Below, one piece after another: positions 1-64,000 of a stretch of 64,000 nt of DNA (the first letter of the stretch is position 1; each line of letters begins with the position of its first letter). The notes under the pieces were generated by a model that saw only the letters and a list, made by a program, of their open reading frames with translations, was not told where the DNA came from and did no database searches. Made by a program: the position numbers and the translations under genes. The stretch is from positions 62,001 to 126,000 of the forward strand of contig NZ_FQUC01000006.1 of assembly GCF_900128985.1 (NCBI RefSeq), given 5' to 3'. The DNA comes from Indolivaga macrotermitis. GTDB taxonomy: Bacteria; Bacteroidota; Bacteroidia; Bacteroidales; Dysgonomonadaceae.

Positions 1-1
1 T

Positions 2-202
2 AAGAGAATCATCGTTTCTCACAGCAAAGTATATGAAGAAGAAAAAGGCGGAAGCGATGCTTCTGAAAAGAGATCCTCAAGAAAAGCTTCTAAGAAAGAT
101 GAGCCTGCACAAATCACATCAACATCGGCAGAAAAAACTACCCTTGGTGATATCGAAGAACTTGCAGCATTGAGAGATAAACTTTCTGGAGACGCTAAAT
201 AA
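2..202 (+). CDS. rpsA: 30S ribosomal protein S1, C-terminal fragment
   Basis: Only the last 66 codons lie in the window; the gene begins upstream of base 1. The readable part opens with KRIIVSHSKVYEEE, which resembles the end of a final S1 RNA-binding repeat. A charged, low-complexity Ser/Lys/Glu linker follows, then the ending TLGDIEELAALRDKLSG. Bacteroidetes S1 proteins typically finish with such a linker and a short Leu/Ala/Asp-rich tail. The stop is TAA at 200-202 and a strong hairpin terminator follows. S1 binds mRNA on the 30S subunit and matters for initiation in a phylum with few Shine-Dalgarno sites. The identity rests on tail similarity only. Confidence 0.75.
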   Translation, partial: KRIIVSHSKVYEEEKGGSDASEKRSSRKASKKDEPAQITSTSAEKTTLGDIEELAALRDKLSGDAK

Positions 203-221
203 GAATCATTTCTTATATTAT

Positions 222-256
222 AAAAAAGACCGCTATAAAACATAGCGGTCTTTTTA
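222..256 (+). terminator. Rho-independent terminator after rpsA
   Basis: A 14-bp stem, AAAAAGACCGCTAT paired with ATAGCGGTCTTTTT around a 5-nt loop, is followed by a T-rich tract. It lies 20 bases after the rpsA stop and can also serve the minus-strand gene that ends at 279. Confidence 0.9.
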
Positions 257-278
257 TTTTATGATATATCTACCTTTC

Positions 279-860
279 TCAGGCATCGCTAAGCTTAAAT
301 ACCAATAATGAAGTAGTCTGGTCAATTTTATTATATAGTAATTCTTCTTCTTTCTCTACAGTTTCCGAATAAGAAAATCCTTCATCCTCCATCCTGTCTG
401 AATAAAGCAACCTCTTATGCTTTTCTGTCAGCTCCTTTATCTTTGCAATATCTGAAGCAAATGAAACATGGAGGTTTGAATAAGTGAGTAATGTAACAAT
501 AGTATCGAGCTTGTGCTGAAGTACATCCAGCGTATTTCTGATTATAAGGAAGTCTCGAGAAACCATTTTCTCCTCATTCTGTACGATCAGATTAATCTTT
601 CGGTACAAAGCCTGCAACTCCTCTACCCTCTTTTCGATTAAGTCTTTTTTATCCCGTTTTACCTGAAGCTTTTGGTCTAATACTTCCGGAATATATACCG
701 CCAGAAATACAGTAACAACCAGAGTCGCCAGATCTACTATATTAATAGCTTCAGCAATTGGTAAATTATAATAATGCCGTATTGCAATTCCAACAACAAC
801 TCCAATTAAAACTAAAGAGATATACAAAAAATATTTTAATACACTATCGGAAATTTTCAT
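279..860 (-). CDS. small inner-membrane protein with cytoplasmic coiled coil, unknown function
   Basis: This 193-residue protein is not recognised. Two hydrophobic segments are visible, at about residues 10-27 and 40-58, with a short loop between them. The rest, about residue 62 onward, is strongly charged and heptad-like (DKKDLIEKRVEELQALYRK), so a long helical or coiled-coil cytoplasmic domain is likely. No catalytic motif is evident. It stands alone between rpsA and a plus-strand acyltransferase gene, and ends facing the rpsA terminator. The ATG at 860 is followed directly by MKISDSVLKYF, a plausible membrane-protein start. It could be a stress or envelope scaffold, but nothing in the context fixes a role. 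Confidence 0.6.
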   Translation of the reverse strand: MKISDSVLKYFLYISLVLIGVVVGIAIRHYYNLPIAEAINIVDLATLVVTVFLAVYIPEVLDQKLQVKRDKKDLIEKRVEELQALYRKINLIVQNEEKMVSRDFLIIRNTLDVLQHKLDTIVTLLTYSNLHVSFASDIAKIKELTEKHKRLLYSDRMEDEGFSYSETVEKEEELLYNKIDQTTSLLVFKLSDA

Positions 861-1021
861 ACTTTCTTTTATATGGGTTTACTCTGACAAACAAAGGTTA
901 AACAAACATATTAAGTTAAAAGTTTTGTTGTTTATTACTTCTAGTAATAAACAGCCGTAACGCTAAAATCGAATTTACAATGAAAAATAACACAAGCAGA
1001 AACGAAACCCTTTACTTTTTG

Positions 1022-1029
1022 TATATTTG
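1022..1029 (+). promoter_or_regulatory. candidate Bacteroidetes -7 box (TATATTTG)
   Basis: TATATTTG matches the Bacteroides sigma-ABfr -7 consensus TAnnTTTG, about 125 bases before the first acyltransferase start. No clear -33 TTTG is seen. The rest of 861-1155 is AT-rich and holds no gene I can support. Confidence 0.4.
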
Positions 1030-1155
1030 CAACGATTGGAAAATTACGAAAGATAGGATTATTTATTCCGTTAAACCCTTTTGTAAGCTAAAGCAACAGA
1101 ATATCAAATTTCTAGCTATTAATCAGACAATAATAATATACCATAAAATAATTTG

Positions 1156-2166
1156 ATGCATTTCGATCTTAGTCTTATCAGTAAGTACAGAACTCAATTG
1201 ATGGGGGCTGCTATGATATGGATTATGCTATTTCATACAAAAATAAGTATAACAATACCAATTATAACAAGCATAAAGAGTATTGGCTATGCAGGCGTAG
1301 ATGTATTTGTTTTCCTCTCCGGAATAGGGATATATTATTCGTGGCAAAAAGAACCTTCTTATAAACACTTTTATCAAAAGCGAATACTACGTATATTACC
1401 ATCATATATATCATTAGCAATATTATTCGCTGTAATTGGTATTATATTTTACAACTATAAAATATCGAGCTTCATATGGAGCATATCATCTTTAGCTTAT
1501 ATATTTGAGATATTTGATCCTTTGATTACCAATTGGTACATTCCCTTCATTTTATTCCTATACTTGATCACACCTCCTTTTTTTAGTATTTTCTCTAAAA
1601 ATATCGTCAAAGGTTTTTGGGTTATAATAATCATTACCTTGATTACATATTGCTTGATAAATTTATATTATACCCAATATATATACCTGCTACTTATGAT
1701 ATCTCGTATCCCTATATATTTTCTGGGAATATATATAGGATATCAAATTACTAAAAAGAAGCAATTAAACTATCTGGAAACATCTGCCTGTTTTCTATTC
1801 TTTATCTTCGGATTAATGATACTATTATATCCGTTTCCTGAACAAATAAGACATATCTTTTATTCAAAGTCGATAATATTTGTTGCGGCAAGTTCTATTA
1901 CTCCATTTCTATGCATAATCTTTTCCAAGATTTTTCAGATGTTAGATCCGCATCTTAGTTTAGTTAGCCTCTTTGGGAAATATAGCCTTTGCATCTATAT
2001 TATTCACGAAAAATTGATTTTCATATGCTATCATGAAATCAATAGTTTGTGGATAGCCAATATCATAATCACAATATTAACTCTAACTTTAGCTATTTTC
2101 TGGCAAAGAGCTAGCGATAATATAATAGCCAAATACAGGAAAGCACAAAGAGCTAAATTAATTTAG
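1156..2166 (+). CDS. membrane acyltransferase 3 family protein (copy A)
   Basis: This 336-residue polytopic membrane protein has about ten hydrophobic segments and the features of the acyltransferase-3 / OatA family. These are a histidine in TM1 (IWIMLFHTKI), the GVDVFVFLSGIGIYYSW segment, and a basic loop, KRILRILPSY. Members transfer acyl groups from the cytoplasm to sugars or other envelope molecules. I chose the ATG at 1156 rather than the TTG before it because the paralogue at 3453 begins at the matching position. Its N-terminus (LISKYRTQLMG) is nearly the same as that paralogue's. It leads a three-gene run with an aminotransferase and the second copy. The substrate cannot be read from the sequence. 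Confidence 0.85.
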   Translation: MHFDLSLISKYRTQLMGAAMIWIMLFHTKISITIPIITSIKSIGYAGVDVFVFLSGIGIYYSWQKEPSYKHFYQKRILRILPSYISLAILFAVIGIIFYNYKISSFIWSISSLAYIFEIFDPLITNWYIPFILFLYLITPPFFSIFSKNIVKGFWVIIIITLITYCLINLYYTQYIYLLLMISRIPIYFLGIYIGYQITKKKQLNYLETSACFLFFIFGLMILLYPFPEQIRHIFYSKSIIFVAASSITPFLCIIFSKIFQMLDPHLSLVSLFGKYSLCIYIIHEKLIFICYHEINSLWIANIIITILTLTLAIFWQRASDNIIAKYRKAQRAKLI

Positions 2167-2227
2167 ATAAAGGTCAATATCTAAAAGTATCTCTTTATTC
2201 ATTATATTTGTTCAATAATTAAGACAT

Positions 2228-3433
2228 ATGCCACTAATATCTGAACGCGGAATAGAAATGCCAAATTCTCCAATAAGGAAATTGGCTCCTTTATCAGACT
2301 CTGCTAAAGCAAGAGGCCTGAAGGTTTATCATCTGAATATAGGACAGCCGGATCTACCGACTCCACAAGCCGGTATAGATGCCATTCATAATTTGGACAG
2401 GACTATATTAGAATATAGCCCAAGTGACGGCTATCGTTCATATCGCGAAAAATTAGTTGGCTATTATGCAAAATACAATATCAATGTATCCGCCGATGAT
2501 ATCATCATCACTACAGGAGGATCAGAAGCTGTACTTTTCGCGTTTTTAGCATGCCTAAATCCCGGAGATGAAATAATCGTTCCGGAGCCGGCCTATGCGA
2601 ATTATATGGCGTTTGCTATTTCTGCAGGAGCTAAAATACGCGCTGTCTCATCAAGTATAGAAGAAGGTTTTGCTCTTCCTCCAATAGAAAAATTTGAAGC
2701 TCTGATCAATGAACGGACTAAAGGAATTATGATATGTAACCCTAATAATCCGACCGGTTATTTATATTCCCGTGCTGAGATGAACCAAATTAAGCACTTG
2801 GTACAAAAGTATGATCTATATTTATTCTCTGACGAAGTTTACAGGGAATTCATTTATACAGGTTCGCCGTACATCTCTGCTTGCCATCTGGTTGGAATTG
2901 AAGATAATGTTGTTCTCATTGACTCTGTGTCGAAACGTTATAGTGAATGTGGCATCAGAATTGGCGCCCTAATTACGAAGAATAAGGAATTACGGAAAGC
3001 CGTCATGAAGTTTTGCCAGGCACGTTTAAGTCCTCCTCTAATCGGGCAAATCGTAGCAGAAGCATCACTTGACGCTGATGCTGATTACCTCCGTGATACA
3101 TATGAAGAATATGTCGAACGCAGAAAGTTCTTAATTGACCGGTTGAACCAAATACCCGGTGTATATTCACCTATTCCTATGGGTGCATTCTATACTGTTG
3201 CCCGGCTACCGGTAGATGATGCAGATAAGTTCTGTGAATGGTGTTTGTCTGATTTCGAATACGAAGGTCAAACTATATTCCTTGCTCCAGCCTCGGGATT
3301 CTATACATCTCCCGGATTAGGTAAAAACGAAGTTAGAATCGCTTATATTCTAAATAAAGACGATTTAGGATGTGCTCTTACTGTTTTAGAAAAAGCATTG
3401 GAAACTTATAATAAAGAACAGAAAAAAGCTTAA
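2228..3433 (+). CDS. class I/II PLP-dependent aminotransferase (AspC-like)
   Basis: This is a 401-residue fold-type I aminotransferase. Visible motifs are HLNIGQPDLPTP near the start, NPNNPTGYLYS, the DEVYREF segment that contacts the PLP pyridine ring, the Schiff-base lysine in DSVSKRYSECGIRIGA (about residue 236), and the carboxylate-binding arginine in NEVRIAYIL. Length and motifs fit the aspartate/aromatic aminotransferase group, but the amino donor is not decidable. It sits 61 bp after one membrane acyltransferase and 19 bp before its paralogue, all on the same strand, so the three are probably co-transcribed. That context may link it to modification of an amino-acid or amino-sugar product rather than to central aspartate metabolism. 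Confidence 0.9.
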   Translation: MPLISERGIEMPNSPIRKLAPLSDSAKARGLKVYHLNIGQPDLPTPQAGIDAIHNLDRTILEYSPSDGYRSYREKLVGYYAKYNINVSADDIIITTGGSEAVLFAFLACLNPGDEIIVPEPAYANYMAFAISAGAKIRAVSSSIEEGFALPPIEKFEALINERTKGIMICNPNNPTGYLYSRAEMNQIKHLVQKYDLYLFSDEVYREFIYTGSPYISACHLVGIEDNVVLIDSVSKRYSECGIRIGALITKNKELRKAVMKFCQARLSPPLIGQIVAEASLDADADYLRDTYEEYVERRKFLIDRLNQIPGVYSPIPMGAFYTVARLPVDDADKFCEWCLSDFEYEGQTIFLAPASGFYTSPGLGKNEVRIAYILNKDDLGCALTVLEKALETYNKEQKKA

Positions 3434-3452
3434 ATAAAACCCCAATCATCTA

Positions 3453-4451
3453 ATGTACTTAGATCTCACTCTTATAAGTAAATACAGAACCCAGTTAATG
3501 GGTTTTGCTATGTTATGGATTGTAATTTATCACATGCCTTTGGTTTTCTACGTTCCTCTGATAAGTGAGATAAAATGGATGGGTTTTAGTGGTGTTGACA
3601 TATTTTTTCTTGTATCAGGTCTTGGTATATACTTTTCGTGGACAAAAAATCCATCAACCAAAGATTTTTTAAAGAAAAGGCTTCTCAGGATTTTTTCCCT
3701 TTATATACCAATCTCTTTGGTTATCCAAATCTATTTAATATATAGTCTGCACTATCCGGTTAATTCTATTTTTTATGTGCTGACAACAGTAGATTTTTGG
3801 TTTCCAAAAGGTAATGAGTATTATACACCCTGGTTCATACCAGCTATCTGTTTAATGTACTTCATTACTCCAATCTTTCTGAAGATCACATCGAATAAAA
3901 CGATGTTCCGTAATGTCTGTTTAGCTTGTATTTCTATTATAATATTAAGTATACTTTTCCCGAACTTTTTGACTGAAGCTATAACCCGGTTTCCAAACTA
4001 CTTTTTGGGTATTTATATTGGTTTCTTAATCAAACAGAAAGTAAGGTTATCCAAAATCCAAAGCATAGCCATTTGCGGAGCCTTAATGTTAGGTATATTA
4101 TGTATAGGTATTGCCATAAATTCGAGCCAGATCGGCTCTTTATTAGATGGGCGTTTTATCAGATATTGCCTTATTTTCACAACATTCCCTCTTACTCTTA
4201 TTATTTCTCAACTTCTAAATCTTCTCTCGTCATATAAGTATCCATTCTTGTCTTTTTTAGGGCTATACAGTTTGCCTATATATTTAACTAATGAAAGGAT
4301 ATATTTAATATTAGAATCAAGTCTCCATATCTCCAAAACAATTTTATGTATACTAGCACTAGCTATAACATTAGGAGTTTCTTATTTAATACAAAACTGG
4401 ATTTATAAATATATTGATAAGTGGAGCTCCCAGACAAAGGAACCGACATAA
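3453..4451 (+). CDS. membrane acyltransferase 3 family protein (copy B)
   Basis: This 332-residue multi-pass membrane protein is paralogous to the one at 1156-2166. Both start xDLxLISKYRTQLMG, keep a His in the first membrane segment (WIVIYHMPL here), share GVDIFFLVSGLGIYFSW, and carry a basic loop (KKRLLRIFSLYI). Later parts diverge strongly, so the duplication is old or the two have different substrates. The family acylates envelope sugars using a cytoplasmic acyl donor. It is the third gene of the acyltransferase-aminotransferase-acyltransferase run and ends 26 bases before a bidirectional terminator. Confidence 0.85.
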   Translation: MYLDLTLISKYRTQLMGFAMLWIVIYHMPLVFYVPLISEIKWMGFSGVDIFFLVSGLGIYFSWTKNPSTKDFLKKRLLRIFSLYIPISLVIQIYLIYSLHYPVNSIFYVLTTVDFWFPKGNEYYTPWFIPAICLMYFITPIFLKITSNKTMFRNVCLACISIIILSILFPNFLTEAITRFPNYFLGIYIGFLIKQKVRLSKIQSIAICGALMLGILCIGIAINSSQIGSLLDGRFIRYCLIFTTFPLTLIISQLLNLLSSYKYPFLSFLGLYSLPIYLTNERIYLILESSLHISKTILCILALAITLGVSYLIQNWIYKYIDKWSSQTKEPT

Positions 4452-4476
4452 TAATAACACTCTCGAAATAGATAAT

Positions 4477-4510
4477 AAAAAAGGTTACTGAATATCAGTA
4501 ACCTTTTTTA
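4477..4510. terminator. bidirectional terminator between acyltransferase operon and mscL
   Basis: The stem AAAAAGGTTACTG / CAGTAACCTTTTT has A and T tracts on both sides. It serves the plus-strand acyltransferase run and the minus-strand mscL. Confidence 0.9.
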
Positions 4511-4517
4511 TTATCTA

Positions 4518-4940
4518 TTATTTACTCTGGTTTCTCAACAAATCTCTAATTTCGGTAAGTAGCACTTCTTCATTACTAGGCGCAGCCGGAGGTGCAGGTT
4601 CCTCTGCTTTCTTATTTTGGAGTTTATTCATACCCTTAATCGCAAAGAAAATAACAGTAGAGATAATAACAAAATTAATAACCATCTGAATAAAGTTACC
4701 ATAATTCAAGCTTACAGCTGGAAGTTCTTTACCTGCAGCATCAATAGACGCTTCCTTGATTACAAATTTCAGATCAGTAAAATTTACCCCATTAAGCAAA
4801 ACTCCAATCGGAGGCATTACCACATCATTGACGAAAGAGGTTACTATTTGCCCAAATGCACCACCGATGATAACACCGACAGCCATATCGACAACATTAC
4901 CTCTCATCATAAAGGCTTTAAGTTCTTGAAAAATTGACAT
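4518..4940 (-). CDS. mscL: large-conductance mechanosensitive channel MscL
   Basis: MscL forms a pentameric inner-membrane pore that opens under membrane tension and vents solutes on osmotic downshock. The 140-residue length is typical. The N-terminal amphipathic helix plus TM1 reads FMMRGNVVDMAVGVIIGGAF, with the pore-lining glycine/alanine pattern, followed by VNDVVMPPIG. TM2 is around residues 83-107 (FIQMVINFVIISTVIFFAI). The C-terminal end is a charged helix that forms the cytoplasmic bundle, preceded by a Pro/Ala-rich stretch. It is a single gene, convergent with the acyltransferase operon. Confidence 0.97.
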   Translation of the reverse strand: MSIFQELKAFMMRGNVVDMAVGVIIGGAFGQIVTSFVNDVVMPPIGVLLNGVNFTDLKFVIKEASIDAAGKELPAVSLNYGNFIQMVINFVIISTVIFFAIKGMNKLQNKKAEEPAPPAAPSNEEVLLTEIRDLLRNQSK

Positions 4941-5005
4941 AATACAGAGTTTTAATTTATTGTGTATACTGAATTTTGCTAATGTTTGTATAACACCTTT
5001 TATTA

Positions 5006-6340
5006 CTAATTGTTTAAAATGATATCTACTTTCTGACGATCGGCTATCCGTGTATTAGTGATCGAAGCCGTTTTGAAACTATACTTAAATAAGGATAAAT
5101 ATCCCAGATGGACATCATTGCCAACTTGTGATAAATCATTTATATGGTAAAATGACTGTACAGTAAAATCTTCGTCACCGATCTCATTTTTAAGCTCATT
5201 ATCTTCGGCATAGTTTTTTTGAGAGTTATCTATAACTTTCAGATAGTCGATCAGTACATCCCGGTTAGTAGTAAAGATCAGATATCCTTTATTAAAGGTA
5301 AGAACCACTGGAATATCTTTACCAAAAACCTCTTTAGCGAGATTAACCGATGTAGTATAAATATGTTGCCTATTTAAAACAATGTCTTTGGTGCTTAATT
5401 TTCGTTGAATATAACTAAGTTCCAAACGATTTAGCTTTTCAAAAATATCAAACCTGTCTGTATTGTATTTCAAGACATATATCGGAGCCCGTTTCACTGT
5501 ATCGATACAAAACCCGTATAAAGGGGGATCGAAAAAGCAGACAAAGTCTTTAGATAAAGAACTTTCCTTATAGTTGATACTATATGATAATAATGGATCA
5601 GGAAATATCGAGCAATCAACAGATACCGAATCATTATGCTTATTACTACACTCCCAGATAGAATCTATGCTATCACTATTTATATACCCGGAAAGCTGAA
5701 GTCTTTGATTTTCAACAGCTGCATTAAATGCCTGAAAACCAGAATCCGATCTAAAGATCATATTAGCAGAATAGTTGGTATTCATCTCCTTTATCAGATC
5801 GTTGATATCCTTATGATTGAGAATACTATTAGTACTATCTGTATCTATAATCTTTTCAAGAAAATTGTAATTGAACCCACCTGCAAAAATTCCATTATAA
5901 AACATGCATACAAAGAAATCATTATTTACAGATGGATAAAAAAAGATATTAACTCCCTTATATACTCTCTTTTTAGGAGGAAAAGCGCCAAATAGATCTT
6001 TGTCCAAAACTGTTTTAATCAGTTTCTCTTGTTCAAAAGTAACCCGGGTTACTATATAAGGAGACTCATCTTTTACTATCAGAAGTGGATATGTTATTTT
6101 TGACTTTATTGCAACAAGTACTTTATCTAATTCAGGGAACAGATGACCGAAAAAGTCTGCATCTTTGGCCTTATTTATCTGTATCAAAGCCGGTGTCTCT
6201 TGCGGAATATACATATACAAATCTTCTCCAAAGACCTGTTTATCATGACTCAATCTTCGAAGCATGATTATCCCAATGACCAGAATCAATATGACAAAAA
6301 GCCCAACAATCCCTATTTTCAAATATTTGTGTACTGTCAT
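5006..6340 (-). CDS. membrane-anchored protein of unknown function (444 aa)
   Basis: I do not recognise this protein with certainty. A single N-terminal membrane anchor lies at about residues 9-26 (IVGLFVILILVIGIIMLRR), after a short basic cytoplasmic tail, so the remaining 415 or so residues should be periplasmic. The large domain has alternating hydrophobic beta-like segments, no cysteine pairs and no obvious active-site motif. Repeated patterns such as ALIQINKAKD and VLTFNKGYLIFTTNRD recall the DUF3352-type proteins of Bacteroidetes, but that is a guess. A TATCTTTG box (minus strand) lies just upstream, with an AGGTCTCAGACCT palindrome beyond it. The gene is divergent from gldFG. Confidence 0.55.
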   Translation of the reverse strand: MTVHKYLKIGIVGLFVILILVIGIIMLRRLSHDKQVFGEDLYMYIPQETPALIQINKAKDADFFGHLFPELDKVLVAIKSKITYPLLIVKDESPYIVTRVTFEQEKLIKTVLDKDLFGAFPPKKRVYKGVNIFFYPSVNNDFFVCMFYNGIFAGGFNYNFLEKIIDTDSTNSILNHKDINDLIKEMNTNYSANMIFRSDSGFQAFNAAVENQRLQLSGYINSDSIDSIWECSNKHNDSVSVDCSIFPDPLLSYSINYKESSLSKDFVCFFDPPLYGFCIDTVKRAPIYVLKYNTDRFDIFEKLNRLELSYIQRKLSTKDIVLNRQHIYTTSVNLAKEVFGKDIPVVLTFNKGYLIFTTNRDVLIDYLKVIDNSQKNYAEDNELKNEIGDEDFTVQSFYHINDLSQVGNDVHLGYLSLFKYSFKTASITNTRIADRQKVDIILNN

Positions 6341-6362
6341 AAATTTTAATTCCTCTCTCTTA

Positions 6363-6370
6363 CAAAGATA
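6363..6370 (-). promoter_or_regulatory. candidate -7 box (TATCTTTG) for the 5006-6340 gene
   Basis: On the minus strand TATCTTTG fits TAnnTTTG and lies 23 bases before the start codon, implying a very short leader. Confidence 0.5.
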
Positions 6371-6403
6371 AAAGTAATTTTATATATAAAGGTAAAAGAA
6401 TTA

Positions 6404-6416
6404 AGGTCTCAGACCT
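6404..6416. repeat. AGGTCTnAGACCT palindrome, copy 1
   Basis: AGGTCTCAGACCT, a perfect 6-bp inverted repeat around one base. It lies in the divergent gap between the 444-residue membrane protein and gldFG. The bases after it (ATTTATTG) partly resemble the longer copies at 12564 and 21298. Confidence 0.8.
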
Positions 6417-6547
6417 ATTTATTGTTTTAATAAGTGCAGGACACTATAAGTTATTACTGTTTTTAGATATATCATTAATTAGTTACAGTTGCTTATTTGA
6501 TGAGTACCTTCAGTCGATTTTCTTTTCAGCTTTAACTCGAAAATCAG

Positions 6548-6566
6548 TACTTTTGAACTACATTTG
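6548..6566 (+). promoter_or_regulatory. two candidate -7 boxes for gldFG
   Basis: TACTTTTG (6548-6555) and TACATTTG (6559-6566) both match TAnnTTTG. They lie 33-50 bases before the gldFG start. Confidence 0.4.
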
Positions 6567-6598
6567 AAATCTCATTTCTGTTTTATGATATCGCAAGT

Positions 6599-8998
6599 AT
6601 GAAAACATTACTAAAAAAAGAGCTGATTTCTATCATTTGCTCCAGCATAGGTCTCGTATTTGCTCTGGTTTTCTTATTGGCATGTGGATTGATTCTTTGG
6701 TTTTTTCCCGGTAACTATAATATTCTAGATACTGGTTATGCTGTATTAAATCCCTTTTACAAAGTAGCAGCATTTCTTCTCTTGATATTGACTCCGGCTC
6801 TTACAATGAGGCTTGTTTCTGAAGAAAAGCGAAACAAAACACTCGCACACCTTTACTCCCGCCCGATTTATCCATATCAGATTATACTAAGCAAATGGAT
6901 AGCATCATTCCTATTTATTGCACTTGTATTACTTACAACCACAGTGTACATCTATACATTGTATACATTAGGTAATCCTATTGGCAATATAGACTTACGA
7001 ATTGCCATTGTTACCTACTTTTCTTTATTTATAATATCAGCCTTATTTATAATATCAGGCATTTTTGCTTCATCTCTCAGTAAAAACCAGATTGTAGCAT
7101 TTGTTATAGCTATTCTTTTAAATTTTTTTCTTTTCTATGGGTGTGAATTACTTAGCAGCTTATTTAATGATGTAAGTGCGAAAACAGTACTCCTGAACCT
7201 CTCTCTTTCATATCATTTAGACCGGATGCAAAAGGGTATCATCTACTTAAACGACATTATACTGATTGCAGGATATATTATCATCCTATTCTCATTTATT
7301 ATATTATACATTAATCCTAAAAAACGGATATTACCTATCTGCATAACAGGAATCTCTTGTTTCATTATCATACTCAGTATTTCATTCTTAACAGCACGAT
7401 TCGATTTGACCAAAGACAAACGGTATACACTCAGTGCATATACAGAACAATTAATGCACCATTTACCACAAGTAAAAGACCCTGATATACAAATAAATAT
7501 ATACCTCTCCGGTGACATCAACTATGGTTTTTCCCGGTTACAAACTTCAACTCTCGAACTACTCGAAAACCTAAATGAAAAAGCTGATAATCATCTATCT
7601 GTTTCAGTAATAAATCCTCTGACATTAGATATCCCGAAAAATAAACTGCATGAATATATGGCAAACCTGTCCATGCCGGCAATTCAACTCAATGAAGCCG
7701 ACCGTGATGGAAAAGTAAGCCAACGCCTTATATATCCATATGCACAGGTTATTCACGGTCAGGATACTCTGCCTGTCAGTCTACTGAAAAATATTCCGGG
7801 AAACAGTGCCGAAGAGAATCTGAACACATCTATTGAAGCTCTGGAGTTTCAGTTTGTTGATGCTATCCGGCTATTACTAAATAAGAATGAGCAGCACATT
7901 GCATTTATCGAAGGGCATGGAGAACTCCCCAGAGCCTATGTATATGATGCAGAAGATGCCTTAGCAAAATACTACAATGTAAACCGCGGACAGATAACCA
8001 ATGATATTGCTGTCCTTAATAATTTTAAAGTCATTATAATCGCAGGTCCAAAGGAACAGTACAGCGAAACCGAAAAATTTATTTTGGATCAGTACTTAAT
8101 GCAGGGCGGGCGAATACTTTGGCTTATCGACGGAGCCAATATATCTTACAAAGACCTGACAGAGAAGGGGCAATCGCCTAGTATTAAAAATGAAACAAAT
8201 CTGGACGATTTACTTTTCACATATGGCATCAGAATAAACTCTGATTTCGTACAAGATGCCCTTTGTACAAGCATACCGGTTACTTCGGACGACGGTTCAC
8301 AGTACACTGCGCTTCCATGGTACTACTCCCCCATTCTATTGCCTTCCAATGATCATACTATAACAAAAGATATAGCAGAAGTAAAAGCTTCGTTTGTCAG
8401 CAGTATAAGCCTGACAAATAAGTCGAATGGTATTATACCAAAAGTATTGCTGACTACCGCCAACCGGAGCCATATTGTAAGAGTTCCTGAAATGATAGAC
8501 TTCGATACCCAAAAGATCGAATCCGACCCTAAATATTTCGAGACATCATACATACCGGTAGCGCTTTCGTTAGAAGGAAGTTTTTCATCTGCTTTTACAA
8601 ACAGGCTCATACCCGAAGATATTGTTCCTGCACCAACCCGGATATTGGAAAAAAGCAAAAATACCAAAATGGTTATAGCTTCATCATCAGATATTATCAG
8701 AAACGGGATCGAATCGGGAAACGAAGGTATGCAAGTACAACCAATGGGGTATGATCAGCTGACAGGTAAACTATTCGGAAACAGAGATTTTATTGTAAAT
8801 ACTGTCAACTGGTTAGCAAATGATGACAACTGGATGGAATTGAGAAACAAATCCCGTCAAATGAATTTGTTGGATAAGCAGCTAATATATACTAACCGGA
8901 ATAAATATGTATTCTTAAACATCGGTATACCCGTAATACTGATACTAACAGTAATTGGCACAATCTCTCTTTACAGAAAAAGGAAATACAGTAAATAA
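6599..8998 (+). CDS. gldFG: GldF-GldG fusion: ABC-2 permease joined to GldG-type auxiliary domain
   Basis: The first 240 residues or so form a six-segment ABC-2 permease like GldF: MKTLLKKELISIICS start, the LTPALTMRLVSEEKRNKTL loop, and further TM helices. A membrane segment near residue 250 then leads into a long extracytoplasmic GldG / ABC_transp_aux region. It begins FDLTKDKRYTLSAYTEQL and contains AFIEGHGELPR and GGRILWLIDGANI. A final TM helix and basic tail (LYRKRKYSK) close the protein. GldF and GldG are separate proteins in Flavobacterium, where with GldA they form an ABC transporter needed for gliding. Here they are one 799-residue chain, and no ATPase gene is adjacent. A role in gliding is not implied. 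Confidence 0.85.
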   Translation: MKTLLKKELISIICSSIGLVFALVFLLACGLILWFFPGNYNILDTGYAVLNPFYKVAAFLLLILTPALTMRLVSEEKRNKTLAHLYSRPIYPYQIILSKWIASFLFIALVLLTTTVYIYTLYTLGNPIGNIDLRIAIVTYFSLFIISALFIISGIFASSLSKNQIVAFVIAILLNFFLFYGCELLSSLFNDVSAKTVLLNLSLSYHLDRMQKGIIYLNDIILIAGYIIILFSFIILYINPKKRILPICITGISCFIIILSISFLTARFDLTKDKRYTLSAYTEQLMHHLPQVKDPDIQINIYLSGDINYGFSRLQTSTLELLENLNEKADNHLSVSVINPLTLDIPKNKLHEYMANLSMPAIQLNEADRDGKVSQRLIYPYAQVIHGQDTLPVSLLKNIPGNSAEENLNTSIEALEFQFVDAIRLLLNKNEQHIAFIEGHGELPRAYVYDAEDALAKYYNVNRGQITNDIAVLNNFKVIIIAGPKEQYSETEKFILDQYLMQGGRILWLIDGANISYKDLTEKGQSPSIKNETNLDDLLFTYGIRINSDFVQDALCTSIPVTSDDGSQYTALPWYYSPILLPSNDHTITKDIAEVKASFVSSISLTNKSNGIIPKVLLTTANRSHIVRVPEMIDFDTQKIESDPKYFETSYIPVALSLEGSFSSAFTNRLIPEDIVPAPTRILEKSKNTKMVIASSSDIIRNGIESGNEGMQVQPMGYDQLTGKLFGNRDFIVNTVNWLANDDNWMELRNKSRQMNLLDKQLIYTNRNKYVFLNIGIPVILILTVIGTISLYRKRKYSK

Positions 8999-9033
8999 AA
9001 AAAGAACCCTACTTAAATAAGTAAGATTCTTTT
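8998..9033. terminator. terminator between gldFG and nitroreductase gene
   Basis: An imperfect stem (AAGAAcccTACTT / AAGTAagaTTCTT) is flanked by an A-run and a T-run. It lies between two converging genes. Confidence 0.6.
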
Positions 9034-9059
9034 CTGATTATTTTTTCTCCGATATTACT

Positions 9060-9662
9060 TTATTTGAATACTAAAATACGATCTTTTAATGGGGATACTT
9101 CCTTTTCTCCGGGCTTATCTGCAGGTACACCGAATGGCATTTGCGCAATTAGCTTCCAGTTCTTAGACACGTTCCATTCTTTGGCAACCTCATCATCTAT
9201 AATAGGATTATAATGCTGTAAAGAAGCTCCAAAACCAGCATCTTCTAACAATGACCAGACAGAGAACTGATGAATAGCCGATGTCTGAACAGACCATCCG
9301 GGAAAATTATCGCTATATGAAGGAAATGCCTTTTGCAAGCCTTCTACCACCGACTGATCTTCGAAAAATAAAATTGTTCCATAACCAGAGGCAAAAGATC
9401 CGTCTATTTTAGCTTCAGTCTTCTGAAAAGCATCTGCGGATATTTTAGCTTTCAGCACACCTTTTACTATATCCCACAATTTCTTATGATGATCACCCAA
9501 CAATAAAACAACGCGTGTCGACTGAGAATTAAATGCTGATGGTGCATTTGAAACAACAAATTCTATAATCTCTTGTATCTCTTTATCAGAAATTAATGAT
9601 GAATTTGTCAACGAATAATAACTACGACGATGTTTCATCGCCTCTCTAAAACTATTTGCCAT
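9060..9662 (-). CDS. nitroreductase family protein (YdfN/Frm2-type)
   Basis: This 200-residue FMN-dependent oxidoreductase belongs to the short nitroreductase subgroup related to yeast Frm2. Visible landmarks are AMKHRRSYYSLTN at the N-terminus (Arg residues for FMN phosphate), SAFNSQSTRVVLLLGDHH, and the closing QMPFGVPADKPGEKE. Such enzymes reduce nitro-aromatics or quinones with NAD(P)H in the cytosol. I place the start at the ATG at 9662. The frame stays open to 9746, but a TATATTTG promoter box at 9728-9735 would put the transcript start downstream of that longer start, and family members begin near MANSF. It is a single gene, convergent with gldFG. Confidence 0.88.
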   Translation of the reverse strand: MANSFREAMKHRRSYYSLTNSSLISDKEIQEIIEFVVSNAPSAFNSQSTRVVLLLGDHHKKLWDIVKGVLKAKISADAFQKTEAKIDGSFASGYGTILFFEDQSVVEGLQKAFPSYSDNFPGWSVQTSAIHQFSVWSLLEDAGFGASLQHYNPIIDDEVAKEWNVSKNWKLIAQMPFGVPADKPGEKEVSPLKDRILVFK

Positions 9663-9727
9663 GTTTAATTTGTTTTGTAAAATATTAGTATATCCAGTAA
9701 TAGAAAAATGATTCTTTTCTTCTATCA

Positions 9728-9735
9728 CAAATATA
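9728..9735 (-). promoter_or_regulatory. candidate -7 box (TATATTTG) for the nitroreductase gene
   Basis: The minus-strand TATATTTG predicts a transcript start near 9721, about 60 bases before the chosen ATG. Confidence 0.45.
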
Positions 9736-9746
9736 AGAAAAAACAA

Positions 9747-10155
9747 ACTTGTAGCATTTTATTATCTCCTAAATAAACAAAACGCCCTTTAGATTAGCAA
9801 ATAGACATTACGACGATTACCTATCCACCAGAGATACAATATCATTTAGTCACATATACGCTATGAAAAACTAAATAAAATTGATTAATATATCAAAATA
9901 ATATTTCACACCACCTCACCATCCCCAGACAAAACAATCACATATAACACTAAATAACAGCATATTACACAAAACAAACAATATTAAAATATTAAAATAT
10001 CAGCTACGATAAGACTACAGAGATATCTACCAATATGTTTAATAGCATGTTTTTCAATTTTACTTACATTTTGCTATGAACATATCGAAATTTCACCTAC
10101 TTTTACATCATAATAATAACAAAACATAAGTTCAACAATTTAAATATATGACATT
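9747..10155. other. AT-rich intergenic stretch
   Basis: About 400 bases without a gene. It is AT-rich with runs such as AATATTAAAATATTAAAATA near 9980. I see the nitroreductase promoter at its left edge but no convincing promoter box, RNA gene or small ORF for the gene on the right. Confidence 0.4.
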
Positions 10156-10563
10156 ATGAAAGCAAATGTTTTTACTTCAGTTATTGTTGCATTATTTTTA
10201 TTTGTAACTAATTCTTTGGTAGTGAAAGCAGACTCTGACGCTTTACTCTATCATAACGTAGAAAAACAAGACAATGTAGTATCAACTACTTACTTTAAAG
10301 GGGATGGTAAAAGTGAAAATCTAATACCTTTCAAAAAGAAAGTAAATACAATGAACGAACAAGGTCTGTGTGTATCAAAAGTTACATACATTTGGAATTC
10401 CGTTGAAAAGAACTGGTCGCCGGTTGATAAAATGGATTATACATACAATGGTGCAACAGTTGCGAGTGTGACACGCCATTCTTGGAATGAAAAAACTAGA
10501 AATTGGGGAGAAGCTCAACACATATCTTATACCCAAAACGAGGAAAATTTATCTGCTAAATAA
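10156..10563 (+). CDS. small exported DUF3836-like protein
   Basis: This 135-residue protein has a clear signal peptide (MKANVFTSVIVALFLFVTNS, cleavage probably after VKA at about residue 25). The mature part is short and polar. It contains a repeated Trp/Tyr pattern, VTYIWNSVEKNWSPVDK then VTRHSWNEKTRNWGEA, spaced about 35 residues apart, as in the Bacteroidetes DUF3836 family. No function is known for that family. The paired WN..K.W motifs suggest a small beta-sheet domain built from two repeats, in the periplasm or outside the cell. It is a single gene with its own terminator. Confidence 0.7.
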   Translation: MKANVFTSVIVALFLFVTNSLVVKADSDALLYHNVEKQDNVVSTTYFKGDGKSENLIPFKKKVNTMNEQGLCVSKVTYIWNSVEKNWSPVDKMDYTYNGATVASVTRHSWNEKTRNWGEAQHISYTQNEENLSAK

Positions 10564-10601
10564 GTAAGCTACTTTAAATTTCACTTAATTATATAAATAG
10601 G

Positions 10602-10635
10602 CTAGGTCTGCTGTGAAGTAGACCTAGTTTTTTTT
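10602..10635 (+). terminator. terminator with AGGTCT/AGACCT arms
   Basis: CTAGGTCT and AGACCTAG pair around a 10-nt loop and are followed by nine T residues. The arms contain the same AGGTCT / AGACCT halves as the dispersed palindrome. The recQ stop codon (CTA on this strand, 10624-10626) lies inside the right arm. Confidence 0.85.
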
Positions 10636-12537
10636 ATTACTGATAGTCAATCCTCCGTCTGACATAGAATAAATACCTCTATCTGACTGAAAGCGTATCA
10701 CTCTCAGTATGTGATCTTTTGAATAACCTGAAAGTGTATCAATTATATCATCGACAGCTAAACTTTGTGATTCGGTTAATAATGAATTTATTGAATTCGT
10801 AATTTCTTCAAATATATAGTTAGTGACACCCGAATCGTTTTTAGACAAACAAACATCACAATATCCGCAATCAGAACTATTCTTTTCGCCAAAATAAGAC
10901 AATAACATCCTGCTCCGGCAGACTCCGGTATGTTCTACATAGTCTATGATTCCCGATATACGCTTTGTAAACCGTTCTTTTCTTACCTCATATACACTTT
11001 TGGGTATAACAATATACTTGAGCGACAAACGGGATTGCGTATAAACAATAAAAGGAGTTTTTTTAAATGGAATATAATCTATAATTCTTCTTTTACTCAA
11101 TACCTTAAGCATTTCGTATACTTCTTTCCGGCTTTTTTGCAGATGTATACCAATCTCTCCTTCATTTATATTTACATAGTCGGCAAAAAGGCCTGTATAT
11201 AAACGTAAGATGATATTTATCAAAAGTTCGTAATCCCTATCAAAATCATATTTATACAACTCATCCCGATATACAGAGAAAATAAGCCTCGATTTATTAT
11301 CCGCTTCATCCGTATATTCGATATAGCCAGCCAGATCCAATATTTTCAGAGCATTATGTGTCGGCAAAATGGGGAATTTGTAAGTCGCACAAAACAGATG
11401 CAGGTTAAAGTCATAAACCATATCCAAACCAGAACCTTCCGCTATCTGAAAAAAATAGGCCAATGTTTCATACACATTCACCACAAAATCTCTTTCGGGA
11501 TATTCATCTGCGATACGTTTCTTAAGCTTTGTACTGTCTGTTTTATTGTAAAGGATTATAGCATAGGCTTTCTGCTCATCCCGGCCTGCCCGGCCTGCTT
11601 CCTGATAATATTCCTCGATTGAATTGGGAAGATCCATATGCACCACAAGCCTTACATCGGGCTTATCTATCCCCATCCCGAAAGCATTAGTAGATACTAT
11701 TACTCTACATTCATTATTTTTCCAAGCATTTTGCCTCAATGTTTTCTCATACGAGGGCAAACCCGCATGATAATAAGCCGAAGAAAATCCATTTTTTTCG
11801 AGATCTGCCGATATTTCTTTTGTCCTTAAACGGCTACGCACATAAACTATAGCAGAACCTTGCGTTTTAGAAAGAATTTGTATAAGTGAGGCCAACTTAT
11901 TGTCGGTATAACGGACAATATAGGCCAAATTCTTCCGCTCGAAGCTTTTCCTGAAAACATTCTTTTCTTTAAATCCGAGAGTATCCTGTATATCGTCAAT
12001 AACTTCAGGTGTAGCTGTTGCCGTTAATGCTAAGACAGGCACACCGGGCAACTGTTCCCTTACTGTAGCAATATTCATATACGAAGGACGGAAATCGTAT
12101 CCCCACTGAGAGATACAATGCGCCTCATCCACCGCCAGCATGCAGATATGCATGTCTTTCAACTTTGTCTGGAATAATCTTGTTCCAAGACGTTCGGGTG
12201 AGATATAAAGAAATTTGTAATCGCCGAGTATCGCATTCTCCAGAGTCGTTATAATCTCGTTATGAGTCATACCCGAATAAATAGCCAAAGCCTTTATTCC
12301 TTTACTCTTCAGATTATCAACCTGATCTTTCATCAAGGCTATAAGAGGTGTTATTACCAGGCATAATCCATCAAGAGCTAACGCCGGTACCTGAAAAGTG
12401 ATAGATTTCCCTCCTCCGGTAGGCATTAGCCCCAAAGTATCTTTGCCTGTATAGACCGACTTTATTATATCTTCCTGTAAAGGACGAAAGCGATCATACC
12501 CCCAATATTGATAAAGTATTTGATGAAAAATATCCAC
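10624..12537 (-). CDS. recQ: ATP-dependent DNA helicase RecQ
   Basis: This is a 637-residue superfamily 2 helicase that unwinds DNA 3' to 5' in recombination repair. Motifs in order: MPTGGGKSITFQVP (Walker A), VDEAHCISQWGYDFRPSY (DEAH box and RecQ aromatic loop), ALTATATPEV, and SIEEYYQEAGRAGRDE (motif VI). The RQC zinc cysteines sit in CRSRMLLSYFG and CGYCDVCL. The tail is not a clear HRDC domain. The order on this strand is recJ, then a metallo-hydrolase, then recQ, and RecJ and RecQ act together in gap repair. A 143-bp gap carrying a palindrome element separates recQ from the hydrolase gene, so it may have its own promoter. Confidence 0.96.
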   Translation of the reverse strand: MDIFHQILYQYWGYDRFRPLQEDIIKSVYTGKDTLGLMPTGGGKSITFQVPALALDGLCLVITPLIALMKDQVDNLKSKGIKALAIYSGMTHNEIITTLENAILGDYKFLYISPERLGTRLFQTKLKDMHICMLAVDEAHCISQWGYDFRPSYMNIATVREQLPGVPVLALTATATPEVIDDIQDTLGFKEKNVFRKSFERKNLAYIVRYTDNKLASLIQILSKTQGSAIVYVRSRLRTKEISADLEKNGFSSAYYHAGLPSYEKTLRQNAWKNNECRVIVSTNAFGMGIDKPDVRLVVHMDLPNSIEEYYQEAGRAGRDEQKAYAIILYNKTDSTKLKKRIADEYPERDFVVNVYETLAYFFQIAEGSGLDMVYDFNLHLFCATYKFPILPTHNALKILDLAGYIEYTDEADNKSRLIFSVYRDELYKYDFDRDYELLINIILRLYTGLFADYVNINEGEIGIHLQKSRKEVYEMLKVLSKRRIIDYIPFKKTPFIVYTQSRLSLKYIVIPKSVYEVRKERFTKRISGIIDYVEHTGVCRSRMLLSYFGEKNSSDCGYCDVCLSKNDSGVTNYIFEEITNSINSLLTESQSLAVDDIIDTLSGYSKDHILRVIRFQSDRGIYSMSDGGLTISNKKN

Positions 12538-12561
12538 TTCGATATTATCTCTGGAGTATAT

Positions 12562-12608
12562 TAAGGTCTCAGACCTTTTTACTGGTTTTGTAAGTAAAAC
12601 AAGAATAA
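12562..12608. repeat. long copy of the AGGTCTnAGACCT element, copy 2
   Basis: The core AGGTCTCAGACCT is at 12564-12576. It continues into a T-run and an inverted repeat, GTTTTGTAAGTAAAAC. About 45 bases match the copy at 21297 with roughly three differences. It lies 25 bases upstream of the recQ start, in inverted orientation relative to that gene. Confidence 0.85.
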
Positions 12609-12680
12609 TCCGTTATGCTCCGAAAACATATTGTTAAATACTTACTTTGCTTTAAAACAACAACAATAGAGTGACTTCTC

Positions 12681-13493
12681 TTATTCCTTACTAGACATCG
12701 GGCGCACCAGAATTTTAATATCTGTATCTTTCAGTGCCTTCTCGATATTCTTATCATTAAAGTCCGAAAAATGATATGGATACAGATACACGGGTTTAAC
12801 CCTCGTTGCTGCATCTACAAACATGTCGTCTGTCATAGTATATGGCAAATTCTTTGGAAGAAAAGCGATATATATATCTTTTAGATTGTCCATTTCCGGA
12901 ATATTTTCTGTATCACCGGCAATATACACTTTTTTGCCTCCTATAGTAAGCACATATCCGTTACCTCTTCCTTTAGGGTGATAATATTCTCCTTCCGGAT
13001 TTTTATTTACAATATTGTAAGCAGGTACAGCCTCTATTGCTATACTATCGAAAACAGTTTTACCTCCGTTATTAATAGCCTCACCATGTCCAAGAATGTC
13101 TTTCACAACCTTAGATGATATAAAGTGAGTATCCGCTTTTTTTATTTTATTGATTGCCGCCGTATCCAGATGATCGAAATGTTCGTGAGTCAACAATATC
13201 AAATCTGCCTTAGGTTGAACCGAATAATCGGCAACTTCCGAATAGGGATCGACATGTATAATTTTGCCTTTATATGTTAACACAAGCGAAGCATGCCCCA
13301 ACAATGATACATTCAATTCACCGTTATCTGTAATATATGTATCAGTACTAATTATAGGTGCTTCCTCTTTTGCCATAGTATCCAAATATGTTGAAGCATT
13401 ACTATTTGTTTCATTCTTTTTATCAGTCGAACAAGCCATAAAAACAGATGTTGCGAATAGAGCGGCAAGTATAAATGTTGTCGTTATTTTCAT
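12681..13493 (-). CDS. lipoprotein metallo-beta-lactamase-fold hydrolase (UlaG-like)
   Basis: This 270-residue protein opens with a lipoprotein signal (LFATSVFMAC, Cys at about residue 20), so it is probably anchored in the envelope. The mature domain has the MBL metal motif LLTHEHFDHLDTAA, a later GGKKVYIAGDTE segment with the bridging Asp, and a final YHFSDFN histidine. This is the arrangement of the COG2220/UlaG branch. The substrate is unknown. The gene lies 20 bases after the recJ stop on the same strand, so the two are probably co-transcribed. An exported hydrolase between recJ and recQ is an odd partner; the link may be only positional. Confidence 0.85.
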   Translation of the reverse strand: MKITTTFILAALFATSVFMACSTDKKNETNSNASTYLDTMAKEEAPIISTDTYITDNGELNVSLLGHASLVLTYKGKIIHVDPYSEVADYSVQPKADLILLTHEHFDHLDTAAINKIKKADTHFISSKVVKDILGHGEAINNGGKTVFDSIAIEAVPAYNIVNKNPEGEYYHPKGRGNGYVLTIGGKKVYIAGDTENIPEMDNLKDIYIAFLPKNLPYTMTDDMFVDAATRVKPVYLYPYHFSDFNDKNIEKALKDTDIKILVRPMSSKE

Positions 13494-13513
13494 TTATCTT
13501 CAATTTAAATTAA

Positions 13514-15238
13514 TTAAGTAAATTGTCCTTTATCAATATCTTTTATATAAAGCTGGGTATTGGTCTTTCCATTATGAATATTCTGCTCGAGAGTATAACA
13601 TACATCGAACATATCGGTTTTTACCAACTGGTAATTATCGCTTTGTCTGAATGCAATACCATGAATCAATGCACTGCTGGTAGCATCAAACATATCGAGT
13701 TTGATATGCAGATGGTCTTTTCCGACCAGTTTACTGGTTCCATAATCGCTTACATTGCGGGTTACAAAAACAGGATTCAGGTTCTCGGGGCCGAAAGGCG
13801 CAAATTTATTCAAATCCGAAACAAATTTAGCGTCTATATCTTTAAATGTCAGTTCTGCATCAATATCTATCTGCGGACACATCATTTCGGGAGCAATCAA
13901 CTCAACTGACATAGCTTCGAAACGCCTTTTAAACTCGGGTAGATTTTCTTCTTTCAAAGAGAGTCCTGCTGCATATGTATGCCCGCCAAAGTTTTCAAGA
14001 ATATCTTTACATGCCTCTATTGCCTTATATACATCAAAGCCCATTACCGACCGTGCCGATCCTGTGATCAGGTCATTCGACTTAGTGAGTACTACAGCCG
14101 GCCTATAATATTTTTCCGTAATTCGTGAAGCAACAATACCTATTACACCCTTGTGCCAGTTTTCGTTATAAATAACGATACTGTTCACTTTACCAATTTC
14201 TAACGAAGATTCTATAAATCCTGTTGCTTCGTCAGTTATACGCTTATCAAGTTCGCGACGGTTATCGTTGTAATGGTCTATATTTTCACTTTTAACCCGT
14301 GCATCTTGCGATGAATTTGCCAAAAGCAGATCTACAGCCTCTTTTCCGTTCATCATCCTGCCCGAAGCATTAATGCGTGGACCTATTTTGAACACTATAT
14401 CGCTCACTGTTATTGCCTTATGGCTTAAACCGCATATATCGATTATTCCTTTCAATCCCATACTGGGATTATTATTCAATTGTTTAAGTCCAAAATGAGT
14501 TAACACCCGATTCTCTCCCGTCAAAGGGACAATATCAGATGCTATACTTAAAGCAACTAAATCCAATAAGTCTAATAATTCGCTAAAATCAATCTTATTG
14601 TTTTGAGCTAATGCCTGCGCCAGCTTAAAACCTACCCCACAACCCGAAAGATGCTCGTAAGGATAAACGGAATCCGATCGTTTCGCATCTACAACAGCCA
14701 CAGCATCGGGCAATGTTTCATCTGGCATATGATGATCACATATTATAAAATCTATCCCTTTGCTTTTGGCATATTCGACCTTTTCAATCGATTTTATTCC
14801 ACAATCGAGTGCAACAATCAACTTTACATCGGTACTCGATGCGTAGTCAATCCCCTGCTCCGAAATACCATATCCCTCATCATATCTGTCAGGAATATAA
14901 TAATCGAGGTTTGTTGTGAATTTTCTTAAAAACTTGTAGACTAACGCAACTGCCGTTGTACCATCCACATCATAATCACCATATACCAAGATACGCTCTT
15001 TCTGTCCCAAAGCTTTTTCTATCCTTTTCACCGCTTTATCCATATCGGGCAGTAAAAAAGGATCATGAAGATTTTTCAAGTTCGGATGAAAGAATCTATC
15101 AGCTTCATCTACAGTATCTATACCACGCTGTATCAGCAATTGGCATAGAGCAGGGTGTAAATTCATCTGTTTAGCTAGTTCATCTTTCCGTTCTGTATCT
15201 CTGGGTGTTAATGGTTCGTAATTCCATCTGTAAATCAT
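13514..15238 (-). CDS. recJ: single-stranded-DNA-specific exonuclease RecJ
   Basis: RecJ degrades single-stranded DNA 5' to 3' during recombination and mismatch repair. The DHH-family motifs are visible: LVYGDYDVDGTTAVAL (motif I), VALDCGI, IICDHHMPDE (the DHH motif), and the DHHA1 motif FGGHTYAAGLSL. An OB-fold region (SKLVGKDHLHIKL) lies near the end. I place the start at the ATG at 15238 (MIYRWNYEPL, 574 residues). The frame is open for 25 more residues, but those are unlike the family and RecJ proteins of the group begin close to this Trp-Asn. It heads the recJ / MBL hydrolase / recQ run. Confidence 0.95.
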   Translation of the reverse strand: MIYRWNYEPLTPRDTERKDELAKQMNLHPALCQLLIQRGIDTVDEADRFFHPNLKNLHDPFLLPDMDKAVKRIEKALGQKERILVYGDYDVDGTTAVALVYKFLRKFTTNLDYYIPDRYDEGYGISEQGIDYASSTDVKLIVALDCGIKSIEKVEYAKSKGIDFIICDHHMPDETLPDAVAVVDAKRSDSVYPYEHLSGCGVGFKLAQALAQNNKIDFSELLDLLDLVALSIASDIVPLTGENRVLTHFGLKQLNNNPSMGLKGIIDICGLSHKAITVSDIVFKIGPRINASGRMMNGKEAVDLLLANSSQDARVKSENIDHYNDNRRELDKRITDEATGFIESSLEIGKVNSIVIYNENWHKGVIGIVASRITEKYYRPAVVLTKSNDLITGSARSVMGFDVYKAIEACKDILENFGGHTYAAGLSLKEENLPEFKRRFEAMSVELIAPEMMCPQIDIDAELTFKDIDAKFVSDLNKFAPFGPENLNPVFVTRNVSDYGTSKLVGKDHLHIKLDMFDATSSALIHGIAFRQSDNYQLVKTDMFDVCYTLEQNIHNGKTNTQLYIKDIDKGQFT

Positions 15239-15463
15239 TATATATTTGTTTTTCTTTTCCTGTCGCGGGGAGATTCGATCGACCTCCGAAACTTCTATCT
15301 CAAAGCATTCCAAAGCAAGTCACTTTTCATATGCTTACCAAGAAGTATAATACGTAAAGATAGTACTTAATATATAACAACAGACAGATTGCAGAAGTTT
15401 TTATTGAAGAAAAATTTCAAAAAGTTGGCAGATAAGAATATATAAATACCCGATCTGTAAGAG

Positions 15464-17863
15464 TTAAAACTCCGCTACAATTTTGAAATTTATCTGACGT
15501 CCAGTCAAATAGTTCGGTACAGCATATTGCTGGTTAAAAACGTCATTTATCCAATAATACGAATTAGTATTTTTGATATCAAATAGATTAAATATATCTG
15601 CACCTAACCATATATTTTTGAACGATCCGCAGAATGCGCTTCTGTTCCTTATATCGAAGCTTTCACCCAGAACCTGCCATGCAAAACCGATATCAACTCT
15701 CTTGTAAGCCGGAGTACGGAATACATCGGAACTGATAAATCCTGAATTTGGAGGCGTTTGAGGTAATCCTTGGGAAAGACTTGCACTCAGATTCATTGTC
15801 AGCCGTTCGATACCGGGAAAATAATCCCTGAAAAAGAACGACAAATTATATCCCTGATCTGTAGGCAACGGTGCTTTTATACCATCAACTTCCTGCTGTG
15901 TTTTCATTAACGAAAGACTTATCCAGCTATCAGTCCCTTTGATAAACTCCCCGAAAAGCTTCATATCCAACCCCATTGCATACCCTTTTCCCGAATTCTC
16001 ACCGGAATATCGAATTTTCACATTATCAACTGTGTATGGAACCAAATCCGTCAAATGTTTATAATATACCTCGCTTGTAAACTTAAAGGGGCGATCTGCT
16101 GCCGTAAATTTATAGTCTCCTCCCAGTACAAACTGTAAAGATTTCTGAGACTTGATATCTTTATTGAGTTCTATCACCGAATTGCCGTCAGTAGTTACTA
16201 TCCGTTGATATTCCTTATAAAAAGGTGCCTGATAATACAAACCTGTTGCGAAACGCAGCACGAACGAACTACTGGGAACATACGCCAGTGAAGCGCGGGG
16301 GCTTATTATCGTTTCTTTATTAAAAGTCCAATGACTGAAACGGACTCCGGCATTAAGATAGAAAAGGCTTTCGCCCGCAGTAAAGCGATAGGTATCTTGC
16401 ACATATCCGGAATACCGGTTAGAGTTAATCGAATTATCGCCTCTCTGATTTGTGTAAACACTAACCAAATTCGGTACATTGGGGATTGAATATCCGGCAG
16501 AGTCACGGACTGTCCATTCTTTGATTTTATCTTCGATCTTTTCCTTTTGAAAAGTAAAACCCCATTTTATATCGTGATTATTAAACTTAAATGAACCCGA
16601 ATGGCTAAGCGTTGATACATCAGCATTCAGTTTATTACGGGCATGCTCCAAATATGAGCCTATTGCCAGCAGGCTTCCATTCTGATCTTCGACCCCACCC
16701 GACTCGAGTCCGGCATCCGTTAGCTGATATTCGCCGGAGATATCGTATCGTTCATACTCCCGGGTAGAGAATGCAGAACCCGAGAATCCTAATTCCAAAT
16801 TTTCGGTCAGCTTGCCTTTCAGGCTCAAAGCCCCGAAATAAGTAAGGAACTTATCGTGCTCCCAACCATCAAAATATACTTTGAAGTTTTTCGAATCACT
16901 CATCGATCCGTATTTGGTTTCTCTGCTTTGTGGAGTAAATTTAAAGACATTACTTGATAAGTTTCCGAGAAAGCTTACTTCCCATTTCGGTGCTATCTTG
17001 AATGTCATATATGTTTGAGCATCTATAAATTCGGGATCGTATTCCGCTTCCGTATCAGTAGTGCCTAATAAATTTTTAGTCGTTTTATACCTGAATCCTG
17101 TAATTTGAGAAAATCTTCCGGTTGAACTTCCGATATATGCGTTGGCTCCCAATAAGCTTCCAGAAACCATTGCCTCAAATTCGGTAGGTTGTTTGTAGGT
17201 AATATCAAGAACCGAAGACATCTTGTCTCCATAAGAAGCATCAAAACCTCCGGTAGAAAATTTCACATCTTTAGTCATACTCGGATTCAAAAAGCTAAGA
17301 CCTTCCTGTTGTGCCGACCTGATCAGCAAGGGTCTGTAAATTTCAATCCCATTCACATACACCAGATTTTCATCGTAATTACCACCCCGTACCGAATACT
17401 GATTACTCAATTCATTGGTTTTACTAACCCCGCTTTCCATCGATATACGAGCTTCGATAGAAGGATCGGTCAACAGATTAGAGTTACCCAATTCTATCTT
17501 CCCCATTGTATTAGTCTGCGCCTGAGAACCGGTGACAGTTACTTCTTCCAGCACCTTTTCGCGAAGCATGATATTTACAACCATATTGCCGGAAACTTTC
17601 TCTATTTTCCGTTCTGCTTTCTGATAGCCCAAAGATGAAAATTCGAGAGTAATAGAATCTCCCATAGGCACTGTTATCTGATACTTTCCCTGTCCATTGG
17701 TAAAATCGCCTGATATGGAACCTTTGATCGATACCCTCACAAAATCAACCGGCTTATTATCGAAATTTGTCACAGTTCCACTTATCTTAGCTTGTTGTGC
17801 TGTAGCTAAAGATACCGTTGCGAACAGAAATAAAAATATATATAAAATTTGTTTTGCTGTCAT
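15464..17863 (-). CDS. TonB-dependent outer-membrane receptor
   Basis: This 799-residue outer-membrane transporter starts with a signal peptide (residues 1-22, ending SLATAQ) and a carboxypeptidase-like regulatory domain (KISGTVTNFDNKPVDFVRV). The plug follows, with SVRGGNYDENLVYVNGIEIY. The rest is a beta-barrel ending in a terminal strand, RQINFKIVAEF, with the expected final Phe. No SusD gene is adjacent and no TonB or ExbBD genes flank it, so it is not a Sus-type pair. The plug motif VNGIEIYRPLL is of the kind found in siderophore/metal or peptide receptors, but the ligand cannot be predicted. The gene is divergent from the oxidoreductase operon, with a 486-bp gap. Confidence 0.92.
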   Translation of the reverse strand: MTAKQILYIFLFLFATVSLATAQQAKISGTVTNFDNKPVDFVRVSIKGSISGDFTNGQGKYQITVPMGDSITLEFSSLGYQKAERKIEKVSGNMVVNIMLREKVLEEVTVTGSQAQTNTMGKIELGNSNLLTDPSIEARISMESGVSKTNELSNQYSVRGGNYDENLVYVNGIEIYRPLLIRSAQQEGLSFLNPSMTKDVKFSTGGFDASYGDKMSSVLDITYKQPTEFEAMVSGSLLGANAYIGSSTGRFSQITGFRYKTTKNLLGTTDTEAEYDPEFIDAQTYMTFKIAPKWEVSFLGNLSSNVFKFTPQSRETKYGSMSDSKNFKVYFDGWEHDKFLTYFGALSLKGKLTENLELGFSGSAFSTREYERYDISGEYQLTDAGLESGGVEDQNGSLLAIGSYLEHARNKLNADVSTLSHSGSFKFNNHDIKWGFTFQKEKIEDKIKEWTVRDSAGYSIPNVPNLVSVYTNQRGDNSINSNRYSGYVQDTYRFTAGESLFYLNAGVRFSHWTFNKETIISPRASLAYVPSSSFVLRFATGLYYQAPFYKEYQRIVTTDGNSVIELNKDIKSQKSLQFVLGGDYKFTAADRPFKFTSEVYYKHLTDLVPYTVDNVKIRYSGENSGKGYAMGLDMKLFGEFIKGTDSWISLSLMKTQQEVDGIKAPLPTDQGYNLSFFFRDYFPGIERLTMNLSASLSQGLPQTPPNSGFISSDVFRTPAYKRVDIGFAWQVLGESFDIRNRSAFCGSFKNIWLGADIFNLFDIKNTNSYYWINDVFNQQYAVPNYLTGRQINFKIVAEF

Positions 17864-17989
17864 CTATTCAGATTATGAAATTAGATTTTCCCTATCTAGC
17901 CGTCCTTATTATTAACATCATCAATGATGAACTATAAATATTCAACAGTGTTATATAACATGTATTTAGGTAAAAATACCCTAAGTTCA

Positions 17990-17997
17990 CAAAGTTA
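17990..17997 (-). promoter_or_regulatory. candidate -7 box (TAACTTTG) for the TonB-dependent receptor
   Basis: The minus-strand TAACTTTG fits TAnnTTTG and would give a leader of about 120 bases. Apart from this box, the one at 18238 and a half palindrome at 18306, the gap 17864-18349 shows nothing I can name. Confidence 0.45.
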
Positions 17998-18237
17998 ATC
18001 TATATTTTGAATATTTTCATGTCAATTTTATGATGAAACTTCAGGTAAAAAATATATTAGTATCATATATCCGGGATAAAAGAAACTTCATTCCGGAATA
18101 TTTCTCCGACATCCAAATCAAATATCTATAGCCAAACCTCCTATATGATTGGAGTTTAAGTCTATTCATAAAAGATTCGTTAACATTCTGTTAAGAACTT
18201 TATGATCGAATAAACCCGAAATGCAATATTATTAATT

Positions 18238-18245
18238 TAACTTTG
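18238..18245 (+). promoter_or_regulatory. candidate -7 box (TAACTTTG) for the oxidoreductase operon
   Basis: TAACTTTG matches TAnnTTTG about 105 bases before the first gene of the operon. Confidence 0.5.
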
Positions 18246-18302
18246 CACACATAGATATAGGAAAATCTAAAAGGTACTCATTAAACAATAGTACATATTT
18301 AT

Positions 18303-18315
18303 AATTCTGAGACCT
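18303..18315. repeat. degenerate AGGTCTnAGACCT site
   Basis: AATTCTGAGACCT keeps 11 of 13 positions of the palindrome; the right half is intact. It lies 35 bases before the ferredoxin gene. Confidence 0.4.
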
Positions 18316-18349
18316 GATTTAATTTGACAACTATCACTTAAATTAAGAA

Positions 18350-18598
18350 ATGGCTAAAGTTAAAGGAACAGTAGTGGTCGATGTAGAACGCTGCAAAGGC
18401 TGTGACTTATGCGTAGTATCCTGTCCTTGTGATGTTTTAGAACTACAACCGCGGGAGGTAAACCAAAAAGGCTACCATTACGTATATATGAAGAACGAAG
18501 ATGCTTGTATCGGATGCGCCAATTGTGGATATGTTTGCCCCGATGCCTGTCTGACGATATACAAACAAAAAAATATAACCACTGATACAGCAAAATAA
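18350..18598 (+). CDS. vorD: 2-oxoacid:ferredoxin oxidoreductase, delta (2x[4Fe-4S]) subunit
   Basis: This 82-residue ferredoxin-like subunit carries two complete [4Fe-4S] motifs, CKGCDLCVVSCP and CIGCANCGYVCP, arranged as in bacterial-type 8Fe ferredoxins. In the four-subunit 2-oxoacid oxidoreductases it passes electrons from the thiamine-bound intermediate to free ferredoxin. The genes for the alpha, beta and gamma subunits follow directly on the same strand, in the order delta, alpha, beta, gamma. The 115-bp gap to the alpha gene is AT-rich and shows no terminator. The substrate (2-oxoglutarate or a branched-chain 2-oxoacid) cannot be decided here, so the vor symbol is by family habit. Confidence 0.9.
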   Translation: MAKVKGTVVVDVERCKGCDLCVVSCPCDVLELQPREVNQKGYHYVYMKNEDACIGCANCGYVCPDACLTIYKQKNITTDTAK

Positions 18599-18713
18599 TT
18601 TGTTGTATCTTTTTATTTTTAGGCAGTATCTTAGTTGTCTGATTAACGAATAATCATATCGTAAGTCTTTCGATATAGTTCTGTCTTTTGTAAAAAACGA
18701 TCAATGTTACATT

Positions 18714-19796
18714 ATGTCTGAAGAAATATATTTAATGAAAGGCAATGAAGCTGTTGCTCATGCCGCTATCAGATTAGGTGTCGACGGATATTTCGGTTAT
18801 CCGATCACCCCACAATCCGAAATATTAGAAACCCTGATGGCCGAAGCTCCCTGGAAAACAACAGGAATGGTTGTGCTACAGGCCGAAAGTGAAACCGCAT
18901 CTATCAATATGGTATATGGTGGCGCCGGATGTGGCAAAGCGGTGATGACATCATCGTCCAGCCCCGGACTAAGCCTTATGCAGGAAGGACTGTCGTATCT
19001 CGCTGCAGGAAGTCTTCCTTGCCTCGTTATCAACGTAATGCGTGGAGGACCCGGACTGGGAACTATACAGCCATCGCAATCCGACTATTTTCAGACCGTA
19101 AAAGGCGGAGGACATGGCGATTATAAAATGGTAACCCTGGCTCCTGCATCGGTACAAGAGATGTCCGACTTCGTCGGATTAGGTTTCGAACTGGCATTTA
19201 AGCATTCGACACCCGTAATGATTCTTACCGACGGTGTTATAGGTCAAATGATGGAAAAGGTAAAACTACCCGAATTCAGGAGAAGACGCACCGAAGAAGA
19301 AATCAGAAAACAATGCCCATGGGCTACCCTCGGAAAAACTCCGGATCGTAAACCCAACATTATTACAACTCTCGAACTGGATGCGCACGCAATGGAACGC
19401 ATCAATATCAACTTACAAGAGAAATACAGAAAGATAGAGGAATCGGAAATACGTTATCAGGAAATAGATTGTGACGACATGGATTACCTGATCGTTGCAT
19501 TCGGGTCTGCTGCCCGTATCAGTCAAAAAGCAGCAGAATTAGCGAAAGCCGAAGGTATCAAGGTAGGTATTATCCGCCCGATTACGCTCTGGCCCTACCC
19601 TTCCGATATCATTAATCAATATGCTTCTAAGGTAAAAGGTATACTGACTGTTGAGTTCAATGCCGGACAAATGGTCGAAGACGTACGCCTTGCCGTAAAC
19701 GGAAAAGTTCCTGTAGAGCATTTTGGGCGTCTGGGAGGAATCATTCCTACACCGTTCGAAGTTGTTTCGGCATTGAAACAAAAACTAATAAAATAA
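18714..19796 (+). CDS. vorB: 2-oxoacid:ferredoxin oxidoreductase, alpha subunit (VorB/KorA type)
   Basis: This 360-residue subunit has the pyrimidine-binding domain of the pyruvate:ferredoxin oxidoreductase superfamily. It includes GVDGYFGYPITPQSEI, which places the substrate and cofactor, and QAESETASINMVYGGAGCG. Domain II, in the last third, shows FGSAARISQKAAELAKAEG. With the beta subunit it decarboxylates a 2-oxoacid, forms the acyl-CoA and reduces ferredoxin. Bacteroidales copies are usually called VorB (branched-chain 2-oxoacid), while similar proteins are annotated as KorA. The second gene of the operon, it is followed 38 bp later by the beta subunit. Confidence 0.92.
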   Translation: MSEEIYLMKGNEAVAHAAIRLGVDGYFGYPITPQSEILETLMAEAPWKTTGMVVLQAESETASINMVYGGAGCGKAVMTSSSSPGLSLMQEGLSYLAAGSLPCLVINVMRGGPGLGTIQPSQSDYFQTVKGGGHGDYKMVTLAPASVQEMSDFVGLGFELAFKHSTPVMILTDGVIGQMMEKVKLPEFRRRRTEEEIRKQCPWATLGKTPDRKPNIITTLELDAHAMERININLQEKYRKIEESEIRYQEIDCDDMDYLIVAFGSAARISQKAAELAKAEGIKVGIIRPITLWPYPSDIINQYASKVKGILTVEFNAGQMVEDVRLAVNGKVPVEHFGRLGGIIPTPFEVVSALKQKLIK

Positions 19797-19834
19797 ACTA
19801 TTCAGAATTCAATCACATTTAAGAATATCAATAT

Positions 19835-20593
19835 ATGAACACCAGTATAGTAGATCCTAAAAATTTGGTGTATGCCAAACCCGAACTGATGAATGACAAT
19901 CAGATGCATTACTGTCCGGGATGTTCGCATGGTGTTGTACATAAACTCATTGCGGAAATTATTGACGAGATGGGACTGCGTGAAAAAACGATAGCCATAG
20001 CTCCCGTAGGTTGTGCAGTATTTGCATATGATTATGTGGATATCGACTGGCAGGAAGCTGCCCATGGACGTGCTCCTGCAGTAGCCACTGCTATAAAACG
20101 CCTTTGTCCTGACAAAATGGTATTCACCTATCAAGGAGACGGAGACTTAGCCGCAATTGGAACAGCTGAAACAATACATGCTGCAAACCGGGGCGAAAAT
20201 ATAGCTATTATATTTATCAACAATGGTATATATGGTATGACCGGTGGCCAGATGGCTCCAACAACATTGTCTAAAATGAAAACGTCCACAACACCTAACG
20301 GGCGCGACACATATGAAAATGGTTACCCTCTAAAAATTACAGATCTTCTCGCCCAGCTCGAAGGTGTATGTTTTGCTACACGTCAAAGTGTACATACAGC
20401 CCCTGCCGTAAAAAAAGCGAAAAGAATGATTGCCAAAGCCTTCCAAAATTCACTGGATGGCAAAGGAACGTCTATTGTAGAAATAGTTTCGACCTGTAAT
20501 GCAGGATGGAAAATGACTCCTGCCGGAGCTAATGACTGGATGGTAGACAATATGTTTCCTGTGTATCCGATTGGTGATTTAAAAGACATTTAA
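19835..20593 (+). CDS. 2-oxoacid:ferredoxin oxidoreductase, beta (TPP-binding) subunit
   Basis: This 252-residue subunit holds the thiamine-diphosphate site: CPGCSHGVVHKL near residue 27, the GDGDLAAIGTAETIHAA motif that binds Mg and diphosphate, then INNGIYGMTGGQMAPTT. Length and layout match KorB/VorA-type beta subunits with no extra Fe-S motif. It works as a heteromer with the upstream alpha subunit and the delta ferredoxin. The operon spacing (38 bp before, 31 bp after) supports co-expression. Confidence 0.92.
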   Translation: MNTSIVDPKNLVYAKPELMNDNQMHYCPGCSHGVVHKLIAEIIDEMGLREKTIAIAPVGCAVFAYDYVDIDWQEAAHGRAPAVATAIKRLCPDKMVFTYQGDGDLAAIGTAETIHAANRGENIAIIFINNGIYGMTGGQMAPTTLSKMKTSTTPNGRDTYENGYPLKITDLLAQLEGVCFATRQSVHTAPAVKKAKRMIAKAFQNSLDGKGTSIVEIVSTCNAGWKMTPAGANDWMVDNMFPVYPIGDLKDI

Positions 20594-20624
20594 TATCTAA
20601 TTTTATCTTACAGAAAAGAATAAA

Positions 20625-21170
20625 ATGGTAAACGAAATAATTATAGCCGGATTTGGAGGACAAGGAGTTTTGTCGATGGGTAAAATACTCGCATATTCGG
20701 GATTAATGGAAGGAAAAGAGGTTTCGTGGTTTCCTTCGTACGGCCCCGAGCAGCGTGGCGGTACTTCCAATGTAACAGTAATATTGAGCGATAACGTTAT
20801 CAGTTCACCTATTGTAAGTGAATACGATATTGCTATCATTCTCAATCAGCCATCATTAGAGAAATTCGAATCGCAAGTAAAGCCGGGAGGAATTTTATTA
20901 TACGATCCCGATGGTATACACCGTCCTCCTACACGTAAAGATATATCGATTTATAAAGTAGATGCAATGGCCAAAGCCACAGAAATGCAAAATCAAAAAG
21001 CATTCAATATGATTGTATTAGGCGGGCTTCTGAAGGTTAAGCCAATAGTAGATCTGGAGCATGTAATGATGGGCTTGAAAAAGACCCTTCCTGTCAGACA
21101 TCACGGACTCTTGCCGATGAACGAAAAAGCAATTATTACCGGAATGGAAATTGTTGAAGAAATAAAATAG
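20625..21170 (+). CDS. 2-oxoacid:ferredoxin oxidoreductase, gamma subunit
   Basis: This 181-residue gamma subunit starts with the family signature IIAGFGGQGVLSMGKILAYS and continues VSWFPSYGPEQRGGTSN, which is typical of the domain that helps bind coenzyme A. It closes the four-gene oxidoreductase operon and is followed by a strong terminator. All four expected subunits are present and intact. Confidence 0.93.
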   Translation: MVNEIIIAGFGGQGVLSMGKILAYSGLMEGKEVSWFPSYGPEQRGGTSNVTVILSDNVISSPIVSEYDIAIILNQPSLEKFESQVKPGGILLYDPDGIHRPPTRKDISIYKVDAMAKATEMQNQKAFNMIVLGGLLKVKPIVDLEHVMMGLKKTLPVRHHGLLPMNEKAIITGMEIVEEIK

Positions 21171-21195
21171 ACAGGCCCTCAATCAAAGCATAATA

Positions 21196-21235
21196 CAGGC
21201 CGGTTCGGTAATTCCGTTCCGGTCTGCATTTTTTT
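21196..21235 (+). terminator. terminator of the 2-oxoacid oxidoreductase operon
   Basis: CAGGCCGGTTC pairs with GTTCCGGTCTG (one or two G-T or mismatched positions) around a short loop. A run of seven T residues follows. Confidence 0.85.
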
Positions 21236-21278
21236 AAGCAAACTACAGTCGGGAAAAGCATAAACCGATAAAAATGTG

Positions 21279-21286
21279 TAACTTTG
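21279..21286 (+). promoter_or_regulatory. candidate -7 box (TAACTTTG) for der
   Basis: TAACTTTG predicts a transcript start near 21293, right where the repeat element at 21297 begins. The der mRNA would therefore carry the element at its very 5' end. Confidence 0.5.
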
Positions 21287-21296
21287 CAAAAAATCT

Positions 21297-21342
21297 AAGG
21301 TCTCAGACCTTTTTATTGGTTTTGTAAGTAAAACAACAATAA
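21297..21342. repeat. long copy of the AGGTCTnAGACCT element, copy 3
   Basis: The core AGGTCTCAGACCT is at 21298-21310, followed by the same T-run and GTTTTGTAAGTAAAAC inverted repeat as the copy at 12562. It lies in the der leader, about 120 bases before the start codon. Confidence 0.85.
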
Positions 21343-21463
21343 CCTTTTATACATTAAAAATGTATCATTAAATGATTTCTGTTAATTAAAGCCGGCTGAG
21401 CTTTTGATCTTTACACAGTAATAAGATAGATACATACTTACATTTATTAGAGTTTAAGAATTT

Positions 21464-22786
21464 ATGGGAAATTTAGTAGCGATAGTCGGACGCCCTAATG
21501 TGGGAAAATCGACGTTATTCAATCGTTTGACACAAACCCGTCAAGCAATTGTCGACGAAACTTCGGGTACGACTCGCGACAGACAATACGGAATAGTTGA
21601 ATGGGGTGGAAAAGAATTTTCGCTTGTTGATACAGGTGGATGGGTTGTAAATTCTGATGATATCTTCGAAGAAGAAATCAATAAGCAAGTAGCAATAGCT
21701 ATTCAGGAAGCAGATGTAATACTTTTCGTTGTTGATATAATGAACGGTGTTACCGACTTGGATTTAGGTGTGGCCGGAATATTGAGAAGAGCTAAGAAAC
21801 CAATCATACTGGTATCTAACAAAGCCGATAATTTCAACGTACATTCGTTATCTGCTGAGTTTTATACATTCGGACTTGGCGATCCAATGAATATATCTGC
21901 TATCAACGGTGCAGGAACAGGAGATCTTTTGGATGAAATAATAGCCAAATTCCCTAAAAAGGAAGAAGCTGAATTTGAAGCTTTTGAAGAAAACGTACCT
22001 CGTATAGCGATCGTAGGTCGCCCTAATGCAGGAAAGTCTTCGTTCGTAAATGCCCTGATCGGTGAAGAACGTAATATAGTTACCAACATAGCAGGAACCA
22101 CTCGTGACTCGATATACACCAGATTCGATAAATTCAGCATGGACTTCTATTTGGTAGATACAGCCGGTATCCGTAAAAAAGGAAAGGTTATCGAAGACTT
22201 AGAATATTACTCCGTCATCCGTTCTATCAAGGCAATCGAGAATTCGGATGTGTGCGTGCTTATGCTTGATGCAACACAGGGTATCGAGAGTCAGGACTTA
22301 AATATCTTTTCTATTATTCAAAAGAACCGGAAAGGTTTGGTTGTTTGTGTAAATAAATGGGATCTGGTAGAGAATAAAGAACAAGTAGTAATTAAAACTT
22401 TCGAAGAAGCTATCCGCAACCGTTTAGCTCCGTTTACCGACTTCCCTATTGTTTTCGCTTCGGCACTAACCAAGCAACGAATACTGAAAGTTCTGGAAAC
22501 AGCTAAAGAAGTCTATAATCACAAAAAGGTAAGAATACCTACTCATAAACTGAATGAGCTTCTTTTACCTATTATCGAACGTACACCACCGCCCTCTAAT
22601 AAAGGTAAATATATAAAAATCAAATACATTACACAGTTACCTAATACACAGGTTCCGACTTTTGTATTTTTCTGTAACTTACCTCAATGGATAAAAGATC
22701 CGTATAAGCGTTTCCTCGAAAACCGTATTCGTGACCATTGGAATCTTTCGGGTACTCCTATTAATATTATTATCAGGGAAAAATAA
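21464..22786 (+). CDS. der: ribosome biogenesis GTPase Der (EngA)
   Basis: Der is an essential GTPase with two G domains that helps assemble the 50S subunit. Both domains are complete: [12 protein letters not shown] with DTGGW at the N-terminus, then [12 protein letters not shown] with DTAGI from about residue 180. Each has its own NKxD (NKAD and NKWD). The C-terminal KH-like domain includes [19 protein letters not shown]. The 440-residue length is normal. It is a single gene between two terminators, with a repeat element in its leader. Confidence 0.97.
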
Positions 22787-22804
22787 TTTTTGTGCGTCAT
22801 AAAA

Positions 22805-22838
22805 TAAAAAAGCAGGATTAACAAATCCTGCTTTTTTA
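22805..22838. terminator. terminator after der
   Basis: AAAAAAGCAGGATT pairs with AATCCTGCTTTTTT around a short loop. It has A and T tracts on both sides, so it can also serve the minus-strand gene that ends at 22858. Confidence 0.9.
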
Positions 22839-22857
22839 CATATTAATCGTTCTTATA

Positions 22858-25665
22858 TTATTTTTTCATAATCTTATGAACCGATTCCTTTCCGTTTGAC
22901 AACACTTTCAAAACATATACTCCGGATGACAGATGCGATACATCCACCGATGAACCTATGTGTTTCTGAGCTAGTACAAGTTGTCCATTTACTGTATAAA
23001 TATTGACTGCGTCTATCTGCGAACCCGAATTGATGTACAACACATCTGTCACCGGATTCGGGTAAATCGAGATTGATGTTGCTTCATTAGCATCCTGTAC
23101 TAATGTTCTCGCTTCAACATTTTCGTCACTGGTCGCCGCCGAAGAAACCTGCTTAATCCAGACAGAAGGATTGATCAAAGCTATGTCAATTATATCTGAT
23201 AGTGTTTTTCGTGGACTTGCATTATCCAAGATATATTGGACATAGAATCCTCTGATATATCCCCGGGGTAATTCTACATAACCTTCTGGTGCTACTTCGT
23301 CCAAACCTAATTTTATTATCGAGATATCATCCTTATTGATAACTCCGTTTCTTACCTTTTCCAATAATACTTCTTCGCCAGAACGTTCTCTGTTCGTATA
23401 TTGAAATCCGATCATAGCCGCATAAATAACCATAGGAGACGCTGCATAATTTTCACCAGTCATATTCTGATTAATATACAGTTTATATCCTAACTCTTCG
23501 TCGGTTAATGCTCTACACCAACGCATAGGAATAGCATCTGACGAAGCATATTCTCCATAAGAAATAACAGGATGGTCTCCTAATTGGAAAGAAGTAAAGA
23601 TTCGCGATTCAATATTCATTGCATCTTTATTCTTATCTATGATAGGTAATGCCAGTGCCTGATCCAAACCTGCTCCCACCAATTCATCCGCCGGAACATT
23701 ATACAGAGTAGTAAACCCTTGCTCGGTTTTTACTCTCAGACTAGACTGAGTTACCCCCCAACGAAATCCTCCTGGTACTATATTCATTCCATATTTATTT
23801 GTATTAGTCGGATCAAATGTATCAGACGGATAAGTTGAAGTTCCGAAATTTGCCGCATTTGGATAGAACCAGTCAAAACCGGGTGCTACAAAAGATACCG
23901 GAACCTCATTTTCTTTATAAGATAAGAACTGACGTACTTCGGGCATAGTTCCGTGTCCACACATGGCGATCAACTGCAATATATCTGCTGCAGTAGGCAA
24001 ATCCCAGTATTTTGATTGTACTATAGAACGGATTCCATCCCAATAATGAGTTATTACATCCTCTCCCCTCAATTCATTATTTACGACTTCTTTCAAAGAA
24101 CCAAAACGACGCACATAACTCAACTTGTTTATACGGTCACGATTCATCGTATAATATGTTCCGTAATATTTCTGGAATTCCGGCAATAATTTTGTTGTTA
24201 TATCAGATTCACTTGGATTTGTAATTCCCATTTGTGCCCCTAAATAATCCCAATAAGTACGACTGTCGGGTGCTGTAGATTGCTTATCAAACATTCCGTA
24301 AGTATCATGAGCATAGTCTATCTGCGATTTGGTAACATCAATATCTGTTGGATTGCGGAAATTGCTGTCCATCCAGTAATATTCTCCAATACGTACACCC
24401 TGATATTCATCTAAAATTGTAGTGCCTCCGTCTTCTGTGTAATACAGTTTGATTGTTTGTGGAATCGGCTTAATTTCCTGTTGTATTGATAGAAAATCTT
24501 TCCATTGGGCAGTAGCTGAATATAAGGATATCGATTCTTTAGGTACATATAAAGTACAAGCGGTTTTATTAACACCATAGAAAACATCTGTTCCCAATGT
24601 CGGTGGAGTCGGATTAAGTGATGTCAATGAAGTTAGTAAAGTACAATTATAAAATGCATAATTACCTATATTATCCACTAATTGAGGTAAATTAATACTT
24701 AATACTTTAGCATCTCGAAACACATCGTTACCTATAGTCACCAACTTTGCAGGTAAATCGACTGTCCCACAGAAACCCTGAAATGATCCATTGCTCAGAT
24801 TTATCATATTATCGGGTAAAATAACATGGCTTGTAACATATTCGAAGGCCAAAGAACCAATGGTTGTTAATGAACTACAATAACTTAAATCAATACCCGA
24901 GATAATGGATGAACTCTGAAAAGTGTAAGCATTGATCGTGGTCAGTTGATTGCATCTGCTGAAGTCTAAAGAAGGACTCTGAATATTTTTAAAAGCTTGG
25001 TTACCTAAACTCTTTAATGACGCAGGTAAAGATAAACCTTCGGGAAGTTTGGCTCCCTGAAACGCATTACTACCTATAGTCTCCAACTTTGCAGGTAAAT
25101 CGACTGTCCCACAGAAACCCTGAAATGATCCATTGCTCAGATTTATCATATTATCGGGTAAAATAACATGGCTTGTAACATATTCGAAGGCCAAAGAACC
25201 AATGGTTGTTAATGAACTACAATAGCTTAAATCAATACCCGAGATAATGGATGAACTCTGAAAAGCGTAAGCATCGATTGTCGTCAGTTGATTACATCTA
25301 CTGAAATCCAAGGAAGGACTCTGAATATTTTTAAAAGCATAGCTCCCTATTGTAATTAATGATTCCGGAAGAATAATCTTATCAACCCTTCTCCCTTGAA
25401 AAGCAGAAGCAGGTATCATACCATTATCAATGGTAGCTCCTCCCATATCCAAGACTTTTAAAGCAGTCATGCTTTTCATCGATGTAAAGTCAGCTGCATT
25501 AATAGTACCGGTAATAATTAGGTCTGTCACCTTCGATAAATCATCGCCTAACAAAGAACCTAATGTTCCGGGGGTAGTTACATCCACAGTTCGTGCTACC
25601 TGAGCCTGTGTTAACGAAATACTCATAAAAATACTGAGTAACAAATAATAAAGTTTGTTTTTCAT
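22858..25665 (-). CDS. secreted leucine-rich-repeat (BspA-like) protein with T9SS sorting domain
   Basis: This is a 935-residue surface or secreted protein. A signal peptide (residues 1-21, ending SLTQA) precedes BspA-type LRR_5 repeats (about 45-375), recognisable by ALKVLDMGGATI and SYAFKNIQSPSL units. Residues about 410-850 form a large domain that I cannot assign. It is shared with the lipoprotein encoded divergently at 25925 (GEYYWMDSN, LIAMCGHG, PMRWCRALT, RGFYVQYI). The last 70 residues or so are a type A T9SS sorting domain (ISIYPNPVTDVLYI ... GVYVLKVL). It should cross the outer membrane by type IX secretion. The LRR part contains a 114-residue duplication that is almost identical in DNA. 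Confidence 0.85.
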   Translation of the reverse strand: MKNKLYYLLLSIFMSISLTQAQVARTVDVTTPGTLGSLLGDDLSKVTDLIITGTINAADFTSMKSMTALKVLDMGGATIDNGMIPASAFQGRRVDKIILPESLITIGSYAFKNIQSPSLDFSRCNQLTTIDAYAFQSSSIISGIDLSYCSSLTTIGSLAFEYVTSHVILPDNMINLSNGSFQGFCGTVDLPAKLETIGSNAFQGAKLPEGLSLPASLKSLGNQAFKNIQSPSLDFSRCNQLTTINAYTFQSSSIISGIDLSYCSSLTTIGSLAFEYVTSHVILPDNMINLSNGSFQGFCGTVDLPAKLVTIGNDVFRDAKVLSINLPQLVDNIGNYAFYNCTLLTSLTSLNPTPPTLGTDVFYGVNKTACTLYVPKESISLYSATAQWKDFLSIQQEIKPIPQTIKLYYTEDGGTTILDEYQGVRIGEYYWMDSNFRNPTDIDVTKSQIDYAHDTYGMFDKQSTAPDSRTYWDYLGAQMGITNPSESDITTKLLPEFQKYYGTYYTMNRDRINKLSYVRRFGSLKEVVNNELRGEDVITHYWDGIRSIVQSKYWDLPTAADILQLIAMCGHGTMPEVRQFLSYKENEVPVSFVAPGFDWFYPNAANFGTSTYPSDTFDPTNTNKYGMNIVPGGFRWGVTQSSLRVKTEQGFTTLYNVPADELVGAGLDQALALPIIDKNKDAMNIESRIFTSFQLGDHPVISYGEYASSDAIPMRWCRALTDEELGYKLYINQNMTGENYAASPMVIYAAMIGFQYTNRERSGEEVLLEKVRNGVINKDDISIIKLGLDEVAPEGYVELPRGYIRGFYVQYILDNASPRKTLSDIIDIALINPSVWIKQVSSAATSDENVEARTLVQDANEATSISIYPNPVTDVLYINSGSQIDAVNIYTVNGQLVLAQKHIGSSVDVSHLSSGVYVLKVLSNGKESVHKIMKK
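24743..25000 (-). repeat. LRR-coding repeat, second copy (114-aa period)
   Basis: About 258 bp nearly identical to 25085-25342, offset by 342 bp (114 codons). Shared stretches include CTGAAATGATCCATTGCTCA and ATAATGGATGAACTCTGAAA. Only scattered third-position-type changes are visible. Confidence 0.85.
25085..25342 (-). repeat. LRR-coding repeat, first copy (114-aa period)
   Basis: The N-terminal partner of the repeat at 24743-25000. Both encode a unit running SPSLDFSRCNQLTTI to NGSFQGFCGTVDLPAKL. Confidence 0.85.
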
Positions 25666-25880
25666 TTTGTAAGAAAGTTTTGTTTATAAATAAGGACTCA
25701 TGAAAAATCATCTTTAATTCACTATATAGATAAAATTTTTACATAAATCCGCCACAAGATATGATAAATATTCTTGAAAATTCAATCGCACAACCTTTGA
25801 GAGTATCTCATAGACTGATTTCCATATTGCGTTAAAAACACGTCTAATAATACAGAAAGACATTGTATAGTAAAATTTAC

Positions 25881-25888
25881 TATCTTTG
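25881..25888 (+). promoter_or_regulatory. candidate -7 box (TATCTTTG) for the lipoprotein gene
   Basis: TATCTTTG fits TAnnTTTG, 37 bases before the GTG start of the lipoprotein gene. No matching box is clear for the divergent LRR gene. Confidence 0.5.
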
Positions 25889-25924
25889 TCGCAGATATAT
25901 TAGGAAATAACAAAAAACAACACC

Positions 25925-27010
25925 GTGAAAATTAAAGTATTATTATTGCTGATCATTTCGGCAATGTGTGTTATGTCATGTAGTAGTGATGACGATTATT
26001 CTGGAATAGAAATTCCAACTAATCCTACTGATCCAACCGATCCCACAGATCCAGCTACTCCAACAGAACCAAACCCTCTCCCTTCTGTTGCAGGGAAAGT
26101 TGTTGTCAAATTCTTTGACCCAAGACTAAGCACAACAGCATACTACTATGCAGTAAAGATCGGGGAATATTATTGGATGGATTCCAATATTAATCATTAT
26201 TCCGGACAAGCCATGTCCCGAAGCCAGATAGATTTGGCTCTCACCAGATACAGATTAAACCCTTCGAAATATAATGTTTCAATTCAAAATATCAATAAGT
26301 ATTTCGGACCTTACTATGACCGGATTGACTATGAATATATTGAAGGTAACCGGAATAACTACCAAATAACAGAAGACGGCAATCTTATAACTGCCGGCCT
26401 CTGGGGATCTCCCTCCAATGCCGAAGTAGCCCAACTCTTCGCTATGTGCGGAAATGGATCTGAGAATAGCGTAAGAACTGCGTTAGCTTGCAAACCAGGA
26501 AGCAACCCTGCCGCTATAAATAATTATACATACTGGTTCACTAGTACAAATACTAATAAATTCGGTTTTAACCTAATGCCAGGTGGTGCACGTTTCAATG
26601 GAGATCAACAATGGAAATTAGAGCATAACCATAATCAGGATGATTATGAGATATTCAATGTTGCTACCGGCGATTTTTATGGTTTTTTACAGGCTGCTGT
26701 TATCCTAACCTGGAACGGAAGAGTCACAATAGATGATTATATAAAGTTTGATACTGTAAAAAGCTGGCATTGGATGTCTATCCGATGGTGTAGAAAGCTT
26801 ACAAATGCAGAACTTGGATATCGTTTATATATTGACCAAGCTCAGTCTGATATTGTAAAACTAGGTCTGAACACATCGCCACCAAACGGATATACCGAAT
26901 TACCTAATGGTGCACTTAGAGGGTTTTATGTTCAGTATATTATCGAAGGAGCTAACCCCGATATGACTGTACCACAAATGGTAACTCTAGCTAAGAGCCT
27001 TCCTCATTAA
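25925..27010 (+). CDS. surface lipoprotein sharing an unassigned domain with the LRR protein
   Basis: This 361-residue lipoprotein starts at a GTG codon. The signal ends ISAMCVMSC, and the mature N-terminus is CSSDDDYSG. That acidic stretch just after the Cys resembles the Bacteroidetes lipoprotein export signal, so display on the cell surface is likely. A Pro/Thr/Asp linker (about residues 37-57) follows. Residues 70-361 match the C-terminal region of the divergent T9SS protein block by block: GEYYWMDSN, LFAMCGNG, NLMPGGARF, IRWCRKLTNAELGYRLYI, GALRGFYVQYI. I do not recognise the domain; it recalls FISUMP-type repeats (WM..N, RWCR) but is not clearly one. A strong terminator follows. Confidence 0.75.
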   Translation: MKIKVLLLLIISAMCVMSCSSDDDYSGIEIPTNPTDPTDPTDPATPTEPNPLPSVAGKVVVKFFDPRLSTTAYYYAVKIGEYYWMDSNINHYSGQAMSRSQIDLALTRYRLNPSKYNVSIQNINKYFGPYYDRIDYEYIEGNRNNYQITEDGNLITAGLWGSPSNAEVAQLFAMCGNGSENSVRTALACKPGSNPAAINNYTYWFTSTNTNKFGFNLMPGGARFNGDQQWKLEHNHNQDDYEIFNVATGDFYGFLQAAVILTWNGRVTIDDYIKFDTVKSWHWMSIRWCRKLTNAELGYRLYIDQAQSDIVKLGLNTSPPNGYTELPNGALRGFYVQYIIEGANPDMTVPQMVTLAKSLPH

Positions 27011-27030
27011 ATCAAAAATAGTTATGCAAG

Positions 27031-27070
27031 AACAGGAGGAAGTTGGATAATTTCCTCCTGTTTTTTTTAT
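27031..27070 (+). terminator. terminator after the lipoprotein gene
   Basis: AACAGGAGGAA pairs with TTCCTCCTGTT around a 10-nt loop. About ten T residues follow, reaching the end of the minus-strand AsmA gene. Confidence 0.92.
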
Positions 27071-29010
27071 TACTTTTTCTTTGAAGAGTTAAATAATCCA
27101 TTCGCAATATTACCTATAATACTTTTCGTATCAACCGATATCTGAGGATTATCCAGTGTCCCCTTTACCGTTAAAGACACATTATTAATATGGCTTTGGG
27201 GTAAAGACAAGGTTCCTTTATAATTAATAGACCTATTTCCTTCTAGATTAACACTCCCTTCTTGCAGACTCAGACTGCCAATCTGATTCAGATTAATAAC
27301 GAAAGGTTTAGTTAATATTTTTCCTTCTTTTACCGAAAACCGGATATTTAGATCTTTAACCGAAGGCGATTTCAACAGGTTTGTTTTCAAGGCTCTCGAC
27401 AAATCGTCCAGAAACTCCACATCATGAACTTTTATTTCATCTGATTGCACAAAACCTGTGGCATTCAACGATGATAATACCTGAGAAATATCATCACTTA
27501 TCAATCTATCTGTAGAAAAATCGGTATTTATATAAAGACTCCCTGAGGCATTACTTATATTAAAACGATCCGATTTTAGATAAAGATTCCCCTTTATAAT
27601 AGACTTAGGCTGTGGAAGAAGCCTTAACTCCGCTCCATTTATTAATATCTCATGGCTTTCTTTCTTCTTATAAGATATACTATCTGCTTTCACGAATCCC
27701 TGAGCCGAAAGGCTCTGATCCAGCTTTTTATCCATAGCCGAAAGATCAACCGTAAGTTTTCCTCTTAACTGAATATCTTTATCCAATGGATACACATCCC
27801 TTATATCAGCAAGGTTAATAACACCCTTCGATTTGGCTATAAAGTCTGTATTATCAATATTCAATACGACAGAGAAGGGCTTCCCTCCCATCGAAAACTC
27901 TAATTTACTTATATCTATAATTGTATTATTTGACGAATCACCATTGCTTCTTATATCCGCAACAAGGTTAATATCATCTACCGATGACGGTAATGACGGA
28001 TACCGGAACATAGCATCTTCTATCAATACCCTAAAGTCAAAAGCAGGATGATGTCCGTTTTGCAGTAAACCATTTACTGACGCTTGTATTGAAGCCTTTC
28101 CTTCAGTCGCTATTTCATTGAAGCCATTGGAATAAAAAGATGGAATAACAGACAATAAATTTTTGAATGGAGTATCTGACTTCAGAGTTTCCAGTCTTAA
28201 ATCTAACTCTGCCGCATTATTCTCACGTAAAGAGACAGTACCTCCAATAGAGACTTCCAAATCATTCAAACGGATATAATTTTCGAGTATAGTTAATACT
28301 TTTTTCTCTGTATCTATACTAACAGAAGTTTCGGCATAGCCTTTTATATCCGACAGATAAGATATTCCATGTTTTGTAAAAAATATCTCATTTATATTCA
28401 CTTTCGATTTCAATTCTGTAGCAGGGTTCGACACTTCACCGGACATATTTCCGTCACAACCGGTGAATGATATGTTCAGATTTCGGGCTCTGTCTTCGTA
28501 AACCAGTTTACATTCGGAAAAAGAGACTTTCCGAAGTTCTAGGTTAAAGCCTCCTTTATGAGATGAAGTTACATCTTCAACCGGAACCGAGTCAACAACT
28601 GTATCTGTTTTTATAATATCCCAATTGTTTCGTCCATCTTCTAAAGAAAGAGCATACACTTCTCCTTTATCTACTCTGATGCCAGATACAGTATAGTTAC
28701 CCTTCAATAGTCCTTTGGCAGAAAAAACTACATCTACAGCCTTTGCTTTAATCAAAGTATCTCCTTCAAAATCATTTATTCCACTTAAAACAACGTCTTC
28801 AAGGGAAAGTGTTATATTGGGAAAATTAGAAAACAAGCTGATTCCCAAGTTTTCAATATGTAATTCAGCATTCAATTTACGATTTGCCGTTTCTATTACA
28901 GATTCTCTAATCTTTCCCTCGAACAGAAAAGGAACTATTAATAAAGCAATCAGAAATGCAACAAAAACACTTCCGCCAATAATCAACCCTCTTTTTATAC
29001 TCTTCTTCAT
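27070..29010 (-). CDS. AsmA-like envelope protein
   Basis: This 646-residue protein has one N-terminal membrane anchor (residues 8-29, GLIIGGSVFVAFLIALLIVP). A long periplasmic beta-rich region follows, with the AsmA pattern: VIETANRKLNAELHIENLGIS near the start and VKGTLDNPQISVDTKSI near the end. AsmA-family proteins form hydrophobic grooves and are implicated in lipid traffic between membranes or in outer-membrane assembly. No neighbouring gene suggests a specific partner. It is convergent with the lipoprotein gene and lies downstream of the ABC-F gene on the same strand, with a gap of 108 bp. Confidence 0.82.
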   Translation of the reverse strand: MKKSIKRGLIIGGSVFVAFLIALLIVPFLFEGKIRESVIETANRKLNAELHIENLGISLFSNFPNITLSLEDVVLSGINDFEGDTLIKAKAVDVVFSAKGLLKGNYTVSGIRVDKGEVYALSLEDGRNNWDIIKTDTVVDSVPVEDVTSSHKGGFNLELRKVSFSECKLVYEDRARNLNISFTGCDGNMSGEVSNPATELKSKVNINEIFFTKHGISYLSDIKGYAETSVSIDTEKKVLTILENYIRLNDLEVSIGGTVSLRENNAAELDLRLETLKSDTPFKNLLSVIPSFYSNGFNEIATEGKASIQASVNGLLQNGHHPAFDFRVLIEDAMFRYPSLPSSVDDINLVADIRSNGDSSNNTIIDISKLEFSMGGKPFSVVLNIDNTDFIAKSKGVINLADIRDVYPLDKDIQLRGKLTVDLSAMDKKLDQSLSAQGFVKADSISYKKKESHEILINGAELRLLPQPKSIIKGNLYLKSDRFNISNASGSLYINTDFSTDRLISDDISQVLSSLNATGFVQSDEIKVHDVEFLDDLSRALKTNLLKSPSVKDLNIRFSVKEGKILTKPFVINLNQIGSLSLQEGSVNLEGNRSINYKGTLSLPQSHINNVSLTVKGTLDNPQISVDTKSIIGNIANGLFNSSKKK

Positions 29011-29118
29011 TATGCGTTGTATTTAAAACAACTAAAATACCTTATAATATAAAAGGTAAACTTTGATCTAAAGACAAAACTTACCTCTCTATTTAATATA
29101 GTATGAAATAAAACAGTT

Positions 29119-31071
29119 TCAACTTATTTTATCCTTCAGTTCTTCGAGTTCCATAGTCAGGAGTTCCCATGTACTCATCTCGTTCTCAATATCTTTTGTT
29201 AGTTTTCCATGCTTTTCGAACAAAGATGTGTCTGCGGCTCCATCGGGAGTAGCTAAAATTTCTTCGAGAGAAGCTTTCTCTTCTTCCAGTTTTTCTATTT
29301 TAGATTCTGTTTCCGATATTGATTTTTCCTGACGTTTTATAAGCCGGCCTAGCTCCTTTCGTTCTTCGTATGACAATTTATTTTCGGATTGAACAGCTTT
29401 CGTCTCTGTTTTTGGAGCATCCTCTACCTTGTTCGCCACAGGCATCTCCAATTCCTGTAAAGTATCCATTTTTTTCTTTTGCAAGAATTCATAAATTCCA
29501 CACAAGTGCTCTTTTACCTGCTGATTGCCAAACTCATAAACCTTATCAACCAAACCATCCAGAAATTCACGGTCGTGTGATACTACAATCACCGTTCCGT
29601 CAAACTCCTTGATCGCCTCCTTCAATACATCTTTCGATCTCATATCGAGGTGATTAGTCGGCTCATCGAGTATCAATAAATTCACAGGTTCGAGCAACAA
29701 GCGAATCATAGCCAAACGGCTGCGTTCTCCTCCCGACAGCACCTTCACCTTTTTATCGGAAGCCTCGCCGCCAAACATAAAGGCTCCCAGAATATCCCGT
29801 ATTTTGGTACGGATATCGCCAGTTGCAACATAATCGATAGTTTCGAAAACAGTCTTACTCTCGTCTAACAACGAAGCCTGATTCTGAGCAAAATACCCGA
29901 TCTTCACATTGTGCCCCAACTCCAGTTTTCCTTTGAAATCGGTCTCTCCCATAATACATTTGACCAACGTAGACTTACCCTCTCCGTTTTTACCCACAAA
30001 GGCTACTTTATCCCCCCTATTGATAGTCAATGTTACATCTTTGAAGATAAGATGGGCTCCGTATGATTTTTCGACATTTTCTGCTATAACCGGATATGAA
30101 CCCGAACGTGGAGCAGGTGGAAATTTTAAACGCAACGAAGAATTATCCTCCTCATCAATCTCCAACCGTTCTATTTTTTCCAGCTGCTTTATTCTAGATT
30201 GTACTTGTACAGCTTTGGTTGCCTTGTAACGAAAACGTTCTATAAAATCTTCTGTATCCTGAATCTGTTTTTGCTGATTCTCATAAGCTCTTATTTGCTG
30301 TTCGCGCCGTTCTTTTCGCAACTCTACATATTTCGAATAGCTTACCTTATAGTCATATGTTTTACCCAATACTATTTCTATAGTACGAATAGTTACAGCA
30401 TCAAGAAATGCGCGGTCGTGCGATACCAGAATAACAGCATTGGCACGAGTCGCCAAAAAGTTTTCGAGCCATTGAATCGATTCTATGTCCAAATGGTTAG
30501 TGGGCTCATCGAGCAATAATACATCCGGACGGCGCAATAAGAGTTTCGCCAGCTCTATACGCATACGCCACCCTCCGCTAAACTCACTGGTAGGACGGTC
30601 GAAATCAATACGCTTAAAACCCAACCCAATTAGAGTACGCTCTACCTCGGCCAGAAAATTACCTCCGCCCGACATCAGGAATTGCTCATTCAGATATGCC
30701 GACCGATCGATCAGATCGTGATATTCTTTGGATTCGTAATCAGTACGTTCAGTCAGCTGTTGGTTCACAGATTCGAGTTCCGACTCGAGCTGCTGCACAT
30801 GGTCAAAAGCCAAAGAGGCTTCCTCCAACACAGTATTTCCTTCAGTCAGGGTCATATGCTGCGGCAAATAACCTATTGTCAAATCTTTAGGGTATGAGAT
30901 ATTTCCCTTAGTCGGTTCCTGTATTCCTGCGAATATTTTGAGCATAGTAGATTTACCTGCCCCATTTTTCCCAACAAGGGCTATGCGATCTTTTTTATTG
31001 ACCACAAATGATATATTATCAAATAGCGGACGCCCGCTAAATTCTACTGTTAATCCTTCTACTGAAATCAC
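29119..31071 (-). CDS. ABC-F family ATPase
   Basis: This 650-residue soluble protein has two ABC cassettes and no membrane segment. The Walker A motifs are GKNGAGKST and GKNGEGKST. The signatures are FSGGWRMRIELAKLL and LSGGERSRLAMIRLL. Walker B is LLLDEPTNHLD and LILDEPTNHLD. The linker between the cassettes (residues about 235-315) is charged and helical, as in ABC-F proteins that reach into the ribosomal E site. The C-terminal 100 residues are a coiled coil (EKSISETESKIEKLEEEKA) as in Uup/YdiF types. A translation or ribosome-rescue role is likely; antibiotic protection cannot be judged from sequence alone. Confidence 0.92.
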   Translation of the reverse strand: MISVEGLTVEFSGRPLFDNISFVVNKKDRIALVGKNGAGKSTMLKIFAGIQEPTKGNISYPKDLTIGYLPQHMTLTEGNTVLEEASLAFDHVQQLESELESVNQQLTERTDYESKEYHDLIDRSAYLNEQFLMSGGGNFLAEVERTLIGLGFKRIDFDRPTSEFSGGWRMRIELAKLLLRRPDVLLLDEPTNHLDIESIQWLENFLATRANAVILVSHDRAFLDAVTIRTIEIVLGKTYDYKVSYSKYVELRKERREQQIRAYENQQKQIQDTEDFIERFRYKATKAVQVQSRIKQLEKIERLEIDEEDNSSLRLKFPPAPRSGSYPVIAENVEKSYGAHLIFKDVTLTINRGDKVAFVGKNGEGKSTLVKCIMGETDFKGKLELGHNVKIGYFAQNQASLLDESKTVFETIDYVATGDIRTKIRDILGAFMFGGEASDKKVKVLSGGERSRLAMIRLLLEPVNLLILDEPTNHLDMRSKDVLKEAIKEFDGTVIVVSHDREFLDGLVDKVYEFGNQQVKEHLCGIYEFLQKKKMDTLQELEMPVANKVEDAPKTETKAVQSENKLSYEERKELGRLIKRQEKSISETESKIEKLEEEKASLEEILATPDGAADTSLFEKHGKLTKDIENEMSTWELLTMELEELKDKIS

Positions 31072-31092
31072 TTCTGTTATATTTTAATCATA

Positions 31093-31100
31093 CAAAAGTA
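31093..31100 (-). promoter_or_regulatory. candidate -7 box (TACTTTTG) for the ABC-F gene
   Basis: The minus-strand TACTTTTG fits TAnnTTTG, 22 bases before the start codon. Confidence 0.45.
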
Positions 31101-31216
31101 CGATTTTATTTTTTGCTCCTGTTATATGAATGAGATACTGCTGGTTTTATCTATTAAATAAATAGTAGTGAGAGATTCAAAAATAAAATATGATAAAAAT
31201 GATGTTTTTTGTACAC

Positions 31217-31304
31217 CTTTGTCACTTTCTGACATTTTACAGTCTAATTTAGAAGCAGTTAAAAAAGTGACAAAGTAAACACAGGTGTCACTTTTTTGTC
31301 ACCT
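31217..31304. repeat. cluster of GTCAC/GTGAC inverted repeats
   Basis: CTTTGTCACTTT (31217-31228) is the reverse complement of AAAGTGACAAAG (31264-31275). A third unit, AGGTGTCACTTTTTTGTCACC, follows at 31283-31303 and contains two more GTCAC cores. Four cores lie within 90 bp, upstream of the argF' promoter and 140-220 bp from the ABC-F start. This looks like an operator array. Confidence 0.6.
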
Positions 31305-31398
31305 TTCTGTTACCGCACAAAGGATATCAAAAAACGAACAATGTGATATTAAGTTAATAAAAGCCTGTATTTTCTGATATACTATTTTAATTTCTTTC

Positions 31399-31406
31399 TA
31401 TCTTTG
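31399..31406 (+). promoter_or_regulatory. candidate -7 box (TATCTTTG) for argF'
   Basis: TATCTTTG predicts a transcript start near 31413 and a leader of about 125 bases that includes the palindrome at 31503. Confidence 0.5.
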
Positions 31407-31502
31407 AATATTTGTTTCATTTATTATAAATTTATTAATAAGCATATATAGTATTCTTTGAATTGATGCAAATAGTGCAATTTGCTTATTATAACAACAA
31501 AA

Positions 31503-31515
31503 AGGTCTAAGACCT
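31503..31515. repeat. AGGTCTnAGACCT palindrome, copy 4
   Basis: AGGTCTAAGACCT lies 24 bases before the argF' start codon, inside the predicted leader. The flanking bases AA/TT extend the symmetry. Confidence 0.8.
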
Positions 31516-31538
31516 TAAATTTAAGAAAGTATATTAAG

Positions 31539-32492
31539 ATGAAAACTTACACCAACGTTAAAGATCTGGGAGACCTGAAAGCTGCTGTAAAAGAAGCCCT
31601 TGAGATCAAGAAAAACAGATACGCTTACAAGCATCTGGGAGAAAACAAGACTTTATTGATGGTCTTCTTCAACTCTAGTCTACGCACACGCCTCAGTACT
31701 CAAAAAGCAGGAATGAACTTAGGCATGAACACCATAGTACTCGATATTAATCAGGGTGCGTGGAAACTGGAGACAGAACGTGGTGTAATTATGGATGGCG
31801 ATAAGACGGAGCATCTTCTCGAAGCCATTCCGGTAATGGGTTGTTATTGTGATATTATCGGAGTACGGGCTTTTGCTCAATTCGAAAACAAGCAAGACGA
31901 CTACGAAGAAAAGATACTCAACCAGTTTATCAAATATTCAGGAAAACCCGTATTCAGTATGGAAGCTGCTACAGGACATCCTTTACAGGCTTTTGCCGAC
32001 CTTATCACTATTGAGGAATACAAAAAGACCGAACGTCCTAAAGTGGTGTTAACATGGGCTCCGCATCCAAAGGCATTACCACAGGCTGTTCCTAATTCTT
32101 TTGCTGACTTTATGAACGAAGCCGATGTTGATTTTGTTATAACACATCCCGAAGGTTACGAATTGGGCTCCCAATTTGTCAGAGGGGCAAAAATCGAATA
32201 CGATCAGGACAAAGCTTTAGCTGGGGCAGATTTTGTATATGCTAAAAACTGGGCTGCATATACTGATCCGAACTATGGGAAAATACTAAGCAAAGACAGG
32301 GCATGGACTATTTCGACCGAAAAGATGGCTCTTACAAATAATGCTTACTTTATGCATTGCCTGCCTGTACGACGCAATATGATTGTAACAGACGAAGTTA
32401 TCGAGAGCCCCCAGTCAATTGTAATTCCCGAAGCTGCTAATCGCGAAATCTCGGCACAAACGGTTATCAAACGAATACTGGAAAACTTATAA
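31539..32492 (+). CDS. argF': N-acyl-L-ornithine carbamoyltransferase (argF'), probably succinylornithine-specific
   Basis: This enzyme carbamoylates an N-acylated ornithine in the arginine pathway variant found in Bacteroidetes and Xanthomonas. Carbamoyl-phosphate residues sit in FFNSSLRTRLSTQ, and later motifs are EAATGHPLQAFADL and HCLPVRRNM. The 317-residue length matches the Bacteroides fragilis succinylornithine enzyme. The start is the ATG at 31539; the open frame before it contains the palindrome and is not protein-like. By my count residue 90 is Thr (GDKTEHLLEA). The equivalent site is Pro in the B. fragilis enzyme and Glu in the acetyl-specific Xanthomonas enzyme. It heads an operon with an acyltransferase and pepO. 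Confidence 0.93.
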   Translation: MKTYTNVKDLGDLKAAVKEALEIKKNRYAYKHLGENKTLLMVFFNSSLRTRLSTQKAGMNLGMNTIVLDINQGAWKLETERGVIMDGDKTEHLLEAIPVMGCYCDIIGVRAFAQFENKQDDYEEKILNQFIKYSGKPVFSMEAATGHPLQAFADLITIEEYKKTERPKVVLTWAPHPKALPQAVPNSFADFMNEADVDFVITHPEGYELGSQFVRGAKIEYDQDKALAGADFVYAKNWAAYTDPNYGKILSKDRAWTISTEKMALTNNAYFMHCLPVRRNMIVTDEVIESPQSIVIPEAANREISAQTVIKRILENL

Positions 32493-32505
32493 GGTAAATT
32501 CTCTC

Positions 32506-33465
32506 ATGAAAAGAAATATTTCATTAGATTATTTAAAGGTAGTTCTAAGTATATTAGTGGTATTAATACACCTTAAGCCACTGGTTAAAAGCGATGTTTA
32601 TATACTCAATATTATCAGTTGGGAAGTAACTGAAGGTATTGCGCGTATTGCTGTTCCTTGTTTTTTTATACTCAATGGTTATTTCTTAGGCAAGAAACTA
32701 ATTAACAGCATATTATTAAAAGAACATTGCACCTTTTTACTCAAAATATATATTATCTGGATACTTATCTATTTATCATTATATGCCTCTTTGGGCTCTT
32801 TTGAAACATCTTCAGCATCAATAGTACCTATCATCAAAAGCATTATCATCGGATTCGAACATTTGTGGTATATCTTGGCCTTGATTGAAGCTCTTATTAT
32901 AATATTTGTATTGGAAAAACTCATTCCATCCGAAAAAACAAAATCCATAATCTTTTTATCATTATTCTTGTTCTGTGCCGGATATTGGATACAGAATAAA
33001 TACATACTTGATATCGGCAAATTCGCATCAAGAAATGCTTTATTTATTGGGGTTCCTTTTATCTATCTCGGAATATTAATTAGAAAGAAAGAGAGTATTT
33101 TACTGAAATTCAAATCAAAGTATTTACTAATAATTTCACTCTGTGCTTTCTTTCTACTTTTGTTAGAAGCGTACTTTTCTTTTCTGAAAGGATATTCGGT
33201 AGATATATACATTTCTTTAATTATACTATCGCCTTGCGTTATATTATTCTTTATCAAAAGAAGTCATTACACGATGCAGTACAATGACTTTATTAAAGAT
33301 TTAGCCCCGACTATATTTTATAGCCATGGCGTAATACTTACCTTGGTCAGGCTCTTTCCGGGACACGTTGATAATATTTTCCAGATACCGATTATATTAT
33401 TATTCACATTATGCCTGTCTTGTATTCTTATGAAAATCAATAAAAATATAAAAATCTTTTTTTAG
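32506..33465 (+). CDS. membrane acyltransferase 3 family protein (copy C)
   Basis: This 319-residue polytopic protein has about ten hydrophobic segments. The N-terminus MKRNISLDYLKVVLSILVVL is typical of WecH/OatA-like acyltransferases, followed by IARIAVPCFFILNGYFLG and the FEHLWYILALIEAL segment. It is only distantly related to the two paralogues at 1156 and 3453. The gene lies 13 bp after argF' and 11 bp before pepO on the same strand, so it is probably translated from the argF' transcript. Such enzymes acylate envelope sugars or lipids; no link to arginine synthesis is evident. Confidence 0.85.
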   Translation: MKRNISLDYLKVVLSILVVLIHLKPLVKSDVYILNIISWEVTEGIARIAVPCFFILNGYFLGKKLINSILLKEHCTFLLKIYIIWILIYLSLYASLGSFETSSASIVPIIKSIIIGFEHLWYILALIEALIIIFVLEKLIPSEKTKSIIFLSLFLFCAGYWIQNKYILDIGKFASRNALFIGVPFIYLGILIRKKESILLKFKSKYLLIISLCAFFLLLLEAYFSFLKGYSVDIYISLIILSPCVILFFIKRSHYTMQYNDFIKDLAPTIFYSHGVILTLVRLFPGHVDNIFQIPIILLFTLCLSCILMKINKNIKIFF

Positions 33466-33476
33466 CAAAACAAAAT

Positions 33477-35534
33477 ATGAAAAAGTTACACTATTATTTA
33501 CCATTAGCATTACTTACAGCAACGTCAGTGACGATAGTAGGCTGCAAGCAAAAAGCAAAAGCACAGGAGGAAATTGTTGTGGAAAAAGGTCTCGATTTAA
33601 ACAATCTGGATACTACAGCTAATCCGGGTTCCAGTTTTTTCCGTTATGCAACCGGCGGATGGGCAGATGCCAATCCTATACCTGACGAATATTCTCGTTA
33701 CGGATCATTTGACCAGCTACGCGAAAATAACCAGAAACAGATCAAAGACCTTATTGAAGAATTAGGTAAAACCGAGCACAAAAACGGTACTACTCCTCAA
33801 AAGATCGGAGACCTGTACAAGGCCGGTATGGACAGCGTAAAGCTTAACAAAGACGGAGCTTCTCCTATCAAAGACCAATTGGCTACTATTGCAGCTGCTA
33901 AAACAGTAGATGATATTATAACTTTGACCGGTAAACTCAGACACTATACGTCAGCTCCATTCTTCGGATTCTATGTAGGAGCCGATGATATGAACAGCTC
34001 GATGAATATCGCCCACATCTATCAAAGCGGACTTGGACTTGGCGAACGCGAATACTACATCGCTACAGATGCTACATCTAAAGCTTTGCGTGAAGGGTAC
34101 ATCAAACTTATCCAGACTCAGTTCGAATACGCCGGATACACTGCGGATGCTGCAAAGGCCGCTTCCGAATCGGTAATGAAGATTGAAACAGCATTGGCTA
34201 AAGCTCATTTCGAAAAAGAAAAAACCCGTATCCCCGAACTAAACTACCACAAAATGCAGGTTAGCAGCCTGAACGATTCGGTTGCGAAATTCAATTGGGA
34301 CTTATTCTTTACCTCTATAGGAGCAAAGGATATGAAAGAGTTGAACGTTTCTCAGATCGAACCTATAGCTGCCGCTGTAAAACTGATACAGAGTACACCT
34401 GTTGAAGATTCGAAAGCATATCTGTCATGGAACCTGATAAATGCCTCAGCCAAATATCTTGATGACAAATTTGTAAATGCAAACTTCGAATTCTATGGCA
34501 AACAACTTAGCGGAAGCAAAGTAATTCAGCCTCGCTGGAAACGCACAGTGAATACCATCAATGATGCGTTGGGTGAAGAAGTCGGACAAATGTATGTAGA
34601 AAAATACTTCCCTCCTAAAGCTAAGGAGCGTATGCTTAACCTTGTAAAAGGTCTGCAGGAATCGTTAAGCGAACGTATCAACAACCTTGAATGGATGAGC
34701 AAAGAAACAAAGGCTAAAGCTCAGGAAAAATTAGGTACATTTATCGTTAAGATCGGTTATCCTGACAAGTGGAGAGATATCTCTTCTCTAGAAATTAAAG
34801 AAGACAGCTATTGGGCAAACATTGTCCGCGCTTCAGAATACGAGTTCAATTTTATGTTAGGAAAACTTGGCAAACCTGTTGACCGTGCCGAATGGTTGAT
34901 GTCTCCTCAGACAGTGAATGCTTATTACAATCCTACTACTAACGAGATTTGTTTCCCTGCCGGTATTCTTCAACCTCCTTTCTTCTACATGAATGGTGAT
35001 GATGCTATCAACTATGGAGCTATCGGTGTAGTTATCGGACACGAAATGACTCACGGATTTGACGATCAAGGCCGTAAATACGATAAAAACGGAAATATGA
35101 CCGATTGGTGGACTGCTGACGATGCTAAGAAATTCGAAGAAAGAACTAAAGTATTATCTGATTTCTTTGACAATATCAAAGTATTGGGCGACCTCCATGC
35201 TAACGGTAAATTCACTCTTGGTGAAAACATAGCAGACCAGGGAGGATTACAAGTGTCTTACTATGCATTTATGAAAACTAAAGATGGTCAATCAACAGAA
35301 AAGATAGATGGGTTCACACCTCAACAACGTTTCTTCCTTTCTTATGCTAACCTATGGGCCGGAAATATCAGAGATGCAGAGATTACACGTCTTACCAAAA
35401 TAGATCCGCATGCTTTAGGCAAATGGCGTGTAGACGGAGCTTTGCCTCATGTTGAACCTTGGTATCAAGCCTTCAACATCACAGAAGCAGACTCATTGTT
35501 TATTCCTAAAGAAAAACGGGTTTCTATCTGGTAA
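33477..35534 (+). CDS. pepO: M13 family zinc metallopeptidase (PepO-like), lipoprotein
   Basis: This is a 685-residue neprilysin-type endopeptidase. The zinc motif is VVIGHEMTHGFDDQG, the third zinc ligand lies in GENIADQGG, and the substrate-binding NAYYNP segment is present. The C-terminal part (RVDGALPHVEPWYQAFN) matches the family end. The N-terminus looks like a lipoprotein signal (TATSVTIVGC, Cys at about residue 23). The protein should sit in the periplasm or at the surface and cut small peptides. It is the last gene of the argF' operon, followed by a terminator. Confidence 0.95.
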   Translation: MKKLHYYLPLALLTATSVTIVGCKQKAKAQEEIVVEKGLDLNNLDTTANPGSSFFRYATGGWADANPIPDEYSRYGSFDQLRENNQKQIKDLIEELGKTEHKNGTTPQKIGDLYKAGMDSVKLNKDGASPIKDQLATIAAAKTVDDIITLTGKLRHYTSAPFFGFYVGADDMNSSMNIAHIYQSGLGLGEREYYIATDATSKALREGYIKLIQTQFEYAGYTADAAKAASESVMKIETALAKAHFEKEKTRIPELNYHKMQVSSLNDSVAKFNWDLFFTSIGAKDMKELNVSQIEPIAAAVKLIQSTPVEDSKAYLSWNLINASAKYLDDKFVNANFEFYGKQLSGSKVIQPRWKRTVNTINDALGEEVGQMYVEKYFPPKAKERMLNLVKGLQESLSERINNLEWMSKETKAKAQEKLGTFIVKIGYPDKWRDISSLEIKEDSYWANIVRASEYEFNFMLGKLGKPVDRAEWLMSPQTVNAYYNPTTNEICFPAGILQPPFFYMNGDDAINYGAIGVVIGHEMTHGFDDQGRKYDKNGNMTDWWTADDAKKFEERTKVLSDFFDNIKVLGDLHANGKFTLGENIADQGGLQVSYYAFMKTKDGQSTEKIDGFTPQQRFFLSYANLWAGNIRDAEITRLTKIDPHALGKWRVDGALPHVEPWYQAFNITEADSLFIPKEKRVSIW

Positions 35535-35556
35535 TTAAGCGATCCGATTATAAATA

Positions 35557-35592
35557 AGAGAACAGGCTGAAATATTTCAGTCTGTTCTTTCT
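35557..35592 (+). terminator. terminator after pepO
   Basis: AAGAGAACAGGCTGAAA pairs with TTTCAGTCTGTTCTTT (one small irregularity), followed by a T-rich tail. Confidence 0.8.
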
Positions 35593-35721
35593 TTATATCA
35601 AGGTAATATCGGCAATCTATTTTTTAGTTAAAAAGAGATGTTTTCAGAGGAATAAACACTAAATTAGCGTGATTTTTGGCGTATATACAAAACATCAAAA
35701 AGTAAGATTCAAGCAATAATA

Positions 35722-36840
35722 ATGGAATTTAATAAACATTCAGAGTATCATATTTTTGATTCTCTAATTGATAATAACATACATTTTGCTCTATTCAGAT
35801 TACCTTACGCAGATAATATTAATCTGATATTGCAAAAGTCGGAAGACAGTTACTCTTTTAATCAGCTCGATCAGCTCAATTCAAAGAAAGGGTTTGTAAT
35901 AGCTCCGTATAACATTTCGGGAAGCTGCCCTATCCTGCTTATTTCACCTGATGTGGTGCTAAATAGTAAAGATGCAATTTTCGATTATATCAGTTCATTG
36001 AATCTACAGTCAAGACCTAAAGTAGCCGGCCTGTCTCCAATAGTACAACATGATAGTAACTCTTTCAACAGATATCAAAAAGTATACGAAGCTTTTCAGG
36101 AAGAGCTAGAATCAGGAACATCTTCAAAACTCGTACTTTCGCGAACATTCGATATAGAGAGAGGAGAGCATTTCTCACCAGGGGCATCCTTCCACAAAGC
36201 ATGTGTAAAGTATCCTAATAACTTTGTATATCTATGTCATACCCCTGTTTCGGGCACATGGTTAGGTTGTTCACCTGAGAAACTAATATCAGGGAAAGAC
36301 GGTAAATGGCAAACCGATGCTTTAGCCGGAACACAGAAGGTAAAATCGGCTGATGAACCTGTTATTTGGGATAACAAGAATAAGCTCGAACAACAGATTG
36401 TTGCAGACTACATGCAACAACAGCTACAGAAGGCAGGAATACAGGCTACCAATAAAGAAGCGGAAACTATACAAGCCGGAGACTTACTACACCTCAGAAG
36501 TGAGTTTTCGTTTGAATTAGATAAACCCGAAAATCTCGGTGATATATTACAATTATTGCATCCGAGCCCGGCTGTAAACGGATTCCCTAAAGATGAAGCA
36601 TTCCGCTTTATCCTCGACAACGAAGGGTATCCCCGTAGTTACTATTCGGGATTTCTCGGTTTATTAGATCCCGGTGACCAAACCGATTTGTATGTCAATC
36701 TCCGTTGTATGCAAGTCACAGGTAATACTCTCAGGTTATATGCAGGAGGGGGTATTCTTCCATCATCCGACCTCTTTTCGGAATGGAAAGAAACCGAGAA
36801 CAAACTACAAACTATTTTATCAATCATAGAAAACTTATAA
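35722..36840 (+). CDS. menF: isochorismate synthase MenF
   Basis: This enzyme converts chorismate to isochorismate, the entry step of menaquinone synthesis. The 372-residue protein has the chorismate-binding domain with KLVLSRTFDIERGE, GTWLGCSPEKLIS, LAGTQKVKS, LEQQIVADYMQQQL, HPSPAVNGFPKDEA and SYYSGFLGLLDPG. These include the metal-binding glutamates. The N-terminal part is short and degenerate, as in other MenF proteins. It is the first gene of menF-D-B-C-E; menD starts 3 bases after its stop. Confidence 0.93.
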   Translation: MEFNKHSEYHIFDSLIDNNIHFALFRLPYADNINLILQKSEDSYSFNQLDQLNSKKGFVIAPYNISGSCPILLISPDVVLNSKDAIFDYISSLNLQSRPKVAGLSPIVQHDSNSFNRYQKVYEAFQEELESGTSSKLVLSRTFDIERGEHFSPGASFHKACVKYPNNFVYLCHTPVSGTWLGCSPEKLISGKDGKWQTDALAGTQKVKSADEPVIWDNKNKLEQQIVADYMQQQLQKAGIQATNKEAETIQAGDLLHLRSEFSFELDKPENLGDILQLLHPSPAVNGFPKDEAFRFILDNEGYPRSYYSGFLGLLDPGDQTDLYVNLRCMQVTGNTLRLYAGGGILPSSDLFSEWKETENKLQTILSIIENL

Positions 36841-36843
36841 TAT

Positions 36844-38517
36844 ATGTTTTCGACTAAAAAGAATATATTGCAGACAGTAGCATTGCTTAAAGCATATGGT
36901 ATAAAGCAAATTGTGCTTTCGCCCGGCTCCCGCAATGCTCCATTGATGCAAACATTTACACAAGAACCGTATTTCAATTGTCATATAATAGTCGATGAGC
37001 GTAACGCTGCATTTTATGCCCTTGGAATCATACAAGCCACTCTGGAACCGGTAGCAATTTGTTGCACATCAGGTTCGGCATTACTCAATTATGCACCAGC
37101 TGTTAGTGAAGCATACTATCAGCAACTGCCATTGATCGTTATTTCGGCCGACCGTTCGCCGGAATGGATCGGGCAAATGGACGGGCAAACTTTACCTCAA
37201 CCCGGAGTCTTCGGATCCTTAGTTAAGAAAGCCGTCAATCTTCCCGAAATTAAGAACGAGACAGACGAATGGTACTGTAATCGCTTGATAAACGAGGCTC
37301 TTATTACTTGTACATCAAACGCACCCGGTCCTGTTCAAATAAATATACCATTGGGCGAACCTCTTTTTGACTATAGCGAGAAGAACTTGCCTGAAGTCCG
37401 TAAGATACATCCATCAAGACCCCTAAAAACAGTAAAAATCAAGCCTTTCATTGAAAAATGGAATGCATTACCTAAGCGGATTATCCTTATCGGACAAATG
37501 TTTTACTCTCAAGAGTTACTCAAAACCTTAGAAACATTAACAGATAAATATGGTTGTGTTATACTAACTGAACATATATCCAATTGTACATCGTCCGATT
37601 TCATTTCAAACTTTGACACCCTGCTATACAGCCTACCGGAAGAAGCTAAAGAGACGTATCGTCCTGATCTTCTCATTACTTTAGGCGGACATATAATATC
37701 AAAAAGGTTGAAACACTTTTTCAGGCAATTCAAACCCAAAGAACATTGGCTATTAACCGAATCAGGAGAAATAACCGATCTGTTCCAGTCATTAACTGAT
37801 TTGATTGAAGCAGACTCTATTACTTTCCTTTCAGAATTAGCTCAAAGCAGCTATGAAACCGAAAGCTCTAACTTCTATCATCTATGGAAAGATTCAACAA
37901 ATCGAATCGAAGAACCATCTGACGATATTCCTTACACAGACATATGGGCCACCAAACAATTCCTAAAAACATTGCCTCCTAATTCTGTTTTGCACTTAGC
38001 TAACAGTTCGGCTGTTCGCAATGCACAACTATTTCAAATAGACAAATCCATCAGGATATATTCAAACAGAGGTGTAAACGGAATAGAAAGTACCCTACCC
38101 TCCGTTATAGGCTTTGCATCTGTACACCCCGATCCTGTATACCTGATAATTGGCGACCTCAGCTTTTTCTACGGACTGAATGCCCTTTGGAATATAAAGC
38201 ATATACACAATCTCCGTATCTTATTAGTAAATAATGGAGGAGGTGGAATTTTTCATTTATTACCAGGCCTAAACAAGTCAGCGTCATTAAATGAATATGT
38301 CGCGGCTGAGCACTCCACAAATGCCAAAGATTGGGCTGTAGCAGCAGGGATCGGATACCTGTCTGCAAAAGGTAAAGAAGAATTAAAGTCACAATTCTCT
38401 TCTTTTATGGCTGAATCATCGAAGCAGTCTATTATCCTTGAAGTAATTGTTGACATGGAAACCTGTAAAAAGACATTTCAGGAATACTTTCACAACCAGA
38501 AACAGAGAATAAATTAA
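36844..38517 (+). CDS. menD: SEPHCHC synthase MenD
   Basis: MenD is the thiamine-dependent enzyme that joins isochorismate and 2-oxoglutarate. The 557-residue protein has the expected domains: [13 protein letters not shown] and [12 protein letters not shown] (pyrimidine domain with the catalytic Glu), a central domain, and the diphosphate domain with [16 protein letters not shown] and [16 protein letters not shown]. It is tightly coupled to menF (3-bp gap) and followed 14 bp later by menB. Length and motifs are normal. Confidence 0.96.
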
Positions 38518-38531
38518 TTAAAACGAAGAAT

Positions 38532-39356
38532 ATGGCTACAGAAAGAAAATGGGAAACCATTAAAGAATACGAAGAAATCCTCTTTGATTACTTCGAAGGA
38601 ATAGGACGTATTACAATAAACCGTCCACGTTACCGCAATGCTTTTACTCCCACCACAACGATGGAGATAGCCGATGCTTTACGAATCTGCCACGAAGATC
38701 AGGATATCTATGTAATTGTGCTGACAGGTGCCGGAGATAAAGCATTCTGCTCAGGAGGCGATCAGAATGTAAAAGGAAAAGGAGGATATATCGGTAAAGA
38801 CGGTGTACCCCGTTTACAAGTACTGGAAGTACAAAAGCTGATCCGCTCGATGCCTAAGCCTGTAATTGCGATGGTTAATGGATATGCTATCGGAGGCGGA
38901 CATGTGTTACAGGTAGTATGCGATATCTCAATTGCATCCGACAATGCTATATTCGGTCAAACAGGACCTCGTGTCGGCAGCTTCGATGCCGGATTCGGAT
39001 CTTCTTATCTGGCACGTATTGTAGGACAAAAGAAAGCCCGCGAAATATGGTTCCTTTGCCGCCAATACTCAGCTCAGGAAGCATTAGATATGGGTCTTGT
39101 CAATACAGTTGTTCCTTTTGACCAGCTAGAAGACGAGACTGTTAAATGGGCACACGAGATGATGCAACACAGCCCCATGGCCTTACGTATGATCAAAATG
39201 GGCTTGAACGCAGAATTAGACGGACAAGCCGGAATACAGGAACTGGCCGGTAATGCCACTTTACTATATTATCTGACTGACGAAGCGCAGGAAGGTAAAC
39301 ACGCATTCTTAGAAAAACGGAAGCCCGATTTCAAGAAATATCCTAAATTTCCCTGA
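38532..39356 (+). CDS. menB: 1,4-dihydroxy-2-naphthoyl-CoA synthase MenB
   Basis: This is a 274-residue crotonase-fold enzyme that cyclises o-succinylbenzoyl-CoA. Visible motifs are [20 protein letters not shown] (oxyanion-hole strand), [20 protein letters not shown] and [20 protein letters not shown], the last typical of MenB rather than other crotonases. The tail [13 protein letters not shown] is also characteristic. It belongs to the compact men operon; menC starts 2 bases after its stop. Confidence 0.97.
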
Positions 39357-39358
39357 TC

Positions 39359-40414
39359 GTGAAACTAAAAGTACAGATAGTACCCTATACCTTACAATTT
39401 AAACGCCCTGCCGGTACTTCGCGGGGCGTTTATGTAGATCATAAAATATGGTATGTTATTGTATCATCGCCCGATAATCCTGATCTCTGGGGCATCGGGG
39501 AATGTGCTCCTCTATTTGATCTAAGTTGTGATTATAATGACAATTATGAACAAACACTTAGCAGCTTTTGTCAAAAATTGTCGCAAGAAGGGCAACTGGA
39601 TATAGAAGCACTCCGACCTTATCCATCTATCCTTTTCGGATTGGAAACGGCTATGCTACATTATCAGCAGAACAGTTTTCAGCTTTGGAATACGACTTTC
39701 GCCAAAGGAGAAACAGGTATACCTATCAATGGCCTAATCTGGATGGGCGAATTCGACTATATGCTTGAACAGATAGAAGTTAAAATGCAACAAGGTTTCC
39801 GTTGCATTAAGCTAAAGATAGGAGCTATCAACTTTGAGGATGAATTGAAATTATTGAAACATATCCGTAAACATTTCTCAGCAGAAGACATTACTTTACG
39901 TGTAGATGCAAATGGAGGTTTCACACCCGAAGATGCGCTGTATAAACTAAAACGTCTGGCAGAGTTAGATCTTCATTCGATAGAGCAACCGATCAAAACC
40001 GGACAATGGAAACATATGAGAACACTGACTCAAAATACACCTTTACCAATTGCCCTCGACGAAGAATTAATCGGCATAAATACGCCTGAACTGAAAAAAC
40101 AGCTGTTAGAAGAAATAAGACCCCAATATATTATATTGAAGCCAACCTTACATGGAGGTATAAGCGGATCTATGGAGTGGATAAACCTGGCTGACTCGAA
40201 GGATATCGACTGGTGGGTAACCTCTGCATTAGAGTCCAATATTGGTTTGAATGCTATTGCCCAATGGTGTTCCACATTAAACAATCCACTACCTCAGGGA
40301 TTAGGCACAGGTGCATTATATACCAATAATATAGAAATGCCGTTGGAGATAAGAGGCGATTGCTTATGGTATAACCCGAATGGAAAATTCTTTACAAAAG
40401 AAAACCTATTATAA
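39359..40414 (+). CDS. menC: o-succinylbenzoate synthase MenC
   Basis: MenC is an enolase-superfamily enzyme that dehydrates SHCHC to o-succinylbenzoate. The barrel motifs are present: FRCIKLKIGA (catalytic Lys pair), LRVDANGGFTPEDA and IALDEELIG (metal ligands), and ILKPTLHGG (opposite Lys). The coding region starts at GTG (39359-39361), only 2 bases after the menB stop, which suggests coupled translation. At 351 residues it matches Bacteroidetes homologues. Confidence 0.93.
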   Translation: MKLKVQIVPYTLQFKRPAGTSRGVYVDHKIWYVIVSSPDNPDLWGIGECAPLFDLSCDYNDNYEQTLSSFCQKLSQEGQLDIEALRPYPSILFGLETAMLHYQQNSFQLWNTTFAKGETGIPINGLIWMGEFDYMLEQIEVKMQQGFRCIKLKIGAINFEDELKLLKHIRKHFSAEDITLRVDANGGFTPEDALYKLKRLAELDLHSIEQPIKTGQWKHMRTLTQNTPLPIALDEELIGINTPELKKQLLEEIRPQYIILKPTLHGGISGSMEWINLADSKDIDWWVTSALESNIGLNAIAQWCSTLNNPLPQGLGTGALYTNNIEMPLEIRGDCLWYNPNGKFFTKENLL

Positions 40415-40416
40415 GT

Positions 40417-41490
40417 ATGTACGAATTTGACAGGAATAAACAAACCATAGCCATCGAAGGCAAAACCTATTCAGGTAAAGACTTCGGAAAAATACCGGAT
40501 AGTGGAGATAAACTATTCCGTCGCAGCTTATACACATTTCTGCATGAATGGTTTTCCGACAGCCCGACACTATCTGTACAAACATCCGGCTCAACAGGTA
40601 TTCCCAAGGAAATACTTATCGAAAAAGATCGAATGATGCAAAGTGCCCGTTTAACTTGCTCTTTTCTCGGCTTAGAAAAAGGCGACACGGCTTTGTTATG
40701 TATGGACTTAAAATATATCGGCGCCAAAATGGTGGTTGTCCGTTCTTTAATTGCCGGATTGAACCTACATATAATACCTCCATCGGGTAATCCGCTAAAA
40801 CAAACAGACATCCCATATGATTTTGCAGCTATGGTTCCTCTCCAAATCTACAATAGCCTGCAGGACGAAATCGAAAAAGAGCGGCTTTCAAATATCAAGC
40901 ACCTGATTATAGGAGGAGGCGCTATTGATCCGAATATTGCCACAGCAATACATAGTTTTCCTAACAATGTTTACTCAACTTATGGTATGACAGAGACTCT
41001 GTCTCATATCGCTCTACGCAAACTTAACGGAGCAAATGCTTCTGACAGATACTTCCCTTTCGAGTCTGTATCATTATCCTTGTCTGACGATAATACCCTT
41101 ATCATAGATGCTCCTCTGGTTAATCCCGAAAAGCTACATACCAATGATATAGCCGAACTTCTCGATGATGGCAGCTTCCGTATTATCGGACGCAAAGATA
41201 ACATTATCAACAGCGGGGGTATCAAAATACAGATTGAAGAAGTGGAGAAACAACTCAAACAGATAATTCCTGTAAGTTTTGCAATCTCATCCCTACCCGA
41301 CCCCAAGTTTGGCGAAATAGTTGTATTAGTAATAGAGGGAAGCTTTGATATCGATGAATCTGTGATAGCTAATACACTTCCCCCATATTCTACTCCTAAA
41401 AAGATTATTAGTGTTGATACCATACCTTTAACCGAAAACGGAAAGATCAGCAGGGCTAAACTCAAAGAACTAATCCTAAAAGCCTATTAA
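40417..41490 (+). CDS. menE: o-succinylbenzoate-CoA ligase MenE (short form)
   Basis: This AMP-forming ligase activates o-succinylbenzoate. Motifs are TSGSTGIPKEILIE (P-loop), STYGMTETLSHIA, IGRKDNIINSGGIKIQ and the C-terminal ENGKISRAKLKEL with the adenylation lysine. At 357 residues it is about 100 shorter than the MenE of E. coli or Bacillus; the N-terminal subdomain is reduced. All catalytic motifs survive, so it should be active. It is the last gene of the men operon and overlaps the convergent minus-strand gene by 4 bases. menH, menA and a thioesterase are not in this cluster. Confidence 0.93.
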   Translation: MYEFDRNKQTIAIEGKTYSGKDFGKIPDSGDKLFRRSLYTFLHEWFSDSPTLSVQTSGSTGIPKEILIEKDRMMQSARLTCSFLGLEKGDTALLCMDLKYIGAKMVVVRSLIAGLNLHIIPPSGNPLKQTDIPYDFAAMVPLQIYNSLQDEIEKERLSNIKHLIIGGGAIDPNIATAIHSFPNNVYSTYGMTETLSHIALRKLNGANASDRYFPFESVSLSLSDDNTLIIDAPLVNPEKLHTNDIAELLDDGSFRIIGRKDNIINSGGIKIQIEEVEKQLKQIIPVSFAISSLPDPKFGEIVVLVIEGSFDIDESVIANTLPPYSTPKKIISVDTIPLTENGKISRAKLKELILKAY

Positions 41491-41702
41491 CGGTTATTTG
41501 TCAGATATTTAGGATTAACCCCAAATGAGTGGAAACTGGCACTTGTCTCTTTCAGACACGAAGGGCACAGGCAGCTTTCATAATTCTCCTTCACATAATC
41601 ACGTACACCTGAAATCAGATAAACACGGGTGCAACTGCACAAATCTGTACGGTCTTCGCGACACACAAAGCTGTTAGAACAGCGTGGACATATTTTTTTC
41701 AT
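41487..41702 (-). CDS. small cysteine-rich CWC-type protein
   Basis: This 71-residue protein has the cysteine pattern of the cysteine-rich CWC family: MKKICPRCSNSFVC, then DLCSC, then SCLCPSCLKE. It has at least eight cysteines in CxxC-like pairs. A zinc-ribbon-like fold is likely and the function is unknown. I use the ATG at 41702; a TTG start three codons earlier is possible. Its stop overlaps the end of menE by 4 bases (convergent), so transcripts from the two genes must overlap. Confidence 0.75.
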   Translation of the reverse strand: MKKICPRCSNSFVCREDRTDLCSCTRVYLISGVRDYVKENYESCLCPSCLKETSASFHSFGVNPKYLTNNR

Positions 41703-41758
41703 AATTTCCAATTTTAATTAATAAATATATATTAGTCTCTCAAAACAAAAAGTCTTCA

Positions 41759-42262
41759 TCAAAACAGTTTTACTCCTAAATCTCTTATTTGCTTTATGCC
41801 CTTGACACTTTTCTTACGAAAAAAAAGCGCTACTACACAGATGCCTATAGCCAGGCAAAATAATAGAGACGATGTCAGAATAAAATTATATACCGTATCT
41901 TGCAGTAAAACAGGGTAAGTATACCCGGTTCCTTCTTCATAAATCCGGATACAGCCAAGCATAGTCCTATAAGCATACAAACCGGGAATCATTGTAATAC
42001 AAGCAGGTAAAGTATAAACTACAGGAGGGGTGTGAATCCGGTGCGCACAATATATACCGGCTAAGCCAATAAAAAGTGCCCCCGATAAAGTAGAAGCTAT
42101 CAGACCAAAATCGTATTGTAGCATCACATAGCGAATACAATGCCCTAATCCTCCGAGAACACCTGCTACCCACAAAGCCCTTTTAGGAGTTTCGAATAAC
42201 AGAGCAAAGCCAAATGCCACAAAAAAGCTTAATGCTATATCTTTCAGAATATCTATCAACAT
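41759..42262 (-). CDS. yjjB: YjjB-like subunit of a two-part threonine/serine exporter-family transporter
   Basis: This 167-residue membrane protein has about four or five TM segments, resembling the C-terminal half of ThrE and E. coli YjjB (DUF3815). Shared landmarks are a phenylalanine/alanine-rich first helix followed by ETPKRALW, GGLGHCIRYVML, and ITMIPGLYAYRTMLG. E. coli YjjPB is reported to export succinate, whereas Corynebacterium ThrE exports threonine and serine. The gene lies 3 bp after its YjjP-like partner on the same strand. Both are downstream of a cobalamin riboswitch. Confidence 0.88.
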   Translation of the reverse strand: MLIDILKDIALSFFVAFGFALLFETPKRALWVAGVLGGLGHCIRYVMLQYDFGLIASTLSGALFIGLAGIYCAHRIHTPPVVYTLPACITMIPGLYAYRTMLGCIRIYEEGTGYTYPVLLQDTVYNFILTSSLLFCLAIGICVVALFFRKKSVKGIKQIRDLGVKLF

Positions 42263-42265
42263 ACA

Positions 42266-43048
42266 TCAAAAATTACTTATTCCTATCAAATTCATACTTA
42301 AGAACATTCCAACTGCAATACATAAAAGAATAAATCCACCGAAAGCACCTCTGGCAATCGCAACCGGTATATATCCTTCGATCAGATCGATAATACAGTT
42401 TATTAACGGTACCCCGGGAATCAAAAATAAAACAGCGGTAGCCACTCCTATTTCCGGGAATTGTCCCCAGTTTAATACAGTATCAATACCTGAGATCGTT
42501 GTAGTTATAAATGAAGAAAATACAATGGCAATCATTAAGTTAAAACGGCGGCTCACCATTTCCTGCCGGACAGCCAGCCCTATAAATGAAGCTACAAATG
42601 CAAATAAGCCATTTATCCAATCACCACCGGCGAGCAAACAAAGGCAACCACAAGCAATACCTATAAAGAAACGGACTCTCCATACAGGATATTTTGCCAA
42701 TACGCGCAATTCATGAAGTTGATTTTCCAGCCCCGATAAATCCTTTTTCTGCTCCAGAAACTCCCATGTAAGGACACTCGTATCAGTCAATATTCCAAAA
42801 TGGGCGCCATGATGTTTTACCCTTCGATTAATAGTTACAGTATTTGCCTCATCATCCACATCGATTACAGTGACCGATATAGCTGTAAACGTCAACAGCA
42901 TTTCAACTTTAAAACCATAAGTATCCGCTATCCGGGTGACATTGCGACTAATCCGTTCACAATGAGCCCCCGATTCGAGAAGTAATGTAGCAACTTCCAA
43001 TACAGAATAAGCCAAACGCCTGGCTGATATTTCCATATCAATTTTCAT
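42266..43048 (-). CDS. yjjP: YjjP-like subunit of a two-part threonine/serine exporter-family transporter
   Basis: This 260-residue protein has a soluble N-terminal part (RRLAYSVLEVATLLLESGAH, TFTAISVTVIDVDD) followed by five TM segments. It ends with VLFLIPGVPLINCIIDLIEG and an Ala-Arg-Gly helix (IARGAFGGFILLC). Length, order and the PGxPLIN motif match E. coli YjjP (DUF1212), which works with YjjB in succinate export. It could instead move threonine or serine like ThrE. It is the first gene after the cobalamin riboswitch, whose 3' end is about 185 bases upstream, and is followed 3 bp later by the YjjB-like gene. Confidence 0.88.
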   Translation of the reverse strand: MKIDMEISARRLAYSVLEVATLLLESGAHCERISRNVTRIADTYGFKVEMLLTFTAISVTVIDVDDEANTVTINRRVKHHGAHFGILTDTSVLTWEFLEQKKDLSGLENQLHELRVLAKYPVWRVRFFIGIACGCLCLLAGGDWINGLFAFVASFIGLAVRQEMVSRRFNLMIAIVFSSFITTTISGIDTVLNWGQFPEIGVATAVLFLIPGVPLINCIIDLIEGYIPVAIARGAFGGFILLCIAVGMFLSMNLIGISNF

Positions 43049-43100
43049 TTATTATAAATATTTAGAACGAGACAATTTCCACAATGCTTCAAACAAGACC

Positions 43101-43232
43101 TTATTCTTCCGAATGTAGCCAACGAGCACAACTTATAATACAAGCTGATACTTCGAACCGATTAAGCACAATAGAAATTAATTTCCAGCGATCTGTTTTT
43201 ATTCCTCGAAAAACAGAATCATACATTATCAT
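43101..43232 (-). CDS. possible 43-aa leader ORF between riboswitch and yjjP
   Basis: The minus strand reads MIMYDSVFRGIKTDRW and ends CARWLHSEE. It starts exactly at the 3' end of the cobalamin riboswitch and stops 52 bases before yjjP. Nothing resembles a known protein. It may be chance, or the translated target of the riboswitch that couples to yjjP. Confidence 0.2.
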   Translation of the reverse strand: MIMYDSVFRGIKTDRWKLISIVLNRFEVSACIISCARWLHSEE

Positions 43233-43412
43233 TGGCAGGTTTTCTGACTTACTCCCATTTCAGGCGGCCTTCCCTTTTATACAAAAAGTGGCATTGGGTA
43301 TTGCCCGAAACTCAAATAACGGAGTTTACAGCAGCGGGTCTGTTCAGGATTTACACCTGATTCCCTTTTCATCATAGTTCCGAGGAATCGGAAAAATGAC
43401 ACCAATAACTTG
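43233..43412 (-). ncRNA. cobalamin riboswitch
   Basis: Read on the minus strand the conserved blocks appear in order: AAAAGGGAATCAGGTGTAAA, TCCTGAACAGACCCGCTGCT, GTAAAC, then CAATGCCACT, GGGAAGGCCG, GAGTAAGTCAG, and the closing AAACCTGCC (B12 box). TTGGTG near 43402 fits the 5' conserved GGTG. Blocks, order and spacing match the cobalamin (AdoCbl-type) riboswitch. It points at the yjjP-yjjB pair. Cobalamin binding would be expected to switch the downstream genes off. The remaining parts of 43049-43624 hold the leader ORF and the rhomboid promoter. Confidence 0.93.
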
Positions 43413-43522
43413 GTACAAATATCTAACAAAAAATCTGAAAAGTTGTTCGATCCGGAAAACTTTTTATTAACAATGCCCTCAAATGTTATCTGAACAGAAT
43501 AGTCCGATATGAAATATTTTGA

Positions 43523-43530
43523 TACTTTTG
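43523..43530 (+). promoter_or_regulatory. candidate -7 box (TACTTTTG) for the rhomboid gene
   Basis: TACTTTTG fits TAnnTTTG, 95 bases before the start codon. Confidence 0.4.
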
Positions 43531-43624
43531 TACGCTTATAAGCTACATCTGGTATTGAATGTAATCTATTTATTACAAAGGTTTGGCTGAATAATAAAAT
43601 GTATAAATTATACCCATTATCTAA

Positions 43625-44266
43625 ATGAGTTTTATCGCACTGGCTCTCATAGCAATAACATGTATTGTTAGTATTATCGGATTTAATGATAGACGTTTCT
43701 TTTCCAGATATCTATTCAGCACATATGGTATTCAGGAAATGAAACAAGTAGACAGGCTTCTTACATCGGCATTTCTGCATGGCGATTTCATGCACCTGTT
43801 TTTCAATATGCTGGCGCTATATTTCTTTTCCGATATAATAATCCATCAGTTTAATAATGTTACATATCTCATTATTTATTTTGCGGCTGTATTAGGTGGT
43901 AATTTGCTTACTTTATGGATGTTTCGTCGCGATTCTACTTATACCGCTGTTGGAGCTTCGGGTGGTGTTTCGGGTATTATATTTGCAGCAATAGCCATAT
44001 ATCCTCAAATGACCATGATGATTATGCCAATCCCGATTCCCATTCCGGGCTGGTTATTCGGTATTGGATATCTGGCATATTCGGTTTACGGAATGAGAAG
44101 TTCATTAGGTAATATCGGTCATGCCGCTCACTTGGGCGGAGCAGCGATCGGGTTGATTATAGCAATTATCTTATATCCGGCAACCTTGCAATATAACACA
44201 ATTTACATCGGCTTGATAGTATTACCGCTTATCTGGTTGGGGTATCTGGCTTATAAAGAGAAGTAA
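43625..44266 (+). CDS. rhomboid-family intramembrane serine protease
   Basis: This 213-residue membrane protein has six TM segments. It carries the rhomboid signature HGDFMHLFFNMLALYFF in TM2, the catalytic serine in VGASGGVSGII (TM4), and the partner histidine in NIGHAAHLGGAAIG (TM6). It should cut substrates within the inner membrane. The compact length without extra domains matches bacterial rhomboids. It is a single gene with its own terminator. Confidence 0.93.
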   Translation: MSFIALALIAITCIVSIIGFNDRRFFSRYLFSTYGIQEMKQVDRLLTSAFLHGDFMHLFFNMLALYFFSDIIIHQFNNVTYLIIYFAAVLGGNLLTLWMFRRDSTYTAVGASGGVSGIIFAAIAIYPQMTMMIMPIPIPIPGWLFGIGYLAYSVYGMRSSLGNIGHAAHLGGAAIGLIIAIILYPATLQYNTIYIGLIVLPLIWLGYLAYKEK

Positions 44267-44275
44267 AATAAAATG

Positions 44276-44310
44276 AAAAGGTAGACTTTTACAAGTCTAC
44301 CTTTTTTATT
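44276..44310. terminator. terminator after the rhomboid gene
   Basis: AAAAGGTAGACTT pairs with AAGTCTACCTTTT around a 4-nt loop, with T tracts following. It is usable in both directions. Confidence 0.92.
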
Positions 44311-44389
44311 TATAAATATATGTTCAGATTTTCTTTTAAGCGAATATACCAACGATCATATAAAAAGAGAGATTCCAATTAACCACTGC

Positions 44390-45475
44390 TTAATTTATAT
44401 TTATTATATCTATAGGTTGCTGTATTGCAATATCCATTGGTATTGCTCTGTATGTAACATTCGAAAAATCAATAGTATTCAGATCGATACTCCTGATAGT
44501 GCTGTTGTACATGGTGCGGAAATAAATGATACGATGTTCCATATCAGTAGCCGAAGTCCATTGTGTGGCACTTGGTATATCTGAGGGCACTTGCCCTATC
44601 GGAAACTCTATCCCTACCGGTATATCAAAACTATTTAATATTTGAAAACATTGAAGTACAGTACTCAGAGCTGTATCTTGTTGAGGTGCTGATGTCTGGT
44701 AAAAAGCTGCACGGACAAAACGGGAGGGAGAAGTTATATCTCCCGGCATACCTAAAAAGCCACTTCCTGCGCCGAAAGACTTTAATTCGGTGTTTCCTAT
44801 ATATTTAGCTGAAGCCGTACCGGTAAAAAGATTCACATAATTATTAAGATTGGTCATATGCCACTCAAAACCCGGAGAATTTGCAAGCACCCCCAGTTTA
44901 TTTTCATAAAACACAGGAACACCATCTATGATCTCGAGTACGAGTTGCTGCCCCGACGTATCAGTGAATCGCCAATGGATAGTCGAAGCACGTGGATCTA
45001 TACTTATAACAGATACTTTTTTAACAGCTTCTTTTACTTCGCCTACTGTTTTGCATTCACCTAACAACCAAGAAACAAGTTGTAAATCGGCTATACTCTT
45101 TTCTTTTTTTGCAACATCATAGTCTTCATATTTTCCATAATTGGGGAAATAAAACAATCCGGCCGAAAGCCCCACTTCATTTAATCCTTCAGCTACAAAA
45201 TCTTTTTGTTCGACAGCCAGTCCCACATACCCATAACGGGCAGTAAAAGACATACCACCAATTCCTCCGGGAATGTACGATTGTTGAGTATGCCCTCTGG
45301 GTATAACAACATACTGGCTATTCAGATTACTTCCTCCCCATTCTATGGTACGTGCTACAATGGTAGTTTGATCTTTACTTTTCAAAGTAATACCCGTACA
45401 TGATTTGGAAGGTAATGGATTAATAAATGAAGCGGCAATAGCCAGCAACATCATAGCAGGTAGTTTTGGTTTCAT
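44390..45475 (-). CDS. linear amide C-N hydrolase (choloylglycine hydrolase / penicillin V acylase family)
   Basis: This 361-residue exported Ntn-hydrolase has a signal peptide ending LPSKS. The next residue is the catalytic cysteine (CTGITLKSKD, Cys26), so signal cleavage itself may expose the nucleophile. Family residues continue with ARTIEWGGSNL, NEVGLSAGLFYFP and VLANSPGFEWHMTNLNNY (the Asn and Tyr of the active site). Members hydrolyse conjugated bile salts, penicillin V or N-acyl homoserine lactones. The Bacteroides relatives are periplasmic. Sequence alone does not separate these substrates. It is an isolated gene. Confidence 0.9.
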   Translation of the reverse strand: MKPKLPAMMLLAIAASFINPLPSKSCTGITLKSKDQTTIVARTIEWGGSNLNSQYVVIPRGHTQQSYIPGGIGGMSFTARYGYVGLAVEQKDFVAEGLNEVGLSAGLFYFPNYGKYEDYDVAKKEKSIADLQLVSWLLGECKTVGEVKEAVKKVSVISIDPRASTIHWRFTDTSGQQLVLEIIDGVPVFYENKLGVLANSPGFEWHMTNLNNYVNLFTGTASAKYIGNTELKSFGAGSGFLGMPGDITSPSRFVRAAFYQTSAPQQDTALSTVLQCFQILNSFDIPVGIEFPIGQVPSDIPSATQWTSATDMEHRIIYFRTMYNSTIRSIDLNTIDFSNVTYRAIPMDIAIQQPIDIININ

Positions 45476-45641
45476 GTTTATTCTTTTTATGATTAACTAA
45501 CAATACATGCACAATTAACAAATAGCAAGAAAAATAAGTTCAGCAATCAGTTAATTATCCCCATGATACCCACTATTTTATTCAAATAAGACAGAATAGA
45601 TTTCTTTCGAATCCAATAATCTACTTATAATCAAAAAAATA

Positions 45642-46625
45642 TTAATTGGTTTTCCTTTTCTTATACTGACGGTATCCCACAAACCCAATTATAATAAATA
45701 AAATAAACACCCATAGATTAGCTAAGAATAAAATCAATCCACATAACATACTCCAACCAAAACCAAACGCATCTATCAGTTTTTCTGTAAACGGAGGCTC
45801 ATACTGTACATCTTCTTTAGCAATAGCTACATATTCAGTTTTAGAAACTTCTTTCTGATACATCCGTATAGATACGGTACTGAATTCGATGCGATCTTCC
45901 AATGATAAGTTAGCCAAATATGCTTCATCCGCCGACCGTTGGGATTCTTTCCTATTACCTTCGGCATCCACAACATCATCGAGCTTTGCTTTTCTGTTAT
46001 CCACGGCATTTTCCACACGTTTACTATATCCAGCCTCCCTTTGTTGAGACAGTTTATTGGCCAGTAACGACAAAGACATTTCTTTAGCCTCCACAATACG
46101 GTAATCCATTTTTCCAACTAAAGGAGCAATAGCTTTCAGTGCCGAATCTAAAGCATAGCTGGGTACTCTGAATTGCAAAAGAGACTCCAGTGTATAGTAA
46201 GTAACCAGCTTAGCAGAATCTGCACTTATCTTGATCGTATTGAAATGTTCTGCGGTATTCCGTATTTCCGATTTTACAACAAAACCTCCGGATTGGACAG
46301 CTATTTCCTCGACACGGTAAGTAGAACTAATTACATCGTCTACTTTAAACTTCATTTCAGAGGTACGGACAAATCTTCTGTTACCAAAAGCTTTCCCCTC
46401 AATAGCAGCCGCAGAAGAAGTATAATCCTGAGCAGGTGAATTCTGAGATTCTTTACTATTCGCCTCTCCACTTACTGCAGCAGATGCTGCTTCGGATTGA
46501 ATGTCTTCCTCGATCCGAAGATCACTAATACTCTCAGATTTATCTTCTTGTGCATATTTACTATTCTGTGAACAAGAAGCCAGCATTAAAAAAACTGCTG
46601 CAATTATTACGTGTTGTTTTTTCAT
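45642..46625 (-). CDS. DUF4349 lipoprotein
   Basis: This 327-residue envelope protein has a lipoprotein signal (AVFLMLASC, Cys18) and a low-complexity Ser/Ala/Glu stretch. The DUF4349 domain is about residues 80-270, containing FVRTSEMKFKVDDV and a coiled-coil hairpin. One C-terminal TM helix (about residues 285-312, LCGLILFLANLWVFILFIII) and a basic tail follow. The family has no settled function; the topology suggests a bridge between the lipid anchor and the inner membrane. It is an isolated gene. Confidence 0.85.
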   Translation of the reverse strand: MKKQHVIIAAVFLMLASCSQNSKYAQEDKSESISDLRIEEDIQSEAASAAVSGEANSKESQNSPAQDYTSSAAAIEGKAFGNRRFVRTSEMKFKVDDVISSTYRVEEIAVQSGGFVVKSEIRNTAEHFNTIKISADSAKLVTYYTLESLLQFRVPSYALDSALKAIAPLVGKMDYRIVEAKEMSLSLLANKLSQQREAGYSKRVENAVDNRKAKLDDVVDAEGNRKESQRSADEAYLANLSLEDRIEFSTVSIRMYQKEVSKTEYVAIAKEDVQYEPPFTEKLIDAFGFGWSMLCGLILFLANLWVFILFIIIGFVGYRQYKKRKTN

Positions 46626-46711
46626 AATAGAATATTTACTTTGATTGTACTTTTATAGAGTAACTCTTAAGAAATATTCCACAATTTAAATAATATTATT
46701 TGAAAACAATC

Positions 46712-47962
46712 TTATTTGCCTAAAGCTTGTAATATATCTTTTTTCAGGTCTTCCACATTTTCCAACCCTACAGACAGACGAAGTAAATTATCCTCAATAC
46801 CCATTACCTCTTTCATTTCCTGAGTAAATGTCCCGTAAATAGTGGATTCAGGATGTATAATCAATGTTTTATTATCGAACAAATTGGTAGCACGGCGGAT
46901 AATCTGCAATTTGTTCATAAAGTGGTAACAATCTTCTTTAGTAGCTAAACAGAAAGTTAGCATAGCTCCCGGATTTCCCACAAATAATTTATCCGACACA
47001 GTTTTGTACGGCGAACTGTTCAATTTTGTATAACCGACCTTTACGACCTTTTCATTTTCAGATAAGAACTGAGCCAACTCATAAGCCGAAGCAGCCATAT
47101 GCTCGAACCGTATTTGCAGAGTTTCCATACCTAACGACTGCAACGATGCTGTCTCTGAATCCATACAAGCACCAAAGTTACGGGCAATCTCGCGTCTTAG
47201 TTTAAATGTAAAACGCTGATTTCCGTCTACTGACGAAAGTTTACTTAACTTTTTATTCTTCGACCAGTCGAAAGTTCCGTAATCAAGTATAGCTCCGCCT
47301 ACACTTGTGGCTCCTCCCGAAATATATTTTGTAGAAGAAACAAGTTCAATATCAGCACCTGCTTTCCGGGCATTGAAACTACACCACGGAACGATAGTAG
47401 AATCAACAATCATCGGAATATTTTTAGCTTTTAATATTTTGGATATTTCAGGAAGATCTGCAACTTCCATGTGCGGATTAGTTATCAATTCACAGAAAAA
47501 GGCACATGTATTTTCATCTAAAGCAGATTCTATTTCGTCCAGATTATCGGTATCGACAAAACGAACTTCAACTCCGAATTCGGCTAAAGTAAATTTGAAC
47601 AAAGAAAATGTATTGCCAAAAAGATGGGGTGAAGTCACGATATTACATCCGGCATAAGCTATTGTCATGAAAGTATTCGAAATTGCCGCCATACCCGAAG
47701 CCACAGACATCACAGTTTCGGCACCTGATGCCGACTTAATCTTTCTCTCAAGCATTTCTACCGAAGGGTTGGATATTCGTGTATATGTATGAGCGGTAAC
47801 TTTATTCTGAAAAGCGTCAGCTATAGCTTCTGCCGTCTCAAATTCAAATGCTGCATTACGATATACCGGTAAACTGATTGCACCGTGTGCATCTTTACGA
47901 CCAAATTGCGTAGTAATAATACGTGTTGCGAAACCTTCGCTCTGACAATCTTCTATTTCCAT
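46712..47962 (-). CDS. Cys/Met-metabolism PLP enzyme (O-acetylhomoserine sulfhydrylase / methionine gamma-lyase type)
   Basis: This is a 416-residue fold-type I enzyme of the transsulfuration family. Motifs are TYTRISNPSVEMLERKI, SVASGMAAISNTFM, DSTIVPWCSFNARKAGADIE, the Schiff-base lysine in SSTKYISGGATSVGGA, and the end LLRLSVGLENVEDLKKDI. The family includes O-acetylhomoserine sulfhydrylases, cystathionine synthases and lyases, and methionine gamma-lyases. The Cys after Pro-Trp is unusual but does not decide among them. It is monocistronic and no methionine genes are beside it. Confidence 0.88.
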   Translation of the reverse strand: MEIEDCQSEGFATRIITTQFGRKDAHGAISLPVYRNAAFEFETAEAIADAFQNKVTAHTYTRISNPSVEMLERKIKSASGAETVMSVASGMAAISNTFMTIAYAGCNIVTSPHLFGNTFSLFKFTLAEFGVEVRFVDTDNLDEIESALDENTCAFFCELITNPHMEVADLPEISKILKAKNIPMIVDSTIVPWCSFNARKAGADIELVSSTKYISGGATSVGGAILDYGTFDWSKNKKLSKLSSVDGNQRFTFKLRREIARNFGACMDSETASLQSLGMETLQIRFEHMAASAYELAQFLSENEKVVKVGYTKLNSSPYKTVSDKLFVGNPGAMLTFCLATKEDCYHFMNKLQIIRRATNLFDNKTLIIHPESTIYGTFTQEMKEVMGIEDNLLRLSVGLENVEDLKKDILQALGK

Positions 47963-48090
47963 TATACAATTCCTAAATTAAAATTCGTAAAATCTCTTTA
48001 TTGTATGATAACACCAATATCTGACAGAATTATTACAAAATTAATAAAATACCTGACTATTTACTGCAAAAAAAGCGATATAAAAAGACG

Positions 48091-48152
48091 CAAAAAAGAC
48101 AGGCAAACAACTTTACGTATTTGGTGAGTTATTTGCCTGCCTGTTCTTTTTT
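48091..48152. terminator. terminator between the transsulfuration-type gene and the CDGSH gene
   Basis: A long imperfect stem, AAGACAGGCAAACAACT against AGTTATTTGCCTGCCTGTTCTT, is flanked by A and T runs. In the minus direction it terminates the CDGSH gene. Confidence 0.7.
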
Positions 48153-48160
48153 CAATAAAG

Positions 48161-48355
48161 TCAATCCTTAAAGCCTATCTTGGCATGACTACCATCACAA
48201 AAGGGTTTGTTGTGAGATGCTCCGCAACGACACAAGTGCGGATTGGTTTTCACTACAGTAGAACCGTCTGCCAGAGTTAATTCTACAGTTCCTTCTACTA
48301 ATAAAGGTGCGTTAGGGATTACTTTGATTTTAAGTAATGAATCGTTACTTTCCAT
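48161..48355 (-). CDS. CDGSH iron-sulfur domain protein
   Basis: This is a 64-residue protein with the complete CDGSH signature, HLCRCGASHNKPFCDGSH, whose three cysteines and one histidine bind a [2Fe-2S] cluster. The N-terminal half (LTLADGSTVVKTNP) matches the small bacterial members. A redox or Fe-S transfer role is probable. It is a single gene upstream of a terminator. Confidence 0.93.
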   Translation of the reverse strand: MESNDSLLKIKVIPNAPLLVEGTVELTLADGSTVVKTNPHLCRCGASHNKPFCDGSHAKIGFKD

Positions 48356-48475
48356 AATGTAATGTTTTTAAGTTGATCAGTATTATAACATCACAAGACA
48401 GTAAAAGTTAACAAAAACACTCCTTTTTTAAGTAACGGAGGTATTCAAAGATACATTCCCTACCCAAGCAATAAA

Positions 48476-48488
48476 AGGACTGAGACCT
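48476..48488. repeat. AGGTCTnAGACCT palindrome, copy 5 (one mismatch)
   Basis: AGGACTGAGACCT differs from the palindrome at one base. It ends at the last base of the tsaB stop codon. Confidence 0.6.
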
Positions 48489-49183
48489 TATAATATATTT
48501 TTCTTCGGAACAGTAGCAACAAAATCTTTCAGATAGAAAGGTTCGAAATACGCTACATCTACAAAATCTCCTTTTTCGAAAGCTTGTTCCGACAAAGCTG
48601 TCATAAAAACAGCTGACGGATAAATACCCTCTATAAATATGGCATTTGAATTCAGTAAAGTATCCTTACATTTATCTGCACCATTTCCAAAGAACAAAAC
48701 TTTGTGATCTTTCAAATATTCGTGATATGAATTACCGTCGACAATATCAGCAGCCGTATCCCGGACTACATTTAGTTTTTTATCATAAACTGCCGCGTAT
48801 ACCTCCATCCGACGGGCATCAATCATCGGACAAAGTAATGTTGTGTCATTTATATCCGAAGACGTCTCCAATATCTTTTTAGCCATTACCTCAAGGCTTT
48901 TTACAGCAATAAGAGGTATACCTAGCCCATAACATAACCCTTTTGCTTCCGATACGCCAATACGTAATCCGGTATAAGACCCGGGACCGCAACTCACCGC
49001 AACCGCATCCAGTTTCAATTTATTTTCACGAACCGATTCCAGAGCTTGTGCTACAAATACCCCCAAAAGGGCTGCATGAGAAGGCCCTGTCGTATTTTCC
49101 TTCTTGAAGAGGATACTTCCATTGTTTGAAACAGCAACAGAACATACATTAGTTGCTGTTTCTATATTTAATATACAAGACAT
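48488..49183 (-). CDS. tsaB: tRNA threonylcarbamoyladenosine biosynthesis protein TsaB
   Basis: TsaB is an ASKHA-fold partner of TsaD and TsaE in making t6A37 on ANN-decoding tRNAs. The 231-residue protein opens ILNIETATNVCSVAVSNNG and has VSCGPGSYTGLRIGVSEAKG, the family hallmark, then PMIDARRMEVYAAVYD. A minus-strand TACCTTTG box lies 25-32 bp upstream. It is monocistronic, with a palindrome overlapping its stop codon. Confidence 0.95.
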   Translation of the reverse strand: MSCILNIETATNVCSVAVSNNGSILFKKENTTGPSHAALLGVFVAQALESVRENKLKLDAVAVSCGPGSYTGLRIGVSEAKGLCYGLGIPLIAVKSLEVMAKKILETSSDINDTTLLCPMIDARRMEVYAAVYDKKLNVVRDTAADIVDGNSYHEYLKDHKVLFFGNGADKCKDTLLNSNAIFIEGIYPSAVFMTALSEQAFEKGDFVDVAYFEPFYLKDFVATVPKKNIL

Positions 49184-49207
49184 ATAATTGAAAAAAAATT
49201 TAACGGC

Positions 49208-49215
49208 ACAAAGGT
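49208..49215 (-). promoter_or_regulatory. candidate -7 box (TACCTTTG) for tsaB
   Basis: The minus-strand TACCTTTG is the same box as at the SRP RNA promoter. Confidence 0.5.
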
Positions 49216-49317
49216 ACTACTTTTCATAAGTAAAAAATATCATTGCAAACACAAAAAGATAAAGCATTTTGTTAATCTTTTTTCTCTAAAAAAGCAAATT
49301 GCTCAATTAAAAATTAA

Positions 49318-49325
49318 TATATTTG
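49318..49325 (+). promoter_or_regulatory. candidate -7 box (TATATTTG) for the pyrBI leader
   Basis: TATATTTG predicts a transcript start near 49332 and an untranslated leader of about 200 bases before pyrB. The leader ORF starts about 18 bases after that point. Confidence 0.55.
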
Positions 49326-49349
49326 TCTTTCGAATTATACTGAATAAAT

Positions 49350-49541
49350 ATGAACAAAAACCACCATTCATATTTTTATGATTTGAGTTTACAATCAACA
49401 TTTTTAAACTCAGCCTTTTTTGTTCGTTATAAATACACCTCGAAGCATTGTTGTTTTCGAGGTTTTTTTTGTAAAAAAAAACCGAAGGATCTCATTATAA
49501 ATACTTACAGTTACTTAATACATTCCGCTTATGAAAAATAA
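49350..49541 (+). CDS. candidate pyrBI leader peptide
   Basis: A 63-codon frame starts [15 protein letters not shown] and runs through both leader hairpins. It stops at TAA (49539-49541), overlapping the first codons of pyrB. It has no likeness to a folded protein. Its position mirrors the E. coli pyrBI leader peptide, whose translation couples UTP level to termination. Overlap with the pyrB start could also couple translation. Confidence 0.35.
49384..49421 (+). promoter_or_regulatory. pause-like hairpin with U-tract in the pyrBI leader
   Basis: TGAGTTT (49384-49390) pairs with AAACTCA (49406-49412) around a 15-nt loop. Six T residues follow at 49416-49421. It is weaker than the downstream terminator and suits a UTP-sensitive pause. 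Confidence 0.45.
49438..49470 (+). terminator. attenuator terminator upstream of pyrB
   Basis: CCTCGAA pairs with TTCGAGG around an 11-nt loop and is followed at once by eight T residues. It lies 60 bases before the pyrB start, inside the leader, so it must be read through for pyrBI expression. Confidence 0.75.
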
Positions 49542-50448
49542 AAGCTTGGTCTCTATCACCGATTACAGCAAGGAAGACATTATCAGAATACTCGACCTTG
49601 CCAAGAAATTTGATGAGAATCCCAACCGCCGCTTATTGGAAGGTAAAGTTTGCGCCACCTTGTTCTTCGAACCATCGACCCGTACCCGCCTCAGTTTCGA
49701 AACTGCGGTAAACCGTTTGGGCGGACGTATTATCGGCTTCTCAGATGCTTCGACAACCAGTTCTACCAAAGGCGAAACGCTTAAAGACACTATAGCAATG
49801 GTATGTAACTATGCAGATATGATTATTATGCGTCATCACCTCGAAGGCGCTGCCCGGTATGCTTCGGAACTAACTTCTACTCCTATAATTAACGCAGGAG
49901 ACGGAGCCAACCAGCACCCCACGCAAACTATGCTCGATATATATTCGATAATGAAAACTCAGGGAAAGCTGGATAACCTGAACATAACTATTGTGGGAGA
50001 CCTCAAATATGGGCGTACAGTTCATTCCCTGATTATAGGAATGTCGCACTTCAATCCTACATTCCGGTTTGTAGCTCCGGACGAGTTGAAATTGCCTGAA
50101 CAATACAAGTTATTCTGCGAAAAGCGCAATATCAAATACGAAGAAACAGCCGACTTTTCACCGGAGATTATCAACAAAACAGATATTCTATACATGACCC
50201 GTGTTCAACGTGAACGCTTTACTGACCTGATGGAATACGAGAAAGTAAAAAATGTATATATCCTCCGTAAAGACATGCTCGAAAATTCCCGTGAAAATCT
50301 TCGTATACTGCATCCGTTACCTCGCGTCAACGAGATTCAGCAAGATGTTGACGACAGTCCGAAAGCCTATTACTTCGAACAGGCTAAGAACGGAGTATTC
50401 GCCCGTCAAGCAGTTATTTGTGATGCTTTAGGTATAAATGTCGAATAA
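49531..50448 (+). CDS. pyrB: aspartate carbamoyltransferase, catalytic chain
   Basis: PyrB makes carbamoyl-aspartate, the first committed step of pyrimidine synthesis. The 305-residue chain has [20 protein letters not shown] (carbamoyl-phosphate site), [14 protein letters not shown] with the active-site loop, [20 protein letters not shown] and [11 protein letters not shown]. The regulatory chain gene pyrI follows 22 bp later, so the enzyme should be the allosteric six-plus-six holoenzyme. The leader carries an ORF, a hairpin and a terminator, suggesting attenuation. Confidence 0.97.
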
Positions 50449-50470
50449 TACAAACTAAAAAAGAAAAGCC

Positions 50471-50932
50471 ATGTCCGAAAAAAGAAAAGAACTACAAGTA
50501 GCTGCCCTTTGCAATGGTACTGCTATCGACCATATCCCATCCGATCAGGTTTTTAAAGTTGTATCATTACTCAATCTCGAAAACCTGCCCCACCCTATAA
50601 CTATAGGAAATAATCTGGAGAGTAAAAAAATGGGAACCAAAGGCATTATCAAAATAGCAGATATGTTTTTCGAAGAAAGTGTGATTAACCGTATCGCCTT
50701 AATAGCGCCCAATGTCGTACTCAATATTATCAGAGATTATAGGGTTGTAGAGAAAAAGAGAGTCAGCCTGCCCCAAACAATAGTAGGTATCGTAAAATGT
50801 AATAACCCTAAATGCATAACCAATAACGAACCAATGAAAACACGTTTCAGAGTGATAGATAATAGTCATGTAATTCTCAATTGTCATTACTGCGACCTGA
50901 AAATAGAGAAGGAAGAGATTATTTTAAAATAA
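50471..50932 (+). CDS. pyrI: aspartate carbamoyltransferase, regulatory chain
   Basis: This 153-residue PyrI binds CTP or ATP and tunes PyrB. The allosteric domain begins [20 protein letters not shown]. The zinc domain has four cysteines in CNNPKCI and CHYC, which join it to the catalytic chain. Both domains are complete. It is in an operon with pyrB, and no clear terminator follows. Confidence 0.97.
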
Positions 50933-50957
50933 AAAGAAGATATTCTGAAAAGTTTTA

Positions 50958-50990
50958 TTTGACCACATGAAACTTTTTTCTGTATCTTTG
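50958..50990 (+). promoter_or_regulatory. Bacteroidetes promoter, TTTG-N21-TATCTTTG
   Basis: TTTG at 50958-50961 and TATCTTTG at 50983-50990 are 21 bases apart, matching both boxes of the Bacteroides consensus. The next start codon is at 51216, which implies a leader of about 220 bases in which I see no known RNA motif. Confidence 0.65.
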
Positions 50991-51215
50991 GTATACATAA
51001 CGAATAGTGAAAACCTGAAGTAGTATATACATTTTTCAGATCATCTGCAAAACTTATATATTAAGTAACTGTAAGTATTGGATAATATATTGGGAGTAAT
51101 CATAACGCCCTATTATTCTTTTGCTCACAAAATTAATAAAAACATCTGAAACCTTAATAAAATAAATCAGGCTCTCATTTTTTTCAATCTTCAATATTTA
51201 TTTTTTAGATTAACT

Positions 51216-51851
51216 ATGTCATTATCGAAACATTACCTAGATATGCTCCCTCGGTTTGTGCAAAAAATGTACAAATCGGCTCAAAATAAAAGCAAGAGAA
51301 AAGAGTGGATAAAACAGGGACAACCAGTTCCCGTTCCTCACATTATTAAAGAAGAATTGGTATCGGAATATAAGCAAAAGCATAATCTTTCTATTCTGGT
51401 AGAATCCGGAACATATCTCGGTGACATGGTATGGGCGCAACAAGATAATTTCGAGAAGATCTATACCATCGAACTAAGTAAGGAACTGTATAAGCAATCG
51501 TATAAAAGATTCAAAAAGAAACCGCATATCCACCTTATACAAGGTGATAGTGGGAAAATAATGTCGACTCTTGTTCACGAAATTACCGACAGGGCGATAT
51601 TCTGGCTCGATGGGCACTATGCAGGAGGTACCACAGCCAGAGGAGATAAGGATTGTCCTATATGGGAAGAACTGAAAGCAATATGTTCAACAGGTATAGA
51701 ACACGTTATATTGATCGACGATGCACGGTTATTTATAGGGGAACGCGACTATCCTACAATTAATGGCGTAACAACATACATCCACGAGCTTTACCCTAAA
51801 AGCAAGATAGAAGTCAAATCGGATTGCATCATTGCTGAATTAGAGAAATAA
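51216..51851 (+). CDS. methyltransferase-like protein, function unassigned
   Basis: This 211-residue protein is predicted to have a Rossmann fold. LVESGTYLGDMVWAQQ followed by IYTIELSKELY resembles motif I and the acidic ribose-binding residue of SAM methyltransferases. IHLIQGDSGKIM and IFWLDGHYAGGTTARGD then resemble the DG/H segments of a group of sugar-linked methyltransferases. VILIDDARLF follows. The exact family is not certain and the substrate is unknown. It heads a short same-strand run with a small membrane protein and an acetyltransferase, preceded by a good promoter and a long leader. Confidence 0.6.
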   Translation: MSLSKHYLDMLPRFVQKMYKSAQNKSKRKEWIKQGQPVPVPHIIKEELVSEYKQKHNLSILVESGTYLGDMVWAQQDNFEKIYTIELSKELYKQSYKRFKKKPHIHLIQGDSGKIMSTLVHEITDRAIFWLDGHYAGGTTARGDKDCPIWEELKAICSTGIEHVILIDDARLFIGERDYPTINGVTTYIHELYPKSKIEVKSDCIIAELEK

Positions 51852-51888
51852 TATTTATTGACCGAACTCAAAAAACAACATATAACGA

Positions 51889-52077
51889 ATGTACAAATTC
51901 AGTATAGCCCTATTTATAGTATCCACAACATGTATTTTTCTTAATATCATACTGATTATTATAGACAGATACAATATAAACCACTATATACGTGCATGTA
52001 CATTCGTTGTATTATCCTTCTCGTCGTATTACCTGATGAAGTATTATAAAGAAAAAAGAGATAATAACAACAAATAA
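51889..52077 (+). CDS. small two-helix membrane protein
   Basis: This 62-residue protein is almost wholly two TM helices (residues about 3-24, SIALFIVSTTCIFLNIILII, and about 35-52, ACTFVVLSFSSYYLM), with a basic tail (KYYKEKRDNNNK). No family is recognised. The gene lies 37 bp after the methyltransferase-like gene and 15 bp before the acetyltransferase gene. Confidence 0.55.
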   Translation: MYKFSIALFIVSTTCIFLNIILIIIDRYNINHYIRACTFVVLSFSSYYLMKYYKEKRDNNNK

Positions 52078-52092
52078 TATACCCTGCAAATT

Positions 52093-52626
52093 GTGTTCCC
52101 AAGATTAGAAACAGATAGGCTTGATTTAGTTGAAATCAATGAAGACCACCTCAAAGATCTATATACCCTGTTCAGTAACAAAGAAGTGGTAAGGTATTAC
52201 AATCTGTTACCTTATAAAAGCCTGACAGACGGACAAAAGTTTATCGACTGGTATAGAACCCGTTTCGAAGAAAAATTAGCTATCAGATGGGGAATTGCCT
52301 TAAAAGGCAGCCGGAATATTATAGGTACAATAGGCTTCAATAACTATACATACAAACACAAGGCACAGATAGGCTACGACCTGCAGCAGGCATATTGGAA
52401 CAAGGGTTATATTTCAGAAGCATTGAACAAGGTCATTGGTTTCGGCTTTGAAAATCTTGAAATAAACAGAATCGAGGCTGAAATTATGGTTGGAAATACA
52501 GCATCTGAGCAAGTTCTTCAAAAACTACATTTCACCAAAGAAGGAGTATTACGACAGTGGATGTTCTGGAACGAACAGTATTTCGATATTATAATGTATT
52601 CGCTTTTAAGGAACGAGCATTGCTGA
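52093..52626 (+). CDS. GNAT acetyltransferase (RimJ/RimL type)
   Basis: This 177-residue GNAT enzyme opens FPRLETDRLDLVEINEDHL, the usual start of the RimJ/RimL group. It contains IGTIGFNNYTYKHKAQIGYD and the acetyl-CoA region WNKGYISEALNKVIGFGFE, then the closing LRQWMFWNEQYFDIIMYSLL. It transfers an acetyl group to a protein N-terminus or small molecule. The start is GTG at 52093, 15 bp after the small membrane protein gene. A strong terminator follows. Confidence 0.9.
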   Translation: MFPRLETDRLDLVEINEDHLKDLYTLFSNKEVVRYYNLLPYKSLTDGQKFIDWYRTRFEEKLAIRWGIALKGSRNIIGTIGFNNYTYKHKAQIGYDLQQAYWNKGYISEALNKVIGFGFENLEINRIEAEIMVGNTASEQVLQKLHFTKEGVLRQWMFWNEQYFDIIMYSLLRNEHC

Positions 52627-52640
52627 TGAAAATTACGACA

Positions 52641-52678
52641 AAAAGAAAAGGAACTAAAAATTTAGTTCCTTTTCTTTT
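52641..52678. terminator. bidirectional terminator between the GNAT gene and tRNA-Thr
   Basis: AAAAGAAAAGGAACTAAA pairs with TTTAGTTCCTTTTCTTTT with almost no loop bases. It can end both the acetyltransferase transcript and the minus-strand tRNA transcript. Confidence 0.9.
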
Positions 52679-52680
52679 GA

Positions 52681-52753
52681 GCCTCTTGTCGGATTCGAAC
52701 CAACGACCCCGAGATTACAAATCACGTGCTCTGGCCAACTGAGCTAAAGAGGC
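52681..52753 (-). tRNA. tRNA-Thr (anticodon TGT)
   Basis: On the minus strand the acceptor arms GCCTCTT and AAGAGGC pair. The D-loop reads AGCTCAGTTGGCCAGAGC, the anticodon loop ATTTGTAA gives TGT, and the T-arm is TTGGTTCGAATCC. It is 73 bases with no encoded CCA. It begins only 4 bases after the SRP-like RNA. Confidence 0.95.
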
Positions 52754-52853
52754 AAGTGGGTAAGCTTACTATATCGCGCCGCTACAACCAACTACCCTTG
52801 CTGCGATCAAACCCTGGGGGATTAATCGGGAGCTGACCGTATAGGACTTACCC
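52754..52853 (-). ncRNA. ffs: probable small SRP RNA (4.5S-like)
   Basis: On the minus strand the ends GGGTAAG and CTTACCC pair, then CTATA and TATAG, forming one long hairpin of about 100 bases. The tip contains ATCCCCCAGGG and GCAGCAAGGGTAG, which resemble the conserved CAGG...AGCA core of bacterial SRP RNA helix 8 that binds Ffh. The apical part between CAGG and AGCA is GTTTGATCGC, the right length for the canonical UCCGGAAGGA but not its sequence. A TACCTTTG box lies just upstream. It ends 4 bases before tRNA-Thr, so RNase P probably cuts between them. Confidence 0.75.
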
Positions 52854-52858
52854 GGGCA

Positions 52859-52888
52859 CAAAGGTAGATATTTTTTTTAATATCCAAA
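52859..52888 (-). promoter_or_regulatory. promoter of the SRP RNA / tRNA-Thr unit
   Basis: The minus-strand TTTG lies 18 bases before TACCTTTG (52859-52866), close to the Bacteroides consensus. The predicted start coincides with the first G of the RNA hairpin. Confidence 0.65.
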
Positions 52889-52924
52889 ATCGAAAACAAA
52901 CTTTTTCGTTTACTTCCATTTTAC

Positions 52925-52932
52925 TATCTTTG
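52925..52932 (+). promoter_or_regulatory. candidate -7 box (TATCTTTG) for pepT
   Basis: TATCTTTG fits TAnnTTTG, about 105 bases before the pepT start. Confidence 0.5.
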
Positions 52933-53037
52933 TTCATAGTAAAACATGAGTAGAATAACGATTTTAAAAGCAAATAGTTATATTTCTTTCCGATCGAAAC
53001 TACCCATACATTTTTTATCAAAAAATAATTAAATACA

Positions 53038-54270
53038 ATGAATGTCGTAGACCGATTTATTAAATATGTTCAGTTTGATACCGAATCAAATACCGAAACA
53101 CATACTACACCTAGTACTCCGGGACAATTAGTTTTAGCCGAGGAGCTGAAAAAAGAGCTTATTGAATTAGGGTTAACTGGGGTCACTTTAGATAACAACG
53201 GTTATGTAATGGCGACTCTGCCAGCAAACACAGATAAGCAGATACCGACCATCGGCTTTGTTGCTCATATGGACACCAGCCCCGACCTTACAGGTAAAAA
53301 TGTAAAGCCCCGTATAGTAAATTCATACGACGGAAAAGACATTGTTCTACATAAAGAAAACAATATCATCTTATCACCAATAGACTTTCCCGAATTATTA
53401 CAATTCGAAGGGCAAGACCTGATTGTAACTGACGGAACAACATTATTAGGAGCCGATGATAAAGCCGGAATTGCTGAAATAATGACAGCAATGCAATATC
53501 TGTTAGAACATCCCGAAATTAAACACGGAAAGATCAGAATCTGCTTTACCCCTGACGAAGAGATAGGCGAAGGAGCTGATCATTTCGACGTTGAAAAATT
53601 TGGAGCCGAATGGGCTTATACCATGGATGGAGGAATTATAGGAGAGCTTGAATATGAAAATTTCAATGCTGCCGGAGCAAAAATCAGCATTCAGGGACGA
53701 AGTGTACACCCGGGATACGCCAAAGGCAAAATGGTAAACGCTCTAATCATTGCAAATAAACTGATATCGTTCCTACCTGAGAGCCAACGTCCTGAACATA
53801 CCTGTAATTACGAAGGATTTTTCCACTTAGTCGGAATGTCCGGTTCTGTGGACTCTGCCAATGTTTCATTCATTATCCGCGATCACGATCGCAAGCTATT
53901 TGAAAAAAGGAAACAATTATTGACAGATACTGTAGCTTACCTTCAAAAACTCTATCCTTCGAGCGGAATCAATCTCGAAATCAAGGATCAGTATTACAAT
54001 ATGCGGGAAAAGGTAGAACCGGTTATAAAAATTGTTGACTATGCCTTCGAAGCCATGCAACAATTAGATATTACACCTATTGTAAAACCAATCAGAGGAG
54101 GCACAGATGGCGCACGCTTATCTTTCATGGGACTACCCTGCCCTAACATTTTTGCAGGAGGGCTAAATTTCCACGGGCGCTATGAGTTTGTTCCTATTCC
54201 ATCATTAGAAAAAGCAACTCAGGTAATTGTAAAAATTGCAGAACTGGTTGCAGAGGATTCAAATAAATAA
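53038..54270 (+). CDS. pepT: peptidase T (tripeptidase)
   Basis: PepT is a cytosolic zinc aminotripeptidase (M20B). The 410-residue protein has the metal and catalytic motifs in order: [48 protein letters not shown], and [29 protein letters not shown] with the last zinc histidine lies near the end. Length and motifs match the E. coli enzyme. mgsA follows 24 bp later. Confidence 0.97.
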
Positions 54271-54294
54271 TTCAACTTATATATACATGAATTT

Positions 54295-54774
54295 ATGAAA
54301 AAAAGACTTACGATTGCACTTGTAGCACACGATCACCGAAAAGCCGATATGGTAGACTGGTGTTACTATAACTCAGACTTTTTAGCTAAGCACCACCTTG
54401 TTTGTACAGGAACTACAGGACATCTGATCCAACAATCATTTCTTGATAAAGGAATCAATGCCGAAGTTACATGTATGAACTCGGGACCGTTGGGTGGTGA
54501 CGCCGAAATAGCAGCGATGGTAGTTCGACACGAAATCGACCTGGCAGTATTTCTAATTGATGATCTTAACCCCCAGCCTCACGAAGCCGACATTATGATG
54601 TTGCTTCGCCAGTGTCGGGTACACAATGTGCCTATTGCATGTAACCGTTACAGTGCCGACCTTATGCTCACAAGCCCTCTGTGGGATAATGAAGATTATG
54701 TACCGACTAAGCCTAGGTACGAACGCTTCGACCGCGAAAAGTTCGACGAATTATATGGTAAAATAAAATCGTAA
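54295..54774 (+). CDS. mgsA: methylglyoxal synthase
   Basis: MgsA converts dihydroxyacetone phosphate to methylglyoxal, a bypass of lower glycolysis when phosphate is scarce. The 159-residue protein has LVAHDHRKADMVDW, CTGTTGHLIQ, MNSGPLGGDAEIAA (phosphate site) and FLIDDLNPQPHEADIMMLLR with the catalytic Asp and His. It is probably co-transcribed with pepT. A terminator follows. Confidence 0.97.
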   Translation: MKKRLTIALVAHDHRKADMVDWCYYNSDFLAKHHLVCTGTTGHLIQQSFLDKGINAEVTCMNSGPLGGDAEIAAMVVRHEIDLAVFLIDDLNPQPHEADIMMLLRQCRVHNVPIACNRYSADLMLTSPLWDNEDYVPTKPRYERFDREKFDELYGKIKS

Positions 54775-54788
54775 AGTCATATAAAAAT

Positions 54789-54824
54789 AAAGAATCTGAG
54801 TTCGTATTGAACTCAGATTCTTTT
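54789..54824 (+). terminator. terminator after mgsA
   Basis: AAAGAATCTGAGTTC pairs with GAACTCAGATTCTTT around a 5-nt loop, with T residues following. Confidence 0.92.
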
Positions 54825-54922
54825 ATTTCATATCAAGATCGATTAAGTAACAGTGAATATTTAATGACACATTTACAAAGGAAAACTATCTGTTGTGGGT
54901 TATACTTGCAAAGTCAATAAAA

Positions 54923-54935
54923 AGGTCTGAGACCT
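54923..54935. repeat. AGGTCTnAGACCT palindrome, copy 6
   Basis: AGGTCTGAGACCT overlaps the stop codon of the minus-strand YfaP-like gene by two bases. Confidence 0.75.
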
Positions 54936-56097
54936 AATCTATCAAATTTTCCATTCTCTTAATAGCTTCATCATAGGCGCTCCTGTCCACTTTCGATTTG
55001 GCCAGTTTATATTGCTCCTTTGCCTTTGCATATTCGCCACGCTCTTCATAAATCCGTCCTATATTGTAATATGCCCCAGCACGGGTTACAGGCGCTGTAT
55101 TTCCGTTAGCTAAAGCAATTGCTTTACGGTTTGCCCAAAGAGCTTCAGCGTACTGATTATTTTTCTTATACGATAATCCTAAGTTACCGTATGCTTGCCC
55201 AAAGTCTGGATATACATCTATAGCTGCTAAATAATATTCTATAGCCTTATGGTAATTCTGCTTGTTATACTCTTCTGTTCCCAGACGGTTTAAGCGCAAA
55301 GCTGATTGCTTATCCACAACAGTAGTTATCAGCATAGAGTTACTTGTATTGTAACGAATGTCTCCCGGATCTGTGATATTAGATGATACCATACTATTGA
55401 CGTCCTCTATCTCGCCTTCTTTCGTAACCCTGAATACAGTCCAGAGATTACCTTTAATATCGGATGGAACATAATATGTTTTTACCAAAGAATTACCAAT
55501 ATACACAAACACTTTTGCCGAACTACGAGCCAAAGCGTAATTGCTCATATTCTCCTTGTTCGTATAATCATGTACTGCATAGATATATTCTGTCCCAAAC
55601 TTTTTTTCTTCAATAGTAATAGTTTCGGGACCATAACTGTCCATATCATCCACATCCAGATTTGCTTTTTGTCCGACTTTTTCTCTCCAGAATACATGCT
55701 GATTACTATACCAGAGGTGCGAATCGAGATCGCTCGGATTTTTCCCCCAAGAAAGAACGACACGCATACCATCCAGATTTTTCATAGTAGGGCTGATAGC
55801 GTAAGTCAAACCTTCGCAGGGACACTTAGCTACTAATGTGGAGTAACCATCCTTTTTGATTATAACCATAGCATCCGAATTATCCGAAAACGCAGGGCTG
55901 AGCGTTACATTTCCATTAGCATCGGTATGCCCGACAACAGTTTGTTCTCCATTTTTCTGGAGAAGCACTTCGGCTCCTTCTATCTTTTTATCTTTCACAA
56001 CAGCACTAAGCACTTGTATCTTACGCTGTGCATTGAGTAGGCTTTGCGATATCGTAAAAAGTGACAGCAAAGCAAATGCAGTAATAATTTTCTTCAT
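54934..56097 (-). CDS. exported YfaP-like protein with TPR repeats
   Basis: This 387-residue protein has a signal peptide (residues about 1-23, ending SLLNAQ). A carboxypeptidase-regulatory-like segment follows (KIEGAEVLLQKNGEQTVV). A COG4676/YfaP-type domain comes next, recognisable by MRVVLSWGKNPSDLDSHLWY, DSYGPETITIEEKKFG and IYAVHDYTN. The C-terminal 120 residues are three TPR units (GTEEYNKQNYHKAIEYYLAA, AYGNLGLSYKKNNQYAEALW). It may act as a periplasmic adaptor. It is a single gene; a palindrome overlaps its stop codon. Confidence 0.78.
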   Translation of the reverse strand: MKKIITAFALLSLFTISQSLLNAQRKIQVLSAVVKDKKIEGAEVLLQKNGEQTVVGHTDANGNVTLSPAFSDNSDAMVIIKKDGYSTLVAKCPCEGLTYAISPTMKNLDGMRVVLSWGKNPSDLDSHLWYSNQHVFWREKVGQKANLDVDDMDSYGPETITIEEKKFGTEYIYAVHDYTNKENMSNYALARSSAKVFVYIGNSLVKTYYVPSDIKGNLWTVFRVTKEGEIEDVNSMVSSNITDPGDIRYNTSNSMLITTVVDKQSALRLNRLGTEEYNKQNYHKAIEYYLAAIDVYPDFGQAYGNLGLSYKKNNQYAEALWANRKAIALANGNTAPVTRAGAYYNIGRIYEERGEYAKAKEQYKLAKSKVDRSAYDEAIKRMENLID

Positions 56098-56130
56098 AAG
56101 TGTTGTTTATATTCCGAAACAAAAATAATA

Positions 56131-56165
56131 AAAAAAGCCATCCTTCACAGATGGCTTTTTCTTCT
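56131..56165. terminator. terminator between the YfaP-like gene and ubiE
   Basis: AAAAAGCCATC pairs with GATGGCTTTTT around a short loop, with A and T tracts on both sides. In the minus direction it ends the ubiE transcript. Confidence 0.9.
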
Positions 56166-56181
56166 TTATCTATTTTAGTCT

Positions 56182-56919
56182 TTATTTTTCACCAATATAC
56201 ATAGAACAAATTCCAAAGGTATAACTTTTGTAGCGGGCATTACGAAAACCATTTTTTGCCAGAACTTCAACCATTTCTTTCCCTTGTACAAAAGCTTCAA
56301 TCGACTTTGGTAAATACTTGTAAGCAACCTTATCTTTTGATATCAGCCTTCCGATAGAAGGAATAAACAGCCTCGAATAAATCCAGTAGCCTTGTTTCAT
56401 CGGAAAAGATTTCGGTGTGGTCAATTCCAAAATCATCAGTCTGCCTCCGGGTTTTAATACCCTCAAAATTTCCTTCATTCCTTTATCAAGGTCTTCGAAA
56501 TTGCGAACACCAAACCCAACTACAGCTGCATCAAATGTATTGTCAGGAATATCCAACGCCATACAATCCTGTTTTTCAAAAGAAATATGGCCCGATAGCC
56601 CCAGCTTATCAACTTTCTTACGTCCCACGTCCATCATTCCTTCCGAGATATCAATTCCGGTAATATGTTGAGGGCGTAAAATGTCATACGCTTGTATAGC
56701 CAGATCTCCTGTTCCGGTAGCAATATCGAGAATATTCTGAGGATTGAGGTCCTTCAATGCCAAAAGACTCTTTTTACGCCATCCACGGTCTATACCCATC
56801 GACAACGTATGATTTAACGTATCGTAATTTTCCGCAATGGAATCAAACATACGTTCTACCTGAACTCCTTTATTCTCGGAGCTCTCGTAAGGAACAATTT
56901 TTTCAGCCTGGTATGTCAT
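56182..56919 (-). CDS. ubiE: demethylmenaquinone methyltransferase (UbiE/MenG)
   Basis: UbiE makes the last step of menaquinone synthesis, methylating demethylmenaquinone with SAM. The 245-residue protein has VERMFDSIAENYDTLNHTLS, SMGIDRGWRKK, NILDIATGTGDLAIQAYD (motif I), FDAAVVGFGVRNFEDL and LRVLKPGGRLMILELTTPK. All are family hallmarks. It completes the pathway started by the men operon 15-20 kb away. It lies 8 bp after the small protein of the zeta-like pair on the same strand. Confidence 0.95.
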   Translation of the reverse strand: MTYQAEKIVPYESSENKGVQVERMFDSIAENYDTLNHTLSMGIDRGWRKKSLLALKDLNPQNILDIATGTGDLAIQAYDILRPQHITGIDISEGMMDVGRKKVDKLGLSGHISFEKQDCMALDIPDNTFDAAVVGFGVRNFEDLDKGMKEILRVLKPGGRLMILELTTPKSFPMKQGYWIYSRLFIPSIGRLISKDKVAYKYLPKSIEAFVQGKEMVEVLAKNGFRNARYKSYTFGICSMYIGEK

Positions 56920-56927
56920 TGAAAAAT

Positions 56928-57116
56928 TTAAATAACGCCGATAGATTCTCCTACTCTGACGTTAGCCAACCTACGGGCTTTTACTTTTACGATTTTCCCA
57001 TTTTTAGAGAAGATGAGATTACCATCTTCCTTTTGCTTCTTTTCAATCAAACGGGTATAAGATAAATTAAGACCAACTAATAATCTACCCCGAAGGGCCA
57101 ATTCATCACAAGTCAT
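56928..57116 (-). CDS. small basic partner of the zeta-like kinase (putative antitoxin)
   Basis: This 62-residue protein, MTCDELALRGRLLVGLN...VGESIGVI, has a helical, charged N-terminal half. A basic beta-like half follows (LIFSKNGKIVKVKARRL). No family is recognised. Its start codon overlaps the last 4 bases of the zeta-like kinase gene, which is typical of a translationally coupled toxin-antitoxin pair, though here the presumed antitoxin is second. ubiE starts 8 bp downstream on the same strand. Confidence 0.6.
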   Translation of the reverse strand: MTCDELALRGRLLVGLNLSYTRLIEKKQKEDGNLIFSKNGKIVKVKARRLANVRVGESIGVI

Positions 57117-57679
57117 ATATTTTTTATTTGATTTAGAATCTCTTCATTGTGTATCTCTATCATATTATCCCGTTTACCTTCAGCTATAAGGCTGAATGGA
57201 TTTTCGGAATTATTTACCACCAACCAATAATCGGAAATAGGTGTATATAGAGAAAACAAATTAGCGGTTCCCGCTGCATAACGCCTCCGGATCACATCTA
57301 CCGGAACATTATGACCACCTGACTTAACGCGGTCTTCGACACGCTTAATAGCTAATTCAGGAGAACTTAGCCAAAAATACAATAATGTTACGAAATAGCC
57401 TAATTTTTGTGCTTTTTTAATAAACAGCGTATACGATTTCGTCGCAAGTGTCGTTTCTATGGCAAAATCTTCCTGCATTTTGAGCATCTCCTCCATCCTG
57501 CGGAGCATAATCCGTCCTGCTTCAATAGAGGCTTTCTCCGGTTGAAATGGAGAAAGCCCTTTTGCTATTTCATCTGCATTGATAAACTCTTTACAGTCGA
57601 GCATTTCCGGAAGCATTGTATATGAGGCTGTTGTTTTTCCAGCTCCATTGCAACCGGCTATTATGTAAAGATTTGGCAT
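57113..57679 (-). CDS. zeta-toxin-like P-loop kinase (COG4185)
   Basis: This is a 188-residue small kinase. Walker A is IIAGCNGAGKTTASYTMLPE. NADEIAKGLSPFQPEKASIEA is the zeta-type segment that places Asp for substrate phosphorylation. FAIETTLATKSYTLFIKKAQ and the lid RVKSGGHNVPVDVIRRRY follow. This is the COG4185 / zeta-toxin group, some of whose members phosphorylate UDP-amino-sugars, while others have no known toxicity. It overlaps the downstream small-protein gene by 4 bp and sits 54 bp after purC on the same strand. Confidence 0.85.
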   Translation of the reverse strand: MPNLYIIAGCNGAGKTTASYTMLPEMLDCKEFINADEIAKGLSPFQPEKASIEAGRIMLRRMEEMLKMQEDFAIETTLATKSYTLFIKKAQKLGYFVTLLYFWLSSPELAIKRVEDRVKSGGHNVPVDVIRRRYAAGTANLFSLYTPISDYWLVVNNSENPFSLIAEGKRDNMIEIHNEEILNQIKNI

Positions 57680-57733
57680 AACTATATTATTGTATTTAAA
57701 TACGACTTCTTTTAGTTAAAACCGAAGATACTA

Positions 57734-58678
57734 TTATTTCTTTAAATATTGGCTCACATTTCTCTCGATTCTTGAGCTTACATCCGAAATATCAGCTTTC
57801 ACAAACGGCTCACCCACTATCTTTTCGTATAATTCGATATAGCGTTCAGATACCGAATTACAATATTCCTCGGTCATCTCGGGAACCTGTTGTCCTTCTT
57901 TCCCCTGAAAGCCATTATCCATTAACCATTTGCGGACAAACTCCTTAGACAACTGGCGTTGTTCCTCTCCTTTTTCAAACAGAGACAGGTAAGTGTCTGC
58001 ATAAAAATAGCGTGATGAGTCCGGTGTATGAATTTCATCTATCAGATAAATTTTCCCATCTTTTTTTCCAAACTCATATTTAGTATCAACCAATATTAAC
58101 CCTTTTTGAGCTGCCATTTCAGTACCCCTTTGAAAAAGAGCATAAGTATACTTTTCCAATTGCTCATAGTCTTCTTTCGAAACTAGACCCTGAGCTATAA
58201 TTTCTTCTTTTGATATATTCTCGTCATGCCCTTCGTCGGCTTTAGTCGTTGGTGTTATTACAGGAGCTGCAAACTTCTGATTTTCCTTCATTCCATCAGG
58301 AAGAGCTACTCCGCAAAGATTACGTGCACCAGACTTATATTCACGCCATGCACTACCGGTCAGGTAACCACGGATAACCATTTCTACCTTAAATGGTTCG
58401 CAACGCAGACCAACAGTTACCATAGGATCAGGAGTTGCTTGCTTCCAATTGGGAACAATATCTGATGTGGCATCCAAAAACTTTGCTGCAATCTGATTCA
58501 GAACCTGTCCCTTATACGGTATACCCTGAGGCAATACCACATCGAATGCCGAGATACGATCTGTTGCGATCATCACCAACAGGTCTTTTCCTATCGAATA
58601 CACATCTCTTACTTTGCCATGATAAATATGAGTTTGTCCCTCAAACTTGTAATCTGTTGTAACTAAAGTATTTTTCAT
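57734..58678 (-). CDS. purC: SAICAR synthase PurC
   Basis: PurC joins aspartate to CAIR in purine synthesis. The 314-residue long-form enzyme has [78 protein letters not shown] and [14 protein letters not shown], all characteristic. It leads a run with the zeta-like pair and ubiE. A minus-strand TAAATTTG box lies 50-57 bp upstream. Confidence 0.97.
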
Positions 58679-58727
58679 TATGTCTAATTATATGAAGTTT
58701 TGATGAATTTTTGCACATTCTAAAATG

Positions 58728-58735
58728 CAAATTTA
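58728..58735 (-). promoter_or_regulatory. candidate -7 box (TAAATTTG) for purC
   Basis: The minus-strand TAAATTTG fits TAnnTTTG and gives a leader of about 40 bases. Confidence 0.4.
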
Positions 58736-58794
58736 TTAACAATATTCGGAATGATTTGTTTATATATTACATATTTCTTTACTCGTTCCGGTTA

Positions 58795-58824
58795 ATAAAA
58801 AACCCCCGTAATTTCTTACCGGGG
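58795..58824 (-). terminator. terminator after phoH
   Basis: On the minus strand CCCCGGTAA and TTACGGGGG (GC-rich stem, short loop) are followed by a run of T residues. It overlaps the phoH stop codon region. Confidence 0.9.
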
Positions 58825-59793
58825 ACTATCTGTTTCGCTCACTTTCTCATGTCTTCTGCGCTCATCTTCTTTTTCGTAAGCGTCGACAATCCGCTGAACG
58901 AGTTTATGACGAACAATATCTTTCTTGTCAAACTCTATTTTTGCAATTCCCTCTACTCCGTCAAGTACCCTTAGGGCATGTTTCAAACCCGAAAGCTGTG
59001 AAGGAGGAAGGTCAATCTGTGTAATATCACCCGTGATAATCATTTTAGCATTCATGCCCAGACGTGTCATAAACATCTTTATCTGATGAATAGTCGTATT
59101 CTGTGCCTCATCCAGTATAATAACCGCATCATTGAGTGTACGTCCACGCATAAATGCCAACGGAGCAATCTGTACAATCTTATTCTCGATATAATCTTTC
59201 AGTTTTGCGGGGGTAATCATATCTTCCAAAGCATCGTATAATGGTTGAAGATAAGGATCTATCTTATCTTTCATATCACCGGGCAAAAAACCTAACTTCT
59301 CTCCGGCTTCTACTGCCGGACGGCTGAGAATAATACGCTTTACCTCTTTATTCTTAAGAGCTTTTACAGCCAAAGCTATTGCAACATAGGTTTTACCTGT
59401 TCCCGCAGGCCCGAGAGCAAAAACCATATCGTTTTTCTGAAAAGCATTGACCAAGCGTTGCTGGTTCTCATTTCTGGCTGAGATTGGCTTACCATTCATC
59501 CCGAATATAATCAGGTTGTCCTGTTTTATAACATTCGGCGATTTTCCTTTAACTATATCTACAATATTATCTTCGGTAAGGGTATTATGCTCTCCGCAAA
59601 ATTTTTCTAATTCAGCTATCTTTTCTTCAAATAGAGGCATTTCTTCTGCATTTCCGGTAACTTTTATAACGTTTCCTCTGGCTACAATCCTTAATTTGGG
59701 AAAAAGTGTTTTCAATAGTTGCAGATTACTGTTGTTAACCCCGAAAAATAAGGCAGCATCTGCATTGTCAAGTACAATTATCCGTTCAATCAT
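58816..59793 (-). CDS. phoH: PhoH-family ATPase
   Basis: This 325-residue cytosolic P-loop ATPase has an N-terminal RNA-binding-like part (LRIVARGNVIKVTGN). FALGPAGTGKTYVAIALAVK is Walker A, AVIILDEAQNTTIHQIKMF is Walker B, and MIITGDITQIDLPPSQLSG follows. PhoH proteins are linked to RNA processing with YbeY, though ybeY is not adjacent here. A minus-strand TATATTTG box lies 21-28 bp upstream. Confidence 0.95.
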   Translation of the reverse strand: MIERIIVLDNADAALFFGVNNSNLQLLKTLFPKLRIVARGNVIKVTGNAEEMPLFEEKIAELEKFCGEHNTLTEDNIVDIVKGKSPNVIKQDNLIIFGMNGKPISARNENQQRLVNAFQKNDMVFALGPAGTGKTYVAIALAVKALKNKEVKRIILSRPAVEAGEKLGFLPGDMKDKIDPYLQPLYDALEDMITPAKLKDYIENKIVQIAPLAFMRGRTLNDAVIILDEAQNTTIHQIKMFMTRLGMNAKMIITGDITQIDLPPSQLSGLKHALRVLDGVEGIAKIEFDKKDIVRHKLVQRIVDAYEKEDERRRHEKVSETDSPR

Positions 59794-59813
59794 TTATTTA
59801 AAATTCAATTGTG

Positions 59814-59821
59814 CAAATATA
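59814..59821 (-). promoter_or_regulatory. candidate -7 box (TATATTTG) for phoH
   Basis: The minus-strand TATATTTG fits TAnnTTTG, close to the start codon. Confidence 0.45.
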
Positions 59822-59936
59822 GATATTCTTTTCGTTCCATATAATAAATAGATCGTTAATAACCTTTTAGTTTTTCTTTCTCTCATTTATGGATTTTCAT
59901 CATTGCAACTATCTATTTAAGTAAAGAGCATGAAAG

Positions 59937-60755
59937 ATGAACAAAGAGGTAAACATACATTCTGAAGAATGGTGCGATCTTATTTTCGAGAACAGAAATA
60001 AGAACTATGGAGCATATCACCTACGAATCGACTATTGGTGTGGATTTATGGTTACGCTTGTTATTTTTATTATAACAAGCGTATTTATTCCAATTAACAA
60101 TAACAGCAATTCATACGAATTTATCCCCGATGAAGGATGTCCTCCTATTTATGATATTCCAGTTGCTGAACTACCGGAACTACCATTACCGCCTAAAGTA
60201 AAGTCATCAATAATAAGATTTACACCACCGGAGATTACTTCTGATAGCCTGATTATCAAAATGGAACCCGAAGATAGTTATGACAAGGGAATCTTATATG
60301 AAGAAGGATTTTTTGAGTCATCCCCCGAGCTCACTTCTATACTTGAAGAAGAAAGAGAAATAGATATTGTTTCATATTGCGAAGACAAAACTATCATAGA
60401 GGAAATTCCCAAACAGAGAAATTCGGCTTCGTTACTCACGGCACAAGAAGCTCAATTTCCCGGAGGAAAAGATGAATTATACAGGTTTATAGCTACAAAT
60501 ATCAAATATCCATATAACGCTATTGAAATGGGAATTGAGGGGGACGTTATCGCCTCCTTTATAATAGACAAAGATGGCAAGATAAAAGATATTGAAATAA
60601 TATCAGGACTCAGCTATACTTGTAATAAAGAAGTAATACGGGTAATAAGACTAATGCCCAAATGGATACCGGCAATGCAATACGGAAGACGAGTGAGCAT
60701 GAGACATGCGATTCCTGTTAAATTCAAATTGAAGGAAAAGAACAGCTATCTTTAA
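59937..60755 (+). CDS. TonB-family energy transducer, copy 1
   Basis: This 272-residue protein begins with the cytoplasmic motif WCDLIFENRNKNYGAYHLR common in Bacteroidetes TonB proteins. One TM helix (about 38-56) and a proline-rich, acidic periplasmic linker (AELPELPLPPK) follow. The C-terminal TonB domain starts AQFPGGKDELYRFIATNIKY and contains IEGDVIASFIIDKDGKI and LMPKWIPAMQYG. It should connect inner-membrane proton motive force to outer-membrane receptors. No exbB or exbD is next to it. A paralogue follows 33 bp later. Confidence 0.88.
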   Translation: MNKEVNIHSEEWCDLIFENRNKNYGAYHLRIDYWCGFMVTLVIFIITSVFIPINNNSNSYEFIPDEGCPPIYDIPVAELPELPLPPKVKSSIIRFTPPEITSDSLIIKMEPEDSYDKGILYEEGFFESSPELTSILEEEREIDIVSYCEDKTIIEEIPKQRNSASLLTAQEAQFPGGKDELYRFIATNIKYPYNAIEMGIEGDVIASFIIDKDGKIKDIEIISGLSYTCNKEVIRVIRLMPKWIPAMQYGRRVSMRHAIPVKFKLKEKNSYL

Positions 60756-60788
60756 TAAATTACTTTTCTTTGCAAAAGAGACAGTACT

Positions 60789-61637
60789 ATGAATAAACGG
60801 ATCAAGCTAAATTCGGACAAATGGTGTGATATGATTTTTGCCAACAGGAATAAATCATACGGAGCTTATAAATTCCGCCAATCAACATCAAATGATCATA
60901 TCCGGGCTTTCATCGTCGCGGTTTTCTTTCTTGTATTTTTAACTTGGTTAATTAAGGCTTTAGAACCAAAGCCTCTCATAGATTGGGAAATAATAGACGG
61001 TGGCTGTGGCATTATTGAATACATGTCCTCTCCATATCCGGAACCTCCAACTGATAATCTGTTTACATATCCGACAATTCCCGACCCTCCGTTAGATGTG
61101 GTTTGTGATAGTTGTATCACCAAACAATCAGGCCCGAGAGACTATTGTGCAATATTCGACGAACACACCAACCCCGATACTATAATAAAAGATAGCATCA
61201 GTGTTGAAAATATAAAGTTAAAGAATACTTCTTTTTTCAAAGAAGAAGATCTTGAGCCAATATTATATGAAGAGCTTAAATCTCATATAGATGGATACGA
61301 AGATGAAGATTGGCACAACAGACATACTCATCCTGTAGAAGCAATGCCTGCTTTTCCGGGTGGTGAAATAGAGTTTAGAAAATTTCTTTCCAAGAATATA
61401 CGTTATCCCGGAATGTCTTTAGAAGACAATATTGATGGTCGTGTTATCGTTCAGTTTACAATAGACAAAACAGGGAGGGTTATCAACCCCCTAATTATTT
61501 TATCTTTAGATAAATATTGCGATAAAGAAGTATTACGTGTAATAAATAAAATGCCTAAATGGATACCGGCAAAAGCTAGAGGTAATACAATTAATACTAA
61601 TTTTGTCTTACCCGTAATATTCAAAATGTATAAATAA
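60789..61637 (+). CDS. TonB-family energy transducer, copy 2
   Basis: This 282-residue tandem paralogue of the previous gene has the same layout. WCDMIFANRNKSYGAYKFR is followed by a TM helix (about 37-55) and a Pro-rich linker with several cysteines (CGIIEY, VVCDSCIT). The TonB domain has PAFPGGEIEFRKFLSKNIRY and NKMPKWIPAKARG. Linkers differ greatly while the ends are alike, so the two probably serve different receptors. The linker cysteines, absent from most TonB proteins, might form disulfides in the periplasm. Confidence 0.88.
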   Translation: MNKRIKLNSDKWCDMIFANRNKSYGAYKFRQSTSNDHIRAFIVAVFFLVFLTWLIKALEPKPLIDWEIIDGGCGIIEYMSSPYPEPPTDNLFTYPTIPDPPLDVVCDSCITKQSGPRDYCAIFDEHTNPDTIIKDSISVENIKLKNTSFFKEEDLEPILYEELKSHIDGYEDEDWHNRHTHPVEAMPAFPGGEIEFRKFLSKNIRYPGMSLEDNIDGRVIVQFTIDKTGRVINPLIILSLDKYCDKEVLRVINKMPKWIPAKARGNTINTNFVLPVIFKMYK

Positions 61638-61861
61638 TATACTTGTATATATAAGTATAATTAGTAAATTATCCGGTCGAAAGCTAAAAATGCCCTTTTC
61701 ATCGATTAAAAAATAAAAAATATACGTTTTTATCGAGGATATTATAAGTATAATTCGATTATTTCAGTTAGATGAAAAATAAGATATAATATACTAATTA
61801 ATAGCATTAATACACCAATATATAAAACAGTAATTAATTATTATCTTAAACTAATTAATAC

Positions 61862-62617
61862 ATGGAAATAATAACATTAAACAATCAAAATTTAGATTCG
61901 GAACATATTTGTTGTTCATTGGACAATAAAAACTCAAATGTAGGAGTCTCAAGCAAGAAAGAATGGTTAAGAGAAAGATTCAATGACGGTTTGAAATTCA
62001 AAAAGCTAAACTCTAGAGGAAAAGTATTTATTGAATACATTCCGGCAGAAATGGGTTGGATGCCCTTGAATGCAGATGGATACATGTTAATCAATTGTCA
62101 TTGGGTATCGGGGAGCTACAAAGGACATGGCTACGGACAAGAACTACTATCAGAATGCGAGAAAGAGGCTAAAGCTTTAAATAAAAAGGGTGTTGTAGTC
62201 GTTACCAGTACCAAAAAGAAGCCATATATTTCTGATAAATCATTTTATGTGAAATATGGGTACGAAATAGCCGATACAGCTCCACCCTATTTTGAGCTGC
62301 TTGTAAAGCGATTCAATATTAATGAAAAGCTCCCTTCTTTCAGAAATTCCACTAAACCAGTAAAGAGTAATAATAGAAAAGGCATAGATATCTTTTATAC
62401 AGCTCAATGCCCATTTACAAGAGTTTATATAGAACTATTGAATACTATAATAATAGACTCAAATATACCAATACAAATTCACGAAATTAAAACAAGAGAA
62501 GAAGCACAAAATCATATATGCCCTATAACAACTTATAGTGTTTTTATCAACGGACAATTTTTCACTCACGAAATATTAACACCTAAAAAACTAGAATCTA
62601 TAATTACAAAGGTCTGA
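61862..62617 (+). CDS. GNAT acetyltransferase with YoaP-type C-terminal domain
   Basis: The first 150 residues form a GNAT domain (ADGYMLINCHWVSGSYKGHG, GYGQELLSECEKEAKALNKK, an acetyl-CoA loop, and SFYVKYGYEIADTAPPYFEL). After a polar linker comes a thioredoxin-like YoaP segment (GIDIFYTAQCPFTRVYIELL, ICPITTYSVFINGQFFTHEI), in which the usual CPxC appears as CPFT. Two further cysteines lie near the N-terminus (HICC). The fused architecture is known in Firmicutes and Bacteroidetes; the substrate is unknown. Its stop lies inside a terminator-like inverted repeat built from the AGGTCT arms. Confidence 0.82.
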   Translation: MEIITLNNQNLDSEHICCSLDNKNSNVGVSSKKEWLRERFNDGLKFKKLNSRGKVFIEYIPAEMGWMPLNADGYMLINCHWVSGSYKGHGYGQELLSECEKEAKALNKKGVVVVTSTKKKPYISDKSFYVKYGYEIADTAPPYFELLVKRFNINEKLPSFRNSTKPVKSNNRKGIDIFYTAQCPFTRVYIELLNTIIIDSNIPIQIHEIKTREEAQNHICPITTYSVFINGQFFTHEILTPKKLESIITKV

Positions 62618-62640
62618 GAGCACTATATTCTCAGACCTTT
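62608..62640 (+). terminator. terminator built on AGGTCTGAGA / TCTCAGACCT arms
   Basis: AAAGGTCTGAGA and TCTCAGACCTTT pair perfectly around a 9-nt loop; the TGA stop of the acetyltransferase gene is in the left arm. The arms contain the same core as the dispersed palindrome. Confidence 0.8.
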
Positions 62641-62693
62641 ATTAATATTTCAAGAAAATTTAAATTCTCACCCAGTTAACAGACACTAATAAA

Positions 62694-64000
62694 TTAAATA
62701 ATACCTTGACTTATAGTAGCTTTTGCGACCTTCATAAATCCTGCTATATTTGCTCCTTTTACATAATTCACATATCCGGAAGCATCAGTACCATAAGTAA
62801 CACATTGCTCATGGATGCTTTTCATGATATGATTGAGTTTTTGATCTACTTCTTCGGCCGACCACTGATAGTGCATCGAATTTTGGGTCATTTCTAAACC
62901 CGAAGTTGCTACTCCACCGGCATTAACTGCCTTACCGGGAGCAAATAATATTTGATTATTTAAAAATAACTTGATAGCTTCTTCAGTACATCCCATGTTT
63001 GAGATTTCCGCTACACATAATACATTATTAGCTAAAAGAGTTTTTGCATCATCTTCATTCAATTCGTTTTGAGTAGCGCATGGTAATGCTATATCCACAA
63101 TCTGTTCCCAAGGACGCTTATTAGCATAGAACTTTGCATTAGGAAAAGCTTCAGCATAAGGAGCAACAATATCTTCGCCCGAATATCTTAATTCAAGCAT
63201 ATGATCAATTTTATTTCCCGAAATTCCTTCCGGATCATAGATATAGCCATCAGGTCCTGAGATAGTCACAACCTTTGCACCTAACTCGGTAGCTTTAAGA
63301 GCAGCTCCCCAGGCAACGTTACCAAATCCGGAAATCGCGACAGTCTTACCTTCTAAAGTATGCCCCTTTTTAGCTAGCATCTCTTTTACGAAATATAATC
63401 CTCCGAACCCTGTGGCTTCAGGCCTGATCAAAGAGCCTCCGAATTCGAGCCCTTTTCCTGTAAAAGCTCCTGTATTTTCACGGGCTAGCTTTTTATACAT
63501 TCCATACAGATAACCTATTTCTCGTGCACCTACACCAATATCTCCGGCAGGCACATCTGTATCGGGCCCGATATTTCGCCAAAGTTCGAGCATGAAAGCC
63601 TGGCAAAAACGCATTATCTCAGCGTCTGATTTTCCTTTACAGTTAAAGTCTGATCCTCCTTTTGCTCCTCCCATAGGAAGGGTTGTCAGAGCATTTTTAA
63701 ATGTCTGCTCAAATCCCAAAAACTTCATAATAGAAAGATTGACGGATGGGTGAAACCTTAATCCTCCTTTATATGGTCCAATCGCATTATTAAATTGAAC
63801 CCTAAAGCCCAGATTAACCTGAACTCCACCACGATCATCTACCCAAGGTACCTTAAAGGTAAATATACGGTCAGGTTCAACGATTCTTTCAATTATTTTA
63901 GCTTTTTCAAATTCAGGATGCTGGTTATAAACATCTTCTATCGAAATCAAAACCTCTCTAACAGCCTGTATATACTCCGGTTCTCCCGGATGTTTAGCTT
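62694..64000 (-). CDS. gdhA: NADP-type glutamate dehydrogenase, N-terminus beyond the window
   Basis: This is a hexameric glutamate dehydrogenase that makes glutamate from 2-oxoglutarate and ammonia. Visible motifs are NNAIGPYKGGLRFHPSVN, FKNALTTLPMGGAKGGSDF with the catalytic Lys, PAGDIGVGAREIGYLYG, VAISGFGNVAWGAALKA (Rossmann fold) and APGKAVNAGGVATSGLEMTQ. The reading frame stays open to the window end. The residues before 63950 (AKHPGEPEYIQAVREVL) fit the usual N-terminus, so the gene continues past base 64000 and the TTG at 63950 is not its start. Confidence 0.96.
   Translation of the reverse strand, partial: AKHPGEPEYIQAVREVLISIEDVYNQHPEFEKAKIIERIVEPDRIFTFKVPWVDDRGGVQVNLGFRVQFNNAIGPYKGGLRFHPSVNLSIMKFLGFEQTFKNALTTLPMGGAKGGSDFNCKGKSDAEIMRFCQAFMLELWRNIGPDTDVPAGDIGVGAREIGYLYGMYKKLARENTGAFTGKGLEFGGSLIRPEATGFGGLYFVKEMLAKKGHTLEGKTVAISGFGNVAWGAALKATELGAKVVTISGPDGYIYDPEGISGNKIDHMLELRYSGEDIVAPYAEAFPNAKFYANKRPWEQIVDIALPCATQNELNEDDAKTLLANNVLCVAEISNMGCTEEAIKLFLNNQILFAPGKAVNAGGVATSGLEMTQNSMHYQWSAEEVDQKLNHIMKSIHEQCVTYGTDASGYVNYVKGANIAGFMKVAKATISQGII

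What the first reader, a model, noticed from the sequence alone, without database searches (positions are those of the whole stretch)
41759..43412. Cobalamin riboswitch controlling a YjjP/YjjB-type (succinate exporter-like) pair
Seen: a complete cobalamin riboswitch on the minus strand (AAAAGGGAATCAGG, CAGACCCGCTGCTGTAA, GGGAAGGC, GAGTAAGTCAG, ACCTGCC), followed by yjjP-like and yjjB-like genes 3 bp apart. Known: E. coli YjjPB is reported to export succinate; Bacteroidetes need B12 for methylmalonyl-CoA mutase to turn succinate into propionate; B12 riboswitches usually repress. Inference: with no B12, succinate builds up and the exporter is switched on; with B12, propionate is made and the exporter is off. 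Threonine export (ThrE-like) is the alternative.
Basis: partly seen in the sequence, partly recalled or inferred. Interest (0 to 1): 0.85.

Follow-up and report, generated by a model that had tools for sequence, protein, structure and literature searches.

The report
B12 riboswitch on a fermentation-acid exporter
A vitamin B12-sensing RNA switch sits in front of a predicted succinate-type exporter in Dysgonomonas bacteria, in a genome where the same kind of switch also sits before other fermentation genes, suggesting that the cell re-routes its fermentation when B12 runs out.

Summary
RF00174 scores 98.4 bits (cut-off 31.5) at window 43217-43421, minus strand, followed by yjjP-like and yjjB-like genes 3 nt apart. 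The window is from a Dysgonomonas. In 5 of 5 Dysgonomonas genomes carrying this paralogue the riboswitch precedes it; the second, riboswitch-less paralogue is a separate clade. In this genus the same riboswitch class also precedes pflBA, a FocA-type channel gene, PEP carboxylase, a biotin carboxylase set (mmdA-pccA-bccp) and class Ib/III ribonucleotide reductases. Methylmalonyl-CoA mutase is present in 6 of 6 genomes. Elsewhere in Bacteroidales 5 of 74 examined ThrE/YjjP genes lie behind a B12 riboswitch, behind nrdDG, behind pccA-bccp-mmdA, or behind a methionine-synthase-like gene. Best reading: a B12-repressed bypass of methylmalonyl-CoA mutase that exports succinate when propionate cannot be made. 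The direction of control is borrowed from Bacteroides thetaiotaomicron data; the substrate is unproven, and threonine/serine or methylmalonate remain open. Side result: 11 of 12 CWC genes in 42 genomes lie in B12-riboswitch units.

The parts
43217..43421 (-). Cobalamin riboswitch aptamer (RF00174), full length
   Evidence: 98.4 bits, E 2.3e-23, model 1-189; orthologous aptamers in 4 other Dysgonomonas genomes
43193..43216 (-). Hairpin just 3' of the aptamer, loop CGAGGAAT; candidate expression-platform element
   Evidence: Seen. A hairpin with an RGG loop lies in the 70 nt after 44 of 55 distinct Dysgonomonas cobalamin riboswitches; 12 of 55 in the following 70 nt, shuffled mean 9.4, highest 15. 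No terminator-like site between it and the yjjP start. Role inferred
42266..43048 (-). yjjP-like gene, 260 aa, ThrE family
   Evidence: PF06738 1.9e-47; 27% identity to E. coli YjjP
41759..42262 (-). yjjB-like gene, 167 aa, ThrE_2 family
   Evidence: PF12821 3.9e-29; 31% identity to E. coli YjjB
41487..41702 (-). cwc: 71-aa cysteine-rich protein, third gene of the unit; its end overlaps the end of convergent menE by 4 nt
   Evidence: PF14375 2.2e-9. 11 of 12 above-cut-off PF14375 matches in 42 genomes lie in B12-riboswitch units

Best explanation
A cobalamin riboswitch controls a three-gene unit yjjP-yjjB-cwc. Shown by sequence: riboswitch, gene order, conservation, and the other genes behind riboswitches of this class. 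Inferred: bound cobamide keeps the unit off, so it is expressed when B12 is scarce. Inferred: YjjPB is an inner-membrane exporter of succinate (or a close C4-dicarboxylate). When B12 is scarce, methylmalonyl-CoA mutase cannot work, propionate cannot be made, and succinate becomes the end product that has to leave the cell. The regulon then acts as a set of bypasses for B12-dependent enzymes: B12-independent ribonucleotide reductases (class III nrdDG, class Ib nrdEF-type), and, for the mutase, of which I know no B12-free isozyme (recalled), a re-routed fermentation: PEP carboxylase to oxaloacetate, pyruvate formate-lyase, a FocA-type channel, and the YjjPB exporter. One of two paralogues has the riboswitch, the other does not.
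For: RF00174 98.4 bits. RS-yjjPB in 5 of 5 Dysgonomonas genomes with this paralogue; the other paralogue has no RS within 1.5 kb nor on its strand in longer stretches. Tree: RS clade (93/89) beside the RS-less clade of the family; the RS label needs 3 changes, forced by well-supported branches. Same riboswitch class before pflBA (4 of 5 near-complete genomes), PEPC (4 of 5), mmdA-pccA-bccp (5 of 5), a FocA-type gene with its own RS in G004 and behind pflA in G002 and G005 (families). Two mutase genes in 6 of 6. Outside the genus, RS-nrdDG-yjjPB (L180) and RS-cwc-pccA-bccp-mmdA-ThrE (L181, L182). Two other genomes have the RS before an AspT/YidE-family transporter; that family includes a succinate exporter by the start of the abstract of PMC9527358 (listing). 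B. thetaiotaomicron without B12 in defined medium makes 29.5 mM succinate and no propionate (PMC10881866, passages); a mutase deletion raises succinate (PMC8865466, section 7); bt1915 is repressed by 1 nM B12 (PMC8941943, passages). E. coli yjjPB is called a succinate exporter in PMC10717943 and PMC7236211 (passages).
Against: No transport or expression data for these genes. Low identity to E. coli YjjPB, and the family is named for threonine/serine export. The RS-controlled mmdA-pccA-bccp is probably not the propionate-pathway decarboxylase: in G000 another mmdA paralogue lies next to a methylmalonyl-CoA epimerase gene and has no RS. A succinate story does not explain why the RS-led set should be on without B12. 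X. ruminicola makes propionate in a B12-dependent way with none of its 4 predicted riboswitches near succinate-pathway genes (PMC11575231, abstract and passages), so such wiring is not needed. No RS-led PEPC was seen in G000, and G001 pflB has no RS within 1.5 kb. Outside the genus 69 of 74 examined ThrE genes have no upstream RS. RS-pflB was found in 1 of 30 best pflB loci of the order, the own genome. The L181 ThrE may have its own promoter.
Confidence: 0.5

Rival explanations
1. YjjPB exports threonine/serine (or a related amino acid) that overflows when B12-dependent methionine synthesis fails; the riboswitch is correct, the substrate is not succinate.
For: Both proteins match Pfam ThrE/ThrE_2. 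In G132 and G313 a gene like B12-independent methionine synthase lies between the RS and yjjPB (family typed for G132 only).
Against: Scores to the ThrE equivalog are far below its cut-off (33.6 and 41 against 550), and YjjB scores higher to the E. coli YjjB-type model (87.8 bits, cut-off 249, also not reached). Among the genes I could name behind Dysgonomonas riboswitches there is no methionine gene, but several targets there stay unidentified and MetE/MetH were not searched for.
Confidence: 0.17
2. YjjPB works with the RS-controlled biotin carboxylase (mmdA-pccA-bccp): propionyl-CoA is carboxylated, methylmalonyl-CoA cannot be isomerised without B12, and methylmalonate (an isomer of succinate) is exported.
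For: RS-cwc(-like)-pccA-bccp-mmdA-ThrE on one strand in G280 and G128; the carboxylase is RS-led in 5 of 5 near-complete Dysgonomonas genomes, and bt1915 is B12-repressed in B. thetaiotaomicron.
Against: The substrate of the carboxylase is unknown; PMC8865466 takes BT1448-50 and BT1915-17 for other biotin carboxylases (passages and section 7). In L181 a gap of about 125 nt with a promoter-like box precedes ThrE. In Dysgonomonas the two are at different loci.
Confidence: 0.13
3. YjjPB is part of cobamide, cobalt or corrinoid handling, as expected for a B12-riboswitch target.
For: In G004 RS-btuB-cbiK lies directly upstream (CbiK family). A CWC gene sits in a corrinoid-synthesis cluster of Sulfurospirillum (PMC7755780, passages).
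Against: btuB-cbiK is next to it in 1 of 5 genomes and has its own RS; BtuF/C/D-type genes (Peripla_BP_2, FecCD, ABC_tran) are present elsewhere in G000. Other partners outside the genus are nrdDG and a carboxylase.
Confidence: 0.1
4. The pair only rides along in a unit whose real target is ribonucleotide reduction (RS-cwc-nrdDG), with no B12-related role of its own.
For: RS-yjjPB-cwc-nrdDG in G004 and RS-nrdDG-yjjPB in G129.
Against: In G000 the unit has no nrdDG, and in G001, G002 and G005 RS-yjjPB stands without cwc or nrdDG behind it.
Confidence: 0.1

Closest known systems
Cobalamin riboswitch, Rfam RF00174
   Same: Full-length match, 67 bits above the gathering score
   Different: Target genes: an exporter pair plus CWC, not uptake, synthesis or an isozyme
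E. coli YjjP-YjjB (called succinate exporter in PMC10717943 and PMC7236211, passages; the primary paper, Fukui 2017, seen only as a reference)
   Same: Two adjacent genes, PF06738 and PF12821 types, colinear alignments over nearly full length
   Different: 27% and 31% identity; the E. coli pair lies next to dnaT-dnaC, and the feature table there shows no riboswitch
ThrE-type threonine/serine exporter (NF047720)
   Same: Same Pfam families
   Different: Single 468-position model there; scores far below the equivalog cut-off
B. thetaiotaomicron bt1915 riboswitch operon (BT1915-17)
   Same: Cobamide riboswitch before a biotin carboxylase; repressed by 1 nM B12 (PMC8941943, passages)
   Different: No ThrE gene is mentioned there in the passages I read; in G280 and G128 a ThrE gene follows an operon of this kind
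X. ruminicola KHP1 B12 response (PMC11575231)
   Same: B12-dependent propionate formation by the succinate pathway
   Different: 4 predicted riboswitches, none near succinate-pathway genes (abstract and passages)

Membership tests
Cobalamin riboswitch RF00174 | Covariance-model score above the gathering score, full length | tested here: met
   98.4 against 31.5 bits, model 1-189
Cobalamin riboswitch RF00174 | In cis, same strand, upstream of a coding gene, kept at orthologous loci | tested here: met
   5 of 5 Dysgonomonas orthologues
Cobalamin riboswitch RF00174 | Binds cobamide and changes expression | not testable with these tools
   No binding or expression data for this leader
Cobalamin riboswitch RF00174 | Recognisable expression platform (terminator or sequestering element) | tested here: inconclusive
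   Hairpin 3' of the aptamer, shared across the genus above controls; no terminator-like site before the yjjP start
YjjPB / ThrE transporter family | PF06738 plus PF12821 halves in adjacent genes | tested here: met
   3 nt apart
YjjPB / ThrE transporter family | NCBIfam equivalog cut-offs for ThrE (NF047720) or YjjB type (NF007391) | tested here: not met
   33.6 and 41 against 550; 87.8 against 249
YjjPB / ThrE transporter family | Succinate (or threonine/serine) export activity | not testable with these tools
   Needs a transport assay
B12-independent bypass regulon | Riboswitch also controls B12-independent substitutes for B12-dependent enzymes in the same genus | tested here: met
   nrdDG RS-led in G000, G002, G005 and behind yjjPB-cwc in G004; class Ib reductase in G004 and G005
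B12-independent bypass regulon | The B12-dependent enzyme to be bypassed (methylmalonyl-CoA mutase) is present | tested here: met
   Two PF01642 matches in each of 6 genomes
B12-independent bypass regulon | B12-dependent ribonucleotide reductase (NrdJ) and methionine synthase (MetH) are present | not tested
Cobamide uptake (btu) system | TonB receptor, BtuF/C/D or corrinoid-binding lipoprotein in the unit | tested here: not met
   Unit is yjjP-yjjB-cwc; btuB-cbiK is a separate RS unit beside it in 1 of 5 genomes

The most novel reading that the evidence does not exclude
Dysgonomonas uses cobalamin riboswitches as a fermentation switch: without B12 it turns on PEP carboxylase, pyruvate formate-lyase, a formate channel and a YjjPB succinate exporter, so that one RNA sensor class decides between propionate and succinate plus formate. 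A small cysteine-rich CWC protein is a general, unrecognised marker and partner of such B12-starvation units.
Probability: 0.4. Interest if true: 0.8.

Novelty: new variant of a known kind. Interest (0 to 1): 0.64.

Why it matters
Whether gut-type Bacteroidales release succinate or propionate depends on B12, and PMC11575231 (abstract) suggests for X. ruminicola that this is controlled after translation, with no riboswitch near the pathway. Here another genus of the order has riboswitches on fermentation genes and on a candidate exporter. That makes a testable transcript-level link between B12 and the acid that is released, offers a candidate succinate exporter in Bacteroidales, and points to CWC as a small protein of unknown function tied to B12.

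Tried and rejected
Tried without yield: solved structures for YjjP (3 matches at E 0.45-0.52, none relevant). A named-genome scan with YjjP returned one locus only (D. capnocytophagoides). Papers holding yjjP and yjjB (5 papers) or cobalamin riboswitch plus pyruvate formate-lyase (2 papers) showed no link in their listings; the listings showed no paper that describes a B12 riboswitch on a ThrE/YjjPB gene. These searches see only open-licence PMC text, and I opened 9 papers in parts, so this is no proof of absence.

Rejected: (a) a loop-loop pairing between a 5' loop of the aptamer and the 3' hairpin: exact in G000, but by eye it did not hold in the other leaders. (b) That the 861-aa gene upstream in G001 is a BtuB receptor (my note, entry 1): Pfam gives esterase/peptidase. 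(c) A general rule that Bacteroidales put an RS before pflB or before AspT-type transporters: 1 of 30 and 1 of 30 best loci, 1.5 kb upstream; two more AspT-type loci (L313, L316) have an RS on the opposite strand. (d) That the RS-led mmdA is the propionate-pathway enzyme: in G000 the epimerase-linked paralogue has no RS.

Limits: Dysgonomonas is represented by 6 genomes, one of them 62% complete. Distances to start codons use the starts my script chose. The script missed 6 ThrE genes in 75 loci, which were re-examined. The pattern detector hit 50 of 50 loci with a known RS and nothing in 534,586 shuffled bases, but gave one hit in L044 that the RF00174 search did not list. 16 of the 74 ThrE genes had under 4 kb of upstream sequence; two ThrE matches at contig ends (G053:C34, G030:C376) were left out. 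NrdJ, MetH, MetE and PEPC without RS were not searched (cap reached). Many gene names (btu, cob, PfkB) rest on BLAST to markers that I named by sight; those that carry the argument were typed.

The hairpin count now has controls.

Full report
What is there. The window lies in a Dysgonomonas-type genome (G000, contig C3; the one named relative found is D. capnocytophagoides DSM 22835, 73% protein identity). The unit ends against the convergent menE gene and starts opposite a divergent rhomboid gene.

Conservation. Six Dysgonomonas genomes were available. Five carry this paralogue, and all five have the riboswitch 168-254 nt before the start codon that I or my script chose for yjjP. The sixth, G003, is 62% complete and has only the other paralogue. 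The other paralogue (L014, L027-L031) has no RS in 1.5 kb on either side and none on its own strand in stretches of 10-18 kb (L039-L044; one pattern hit on the opposite strand in L044 is not in the RF00174 list). In a tree of 28 YjjP halves the RS-led Dysgonomonas proteins form a clade (93/89) beside the RS-less proteins of the family, and the RS label needs 3 changes, which well-supported branches force. I left L178 unlabelled there because of a gap of about 300 nt. So one of two paralogues stands behind the riboswitch.

The regulon. One search lists 58 RF00174 matches in the six genomes, one below the cut-off. I looked at the genes behind them. By my count 25 of 58 precede cobamide uptake or synthesis genes. 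The others: 6 before ribonucleotide reductases (nrdDG in G000, G002, G005; class Ib genes in G004, with two RS in tandem, and G005), 5 before mmdA-pccA-bccp (G000, G001, G002, G004, G005), 5 before yjjPB (the same five), 4 before pflB-pflA (G000, G002, G004, G005), 4 before a 576-578-aa protein and PEP carboxylase with cwc in front (G001, G002, G004, G005), 1 before a FocA-type gene (G004), and 8 that are orphan, at a contig end or before unidentified genes. In G002 and G005 a FocA-type gene follows pflA. Families were typed: PEPC in all four genomes, PflB and PflA in G000, the formate/nitrite transporter family in G002, G004 and G005 (the FocA equivalog cut-off is not reached in G002 and G004), NrdD in G000 and G004, NrdE-type in G004, MmdA family below its cut-off in G000. 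Two methylmalonyl-CoA mutase genes are present in 6 of 6. In G000 the mmdA paralogue next to methylmalonyl-CoA epimerase (TIGR03081, above cut-off) has no RS and is the better candidate for the propionate pathway.

Outside the genus. Of 295 Bacteroidales genomes 67 have a YjjP/ThrE match at E 1e-20. I examined 74 of 76 distinct ThrE genes outside Dysgonomonas, with up to 8 kb upstream (16 with under 4 kb). Five have a same-strand RS upstream: L180 (RS, nrdD, nrdG, yjjP, yjjB; NrdD typed), L182 and L181 (RS, cwc or cwc-like, pccA, bccp, mmdA, fused ThrE; gap to ThrE about 16 nt in L182, about 125 nt with a promoter-like box in L181), and L178 and L179 (RS, B12-independent methionine-synthase-like gene, yjjPB; about 300 nt gap in L178). 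With rough assumptions 0.19 would be expected by chance (P of 3 or more 9e-4, of 5 or more 1.5e-6), but the genomes are related, so these figures are optimistic. Sixty-nine of 74 have none in the stretch examined, among them same-genus relatives of the L181 and L182 genomes (L225, L226). Two genomes have the RS before an AspT/YidE-type transporter (L270, L306). Among the 30 best loci of that family 1 has an upstream RS (the L306 gene itself), and among the 30 best pflB loci 1, the own genome, so these are not general.

The CWC protein. PF14375 gave 12 matches above its cut-off in 42 genomes; 11 lie on the same strand behind an RS (10 of 10 in Dysgonomonas, plus G128), one (G087) does not, and one match below the cut-off in G000 does not (against the RS places). 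A rough chance figure for the 10 is about 2e-19. In Sulfurospirillum a CWC gene lies between cbiA and the precorrin-2 dehydrogenase gene of the corrinoid cluster (PMC7755780, passages). This was not part of the finding.

How it most likely works. Cobamide riboswitches of B. thetaiotaomicron repress: bt1915, the first gene behind one of them, is shut off by 1 nM B12 (PMC8941943, passages). By analogy yjjPB-cwc is on when B12 is scarce. A hairpin with an RGG loop lies in the 70 nt after 44 of 55 distinct Dysgonomonas aptamers, against 12 of 55 in the next 70 nt and a shuffled mean of 9.4, and no terminator-like site lies between aptamer and yjjP start. Control of translation or another platform is therefore more likely than a classical terminator; this is inference, and PMC12751083 (passages) speaks of premature termination for B. 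thetaiotaomicron operons. Without B12, B. thetaiotaomicron in defined medium makes succinate and no propionate (PMC10881866, passages), and deleting its mutase raises succinate (PMC8865466, section 7). E. coli yjjPB is called a succinate exporter (PMC10717943 and PMC7236211, passages; the 2017 primary paper was not seen). The regulon around yjjPB then reads as a list of bypasses for B12-dependent steps, with the exporter, PEPC, PFL and the FocA-type channel standing in for the missing mutase step.

What does not fit. The RS-led mmdA-pccA-bccp set has no clear use without B12. It may make another product, or carboxylate propionyl-CoA so that methylmalonate must leave; the ThrE gene behind this operon in L182 makes that reading live. 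Deleting BT1917 in B. thetaiotaomicron gave organic acids and growth like wild type (PMC8865466, section 7). My inference is that this is expected if the gene is off with B12 in the medium; I did not check the medium. No RS-led PEPC was seen in G000, and G001 pflB has no RS. X. ruminicola manages the B12 effect without such riboswitches (PMC11575231, abstract and passages).

Noticed in passing
window 41487-41702 (-); loci in G001, G002, G004, G005, G128: CWC (PF14375) small cysteine-rich protein: 11 of 12 above-cut-off matches in 42 genomes lie in cobalamin-riboswitch units, in front of or behind nrdDG, class Ib reductase genes, PEPC, pccA or yjjPB.
   Followed up: partly
L048 9155-9362 (G000 C23:293154), L111, L080, L086: Cobalamin riboswitch before pflB-pflA in 4 Dysgonomonas genomes; own riboswitch before a FocA-type gene in L112.
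   Followed up: partly
L099, L102, L081, L117: Riboswitch, cwc, a 576-578-aa protein (no Pfam or NCBIfam match in L099), then PEP carboxylase, in 4 genomes.
   Followed up: partly
L047 8747-8956 (+), L035 7680-7886 (-), L036 13802-14006 (-): Full-length cobalamin riboswitches with no ORF of 60-70 aa or more on the same strand right behind them; the one in G000 lies beside a PfkB-type gene (named by sight), as the yjjPB locus of G001 does. Possible relics or non-coding targets.
   Followed up: no
L180 about 6976-6870 (-), L182 2073-2258 (+): Small ORFs at the place of cwc that lack several of its cysteines and give no PF14375 match in those genomes; they look degenerate.
   Followed up: no
L178 2450-3541 (+), L183 2498-3475 (-): 363-aa and 325-aa genes directly behind a riboswitch, both relatives of short B12-independent methionine synthases below the cut-offs, no Pfam match at 0.001.
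   Followed up: partly
L270 1957-3189 (+), L306 3-1334 (-): Riboswitch before an AspT/YidE-family transporter in two other Bacteroidales genomes.
   Followed up: partly
L044 3259-3400 (+): Pattern hit for a cobalamin riboswitch core that the RF00174 genome search did not list; not resolved.
   Followed up: no
window 52680-52860 (-): Bacteroidales small SRP RNA (RF04183, 120.2 bits) directly followed by a tRNA.
   Followed up: no
window 44390-45475 (-): Choloylglycine hydrolase / penicillin V acylase family protein (PF02275), below the NCBIfam equivalog cut-offs.
   Followed up: no
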